Shown piece by piece: positions 1 through 21,702 of a stretch of DNA of 21,702 nt. Within the stretch, counting starts at the first letter, position 1. The number at the start of each line of letters is the position of its first letter. The DNA is from Candidatus Helarchaeota archaeon. Its GTDB lineage: Archaea > Asgardarchaeota > Lokiarchaeia > Helarchaeales > HEL-GB-A. A program made the translations under genes and the position numbers. The stretch covers positions 1 through 21,702 of the forward strand of contig JABXJU010000060.1 in NCBI GenBank assembly GCA_013375405.1, read 5' to 3'. Below the pieces are notes generated by a model that saw only the letters and a list, made by a program, of their open reading frames with translations, did not search any database and was not told the DNA's origin.

Positions 1-102
1 TGCAATATCGAGTGGAATGTCTATCATTTGGAGCCCTAAATTATCATCTGACCGGTATATTGGCGTGGAGATATTTAAACTCAGAGGAAAAAAGAAAACA
101 AA

Positions 103-390
103 TCACAGGGCGATTAACCAGTTTACAAGGACCAAGGTGGAAAGCAATGCTTCTTCGACCCGAATCGTCTGAGTCCCTTGCTGTGGGGCGATATTAATGA
201 TAAAATTTACCCAATCCTCTAATTTCAAACCCTGATTCTCGAATATTTCGAATAATCCTGTACTGGGACTACCAAATAATACTAAGATTTTAGTATTTTC
301 TTCTAAATTTTGAAAGAATGTAAAATCTTTCTGCCTTAATGGAGTTCCTTTTTTGGAAGTCGCAAGAATTAGATAATCTGAAAAATGTGA
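103..390 (-). pseudogene. C-terminal fragment of a SPOUT RNA methyltransferase (COG2106-like)
   Basis: Read on the minus strand, this stretch is open for 95 codons and ends in TGA. It matches the last ~95 residues of the complete SPOUT gene at 1232-2104, including TSKKGTP, the knot motif with FGSPSTGLFEIFENQG, and GTQTIRVEEALLSTL. A TGA sits directly upstream in frame (391-393) and no start codon or N-terminal domain is visible, so I call it a broken paralogue. Identity to the intact gene is uneven: the 3' third is nearly identical at the DNA level, while the 5' part is clearly diverged (for example DFTFFQNLEENTKILVLF against DIEFFHALGEMKDILIIF). Nothing recognisable lies at 1-102. Confidence 0.8.
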
Positions 391-476
391 TCATCGTTTG
401 CGCCAAATAATTATTAAATCATTAATTGATTGGTGAATGTAATGTTCTAGGGGGAAAATTGCTATATATCGAAAAA

Positions 477-1136
477 ATGGAAGTAAGGAAATTGAATGAA
501 AAACAAGAGAAAATCCGATTTGGCATATTATTCATTATTCAATTACCTTTTTATATACTCTTTCTATTAAGCCATTTCTTAGTTTGGGGCATTTATGAAT
601 TTGTTGTTGTGTGGCCATATATCTTCCAATTTACCGGATTGGAATCAAGAGCTGGGATAATTTCCATAATATTTCTAAATATTTGTCTTATAAGTAACTA
701 TTTCATCAATATATTTTTCTTTTTTAAGGGGGATAGATTGAATTATAATAAAAAATACGATGCCAGTATGGCTTATAGTATGAGTGCCAGTTTAGGTAGT
801 TTTATACTTTCCGTAATTGGAGTTTTTGTGTTTTGGCAACCAAGTCACTTTTTATACGACTTATTATCTGGAATTTATTTATGGTTTTTCTCCATTTTAA
901 TATATATTTTAATTGAATATCTTTTTTATTACAATAATTATAGAAAACTGAGAAATAAGACAAAAAAAAATAAAGCTTCTTTTATTAATGGATGTAGTAA
1001 TTTTATGACTATATCTTTATGGTTGGTTGGTATGATTTTTTTTAAGCCTACCTACATAGTAGGCTATATAATTGTTGGATGGGCTGTTGCCCTTACTATA
1101 CCGTGGGTATTGTATTATATTATATTAAAAAAATAA
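477..1136 (+). CDS. Multi-pass membrane protein of unknown function
   Basis: I do not recognise the family. The protein is about 219 residues and strongly hydrophobic, with roughly six membrane segments, starting with a segment around FGILFIIQLPFYILFLL and ending with one near VGWAVALTIPWVLYYIIL just before the stop. Charged clusters (KKYDAS; RKLRNKTKKNK) mark the loops. I prefer the ATG at 477, which gives the short basic lead MEVRKLNEKQEK before the first membrane segment. A TTG at 459, four bases after a run of five G, or the ATG at 426 are alternatives. The gene stands alone between two SPOUT-derived sequences on the other strand. The base composition is very AT-rich with many Phe, Ile and Tyr codons. 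Confidence 0.6.
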   Translation: MEVRKLNEKQEKIRFGILFIIQLPFYILFLLSHFLVWGIYEFVVVWPYIFQFTGLESRAGIISIIFLNICLISNYFINIFFFFKGDRLNYNKKYDASMAYSMSASLGSFILSVIGVFVFWQPSHFLYDLLSGIYLWFFSILIYILIEYLFYYNNYRKLRNKTKKNKASFINGCSNFMTISLWLVGMIFFKPTYIVGYIIVGWAVALTIPWVLYYIILKK

Positions 1137-1231
1137 TAATCGTTATTTTTTAATATCCATTTGGTAAATGCAAGGAATCTATCCACCGAGATGCAAGTCA
1201 ATATGATGAATTCATTGGAATTTATCCACTT

Positions 1232-2104
1232 TTATTTATTTGATAGATTGGAGATGAACCAGGTTACAAGGGTCAAGGTGGAAAGCAATGCTTCCTCGAC
1301 CCGAATCGTCTGAGTCCCTTGCTTTGGGGCGATATTAATGATTAAATTTACCCAATCCCCTAATTTTAAACCCTGATTCTCGAATATTTCGAATAATCCT
1401 GAACTGGGACTACCAAAAATTATCAATATATCTTTCATCTCTCCTAATGCATGAAAGAATTCGATATCACTCTTTTTAATTGGAGTTCCTTTTTTTGAAG
1501 TTGCAATAAGTTGATAGTTAGAAAATTTTTTCATAAAATTTCTTATCGAATCTTTAAAAATTTGAACATCATAACCCCAATATTCTTTTATTTTCGCCTT
1601 CTCAATCAAAACTCCACTAAGTTTATTTTTTCGCTTTTTTAACCTAAGTATAACCCGTTTCTTTGTCGGTAGGTTTGGTATATTAATGAAAATAGGTTTC
1701 TCAAGACCGATTTCAACCTCAGAGCTTTGATCATTTGAGGAAAGAACTACACCCTCCCGGTTGGACTCCGTTTTAATATTAGCAATTTCTTTTTCTAAAG
1801 GATGATTTGGAGTCCGGAGAGGAGGTAATATACCTACATATCTGTAGATTGGTAGTTTTGGGTAAATTAATTTTCGAAGATACTGTGGACAATCTAAATA
1901 TTCTAAAATTTCTTTAATAATTTCAATATCTTTGCTAAATCTCTTTGAAAGTCTTTTATTGAAGGAATAGATGATAATTTGCTTTACCTTAAAAATAGCA
2001 CAGGCTCTTGCAATCTGCCCTAATTTCTGAGTTTTTGAACGAAGATCGCTGCAATCCTCCAAAACTGTACAAGGAATTGCAATACTTAGATTTTTCTTTA
2101 GCAT
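1232..2104 (-). CDS. SPOUT-superfamily RNA methyltransferase (COG2106, SPOUT1/C9orf114-like)
   Basis: This is a predicted RNA methyltransferase of the archaeal COG2106 family, related to eukaryotic SPOUT1/C9orf114, thought to act on large-subunit rRNA using S-adenosylmethionine. The 290 residues show the family plan: an N-terminal knot half beginning LSIAIPCTVLEDC, the signature YVGILPPLRTPNHPL near residues 89-103, a central beta-rich OB-like insertion, and a C-terminal trefoil knot with LIIFGSPSSGLFE, NIAPKQGTQTIRVEEALLST. The length is normal and the knot residues are intact, so the gene looks functional, unlike the fragment at 103-390. The start is ATG at 2104. The promoter side (2105-2250) contains short direct repeats. 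The exact target nucleotide cannot be read from the sequence. Confidence 0.8.
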   Translation of the reverse strand: MLKKNLSIAIPCTVLEDCSDLRSKTQKLGQIARACAIFKVKQIIIYSFNKRLSKRFSKDIEIIKEILEYLDCPQYLRKLIYPKLPIYRYVGILPPLRTPNHPLEKEIANIKTESNREGVVLSSNDQSSEVEIGLEKPIFINIPNLPTKKRVILRLKKRKNKLSGVLIEKAKIKEYWGYDVQIFKDSIRNFMKKFSNYQLIATSKKGTPIKKSDIEFFHALGEMKDILIIFGSPSSGLFEIFENQGLKLGDWVNLIINIAPKQGTQTIRVEEALLSTLTLVTWFISNLSNK

Positions 2105-2119
2105 TCATATCAATTCCAA

Positions 2120-2171
2120 GGTCCCTCGAACCCTCTTATTATTTATAATCGGTTAATTCGGGTCCCTCGAA
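2120..2171. repeat. Paired direct repeat upstream of the SPOUT gene
   Basis: GGTCCCTCGAA occurs exactly at 2120-2130 and 2161-2171 on the plus strand. A partial inverted copy, TTCGAGGG, lies at 2228-2235. They lie 16 to 131 bases upstream of the minus-strand ATG at 2104, so they could be protein-binding sites or parts of decayed repeats. No function is known to me. Confidence 0.45.
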
Positions 2172-2285
2172 TAACTCTCACTTTATTCATTGTTTCCAAC
2201 TTGGGAACCTCGTAAAGGTTTAAAGTATTCGAGGGTTAGTTTCGTTATTTCACATATCGTAGAGCGTCCTCCACGCTCAATAGCT

Positions 2286-3200
2286 CTAAATTTTACTTTC
2301 TATTTCTCCTGTAGAACGGGCCCATTCATCTATTGCCGTAGTAACAAGGCTCATTAATTCATCCCGGAAAGTTGGGTTAATTCCGACCATCGGATAACAA
2401 CGAACATTGAGAAGTCGTTCGACTAATTTAGGTCTCATGGCACGAGGTAAGTCCTGTTTATTGCAGAGGCAAAAGGTTAATAGGTCCTGCTTTCGTTTTT
2501 TTATAACATTTAAATATACTCGTTTTGTACTAACAACATTCTCAACTGTACTATCCGTTACTAATAATACTATGTTTGTGCCTCTTAAGAGGAAAGTCCA
2601 GAGTGGAGTAACGTCCCAAATCGTCTAGATCGATAAGGTATAACGCTCCTGCCCTGCGAAATCCCAAATTATTACGTCATAAGTTGCCGAAACATCAAGC
2701 TTTTTGACATCTACTGCTATAGTTGGATTATATTCAATCGGAACAGCAGTGCCCCGCATTAAATTGAGGATCGTGGTTTTGCCAACGCCACCAAAACCAA
2801 CCAACGCAACTTTAATAATGCCACTAAGAACTTTTTCAACCGAGGCTTCAAAATCGGTCCAAATATCTTTTGATTGTCCATCCCATGTGGCTAATTTAGG
2901 ATATTGTTCTTCCGCAAATACGTCTCGTATCCGCTTGATTCGCTGGTGTAATCCAAGTTCGTCATCCTCCATATCAGCGCAAAATACATGAATGAGATCT
3001 CTCTTATTATCGACAGTATAGACAAACTTCAGTCTTCCACTAACCACTGATTTAATAGATCCATCTGGCATGGCTCCAGTAAAAGACGTTAATGCGGATA
3101 GAAAAACTGATACCAAACTCTCGTCAATTTTTATTGCGCCAAAATTTTTTTGATATAGAACTACTCCATCGCCCCGGATTACGTAAATAGAATGAATCAC
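2286..3200 (-). CDS. Longin-type domain fused to Ras/Arf-like small GTPase, interrupted by a 30-nt BHB intron
   Basis: Predicted coding segments are 3200-2640 (187 codons) and 2609-2286 (107 codons plus TAG), giving 294 residues. Residues 1-~110 look like a longin/roadblock-type regulatory domain (MIHSIYVIRGDGVVLYQK). Residues ~128-294 are a small GTPase: P-loop GFGGVGKT at 135-142, switch I Thr160 in NPTIAVDV, DFAGQ at 180-184, and NKQD at 237-240. Read without splicing, the frame meets TAG (2627-2625) after residue 191, yet stays open for another 112 codons that encode the rest of the G domain in the same frame. Removing 2610-2639 gives GQERYTPLWTFLLRGT, as expected of the family. The start is GTG at 3200 with a strong ribosome binding site. 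Such fusions are typical of Asgard archaea and suggest membrane or trafficking-type regulation. The alternatives are a recent nonsense pseudogene or read-through. Confidence 0.85.
2610..2639 (-). other. Predicted BHB intron inside a protein-coding gene (30 nt)
   Basis: On the minus strand, the exon helix GGAG (2649-2646) pairs with CTCC (2608-2605). The central helix CGTT (2645-2642) pairs with GACG (2615-2612), including one G-U pair. The 5' bulge is ATA (2641-2639) and the 3' bulge is TTA (2611-2609). The intron hairpin has CC and ATCG pairing with CGAT and GG across a TT/TT internal loop, with the 7-nt loop ATCTAGA. The archaeal splicing endonuclease cuts after the second base of each bulge, which removes exactly 2639-2610. 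The intron length is a multiple of three, contains the in-frame TAG, and sits between codons. This is read from sequence only; splicing has not been shown. Confidence 0.8.
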
Positions 3201-3206
3201 GGAGAC

Positions 3207-3214
3207 ATCACCTC
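3207..3214 (-). promoter_or_regulatory. Ribosome binding site of the longin-GTPase gene
   Basis: GAGGTGAT on the minus strand lies six bases before GTG at 3200, which supports that non-ATG start. The match to the archaeal anti-Shine-Dalgarno is long. A similar GGTGAT precedes the TTG start at 21502. Confidence 0.75.
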
Positions 3215-3311
3215 AAACAAGTAAAATTCTTAATATTTCTAAATCGTTCTTTAATTTAATTCTTTTTCTTCTTTTATTTTTCAAAATTTTTTATATTTTT
3301 CAATAATAATG

Positions 3312-3437
3312 GATGTACATCGTTCCTGACCTGTAAAATCCCAGATAAATCCATCATATGTTACTAAAAAATTCAATTTTTTAACATCCACCACAGTTGT
3401 TGAATTATAATCGATGAGAAAAATATTAAATTAATCC
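3312..3437 (-). pseudogene. Decayed internal fragment of a longin-GTPase paralogue
   Basis: On the minus strand the sequence reads DYNSTTVVDVKKLNFL, then VTYDGFIWDFTGQER. This matches EYNPTIAVDVKKLDV and TYDVIIWDFAGQER of the intact GTPase, covering switch I to switch II. A trace of the LNL part lies upstream at about 3427-3437, but the stretch between is shortened and out of frame. The P-loop and the G4 motif are absent. Resemblance is lost shortly after GQER, and a chance extension runs to a TGA at 3283-3281. No start codon is present, so this is a remnant. Confidence 0.7.
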
Positions 3438-3740
3438 TCTTGCGTGAGAGACTTAGAGTAAGAGTCTGATCAATCTGCACTAATTTTATAAATTCCAGAA
3501 CTTCAGTTCTCTTAATAGGGAGTTTGAATTTAAATTCGAGCTACAGGGAAATTTAGAATTGCTGATAGACTCGATAACAAGTTTATGTAAAAGCTCGCTA
3601 TTTAAGAGGGTTATCAAGTATATCTAAACCTTCGGGTACGAATTGCATTATCCCACTTTTTGTAATAAATTAAATTTATTGTAAACATCCTTAACTTTGT
3701 GGATTCTGCATGTAAATAACAGGAATTGCGCAAATTTTTT
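3438..3740. other. Gene-free AT-rich stretch
   Basis: No open frame with recognisable content. Minus-strand reading around 3480-3660 gives only short frames broken by stops. It may be more decayed coding DNA continuing the GTPase fragment, but I cannot match it to anything. Confidence 0.4.
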
Positions 3741-3747
3741 TGTTAGG

Positions 3748-3758
3748 TTTAAATATAT
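3748..3758 (+). promoter_or_regulatory. Candidate TATA box for the gene at 3817
   Basis: TTTAAATATAT lies about 60 bases before the ATG at 3817, preceded by a purine-containing AGG where a BRE would sit. This position would give a short 5' leader. Confidence 0.4.
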
Positions 3759-3816
3759 TTCTTAGAACTAGCTAATATGGAGACAAGTATACTTAAATTC
3801 ATCAAGTGATAAAGAA

Positions 3817-5391
3817 ATGGAGTTTAAAAATCTTGGAATTAAATGCCCGAATTGTGGGTGTATTGTGATTTATGAAAGAGATAAATTGAGTGGGTATTAT
3901 ATCTCTAAAAATAGGCATAAAGCTGGAGAGGATGACGAGCTTTATACGTTATGTGGCAATAAGGATTGTAAATTAGAATTTATAGTGGATACAGGTTTAA
4001 GTGAGCAGGAAAAAACATTCGTTAAAAGTGTATTAGCGAAGGGACATAAAAAATGGTGGTATGTGGATAGATTTATTGCGGGAGGCTCGCTCTCAGAAAG
4101 GTCGGTTATCGGTGCGGATTTTCTTATCCATAATCTAGAAGGGGGTGTTGTATGGATTGAGTTTAAACGGCACAATAAATTTGCTTTCACAGAAGCTCAG
4201 GATATACGTTTTAGGAATTCTTTTGATAATAGGGCAGTGGCAACACGATTTGTGGGTTTGATAACTGTTCAGAAGAAAGGGTACGAGAATTATAATAACC
4301 ATATCCATTACTGGACTCCGGCATTCTATCGAATAATACCGCGGGAAAGTTTTACATCGATAAAAGGAGAGAAATCCTCAGAATTCAAACCGAAAATGTC
4401 ATTGAATCTAGCAGGACTTGATCAGTGTATAATTAGAAATGTTTACACTCTTGAAAGAAAACCTGATGAAAGTCTATTTCCATTGACTAATGCTGAAAAA
4501 AATTCTCTTTTACAAACCCCTAATTTTTCACTTTTCAACTTGACTGCAGGTTTGCTCTTTAGAAAAGGAGCGTATGAAAATATAGCGAATGAAAAGGCAT
4601 TTGAAATTATTGTTATGAAATTGAGGGCGACTGTAAATAACCGTGCTGAAGATGTATATTGGCAACAAAGAAGACCTTATACGGAGTATAAAACTGTTAA
4701 AATTACAAGAGAAATAATAAGACCTACGCTGAAAAAGAAAATAATGGAGTTAGTATGGGATTCGTATAGACCACTTTTTCCAATAGAGATAACTAACGCC
4801 GTTCAAGATGGGCCTAAGGTAAAGAAATTTATAGTTTTTGATGAAAGAAAAACGCCATATATTATTGAGGATGAAATGAAGACACCTTTAAGAACAATCG
4901 TTAAATTGACAATGGAAATTCTATTGAGGGCGGGCAAATTGTCGAGGATAAGAACAGTTGGGGATAGAACTTATCAGTATTTCCCGAAAGGGTGTGTAGT
5001 TATACCATTGAAAATATCATCATCAAAATATTTAGATTTACTACAAAAATATGTAGAGATTCGTTTGGACCAAATCGGACACGATGTTAGAAAGAGTTTA
5101 TTAGAAATCAAAAACTTACCAGAATTTAAACAAATAATAAGGTCTCAATTCCCAATTACGAACCCTGAGTTGGCTAAAGTCCTACAAATGGACTATAATT
5201 CGTTACGGAGATTATTTGAGACGCAATTTCGAAATGAATTAATAAGTAATGGATTGATAAAAATTGAAAAAAGAGAAACAATTTACGAGAAAGATCGGAG
5301 GCCCACAATGATAGCTAAATATGTATGGATGATTAGTTTAACAGATAAAGGAATTGAATATACGATGAAGATCGGGACATTCTCACGATAA
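3817..5391 (+). CDS. Zinc-ribbon protein with possible PD-(D/E)XK nuclease core and C-terminal winged helices
   Basis: I do not recognise a named family. Residues 10-51 hold a zinc ribbon (CPNC at 10-13, C46 and C51). Residues ~80-150 contain GADFLI, then VVWIEFKRHNKF, that is Asp101 followed by Glu115-Phe-Lys117 on a hydrophobic strand, and then the helix FTEAQDIRFRNSF. This layout fits the D-(E)xK core of PD-(D/E)XK nucleases. The C-terminal half looks like DNA-binding winged helices: IVKLTMEILLRAGKLSRI followed by a YQYF wing near 390, and ITNPELAKVLQMDYNSLRRL near 445-465. The gene stands alone with its own putative promoter, in a region of gene fragments, as defence or mobile genes often do. 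A nuclease role is inference; it could also be a DNA-binding regulator. Confidence 0.55.
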   Translation: MEFKNLGIKCPNCGCIVIYERDKLSGYYISKNRHKAGEDDELYTLCGNKDCKLEFIVDTGLSEQEKTFVKSVLAKGHKKWWYVDRFIAGGSLSERSVIGADFLIHNLEGGVVWIEFKRHNKFAFTEAQDIRFRNSFDNRAVATRFVGLITVQKKGYENYNNHIHYWTPAFYRIIPRESFTSIKGEKSSEFKPKMSLNLAGLDQCIIRNVYTLERKPDESLFPLTNAEKNSLLQTPNFSLFNLTAGLLFRKGAYENIANEKAFEIIVMKLRATVNNRAEDVYWQQRRPYTEYKTVKITREIIRPTLKKKIMELVWDSYRPLFPIEITNAVQDGPKVKKFIVFDERKTPYIIEDEMKTPLRTIVKLTMEILLRAGKLSRIRTVGDRTYQYFPKGCVVIPLKISSSKYLDLLQKYVEIRLDQIGHDVRKSLLEIKNLPEFKQIIRSQFPITNPELAKVLQMDYNSLRRLFETQFRNELISNGLIKIEKRETIYEKDRRPTMIAKYVWMISLTDKGIEYTMKIGTFSR

Positions 5392-5733
5392 ATTTAGCTT
5401 TTTATCAAGACTAAGCATTACAGCCGAGACTAACTCAACATCAGCTAAGATATATAAATAGGAAAAGATCTTTTTATTCCATTTAATTAATAAAAAAACC
5501 ATTATTTAAAGATCTGACGAAAAATTAGTTCATTTGCGTAGAATACTTTCAGAGATTTCCCTAAACTCTAAAATAAGTTTAAACCTATTTTATATAGATT
5601 TGAATACAGATTAAATTGATTTTATTGAATTTTTAAGAAATACTCCAGTTTAAACTGAAAAGATGAATCTGTAACGGAATGATTTGCTGTGTAATTCTCC
5701 TCTTAATAAGGATTAATAAAGGTAAATCAAAAT
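5392..5733. promoter_or_regulatory. Intergenic region with TATA-like elements upstream of the translation/ribosome block
   Basis: No gene seen. It contains AAGATATATAAATAGG at about 5447-5462, a good archaeal TATA-like site, and two GTTTAAAC palindromes near 5578 and 5649. One of the palindromes is followed by CCTATTTTATATAG. Any of these could drive the plus-strand gene block that starts at 5808. I cannot choose between them. Confidence 0.4.
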
Positions 5734-5805
5734 ATGACAAATAATTTTAAACGTACTGCTATCATTAAAATAAATATCAATCATCTAATTCTTAGGAAGT
5801 CTTAA
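5734..5805 (+). pseudogene. 23-codon partial copy of the N-terminus of the following RPA-like gene
   Basis: The frame reads MTNNFKRTAIIKININ-HLILRKS and stops at TAA two bases before the ATG at 5808. It matches the first part of the next protein (KYKRATAIKVHINHLISGKY) at both protein and DNA level, including the block ATCAATCATCTAATT against ATTAATCATCTAATT. It is most simply a truncated tandem duplication. Because it is still open and next to the start, it might also act as a small upstream reading frame. Confidence 0.65.
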
Positions 5806-5807
5806 AC

Positions 5808-6527
5808 ATGAATCAAGATAGAACTAAAAAATATAAACGTGCAACAGCCATTAAGGTGCATATTAATCATCTAATTTCTGGGAAATATGTAAAAGATGAT
5901 GTAAATAACTATCTTGAAACTGAATTTGGAGTTCCTATTTCACGAGTACGGATATTAAGCACAATTGTTGGAAAATGGATGCCAAACCTCGAAAATGAAG
6001 CAAAATCAGAACGGGTGCCACAAGCATCAATCACCATCGATGATGGCACAGAAACAATTCGCGTGAAAGCTTGGAAAGATGATATTAAGATATTAGAAGA
6101 TGTAGAAATCGGTGATATTGTAGATATAATCGGACGTGTTCGTGAATATGAGAAGGAAACTTATATTACTCCTGAAATTATCAGGAAAATTGACGATCCG
6201 AACTGGGAGTTAGTTCGGGAATTAGAAATAATCGAATATCTTGAAAGAATTAAATCTACCGCAAAAACTGAAACAAAATCCGTGAGATCTCAACAATTGG
6301 ATAGTGATAGTTCAGGTGTGTTAGTTAGTGATCAAATTGAGAAAAGTATATTTAAAGATAAAATCGTGGAATTAATTAATAAACTTGATGAAGCCAAGGG
6401 TGTTAGTATTAACAAACTAAAAGAACACGCTAATATTCCTGAAATTGATTTTCAAGATGCCTTGACGGAATTAATTAATGAAGGAACAATATATCAACCT
6501 AATCCAGGTAAATATAAAATATTATAA
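5808..6527 (+). CDS. RPA-like OB-fold single-stranded-DNA binding protein (COG3390 type)
   Basis: A predicted subunit of the archaeal replication protein A system that binds single-stranded DNA in replication and repair. Residues ~25-130 form an OB fold: VPISRVRILSTIVGKW, then ASITIDDGTETIRVKAW, then VEIGDIVDIIGRVREYEKETYI followed by PEIIRKI, the classical five-strand pattern of RPA2-like proteins. A charged linker (~150-185) leads to a C-terminal winged-helix region (~185-239) with INKLKEHANIPEIDFQDAL and a GTIYQPNPGKYKIL wing, as in RPA32. The 239-residue size suits this family. It is the first gene of the block that continues with aIF2-beta 16 bases later. The partial copy just upstream shows the 5' end was duplicated. 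Confidence 0.75.
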   Translation: MNQDRTKKYKRATAIKVHINHLISGKYVKDDVNNYLETEFGVPISRVRILSTIVGKWMPNLENEAKSERVPQASITIDDGTETIRVKAWKDDIKILEDVEIGDIVDIIGRVREYEKETYITPEIIRKIDDPNWELVRELEIIEYLERIKSTAKTETKSVRSQQLDSDSSGVLVSDQIEKSIFKDKIVELINKLDEAKGVSINKLKEHANIPEIDFQDALTELINEGTIYQPNPGKYKIL

Positions 6528-6543
6528 ACATGAGGCGAATAAA

Positions 6544-6957
6544 ATGGATGATAAATCTTATGATGCGTTGTTGCAACGCGCGATGTCTAAAATTCCTAAA
6601 AAAGTATTCGAACATTCACGCTTTAAAATTCCTATGCTAAGAATTTTTATTGAAGGACATAAAACGAGTATTTTGAATTTTAAAGAGATTGCAGATTTAC
6701 TAAATAGAAATCCACAGCATATTATGAAATTCTTTTTACGAGAATTAGCCACACGTGGAAATTATGAAGGAGCCCGTGCAACTTTTATTGGAAAATTTGG
6801 ACAATTAACACTTAAGTCACTCATGAAACGATATACTGAAAAATTCGTGCTTTGCCAATTCTGCAAAAAGCCTGAGACCCGCATGATTAAAGACGGGAAA
6901 TTTCTCTACCTGCAGTGTAATTCATGTGGAGCTAAGGAAAGTATAAAACATATTTAG
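6544..6957 (+). CDS. eif2b: Translation initiation factor 2 subunit beta (aIF2-beta)
   Basis: The beta subunit of the heterotrimeric factor that delivers initiator Met-tRNA to the small ribosomal subunit. The 137 residues show the family order: an N-terminal alpha helix (YDALLQRAMSKIP), the central alpha-beta domain with FKIPMLRIFIEGHKTSILNF and EIADLLNRNPQHIMKFF, and the C-terminal zinc ribbon with C104-x2-C107 and C125-x2-C128. I chose ATG 6544, because upstream in-frame codons overlap the previous gene and the N-terminus MDDKSYDALLQRA is typical. DUF424 follows two bases after the stop, a neighbourhood common in archaea. Confidence 0.95.
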   Translation: MDDKSYDALLQRAMSKIPKKVFEHSRFKIPMLRIFIEGHKTSILNFKEIADLLNRNPQHIMKFFLRELATRGNYEGARATFIGKFGQLTLKSLMKRYTEKFVLCQFCKKPETRMIKDGKFLYLQCNSCGAKESIKHI

Positions 6958-6959
6958 AA

Positions 6960-7271
6960 GTGAAATACGTGCATATGTACATGCGGATTCGTAATATGCA
7001 AGGTGAATTAATGGTATCGATTTGTGATCAGGATTGTTTAGGTAAAATATATCGTGAAGGCAAATTTGTTCTTAAAGTTACTTCACAATTTTATGGCGAT
7101 CAACTCGTTCCCATAGAAAAGGCAATGTATGAATTGAGAAGGGCAACTATTGCAAATCTTGTTGGAGAAACTATTATAACTGAATGTATTAAATCTGGAT
7201 TAGTCCATGAAAAAGGCGTGATTAGGATTAATGGAATTCCACATGCACAAATTATTTCAATGAGGAAGTAA
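6960..7271 (+). CDS. DUF424 family protein (COG2412)
   Basis: A small conserved archaeal protein of unknown biochemical role. About 100 residues with the family features MQGELMVSICDQDCLGKIYREG, written in two parts: MQGELMVSICDQD and CLGKIYREGKF. These are followed by a central helix ELRRATIANLVGE and a C-terminal strand VIRINGIPHAQII. The start is either GTG 6960 (two bases after the aIF2-beta stop) or an ATG a few codons in (6975 or 6981), since family members usually begin closer to the MRIR/MQGE segment. Gene order with aIF2-beta and NMD3 suggests a role linked to translation or ribosome assembly, but this is only context. Confidence 0.75.
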   Translation: MKYVHMYMRIRNMQGELMVSICDQDCLGKIYREGKFVLKVTSQFYGDQLVPIEKAMYELRRATIANLVGETIITECIKSGLVHEKGVIRINGIPHAQIISMRK

Positions 7272-7335
7272 AGAATCTGACAAGATAATTTTTCCATATT
7301 CTATTTTTTTAAAATCTTTTGTGATTGAATAAAAA

Positions 7336-8442
7336 ATGCAAAACTTTTGCTATAAATGTGGAAAATTGGGGAATGAAAACACTAAATTAATTGATAATTT
7401 ATGTCAACAATGTTACATAGAATTGCATCCGCTTCTTCAATTTCCTCTCCCTTTACAACTTAAATTATGTAAGAAATGTAACCGGTATTATCTTAAAAAC
7501 CGATGGATATCTTCACCTTTTGAAAGCCTAGAACATATTTTAGACAGTGCCCTAAAAGATGTTATCCCGCTTCAAGTGGAAATTTCTCCTCAGGCTGAAT
7601 TGGAAATTAAAACACATGTTTTTGGAAAATTCGAATCTATTTTAAAAACGAATTCAATAACTATAGATATTCAAGCTATAGGACATGCGCATGAAACATT
7701 GGAAATTTATCCTGAAGTCTATAAAACTCGAAAAGTCAATCTCATATTCACCGTGTGTCCCTCCTGCCTAAGTTTGAGAAGAGGAGAATATCAAGCAGTT
7801 TTACATATACTAACTCCAAATCGTGAAATGTTAGAGCGTGAACGTGACTATATCCTTTCTCTCGTAGAAAATGAGAGTGTTAGATCAACAAAGCTAGATT
7901 TTTTAGCTTATATTACCAAATTCACAATGAAAAAAGGAAAAATAAGTTTTTATATCGGATCAGAGAAATTCGCTCGCTCCCTCGCTTCAATAATCAGCTA
8001 CAATTTAGGAGGATTTCTAAAAGAAACCTACAAATTTGGTTCTCGAAAAATTCCAAAAGAAGTTAAACGAAATAAACTATATATAAGCCTCTATCTCCCT
8101 ACTTTTGTTAATGGAGATTTATTATGGGCCAATAATGCTCCATTATTCGTCATCAAAGTTCAAGGTAAGAGTGTTGTGGGTATTAATTTAACTACCCATG
8201 AAAAATTTAAAATGCCACTAAAAGTTCTTAAAAATGCGAAAATCTTACAACATTGGAGTGATATTCGTTCATTTATCTATTTTTCACAGACAAACGAAAC
8301 GATTCAGCTTATGGATCTCAAAAATTATGAAATTTTTGATGTTCAAAAATCTTCTAAATATAGTGAATTAGAAGTTGGTAGAAATATAAAAGGATTTGAA
8401 GTAGATGGAAAATTATATTTAATTCCTAATAATAAGAAGTGA
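7336..8442 (+). CDS. nmd3: NMD3-family ribosomal large-subunit protein
   Basis: Archaeal homologue of eukaryotic NMD3, the 60S export adaptor; archaeal members likely act in late large-subunit assembly. The N-terminus has paired zinc knuckles: C5/C8 (FCYKCG), C23/C26 (LCQQC), C45/C48 (LCKKCNRYY) and C141/C144 (VCPSC), followed by the family motif SLRRGEYQAVLH. The C-terminal part resembles the eIF5A-like and OB regions of NMD3 (for example NKLYISLYLPTFVNGDLLW). The 368-residue length is normal for archaeal forms. A T-rich run in the 64-base gap before it (around 7303-7310) may allow partial termination or separate transcription. The next gene begins four bases after its stop. Confidence 0.9.
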   Translation: MQNFCYKCGKLGNENTKLIDNLCQQCYIELHPLLQFPLPLQLKLCKKCNRYYLKNRWISSPFESLEHILDSALKDVIPLQVEISPQAELEIKTHVFGKFESILKTNSITIDIQAIGHAHETLEIYPEVYKTRKVNLIFTVCPSCLSLRRGEYQAVLHILTPNREMLERERDYILSLVENESVRSTKLDFLAYITKFTMKKGKISFYIGSEKFARSLASIISYNLGGFLKETYKFGSRKIPKEVKRNKLYISLYLPTFVNGDLLWANNAPLFVIKVQGKSVVGINLTTHEKFKMPLKVLKNAKILQHWSDIRSFIYFSQTNETIQLMDLKNYEIFDVQKSSKYSELEVGRNIKGFEVDGKLYLIPNNKK

Positions 8443-8446
8443 TTAT

Positions 8447-9535
8447 ATGGATTCAATAATCATAGTGGGAGCGGGACCCGCCGGTTCAACCTGTGCAGAA
8501 ACTCTAGCTAAAAATGGATTTCAGGTTACCATTATAGAAAAGGAAAAACTTCCCCGTTATAAAGCATGTGGCGGGGCAATCCCCAAGGAAATGTTAGATA
8601 AATTTAAAATTCCATCTGAAATAATCCAAAGATATTTCAACTCACTAACCTTACATCATATTGCAAATAATATCGTCATTGATCGGAAAGGGGAGGGTGC
8701 TATTCTATGGAGATCTGATCTAGACGCTTTTTTGACTCAACGAGCTTCTAATAGTGGCGCTCGTCTCGAGGAAAACACCTCAGTTACAAATATTATAAGA
8801 AAAAAAACCGGATTTGAGATTAAAACCACCAAAGGAGATTTCAAGAGTGACTGGATAATTGCAGCTGATGGCGTGAATTCGACCGTTTTACGGTTATGTG
8901 GCTGGAGAAAATTTTTACGGAATGAGTTGGCATTAACGATTACTCACGAAATAGCATTATCGAAACAAATCATTGAAAAACGATTAGGATCGGATCAACT
9001 TCATATTTATTTTGGGAAACAATATTTCGGTACAGGATATGGCTGGCTTTTTCCTAAAAAAGATGTGATAAGTGTAGGTTGGGGCTGCCGGCTCCCTGAT
9101 ATACGAAATTCCAATCAACAATTCCAAGAATTTACAGAGATGGTCCATGATCAAATAAAAGGGGGAAAGCTAATAAAAAAAGCTGCGCACCTCGTTCCTG
9201 TAGGTGTCCGTTCCATTTATAGAGATCGAATCATTGCTATTGGCGATGCAGCAGGCTTCGTAGATCCTCTCTCTGGAAAGGGTATCCCATATGCTTGTCT
9301 TTCTGGAATTATCGCGGGACAAGTTTTAAAGAAAGCAATTGATAAAAATAAGTTAGATGAATTTAAGGAGTTGTATGAAAAAAAGTTAACGCAAGCCTTT
9401 CTGACCGCTTTAATAGCCAAACGTGATATCCAGCCTGAAGTCTATGGTTCGGATGAAAATATTTTGCGGTTCATGAAATTATGGCAAAATCATCGCTCCA
9501 CTGAAATCGCAATGAGTCTATGGAAAAATAAATGA
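8447..9535 (+). CDS. Geranylgeranyl reductase family flavoprotein (archaeal lipid saturation)
   Basis: An FAD-dependent reductase of the digeranylgeranylglycerophospholipid reductase family, which saturates the isoprenoid chains of archaeal membrane lipids. The Rossmann dinucleotide motif is GAGPAGSTCAE (residues 8-18) with acidic IIEKEKLPRYKACGG following (the KxCGG segment binds flavin in this family). A second FAD motif, IGDAAGFVDPLSGKG, lies near 265-280. The YFGTGYGWLFPKKDVISVG strand pattern is also typical. The 362-residue length is ordinary. It lies four bases after NMD3 and eleven before RIO1, so it is co-transcribed with ribosome genes although its job is lipid synthesis. The precise substrate (phospholipid or free geranylgeranyl chain) cannot be told. 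Confidence 0.9.
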   Translation: MDSIIIVGAGPAGSTCAETLAKNGFQVTIIEKEKLPRYKACGGAIPKEMLDKFKIPSEIIQRYFNSLTLHHIANNIVIDRKGEGAILWRSDLDAFLTQRASNSGARLEENTSVTNIIRKKTGFEIKTTKGDFKSDWIIAADGVNSTVLRLCGWRKFLRNELALTITHEIALSKQIIEKRLGSDQLHIYFGKQYFGTGYGWLFPKKDVISVGWGCRLPDIRNSNQQFQEFTEMVHDQIKGGKLIKKAAHLVPVGVRSIYRDRIIAIGDAAGFVDPLSGKGIPYACLSGIIAGQVLKKAIDKNKLDEFKELYEKKLTQAFLTALIAKRDIQPEVYGSDENILRFMKLWQNHRSTEIAMSLWKNK

Positions 9536-9546
9536 AGGTTTAATTT

Positions 9547-10302
9547 GTGGATGAAAGAGCAGATAGCTTAGAAACGAAAATCGATAAAAGAAAAATACGT
9601 AGAAAGAGATCAGAAGACCAAAGTGTTGTTGAAAGTGTTTTTGACACAGAAACCCAGAAAACCATCTATGAGCTTTATAATAGAAAAATTCTAGATGAAA
9701 TTGGTTTTGTTATTTCTACAGGAAAAGAAGCAAATGTATACTATGCTATAGGCCCTAAAGAAGTTCTGGCTGTTAAAATTTATCGAATAAAAACTGCCGA
9801 AACTCGGTTCATGTGGCCTTACGTCATTGGCGATCCTCGATTCAAGAAAGTTCGCCGTAAAACTCGAGACCTAATTTTTACATGGGCAGAGAAAGAATTT
9901 AAAAATTTGAGTCGCGCATTACATGCCAAAGTTCGAGTTCCTAAACCAATTGCAGTTCGAAAAAATATTCTTGTAATGGAATTTATTGGAAACGAGGGCG
10001 ACCCTGCCCCACTTATTAAGGATTGTACTCTCTCTAAACCACAGAAAATTTTTGATACTCTTCTCCATTATATTAAATTACTTTTTCAAGATGCAAAATT
10101 AGTCCACGCAGATCTGAGCGAATTCAATATCCTCTATACGGATGAACCGGTTATAATTGATATTTCCCAAGGAGTCGTCCTAGCTCATCCAAACGCCCGT
10201 GAATATCTTATCCGCGATATTAAGAACCTTTTGCGATTTTTCTCTTCATATGACATTAAATTACCTACACTCGAAAATGCCTATAAATACGTAACAGGAT
10301 GA
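9547..10302 (+). CDS. rio1: RIO1-family atypical protein kinase
   Basis: A RIO-type kinase/ATPase acting in late small-subunit ribosome maturation. Residues 57-67 form the nucleotide loop STGKEANVYYA, Lys77 in AVKIYR is the ATP-contacting lysine, and RFMWPYVIGDPRF is the RIO1 flexible-loop signature. The catalytic loop HADLSEFNIL has Asp189 and Asn194, and the metal-binding Asp205 lies in IIDISQG. The 251 residues include a short basic N-terminal extension (KIDKRKIRRKR). The start is GTG at 9547. It is immediately followed by the KH protein, the conserved archaeal rio1-pno1 pair, which fits a joint role on the pre-30S particle. Confidence 0.95.
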   Translation: MDERADSLETKIDKRKIRRKRSEDQSVVESVFDTETQKTIYELYNRKILDEIGFVISTGKEANVYYAIGPKEVLAVKIYRIKTAETRFMWPYVIGDPRFKKVRRKTRDLIFTWAEKEFKNLSRALHAKVRVPKPIAVRKNILVMEFIGNEGDPAPLIKDCTLSKPQKIFDTLLHYIKLLFQDAKLVHADLSEFNILYTDEPVIIDISQGVVLAHPNAREYLIRDIKNLLRFFSSYDIKLPTLENAYKYVTG

Positions 10303-10309
10303 AATATAG

Positions 10310-10879
10310 ATGAAGGCTGAGGAACATATCAAAATTCCAATAGCTCGTATTGCTGTTGTGATCGGAAAAAATGGTGAAATAAAAAATAAAATTGAAAATC
10401 TTACTCAAACCTCCATCGAAATTGATAGTAAGGATGGTATAGTGCATATAATTAATACTCCCGAAGCTGAGAATCCTCTTGCTGTGTGGAAGGCAAGAGA
10501 TATAATTAAGGCTATTGGGCGAGGATTTAGTCCAGAAAGAGCTCTTTTTTTGTTGGATGAAGAATCTTATTTAGAGATTATTGATCTAACGACTTTTTTT
10601 GGACGAAATGAGAAAGCAATTAAACGTATTAAAGGACGGATTATTGGTGAAGCTGGCAAAACTAGACGTTTAATTGAAGAAACAACCGAAACTGCCATTT
10701 CAGTTTATGGCACTACTATTTCTCTTATAGGCGCTTTAAAATCTCTTAAAATAGGAAAAAAGGCTGTTACAATGTTGATCAATGGCATTTCTCATGGCAC
10801 CGTCTATCAATTCCTTTATAGAAAACGACGTGAGATGAAAAAAGATCGCACTGATTTATGGAAGGTCGCTCCCTTTTAG
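10310..10879 (+). CDS. KH-domain RNA-binding protein, PNO1/Dim2-like
   Basis: The archaeal counterpart of eukaryotic PNO1/Dim2, an RNA-binding factor of small-subunit assembly that works near the 3' end of 16S rRNA. It has two KH domains: the first with GKNG at 19-22 (VVIGKNGEIKNKIE) and the second with GEAG at 113-116 (IKGRIIGEAGKTRRLIEE). The family stretch AIGRGFSPERALFLL lies between them and MLINGISHGTVYQFLYRKRR at the end. The length of 189 is as expected. It begins seven bases after RIO1 stops and is the last gene of the block; an AT-rich stretch follows. Confidence 0.92.
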   Translation: MKAEEHIKIPIARIAVVIGKNGEIKNKIENLTQTSIEIDSKDGIVHIINTPEAENPLAVWKARDIIKAIGRGFSPERALFLLDEESYLEIIDLTTFFGRNEKAIKRIKGRIIGEAGKTRRLIEETTETAISVYGTTISLIGALKSLKIGKKAVTMLINGISHGTVYQFLYRKRREMKKDRTDLWKVAPF

Positions 10880-10992
10880 AAAAATCTAAAAAAAATTAAA
10901 AATTGTAAAATACATAATATTAAAATAATTCAAATAATTTTCCTTATCCATAAATAATCAAGAAACTTTTAAGCCGCCGCCTAGCCGCCGTA

Positions 10993-11017
10993 TCAATCAA
11001 AATCGATTGTGGCGACA
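10993..11017 (+). other. Non-canonical tRNA-Asn intron after position 9
   Basis: The hairpin CAATC (10994-10998)/GATTG (11005-11009) is flanked by the 3-nt bulge TAT (10991-10993). A 4-bp helix GCCG (10987-10990)/TGGC (11010-11013) completes most of a BHB motif. The 5' cut after 10992 follows directly. The 3' end is less sure: bulge geometry suggests a cut after 11015, while a standard tRNA body (U8, A9, then G10) needs 11017. Confidence 0.65.
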
Positions 11018-11046
11018 GCACAGTTAGGTAGTGCGACAGGCTGTTA

Positions 11047-11068
11047 TTTTCCCAATTTGAAAGCAGAA
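11047..11068 (+). other. Canonical tRNA-Asn intron at 37/38 (22 nt)
   Basis: A strict BHB is visible. Central helix CTGT (11041-11044)/GCAG (11063-11066), 5' bulge TAT (11045-11047), 3' bulge AAA (11067-11069), and intron helix TTTC/GAAA with a 7-nt loop. Cutting after the second bulge base gives exactly 11047-11068. Confidence 0.88.
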
Positions 11069-11070
11069 AC

Positions 11071-11072
11071 CT
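11071..11072 (+). other. Intron stop-over check inside tRNA-Asn anticodon stem
   Basis: Positions within the 3' strand of the tRNA-Asn anticodon stem; listed only to mark that the exon resumes at A38 (11069) and the stem CCTGT at 11070, directly after the intron. No separate element is claimed. Confidence 0.05.
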
Positions 11073-11123
11073 GTCGGTCGTAGGTTCGAGTCCTACCGGC
11101 GGCGCTATATTTTTCTCAAAGAT

Positions 11124-11217
11124 GCCCCGGTGGTGTAGTCCGGCCAAGCATTTAGGGCTTTCACCCCTAAACTAGCCCCCTAGGGGAACGACCCGGGTCC
11201 GAATCCCGGCCGGGGCA
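11124..11217 (+). tRNA. tRNA-Glu (TTC) with intron in the variable loop
   Basis: The acceptor GCCCCGG (11124-11130) pairs with CCGGGGC (11210-11216), discriminator A. The D arm GTGTAGTCCGGCCAAGCAT is typical of archaeal tRNA-Glu. Anticodon stem TAGGG/CCCTA encloses CTTTCAC (anticodon TTC). T arm CCGGG-TCCGAAT-CCCGG. The region between the anticodon and T stems is 23 nt, far too long for tRNA-Glu. Removing an 18-nt insert leaves the five-base variable loop ACGAC and a 76-nt tRNA. Confidence 0.88.
11171..11188 (+). other. tRNA-Glu variable-loop intron (18 nt)
   Basis: The insert contains CTAG-CCCC-CTAG followed by GGG, which can pair back to the CCC of the preceding exon, a relaxed BHB-like fold. 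AAC occurs at both borders, so the exact cut can slide without changing the product. The 18-nt size is inferred from restoring a five-base variable loop. Confidence 0.65.
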
Positions 11218-11244
11218 CTATCTAGATCAATTTGGTAGCTTTTC

Positions 11245-12900
11245 TTATTCTTTTTTTAGTAGCTTATTAGAGTCGCCCTTTTTCTTATAAAAGGGACTTT
11301 TCTGGCTTAATTTCTCCGCAGATTTTATTAAACGCGTTAAAAAACCTAATTTGAATGTATCTAATGAATCATAAATCATTTCAAAATCCTCATCATCATA
11401 GCCTGCTAAAAGAAGCATTGACAGTATATACATTCCTGCAAGAACTACTCCCCCAATCACGATTCCGATGAGAGAATAGAAGTAATTATTGAAGGAATAA
11501 TTGATGAGAAATCCAACTCCAATCGCAATTATAATGGATACGCTACTTTTCCAGAGAGTTTCCCGAGGAAAAGGAACTGATGTCTGAAATTTTAAGAGCT
11601 TGACGATAAATGGGAACATTAACAAGCTAGAAATGAGAATTGCACAAGGTGCAGCATAATGCGCAACAGGAAAAACATTGAGGAAAAGCACTGTTAGAGC
11701 GATCTCACTGAGAGTAATGATAATAAAGACAATAGATGCCTTTTTTCCTTCCCCTGCTCCAATGACAATAGTGCAAGAAATAAATTCAAGCGCTAATATC
11801 GCAACTCCTACTGCAAGGATTATGAAGGGGATTTGTCCATCTAACCTATAATCAGACCCATGAAAGATTGTAAGAATCGGTCCAGCAAGCCCAACAAAAA
11901 TCGTCAAAAATAGGGAAATAAAATTAAAGGAACTTTTGAAATTATTTCGGAAATAATCATCAATTAATTTCTGGTCACCCATTGCACGCGCTTCCGAAAC
12001 AGCACTGATCATCGGCCATCCCATAAATGAAATTGTTAATATCATAAAGGCATACCCTACGATGACCCCAAACAAGCCAGTGGCTGCAGATCCTCCGAAG
12101 GCAGATATCAACAAGGCAGGAATCCAGAGGATCGATCCTGATAGAATTATGGTAGGAATTGCACAATATAATCCATATTTGAAAACCTTTCCCATGATTC
12201 GGATGTCTTTTGAACCCTTATGCAAATTCCTCAGGTTAAAAGGGAGACTTTTGCGACCATAATACCCCGCAACTATGACCTGAATAATATAACTGCATGT
12301 CAATCCTAATAAAGTGAGTGGCGCAAGCTGAGTGTATGGGGATGCTGAATTGGGTTTTATAATAAAAAGAATGATGGGAATTCCGACTATAAATAATCCC
12401 ACACTAAAACTTGCATTAATTACTGCAACATAATCAAACCGCTGAATTGCTGCAAGATTTCCAATAATCCCATCTTTTAAAGATATAATAAGAAGGCTAG
12501 GTCCAATTATTATGAGACTTAATCCTATTAGAGTATTAGAGGGAAAAAGGAAAATTCCTGATATGCTGAGAATAATGCATGCGATTAATGCAAAAATTAT
12601 AATACTAATAACACCGTTCCTAGCATACTTTTCTGCCTTTTCTTTATCCGTTACTAAGAATTCCGCTACATACTTTTGAATGGATTGATTAACACCAAAT
12701 GTTATGCAACCAATTATTACTATAACGGCTTGACCTGTTATAAAAATTCCATAAGCCTCTCTGGTAAGCCCAATATCCTCTCTCGTAAATGTAACGCCAA
12801 AAATCCACGCAAAAACTCCCGCTATCATCGCCAGTAAAAAGGTTAAACTCCCTCCAGTGATGACCTTTGAGACAGATGGTCCTTTTTCAAAAACAGACAT
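11245..12900 (-). CDS. Polysaccharide/lipid flippase-like membrane protein (Wzx/MATE-type)
   Basis: A multi-pass transporter of the oligosaccharide flippase group, probably moving lipid-linked sugars for glycosylation or cell-surface polymers. About 551 residues with some 14 hydrophobic segments, starting SVSKVITGGSLTFLLAM. The N-terminal motif GIFITGQAVIVIIGCITFG, then NQSIQKYVAEFL, is typical of archaeal RfbX-like flippases, as is the later WPMISAVSEARA in a central loop. The C-terminal ~45 residues are a charged cytoplasmic tail ending KKKGDSNKLLKKE. I use ATG 12900; an in-frame TTG at 12909, three bases after AAGG, is the alternative. It converges with the tRNA genes, ending 27 bases from tRNA-Glu. 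The substrate is unknown. Confidence 0.72.
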   Translation of the reverse strand: MSVFEKGPSVSKVITGGSLTFLLAMIAGVFAWIFGVTFTREDIGLTREAYGIFITGQAVIVIIGCITFGVNQSIQKYVAEFLVTDKEKAEKYARNGVISIIIFALIACIILSISGIFLFPSNTLIGLSLIIIGPSLLIISLKDGIIGNLAAIQRFDYVAVINASFSVGLFIVGIPIILFIIKPNSASPYTQLAPLTLLGLTCSYIIQVIVAGYYGRKSLPFNLRNLHKGSKDIRIMGKVFKYGLYCAIPTIILSGSILWIPALLISAFGGSAATGLFGVIVGYAFMILTISFMGWPMISAVSEARAMGDQKLIDDYFRNNFKSSFNFISLFLTIFVGLAGPILTIFHGSDYRLDGQIPFIILAVGVAILALEFISCTIVIGAGEGKKASIVFIIITLSEIALTVLFLNVFPVAHYAAPCAILISSLLMFPFIVKLLKFQTSVPFPRETLWKSSVSIIIAIGVGFLINYSFNNYFYSLIGIVIGGVVLAGMYILSMLLLAGYDDEDFEMIYDSLDTFKLGFLTRLIKSAEKLSQKSPFYKKKGDSNKLLKKE

Positions 12901-12966
12901 CTCAATCAAAACCTTTTGAAATTAATAATAAATGATTGTAAATTAAAATTGTTATTTAATAGTGTG

Positions 12967-13251
12967 ATGTTAATGGAAAACACTATTTCTAAATTATTAA
13001 ATCAAAAAACTCTATTGATTTCAGCAGTTTCTGAAAAGTTTCATATTTCCCTTGACGGCGCAAAGGAGTTTCTAAAACTGGTAATTCTCGACTGGATCAA
13101 AACGAGTTATAACATACAAATTTCCGAAAATACTCTGAAAGACCACCCAGATCTCGTGCAAAAATTGGAAAAAGATATTCTTAATTGGACGATAGATGAT
13201 TCTGATGACGATAATTTTCAGGTTATCGGATATTGTAAAAATCTAAGATAA
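12967..13251 (+). CDS. Small protein of unknown function
   Basis: I do not recognise it. About 95 residues if it starts at the ATG at 12967 (or 93 from 12973); upstream in-frame codons to 12916 are possible but less likely. The sequence is mostly helical, with LLNQKTLLISAVSEKFHISLD and GAKEFLKLVILDWIKTSY, which could be a helix-turn-helix-like fold. The tail is acidic (TIDDSDDDNF). It is transcribed divergently from the flippase, with about 66 bases between them, and a 116-base gap separates it from CutA. Confidence 0.5.
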   Translation: MLMENTISKLLNQKTLLISAVSEKFHISLDGAKEFLKLVILDWIKTSYNIQISENTLKDHPDLVQKLEKDILNWTIDDSDDDNFQVIGYCKNLR

Positions 13252-13367
13252 AACCTTAATTTAATTCAAAAAGTTATGTATCAGAAGTTTTTTATGAAAA
13301 TAATTTCTATCCAAATTAAAACTTCATTTCAATTTCAAAATCAGAAAAATTATGTGAGTAATTCATA

Positions 13368-13676
13368 ATGCATAAAGTAGTATTGGTCACAGCATCAGAA
13401 GAAGATGGGCCAAAAATTGCTGAAACTCTTGTGAAAAATAGATTGGCGGCATGTGTAAATATCATGCCTATTCGTTCAATTTATAAATGGAAAGAGAAAA
13501 TTGAAGACGATAAGGAAAGTTTGCTTATTATCAAAACCAAGAGCACAAAGATTGATCAATTGAAAAAATCACTCCGTGAAATCCATCCTTATGAGATACC
13601 TGAATGTATTGTTCTCTCTATTGAAAATGGATTGCCTGATTATTTGAATTGGATTGATGAGACGTTATCTGAGTAA
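13368..13676 (+). CDS. cutA: CutA1 family protein
   Basis: A small trimeric protein of the CutA1 family, historically linked to divalent cation tolerance; its true role is unsettled. The 102 residues cover the whole fold: VVLVTASEEDGPKIAETLV, NRLAACVNIMPIRSIYKWK (with the conserved AACVN and Y-W residues), ESLLIIKTKSTKIDQL, and HPYEIPECIVLSIENG near the C-terminus (conserved HPYE-P). Length and motifs are ordinary. The next gene (site-2 protease) starts nine bases after its stop, so the two, with the thiolase gene after them, probably form an operon. Confidence 0.95.
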   Translation: MHKVVLVTASEEDGPKIAETLVKNRLAACVNIMPIRSIYKWKEKIEDDKESLLIIKTKSTKIDQLKKSLREIHPYEIPECIVLSIENGLPDYLNWIDETLSE

Positions 13677-13685
13677 AATTGGAGC

Positions 13686-15404
13686 GTGGTTGGTTCGCAA
13701 TATGAGATTTTAACTTTCTTCATGTTTTTATTTCTCTTTTACCTTTGCTTTTGGTTAATTGCGAAGCTTTTAAAATTGGAGAAACGGGGCTGGGAAGTTA
13801 GCCCAGTATCGTTTTTTGCAAAAACTAAACGATTAAATCGCTTCATCAATAAAGTAGCGAAGCGATTTCCGCGATTTTGGAGAGTTTTATGGACTATTGG
13901 TATCGGTTTTGGATTCATCGCTATGATTTTTACGATGTGCTGGTTAGGTATAAATTTATATGCTCTCCTTACTGCTCCTAAACCTGAAAATGCAATTCTG
14001 CCTTTTATTCCAGGTATAACAGTAACTGGATCTGTTCTTCTGTATATGATACTTCCTATTGCAATAATCATGTTTTCTCATGAAGTAGCTCATGGAATTG
14101 CTGCTCGAATCGATGGTGTGAAACTAAAATCCTCTGGAGTCCTTGCAATTCTCTTCCTTTTTGGAGCTTTTGTCGAACTTGATGATGAACAGGTCGCAAA
14201 AAAGAGCCGTCTTACACGGCAGCGAATTTTTGTTGCAGGCTCATTCGCCAATTTGATTATTGCGCTCTTTTCCTTAATTTTCATCACAAATATGTATCAG
14301 ATTGGTGCTGGCGCTTATCTTTATAAAGTTGAAGAAGAGAGTCCCTCATTTGGCTTTCTACAACCTGAGGAGATCATTATTAATGTTAATGGAACACAAA
14401 TTAGAGACGCAACACATTTAGATGTTTTTTTAGATCAATTTAAACCCTTTGATCCAGTTCTTTTTACTGTTAAAGCTGAAAATGGGACTATTTCAAATCG
14501 AACCATAATCACTGGTTTTAATCGGGCAGCGACTCACATCCCATGGGGAAATATTTTAATAAATAACGGAACCCCTACCGGTGGGGGAGTGGAGAATCTC
14601 TCTGCCCAGGATCAAACTATACTCACCTTGAACTCTACTAATAATTACCTTAATTTCTCCCTCTTGATCAATCTTTCAGCTTCCAGCCTATCCCCCGAGA
14701 ATCTTACTTGGTTATTTGTAGACCTCAGTATTAATGCGAGCTTAAATAATTTCAACACCAGCAAAGGTTATTTGGTGAATTTTTCGAATCCTTTGCAGAA
14801 TTATGAAATGTTTTCCCTCCAAAACTTACTTTTAGGAGTCAATCTCACAGGAAATATATCAAAAACTGCTGGATACACTTTGGAAGATTATGTAAATATC
14901 TCCAATAATTATCTTGAACTTAATTTTATGTTTAATGGCTCCACCGAATTCGCGGTTGGTATCGATTTATGCAAATTATTTGCGCTTACAAATGAATCCC
15001 AAGGTTATTTCGGAATATGGATAGGAAACTACCTTATAGACCGAGAACTAGCTAGGATTCTTGGCCCTCTCGCTCCACACGTCTATCAAACCCTTTTTTA
15101 TTTATTCATGTTTTCTTTTACAATAGGATTCATTAATCTCCTCCCGATTCCAGCATTTGATGGAGATTATTTATTTGTTTCGTTGTTTAAAAAGGATAAA
15201 CCAAATTCAAATGAAATGGTGTCTTCAAAACAGGAAGCAAATAATGACTCTGAAGATGAAACGCCCAAACCAAAAGAACCTTGGACTTGGACTAAAACTT
15301 TAATTTGGAGCGTAAGGGGGTTAGCAATCTTCCTTCTCCTCTCCAATATCATCCTCTCATTAATTTTATTTGACATAACTAAATTATTTTCTGGAATCTT
15401 CTAA
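13686..15404 (+). CDS. Site-2-protease-like (M50) intramembrane zinc metalloprotease with PDZ domain
   Basis: A membrane-embedded protease of the S2P/M50 group, which cleaves proteins within or next to the membrane. His132-Glu133-x2-His136 (SHEVAHGIAA) is the zinc-binding HExxH in a membrane helix. The second conserved site, NLLPIPAFDGD, near residue 490, supplies the third ligand Asp. A PDZ-like domain lies after the first core half (EESPSFGFLQPEEIIINVNG). The region between (~290-440) is a long Asn/Ser/Thr-rich extracytoplasmic insertion with many N-x-S/T sites, probably glycosylated. The start is GTG at 13686. A cytoplasmic acidic linker (residues ~510-535) precedes the last membrane helix. 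Four bases or fewer separate it from the next gene. Confidence 0.88.
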   Translation: MVGSQYEILTFFMFLFLFYLCFWLIAKLLKLEKRGWEVSPVSFFAKTKRLNRFINKVAKRFPRFWRVLWTIGIGFGFIAMIFTMCWLGINLYALLTAPKPENAILPFIPGITVTGSVLLYMILPIAIIMFSHEVAHGIAARIDGVKLKSSGVLAILFLFGAFVELDDEQVAKKSRLTRQRIFVAGSFANLIIALFSLIFITNMYQIGAGAYLYKVEEESPSFGFLQPEEIIINVNGTQIRDATHLDVFLDQFKPFDPVLFTVKAENGTISNRTIITGFNRAATHIPWGNILINNGTPTGGGVENLSAQDQTILTLNSTNNYLNFSLLINLSASSLSPENLTWLFVDLSINASLNNFNTSKGYLVNFSNPLQNYEMFSLQNLLLGVNLTGNISKTAGYTLEDYVNISNNYLELNFMFNGSTEFAVGIDLCKLFALTNESQGYFGIWIGNYLIDRELARILGPLAPHVYQTLFYLFMFSFTIGFINLLPIPAFDGDYLFVSLFKKDKPNSNEMVSSKQEANNDSEDETPKPKEPWTWTKTLIWSVRGLAIFLLLSNIILSLILFDITKLFSGIF

Positions 15405-15407
15405 TAG

Positions 15408-16355
15408 TTGGGCCCAACTTTGACACAATGCATGAAATGCTGGAAACAAGCGGTCTATTATCGCCCCTATTCAGGGGAATCTCTCTGTAAAAGACATTTT
15501 CTCGATTCAATTGAGCGAAAAGTCGCCCGAACAATAGCAAAACATAATATGCTTCAGGAAACTGATAAAATCGCAGTTGGAATTAGTGGGGGAAAGGATA
15601 GCACCGTACTGCTCCATATTCTTAGGAAGATTGAACAACGTTTTCCTAAATCATCTCTCATCGCCATCACCATTGATGAAGGGATCGCTGGCTATCGGGA
15701 AGAGGGCCTGAAACTTGCCACAGAAATTACTTCCAACCTCGAAATTAAGCATAGGATTACCTCCTTTAAAGAACTCTACGGTTATACTTTGGATGAAATT
15801 GTTAAGATTTTTAAAAAAACGTCTGAACTTACTCACACGGCTTGTTTTTTCTGTGGTATTTTACGACGCCGGAGCCTTAATCAAGTGGCACGTGATTTGA
15901 AGGTGGATAAATTGGCAATTGGCCACAACTTGGATGATGAAGCCCAAACGGTCTTGATGAATATATTTCGAAGTGATATCACTCGGATGGGGCGGACTAA
16001 TCTAGATACACGCCAAATTCATGATTTATTTGTGACCCGTGTTAAACCACTACGCGAGATCCCTGAACGGGAAATTGCTACTTATGCCTTCTTATGTAAT
16101 TTACCCTTTCACTCACTAACCTGTCCATACGCTGAGGGAGTTCTTCGGAATGACATTCAGCAAATTCTAAATGACATGGAACAAAAACGCCCAGGTACTA
16201 AACATTCCGTTCTTCGGTCTGGGGATAAAATTAAAGAATTTATCCAAATTAAACAAGAAATTCACCCGTGCCCTATCTGCCATGAACCCGCAACCGAAAA
16301 AATTTGCAAATTTTGTCAAATCATGCAAGATCTACAAAATATTTCTGTGAAGTAA
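15408..16355 (+). CDS. ncsA: tRNA 2-thiolation enzyme of the NcsA/TtuA/Ncs6 family
   Basis: An ATP-dependent tRNA thiolase; in archaea, NcsA with a SAMP-like sulfur carrier makes 2-thiouridine at the wobble base, and TtuA does so at position 54. An N-terminal zinc site has C8, C11, C27 and H30. The PP-loop GISGGKDSTVLLH adenylates the target. CFFCGILRR and CPYAEG supply the cysteines of the catalytic/Fe-S site, and IGHNLDDEAQTVLMN is a family signature. A second zinc site, CPICHEP plus CKFC, ends the protein. The 315-residue length is normal. The start must lie before C8, and the only suitable codons are TTG (15408, three bases after the previous stop, or 15420), so a TTG start is likely. Confidence 0.9.
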   Translation: MGPTLTQCMKCWKQAVYYRPYSGESLCKRHFLDSIERKVARTIAKHNMLQETDKIAVGISGGKDSTVLLHILRKIEQRFPKSSLIAITIDEGIAGYREEGLKLATEITSNLEIKHRITSFKELYGYTLDEIVKIFKKTSELTHTACFFCGILRRRSLNQVARDLKVDKLAIGHNLDDEAQTVLMNIFRSDITRMGRTNLDTRQIHDLFVTRVKPLREIPEREIATYAFLCNLPFHSLTCPYAEGVLRNDIQQILNDMEQKRPGTKHSVLRSGDKIKEFIQIKQEIHPCPICHEPATEKICKFCQIMQDLQNISVK

Positions 16356-16427
16356 ATCTAATTAAAGGAGTTCATTAGAGTTCAGAAGAATAACAAATTG
16401 AAATATTATTATCAATTTTAAAAAGCA

Positions 16428-17768
16428 TCAACCCTCCAAAACATTTTTTACGAAATCTCTTATTGTTTTTTTAATAGATCTTGACGTTACAACCCGACCA
16501 TCTAGGTCATCAACTTCAAATATTAAGGTGGGGACTCCTATTCGTTCCTGAACCAACTGCTTTACTAGATTGGCAATACCCCACGACTGTTTACATGCTA
16601 TATGTCCACCCCAAATACAAAAATCAACTTGATATTCTTTTATCGTTCTAATAATATCGTCTAATAGATATTCTAAAGGCCCTCTCAACTGTCGCCCCAT
16701 GGGCAGGTTTAATATATTCTTGGATAAATCGGTTAGAAGCGATTCTTCACTTGTCGTATCTACAGGTTGAGCTATTTGATTCCCCATCATGTTCATTACT
16801 GTAGAGATTTGAAATCTCTCCTCCATCCACGTAAATGTTAATGGGTCAAAATACACTGGCATACATGTCCAAAAACATCTATATTTTTCTTCCTTTCCCT
16901 CATATCTTTCTGAAATGGCAGAAACTTTTCTTTTATAATTATATATTGCTTTATCTCTTACCATTTTCATGTACTCAACCGGCTTTCCCGGGAGCCCTCC
17001 GGAAGTCAGGATAGTTAAGTAAAGCGTATAAGAAATATCTGAATTCAAAGGGTTTGGCTTGGCCCTTAATAGCTCTTGAATCTCTAGGATGTAATTTCTT
17101 GCTTGATTGGAGCGCTCAAAGCTCTCTTTTAATTTGTCAAATGTAATAATTGTATGTGTATTCTTTTCAATAAATTTAATCATTTCTTTTAATTGCGAAA
17201 CGTAGTATGGGAGCGTTTTTTCATCATAGAATTCATTAGTTTTGTCATAATGCCAATAAGGAACATCAAATGCAAACGTAGGAACTCTCCAATAATTTTT
17301 TATTATTTGCCATTCAATAGTAGTGCTATCACATGGAAAGTCCGCATAAATAATTATATCCGGTCTTGGAGTTATATCTTGAATCATGGCCCCAATCCAA
17401 ATCTTTATATTGTTACAATTCTCCATCGGAATACCCATTTTCTCGGCGAAATCAATGTAATTAAGATGATTTTGGGAGCCCGCGCCGGCCAATAGATTGG
17501 TGCCCATTTCTTGTAATAAAGGAAATAGCTTTGCAGCATATGAAAATTCAACTGGGATGCCAGCATTGGTCAACACGATGGGAATCTTATTCGTCTCAGC
17601 ATTATAGAGACTTTTATAATAATCAAGTATTATACCAAGAAAAGCTGCTTCAAGCAAGAAGTTCTCATTGGATTTAGCTATAGCATCTGCAACTTTTTTT
17701 AAATAAGTATATCTTTCAATTAATTTATTCCAAAGTTCATATTTTCCCTTTACACCACCCATGCTCAT
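16428..17768 (-). CDS. 2-hydroxyacyl-CoA dehydratase / benzoyl-CoA reductase-type subunit (HgdB/BcrB family)
   Basis: A Fe-S protein of the HGD-D family, whose members dehydrate 2-hydroxyacyl-CoAs or reduce benzoyl-CoA with electrons from an ATP-driven activator. The 446 residues carry the family features PIVLTNAGIPVEFSYAAKLF at the N-terminus, the cysteines in DFPCDST, RCFWTCMPVYFD and HIACKQSWG that can hold a 4Fe-4S cluster, and a C-terminal GVPTLIFEVDDLDGRVV with the typical ER/DxxD segment. ATG 17768 has GAGG six bases upstream. It follows the decarboxylase-like gene by 34 bases on the same strand. Neither the second dehydratase subunit nor the activator ATPase is in the window, so the substrate cannot be named. 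Confidence 0.88.
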   Translation of the reverse strand: MSMGGVKGKYELWNKLIERYTYLKKVADAIAKSNENFLLEAAFLGIILDYYKSLYNAETNKIPIVLTNAGIPVEFSYAAKLFPLLQEMGTNLLAGAGSQNHLNYIDFAEKMGIPMENCNNIKIWIGAMIQDITPRPDIIIYADFPCDSTTIEWQIIKNYWRVPTFAFDVPYWHYDKTNEFYDEKTLPYYVSQLKEMIKFIEKNTHTIITFDKLKESFERSNQARNYILEIQELLRAKPNPLNSDISYTLYLTILTSGGLPGKPVEYMKMVRDKAIYNYKRKVSAISERYEGKEEKYRCFWTCMPVYFDPLTFTWMEERFQISTVMNMMGNQIAQPVDTTSEESLLTDLSKNILNLPMGRQLRGPLEYLLDDIIRTIKEYQVDFCIWGGHIACKQSWGIANLVKQLVQERIGVPTLIFEVDDLDGRVVTSRSIKKTIRDFVKNVLEG

Positions 17769-17802
17769 GAGATTCCTCTTTCCTATTTGATTTATAAATT
17801 TT

Positions 17803-18561
17803 TTAAATGATTTTATGTATTACCTTTCCAGGCGGCAATATACCATCGGAATTTGTATAGACGCCCAAGGGATTCGTTTTTGGTTTCAGAAGATAGATCA
17901 AATCTCTTTCTGATTTGTTAAATTCGATTGAAGCATTTCCCATTTTGATTATTTTTGGATTAAATACTAGATCAGTGGCGATGAATTCCGATAATTCAAT
18001 TGCATTACACTCGGGATTAATAAAATGTTTTAAAGTTATAGCTTTAATGATTTCACCGCTGGGGAGCTCCTCTAGATCTTTTATGGGGTCAACTTCAATT
18101 TTCATTATAACAATTCCGTTTCGTTTTACCGTGCCTACTTTTTTTCCGTTTTCGTCAAATAGTTTTATTTCTGCTATTTTTTTAGGAAAGCCGTAAATCT
18201 CGCGTCCCACCGCCATGGCAGCATCATTATCTACAAATATACTGTTACAATACCACCCTCTGACTCTTGATGTCTCCGTCTTTAATTTCACTTCAATTAA
18301 GGTTGCTGCTTCGTGGTACGATCCCCATGATGTAAGGGCATCTGGGGACGACCCCACAACTGACTTCTCATAATACGCAACAAAACATATTACCATCGGA
18401 GATTTCGCTATTTTCAACGGCGCAGGAACTAATTCCTTTACATTTTCCCCCTCGACATTATACGACACAAATAAAATCTTTGCATCCGGATACAAAAATT
18501 TCTCATTCCTCTTGAATTCATATAAAGGCGCAGAAATAGGCATTCCTTTGAATTTCTCCAT
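17803..18561 (-). CDS. Acetoacetate-decarboxylase-like protein
   Basis: A member of the acetoacetate decarboxylase superfamily. True decarboxylases use a lysine Schiff base; other members act on larger oxo-acids. The 252 residues show the family strands ILFVSYNVEGENVKELVP, SYHEAATLIEV (conserved Glu84) and VGREIYGFPKKIAEI, with Lys127/Lys128 in the place of the catalytic lysine pair of the clostridial enzyme. ATG 18561 is preceded by GAGGT seven bases upstream and by a TATA element at 18596-18607. It is the first gene of a two-gene minus-strand unit with the dehydratase-type subunit, suggesting joint work on a CoA- or oxo-acid. The substrate is not known. Confidence 0.88.
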   Translation of the reverse strand: MEKFKGMPISAPLYEFKRNEKFLYPDAKILFVSYNVEGENVKELVPAPLKIAKSPMVICFVAYYEKSVVGSSPDALTSWGSYHEAATLIEVKLKTETSRVRGWYCNSIFVDNDAAMAVGREIYGFPKKIAEIKLFDENGKKVGTVKRNGIVIMKIEVDPIKDLEELPSGEIIKAITLKHFINPECNAIELSEFIATDLVFNPKIIKMGNASIEFNKSERDLIYLLKPKTNPLGVYTNSDGILPPGKVIHKII

Positions 18562-18595
18562 AAGACATACCTCACTAATCTAACAAAATTTGGAT

Positions 18596-18607
18596 TTATA
18601 TATATAA
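18596..18607. promoter_or_regulatory. Palindromic TATA element between the decarboxylase gene and SRP RNA
   Basis: TTATATATATAA is a perfect 12-bp palindrome. Its centre is about 40 bases from the minus-strand ATG at 18561 and about 37 bases from the predicted SRP RNA 5' end at 18639. It could therefore bind TBP for both directions. Confidence 0.5.
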
Positions 18608-18638
18608 GATTTAAATGAATAAACTTCATTTTTAGTTA

Positions 18639-18964
18639 TTGATAGACTAATAGGGTGTCCAGGGCAGCACCTGAAGGAAGTAATTCCGGACCGCAAATGC
18701 TCTATATGGCGGTATAAAAGCCGATGTGAGGCTCTCGGAACGGCTATACGAGCTCTATCACGGCAATGAGGACTGGCCCTATGGGATTGGCGGTGGATAA
18801 GGCCTCTTCTGAAGGGAAGTTGTCATTATCCTCCAATGGGCGAACCCAGCGAGACCAGGGATGGAGCAGCGTAAGTCCTAACGTGCGATGCTCATAGGAT
18901 ACTGGTCTGAGACCAGATAGAGAAGTTCGGTAATCGGGAAGGTGTCGAGTGTCGGGTCTATCAA
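18639..18964 (+). ncRNA. Signal recognition particle (7S) RNA
   Basis: The termini pair over nine bases (TTGATAGAC at 18639-18647 with GTCTATCAA at 18956-18964), as archaeal SRP helix 1 does, giving about 326 nt. An Alu-domain-like block, AAAAGCCGATGTGAGG followed by TCGGAACGG, resembles archaeal SRP RNA. The S domain shows GGGCGAACCC, then GACCAGG, GGAGCAGCG-TAAG, and the later GTGC and CTGGTC that close the helix. A T run follows (18973-18977). The apex of helix 8, usually a GGAA loop, appears shortened. I considered RNase P RNA and rejected it. The family identity is inferred from motifs recalled by eye. Confidence 0.78.
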
Positions 18965-18993
18965 CTCATCCATTTTTGTAATAATAAATTTAG

Positions 18994-19106
18994 CGCCGAG
19001 AGAGGGATTTGAACCCTCGCGGCCGAAACCACAGGATTAGCAGTCCTGCTTTAGGTTAGAATTAAGCCACCAATCCTAACTTCCTACCAGACTGGAAGAT
19101 CTCGGC
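18994..19106 (-). tRNA. tRNA-Ser (GCT) with a 31-nt intron
   Basis: On the minus strand the acceptor GCCGAGA (19106-19100) pairs with TCTCGGC (19001-18995), discriminator G. D arm TTCC-AGTCTGGTA-GGAA. Anticodon stem CAGGA/TCCTG with loop CTGCTAA (anticodon GCT). A 13-base variable arm with GG/CC pairing is typical of serine tRNA, and the T arm is GAGGG-TTCAAAT-CCCTC. Thirty-one extra bases lie between the D arm and the anticodon arm; removing them leaves a standard 82-nt class II tRNA. Confidence 0.92.
19050..19080 (-). other. Non-canonical tRNA-Ser intron at 25/26 (31 nt)
   Basis: A strict BHB: central helix TAGG/CCTA, both 3-nt bulges AAG, and an eight-base-pair intron helix TTAGGATT/AATTCTAA (one G-U) with an eight-base loop. 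Cutting after the second base of each bulge yields exactly this segment and leaves one G as base 26. Confidence 0.88.
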
Positions 19107-19187
19107 ATTTCTTGCTTCTTCTAATATATTCAATCCAAACTATTTTATTCACAGAACAATAAACTCTTATTGCCTTATTTAAATTTT

Positions 19188-19652
19188 TCAGAGACGTTTG
19201 AAAATCTGATAAAGTATAATCGCCGCCGTCCCAATAGTACCAATATCCGCGGGAACCTCAAGATATGAATCAATCCCAAAATCCAATTCCCGCTTTGAGA
19301 GCCCTGGATTACTGCCTCCAAATATTATTAAAATTTTTTTCTTATCTTTTAACTTCTGGACCACCACTTCGGGATCAAATTTGTGTTTCGCATACGGTTG
19401 GGGCGCTATAACATATATTTCATCAGGATTCAATAATTCTATTACATCCGGTATATCTTCCACATATAATAGATTTCCCCCTTTTTTGAAAATCAACTTT
19501 TGCGCTTGCGGGACTCCTGACATCGCTGCAGACCCGACCGCCTTCGAAATAATTACGGTTTTGATTCGAAATCCTACTAATACCTGCGTATACTCCTTGA
19601 TCTTTTGAATTCCCGTCACATTATGAATTGCGATTAATAAATTCTCCATCAT
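19188..19652 (-). CDS. DUF2122 / COG4080 family protein (RecB-like or SpoU-like annotation)
   Basis: A conserved archaeal protein usually annotated as DUF2122, also called a RecB-family nuclease or SpoU-like protein; its activity is not established to my knowledge. About 154 residues, with NLLIAIHNVTGIQKIKEYTQ at the N-terminus, the central AVGSAAMSGVPQAQKL, and a C-terminal half, ILIIFGGSNPGLSKRELDFG then ADIGTIGTAAIILYQIF, resembling the knot region of SPOUT methyltransferases. I start it at the ATG ATG pair (19652/19649); a TTG nine bases upstream is possible. It is divergent from the winged-helix gene at 19737, with an inverted repeat between them. Confidence 0.65.
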   Translation of the reverse strand: MMENLLIAIHNVTGIQKIKEYTQVLVGFRIKTVIISKAVGSAAMSGVPQAQKLIFKKGGNLLYVEDIPDVIELLNPDEIYVIAPQPYAKHKFDPEVVVQKLKDKKKILIIFGGSNPGLSKRELDFGIDSYLEVPADIGTIGTAAIILYQIFKRL

Positions 19653-19693
19653 CTTCAACACGATTGATTTCGTTTCTTACCTTTTACAACTCT

Positions 19694-19727
19694 ATTAATA
19701 ATAAATGAAGTTACCTCTATTATTAAT
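19694..19727. promoter_or_regulatory. Perfect 10-bp inverted repeat between divergent genes
   Basis: ATTAATAATA (19694-19703) and TATTATTAAT (19718-19727) are exact inverted copies with a 14-base spacer. They lie between the DUF2122 gene and the winged-helix regulator, directly before the latter. This is a candidate operator, possibly for autoregulation, or a pair of AT-rich promoter elements. Confidence 0.45.
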
Positions 19728-19736
19728 GTGGTTGCG

Positions 19737-20066
19737 ATGGTACGGAAAAATTATAGGGTGATGAGTGATGAGGATCTTGAAGCTTGGAGAAAAAGGGTAC
19801 TAGAAAAAGATGCGCAAAGAAATCCGCTCGATGAACATAGAAGAGCCCTTCGCGCTATGCAGAATCCGGTCAGGCGAACGATTATCACCATGCTCAAAGA
19901 GAAAGCCCTATCAACGGATGAACTCGCAAAAAATCTGGACCTAGACAAAAAAACTCTGCAGTATCATCTCCAATTCTTGAAAGATGTCTTCTTTATTACA
20001 ATCGAAGGAAATATCGTCGACCTCACCCCTCCCGGCGTCGCATATACGCGAAAAGTTTTAGAATAA
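19737..20066 (+). CDS. Winged-helix (ArsR-like) DNA-binding protein
   Basis: A small predicted transcription regulator. About 109 residues from ATG 19737; a GTG at 19728 would overlap the inverted repeat. A charged N-terminal helix (SDEDLEAWRKRVLEKDAQR) leads to a winged helix: ALRAMQNPVRRTIITMLKE, then STDELAKNLDLDKKTLQYHL (the helix-turn-helix) and QFLKDVFFITIEGNIVDLTP (wing). The pattern is that of archaeal ArsR-type repressors without metal-binding cysteines. It is divergent from the DUF2122 gene and could control it and itself through the repeat at 19694-19727; this is inferred from position only. Confidence 0.8.
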   Translation: MVRKNYRVMSDEDLEAWRKRVLEKDAQRNPLDEHRRALRAMQNPVRRTIITMLKEKALSTDELAKNLDLDKKTLQYHLQFLKDVFFITIEGNIVDLTPPGVAYTRKVLE

Positions 20067-20076
20067 AAAAGAAATA

Positions 20077-20094
20077 CGTCGGCTTTATCTTTCC
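20077..20094. repeat. Short dispersed repeat, copy 1
   Basis: CGTCGGCTTTATCTTTCC, preceded by an A-rich AAAAAGAAATA, lies between the ends of the winged-helix gene and the convergent zinc-ribbon membrane gene. It matches 17 of 18 bases with 21632-21649. Read on the minus strand, each copy is followed by a T-rich run, which could be a terminator-like element. Confidence 0.5.
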
Positions 20095-20113
20095 GTCTTT
20101 GCACCTCACCTTC

Positions 20114-21502
20114 TCACATTGTTGATACTAAACCTGTTATAATTGTAATGATTGAAGCCGCACCAGCAGAGAATAGCAATTTGGAAAAGTTTTCCCATAA
20201 ACGTTGTTTCCAGGTGATTTTGAATTTAATGGAAACCTTTCCGATTTGTTTTTCATTATATCGCTGAATGTCGTCAGCAATTAATAGAAATTTGAAAAAG
20301 ACATGTTCTAATGCTTGGTCTAGATCATTATTGAATTTAATACGTTCCGCTTTCTTTTTACTTAAATAATTTTTGTGGTCGATTGCGTATTTCTTGATGA
20401 AATCATCAATATTTTTCAAACATTCGCTTAATTTTTTATCAATATTCGCTGAATCTTCAATATCTTTCTCTACACGAACAATAAAATATGAAAAAATATT
20501 CGCAACGATTTCATTAATTTGTTTAATCTCTAAATCGAGGTAATTTTTAGTAATTAATCGTAAATTGACATATAAAGGCTTGTAATAGGTACCGTAGGGT
20601 TCTTGTTGGTCTTTACTCATCCACTTATCCATAATCCAATATGTAAAATAGATGGGGGAAAGACAATAATACTTTCGGATGCTATTGGGGACTATTGAAA
20701 AAATCCCAATTAATATCATAAATATCAGAATGTTTAAGGGGATGAGGGTCAAACCGAAAAAAGCAGGATATTGGTTTATAAGAATTATAGCCACAAGACA
20801 AATAAGAGCACATATTACATACTGCAGGATCTTAAATCCAATGCCTAATCTTTTATCCGATGCCCATAATAATAAATCCTTTTCTTTATCTTCGATGCTC
20901 ATATTTGGTTGATAGTAGGTTTTGGGCACTAATCCCAATCGATTATAGAGATGTTTTCTGAATACCCGGTATTTTTTCAATGATTTTCGGGGTCTTAATG
21001 TATAGGGAATGCCTCGTTTTATATCATTCCCCCTTATAAGCCATACTACTCCCAAAATACCTCCAACTATAGTTCCAGTAATTATAAACCAAAAGGGATC
21101 ATTATACCCAAAGTAACCTTTCCACACATCAAAAATACTCCACATAAACCAAATCAGAAACCCAATTATAAACATGAAAGTTCCAGCAATTATGTAAAGG
21201 TTATTCTTTCGGTAATTTCTCAAGTAGAATATTTCATCAAATATTTTCTCCATGGGTAATTCTGTGCGAGAACTCATGGAGCTCTCTCCTCTTTCTTCAA
21301 CAGAGAGTTGAGAAGTAGTTGGAGGAGTCGTTACAGGAGCTGGGGTCAAACTCACCATTGGAGTCGGACTCACCACTTTTTCTTCTAATATTTCTTCCGT
21401 CTTCTCTTTCTGTTCATCGATAATAGCTTCTATTTCACATTTTGGACAGGCCATTCCTTCTTTTTCCACTTCAATCCCGCAATAAGGGCAGTAAAATACC
21501 AA
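20114..21502 (-). CDS. Zinc-ribbon membrane protein of unknown function
   Basis: I do not recognise a specific family. The 462 residues start with a zinc ribbon (FYCPYCGIEVEKEGMACPKC, two CxxC pairs), followed by a flexible Glu/Thr/Pro-rich linker (about 40-75). There are two hydrophobic segments near 105-155 (LYIIAGTFMFIIGFLIWFMW and PFWFIITGTIVGGILGVVWL) and two more near 225-275. A long charged, helical cytoplasmic part (~285-435) follows, then a final hydrophobic stretch (LLFSAGAASIITIITGLV). The start is TTG at 21502, supported by GGGGTGAT five bases upstream. Zinc ribbon plus linker plus membrane segments is common in Asgard and other archaea, often with sensing or scaffolding roles, but nothing here fixes a function. 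Confidence 0.7.
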   Translation of the reverse strand: MVFYCPYCGIEVEKEGMACPKCEIEAIIDEQKEKTEEILEEKVVSPTPMVSLTPAPVTTPPTTSQLSVEERGESSMSSRTELPMEKIFDEIFYLRNYRKNNLYIIAGTFMFIIGFLIWFMWSIFDVWKGYFGYNDPFWFIITGTIVGGILGVVWLIRGNDIKRGIPYTLRPRKSLKKYRVFRKHLYNRLGLVPKTYYQPNMSIEDKEKDLLLWASDKRLGIGFKILQYVICALICLVAIILINQYPAFFGLTLIPLNILIFMILIGIFSIVPNSIRKYYCLSPIYFTYWIMDKWMSKDQQEPYGTYYKPLYVNLRLITKNYLDLEIKQINEIVANIFSYFIVRVEKDIEDSANIDKKLSECLKNIDDFIKKYAIDHKNYLSKKKAERIKFNNDLDQALEHVFFKFLLIADDIQRYNEKQIGKVSIKFKITWKQRLWENFSKLLFSAGAASIITIITGLVSTM

Positions 21503-21631
21503 AGTATCACCCCTATCTCCTTTTTACAAAGTGAATCAAACTATAAAATAGCGATATTTTAAATTTTTCTATTAAAAATTGTAGATTATATTTTAAATAT
21601 AAAAGCAGGTCATATTTGAAAAAAAGAAGGG

Positions 21632-21649
21632 CGTCGGCTTCATCTTTCC
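21632..21649. repeat. Short dispersed repeat, copy 2
   Basis: CGTCGGCTTCATCTTTCC matches copy 1 at 20077-20094 with one change and is likewise preceded by an A/G-rich tract. The following GC-rich 50 bases to the window edge (with the palindrome GGGTGTCACCC) differ strongly in composition from the surroundings and may be part of a larger element cut off by the window edge. Confidence 0.5.
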
Positions 21650-21702
21650 CGGGTGTCACCCAGAGTGGCACTTTCGGACCTGGCACGCTCAGGCGATTGG
21701 GG

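Follow-up and report, generated by a model that had tools for sequence, protein, structure and literature searches.

The window, by which we mean the whole stretch of 21,702 nucleotides of Candidatus Helarchaeota archaeon DNA analysed here, contains the gene of a longin-like small GTPase that is interrupted by an in-frame TAG (2627-2625, minus strand) within a 30-nt block (2639-2610). This block is very probably a pre-mRNA intron with a BHB structure, spliced by the archaeal tRNA-splicing endonuclease. The BHB intron is a known class; its occurrence in this group of hosts and in these genes, and its recurrence in the lineage, appear to be new as far as could be found. The GTPase intron is probably not an isolated oddity and would be one of several pre-mRNA introns in the lineage. 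We somewhat favor the broader proposal that Helarchaeota genomes each harbor a standing set of pre-mRNA introns removed by enzymes, possibly numbering in the tens, which lie in or beside the most conserved motifs (the Walker A motif of an RFC clamp-loader subunit, switch II of the GTPase and the region ahead of the iron-sulfur cysteines of a radical-SAM protein) and are gained and lost between near-identical relatives. If true, protein genes would be spliced by tRNA-splicing enzymes in the archaeal branch closest to eukaryotes, a process missed by ordinary gene calling.

The broken GTPase frame and its predicted intron

On the minus strand, the GTPase frame starts with a GTG at 3200 and covers an N-terminal region resembling a longin domain, followed by the first half of a G domain of Arf/Ras type; past the TAG it stays open via the NKQD motif to a terminal TAG (2288-2286). 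The bases themselves confirm what the preliminary description had reported of this locus, namely a stop at 2627-2625 in a longin-GTPase frame that is open beyond it through NKQD, a full BHB around this stop (helices GGAG/CTCC and CGTT/GACG, bulges ATA and TTA), and cuts after the second base of each bulge that remove exactly 30 nt in phase 0 and delete the stop. The parts of the gene and of its predicted intron are:

2640..3200, minus strand: exon 1, with the GTG start and 187 codons up to ...WDFAGQERY, comprising the longin-like N-terminal region and the first half of the G domain (from the ORF list and the alignment)
2642..2649, minus strand: 5' exon strand of the BHB, i.e. outer helix GGAG (2649-2646) and central helix CGTT (2645-2642)
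2639..2641, minus strand: 5' bulge ATA, predicted cut between 2640 and 2639
2610..2639, minus strand: predicted BHB intron, 30 nt, phase 0, with the in-frame TAG; without counterpart in 24 of 24 aligned homologues and supported by the BHB boundary statistics
2625..2627, minus strand: in-frame TAG in the intron, read from the sequence
2612..2615, minus strand: intron strand of the central helix, GACG, which pairs with CGTT (one pair being T-G)
2609..2611, minus strand: 3' bulge TTA, predicted cut between 2610 and 2609
2605..2608, minus strand: 3' exon strand of the outer helix, CTCC, which pairs with GGAG
2286..2609, minus strand: exon 2, from TPLW... through NKQD to the terminal TAG, 107 codons and stop (from the codon comparison with Hel_GB_A and Pfam Arf)

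The interior of the intron consists of an inner helix CC/GG, two T-T mismatches and a further helix ATCG/CGAT. With the cut after the second bulge base, exon 1 extends to 2640, the intron occupies 2639-2610 (30 nt, phase 0) and exon 2 begins at 2609; short repeats at the intron ends allow four neighboring registers to yield the identical spliced sequence, and the BHB picks one of them. As in EndA substrates, two 3-nt bulges on opposite strands are separated by a 4-bp central helix and bounded by flanking helices, and when both bulges are cut behind their second base the product is ERYTPLW, as in all 17 orthologues of the clade described below. Group I and II self-splicing introns are defined by a catalytic core of hundreds of nucleotides, against the 30 nt of the insert.

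The spliced product is predicted to be an uninterrupted 294-residue GTPase with the junction DFAGQERY-TPLW. Its Arf/Ras-like motifs are present (G1 GFGGVGKT, G3 WDFAGQ and G4 NKQD), and whereas the Pfam Roc/Ras/Arf matches to exon 1 stop short at the break, splicing raises the Arf score from 47.9 bits (read through) to 61.1 and the Roc score from 48.8 to 61.7. In the orthologue P0001, the fold-search rows of which cover residues 121-290 only, the secondary structure predicted for the N-terminal part follows the order b-b-a-b-b-b-a-a, which we take to be that of longin domains.

We propose that the insert, which splits switch II, pairs with its flanks in the GTPase transcript into a strict BHB. 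The tRNA-splicing endonuclease would cut the mRNA at both bulges, removing 30 nt, and the exon ends would be joined, presumably by RtcB, to give what should be a working GTPase of 294 residues; we infer both the cutting and the ligation of this transcript, and take the enzymes to be those found in relatives. As the BHB is the textbook substrate of this endonuclease, enzymatic BHB splicing would explain the interruption, rather than self-splicing or a ribosome-level trick.

Homologues across the site, chance and constraint

The best named protein matches of the GTPase come from Helarchaeota or Asgard archaea (Promethearchaeota), and the closest named genome record is Hel_GB_A (L001, 87% by tblastn over the gene). 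The window frame was aligned with 26 of the 90 homologues found; 24 of these 26 read across the site, and the insert is missing from every one of them. A clade of 17 Helarchaeota-like proteins (P0001-P0016 and P0018; 60-88% identical) has ERYTPLW, exactly as excision gives, and the seven more distant homologues have ERFTPLW or ERFESLW; the window reads ERY-[TLSI*TIWDV]-TPLW. The claim that splicing restores the RYTPLW of the family is thus upheld across the clade (17/17), and the Hel_GB_A gene gives the same insertion result at the DNA level as the protein alignment. The preliminary description had also looked to relatives naturally carrying a ten-residue insert with a sense codon as evidence against an intron, and such proteins number none among the 24 aligned homologues, 17 of which belong to the same clade.

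This last result bears on a second reading of the locus, in which the TAG is read through by pyrrolysine or another suppressor, so that switch II of the GTPase is longer by ten residues. The frame is open on both sides of the TAG, as readthrough would have it, and some archaea decode TAG as pyrrolysine. However, besides the absence of the ten residues from all 24 homologues, TAG terminates three of the 21 genes of the window, the GTPase included, and a pyrrolysyl-tRNA synthetase at the family cut-off is found in none of the four Helarchaeota genomes; like most control genomes, each of them has weak matches that fall well short of this cut-off. Moreover, the Hel_GB_A inserts described below (25 and 28 nt) break the frame, and readthrough is accordingly highly improbable.

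The two remaining aligned homologues, P0017 and P0041, end early. P0017, a JGI metagenome protein representing a cluster of 21 members and 89.3% identical over exon 1, ends as ...GQERYTLGY at the intron site of the window, and the protein end by itself suggests that its gene too carries an intron. P0041 ends about 11 residues ahead of the intron site, with ...DRFEVN where relatives have EVIIWDFAGQERY, which may mark another intron position. An assembly artefact in the window, whether a chimera or a sequencing error, is very unlikely, given that P0017 breaks at the same residue, that a 30-nt in-frame BHB-forming insert is not a typical error, and that similar inserts occur in two other assemblies.

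The GTPase gene is without the intron in all four Helarchaeota genomes examined. The intron appears to be sporadic, a distribution that would fit a recent disabling insertion too; it is absent from 24 of 24 homologues and from the four genomes, and its presence elsewhere is suggested by P0017 alone. P0017 shares 97.3% of its exon-1 residues with the insert-free P0003, which points to changes of intron presence between close relatives; in the exon-1 tree the window and P0017, the two putatively intron-bearing rows, do not group. This pattern might stem from several losses, from several gains at a single site or from transfer, and we claim neither one origin nor two. No copy of the window intron was found with up to 7 mismatches in the 2.6 Mb of DNA searched; the same search gave only weak matches for the introns of the Hel_GB_A loci L126 (at 7 mismatches) and L169 (at 6) described below, and P0017 had no match in viral contigs.

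The BHB motif by itself is not beyond chance, with 78 strict BHBs on both strands of the window (at most one G-U pair, intron lengths 16-80). A BHB placed at the homology-defined boundary, however, exceeds chance: its frequency is 2.8e-5 per position and length, and when the intron is shuffled between fixed exons an equally good BHB arises in 467 of 100,000 cases, or in 23 of 20,000 when the flanks are shuffled as well and 6 nt of slack allowed (a looser match, with four central and at least two outer and inner pairs, in 126 of 20,000). This is also the one site in the window where a BHB is combined with splicing that rescues a 70-codon open frame on either side. The same filter, which demands a 4-pair outer helix, returned 25 candidates from 1.21 Mb of two related genomes; L126 (2 pairs) and L169 (3 pairs) fall short of it. 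According to ViennaRNA, the BHB, at -12.3 kcal/mol, lies 1.7 kcal/mol above the minimum-energy fold (-14.0 kcal/mol), in which the central and inner helices are retained. The region is not unusually stable as a whole, with a folding z-score of only -1.15.

The principal rival to splicing is that the gene is a young pseudogene, in which a recent stop-bearing insertion of 30 nt has disabled the protein and the BHB is coincidental. The missing insert in homologues reading across the site is what this reading would lead one to expect, and two features of exon 2 might be taken as signs of decay: one proline kept in close relatives is arginine in the window, and dN versus Hel_GB_A is about twice as high in exon 2 (0.087) as in exon 1 (0.046), dS being saturated. 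Yet synonymous changes account for 55 of the 69 codons that differ from Hel_GB_A in exon 2 (88 of 105 in exon 1), and the 107 codons of exon 2 are free of additional stops and frameshifts. Relative to six close relatives, the window has 3 private substitutions among the 187 columns of exon 1 and 1 among the 96 of exon 2, without excess in exon 2, versus 1 and 4, respectively, for Hel_GB_A (Fisher p 0.047). As Hel_GB_A carries private exon-2 substitutions, the exon-2 excess in dN is not on the side of the window. The substitution pattern weakens the case for a fresh pseudogene, with the proviso that a very young insertion would be undatable by substitutions. Furthermore, the insertion is clean and in frame, its BHB sits at the exact boundary (the 23 in 20,000 shuffles above), and three more protein-gene inserts in relatives fit a BHB at the homology boundary, two of them sharing one site in two species. 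Taken together, we consider a pseudogene improbable, and splicing remains the preferred explanation.

Inserts of the same build in other Helarchaeota genes and the splicing machinery

Stop- or frame-breaking inserts were sought by homology first, without recourse to RNA structure, in 1.38 Mb of Hel_GB_A (120 stretches) and 0.36 Mb of Hel_GB_B (20 stretches). In Hel_GB_A, 369 coding blocks (330 kb) had a homologue from another genome, and among these two inserts, L126 and L169, cleanly split a gene. At each break, BHBs were then fitted over a range of lengths close to the size of the insert; in both cases the best-ranked BHB restores the homologous protein, and intron shuffles with exons fixed were as good in 0 of 100,000 (L126) and 6 of 100,000 (L169). 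A directed search additionally uncovered a TGA inside the RFC homologue of Hel_GB_B. The introns predicted at these loci are:

Hel_GB_A L126, 10955-10982, minus strand: radical-SAM gene, 28 nt, phase 1; ...PSGT followed by IFFESCSFKCVFCQ..., just ahead of the CxxxCxxC motif
Hel_GB_A L169, 7932-7956, minus strand: RFC small subunit gene, 25 nt, phase 2; within the Walker A motif, GPPGT/GKTS
Hel_GB_B L250, inside match G002:C107:47456-48499, minus strand: RFC gene, 27 nt, strict BHB; same codon and phase as in the Hel_GB_A RFC gene

The two RFC introns have diverged while keeping the BHB, with central and inner helices GGGA/TCCT and TGAAA/TTTCA in Hel_GB_B versus GGGT/GCCC and GATAT/ATATC in Hel_GB_A, and the RFC proteins are 35% identical. 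The corresponding RFC gene is unbroken in G003 and G004, and the radical-SAM gene in G002 and G004. No other interrupted Walker A motif was seen among 97 related genomes (91 matched), a result of little weight as most matches start past the motif. If genes were alike, two introns per 369 blocks would crudely extrapolate, from two events, to some twenty per genome. The argument of the preliminary description that fold, frame and homology agree at the GTPase site holds, and is strengthened by these similarly built introns in protein genes of the two relatives, Hel_GB_A and Hel_GB_B.

Short hairpin-bearing inserts of similar size might also be hopped over by the ribosome, as in the translational bypassing of T4 gene 60 or the 'byps' of yeast mitochondria, and the radical-SAM insert does have CAA both directly before it and at its end. 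Bypassing requires matching take-off and landing codons, but the last three bases before the insert differ from those at its end in the window (TAT/GTT) and in the RFC genes (TAC/CAA and AAT/TAA). The feature common to all four inserts is the BHB, and bypassing is barely credible as their explanation.

The homology-first listing comprised 47 single-hit loci (40 listed) and three split loci. Among these the window, L011, L035, L196 and the split L126 and L169 were examined, the remaining listed loci being taken as low-identity or antisense-frame noise; L051 is a split hit in this listing. In the Lokiarchaeota contig Loki_b32, L011 (4653-4682, plus strand) is another small GTPase; its 30-nt insert, which contains a stop, follows DIAGQ immediately and is of the same size as the window intron and in nearly the same place. 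A canonical BHB was sought there and none found, and the locus is not counted. With lengths divisible by three, no BHB was found for the stop-containing insert of L035, and L196 offered a sole weak candidate of 72 nt inside leucine-rich repeats, which would excise a whole repeat; both are probably plain nonsense changes. L203, with a stop between seemingly HdrC- and HdrB-like parts, was judged from the listing to be a gene fission. The break of the G003 radical-SAM gene after NHDIS comes with almost no extra sequence and was read as a small frameshift, and the locus of a TAA attributed to G003:C57 has an uninterrupted frame of 325 codons.

Turning to the enzymes, endonuclease homologues (PF01974) number two each in G002, G003 and G004 and one in G001 (Hel_GB_A). 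Three of these four related genomes (G002, G003 and G004) have alpha and beta subunits and G001 has beta alone; a direct search of Hel_GB_A with alpha found only its beta, and the missing alpha perhaps reflects an incomplete assembly. In comparison with solved structures, G003 alpha is closest to chain 3p1z_B (E 5e-48), presumably the Aeropyrum pernix enzyme. Tyr, His and Lys are all preserved in the alignment, which extends through the loop at 3p1z_B position 44 and places a lysine there. The three residues are taken to be the catalytic triad (PMC6379350), and K44 is reported in the same paper as the crenarchaeal loop lysine that confers a broad substrate range. G003 beta has Thr in place of His and a weak match to crenarchaeal structural subunits too. 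The splicing endonuclease encoded by the related genomes is of the crenarchaeal two-subunit type, and RtcB is found in all four of them.

The tRNA genes of G001 are frequently long, with 17 of 23 matches exceeding 90 nt, and the window has two of this kind:

10984..11105, plus strand: tRNA-Asn(GTT) with two BHB introns, 10992-11016 (tRNA position 8/9) and 11047-11068 (37/38)
11124..11218, plus strand: tRNA-Glu(TTC) with about 18-20 extra nt in the variable region, probably an intron

ARAGORN reports no tRNA-Asn from the raw sequence, a 97-nt tRNA-Asn once the first intron is taken out and one of 75 nt, a normal length, with both out. The tRNA-Asn introns are an indirect sign that the source organism processes BHB introns. 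At the gathering threshold, Rfam finds only the SRP RNA and two tRNAs in the whole window, the former being an archaeal SRP RNA at 18639-18964 (plus strand; RF01857, 111 bits). An open frame antisense to the tRNAs (10944-11147, minus strand; APPVGLEPTTDRFLL...) looks like a spurious gene call.

Comparison with known systems

A search of the open-licence literature of PubMed Central brought up no BHB intron described from a protein gene of any Asgard archaeon, and excerpts of PMC12397907 and PMC12817955 yielded neither Asgard nor further protein-gene introns. This search fits, though it does not prove, the earlier statement that such an intron was undescribed in a GTPase. The companion statement, that protein-gene introns are rare in archaea, stands insofar as the confirmed coding case is cbf5; it has to be tempered, as the window intron is probably one of several in its lineage. 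In the open-licence literature, the confirmed coding-sequence BHB introns are all from one archaeal gene; here they are predicted in no fewer than three distinct genes of the Asgard archaea, among which the origin of eukaryotes is generally placed. The results suggest that gene calls truncate real proteins, including a signature small GTPase and a clamp-loader subunit, and archaeal pre-mRNA splicing becomes testable as a general process.

Archaeal tRNA introns share the motif and have a similar size, the window tRNA-Asn alone carrying two, and differ in that their host is non-coding and no reading frame is restored. In three complete Asgard genomes, excerpts of PMC11291895 put the proportion of intron-bearing tRNA genes at 92-95%. 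Among mRNAs, the BHB intron in the 5' UTR of Haloferax volcanii HVO_1309 is likewise cut at BHB sites by the splicing endonuclease, but lies in an untranslated leader and not in a coding frame, the cleavage being in vitro with in vivo support (PMC7714728, in excerpt). The same excerpt names cbf5 as the only other mRNA example as of 2020, and that of PMC2738675 mentions other protein-gene introns as predicted but unconfirmed.

The cbf5 intron of Sulfolobales and Desulfurococcales, as portrayed in excerpts of PMC2738675, is the closest parallel. The two differ in phylum and gene, and the cbf5 intron mostly has a relaxed BHB in phase 1, versus the strict, phase-0 BHB of the window; cbf5 splicing was shown with cDNA, whereas the GTPase intron is known here from its sequence. 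As cbf5 forms one open frame without interruption in each of the four Helarchaeota genomes, the GTPase intron is not the cbf5 intron. In other respects they are alike: both are BHB introns in a protein gene (16-44 nt in cbf5, 30 nt here), cut between the second and third bulge base, and situated at a codon of a conserved motif, the catalytic Asp in cbf5 and the third residue past DFAGQ here. The cbf5 intron is also gained and lost between relatives, as the GTPase intron appears to be, and is tied to the two-subunit endonuclease (PMC2738675), an enzyme read in the present case from the genomes of relatives.
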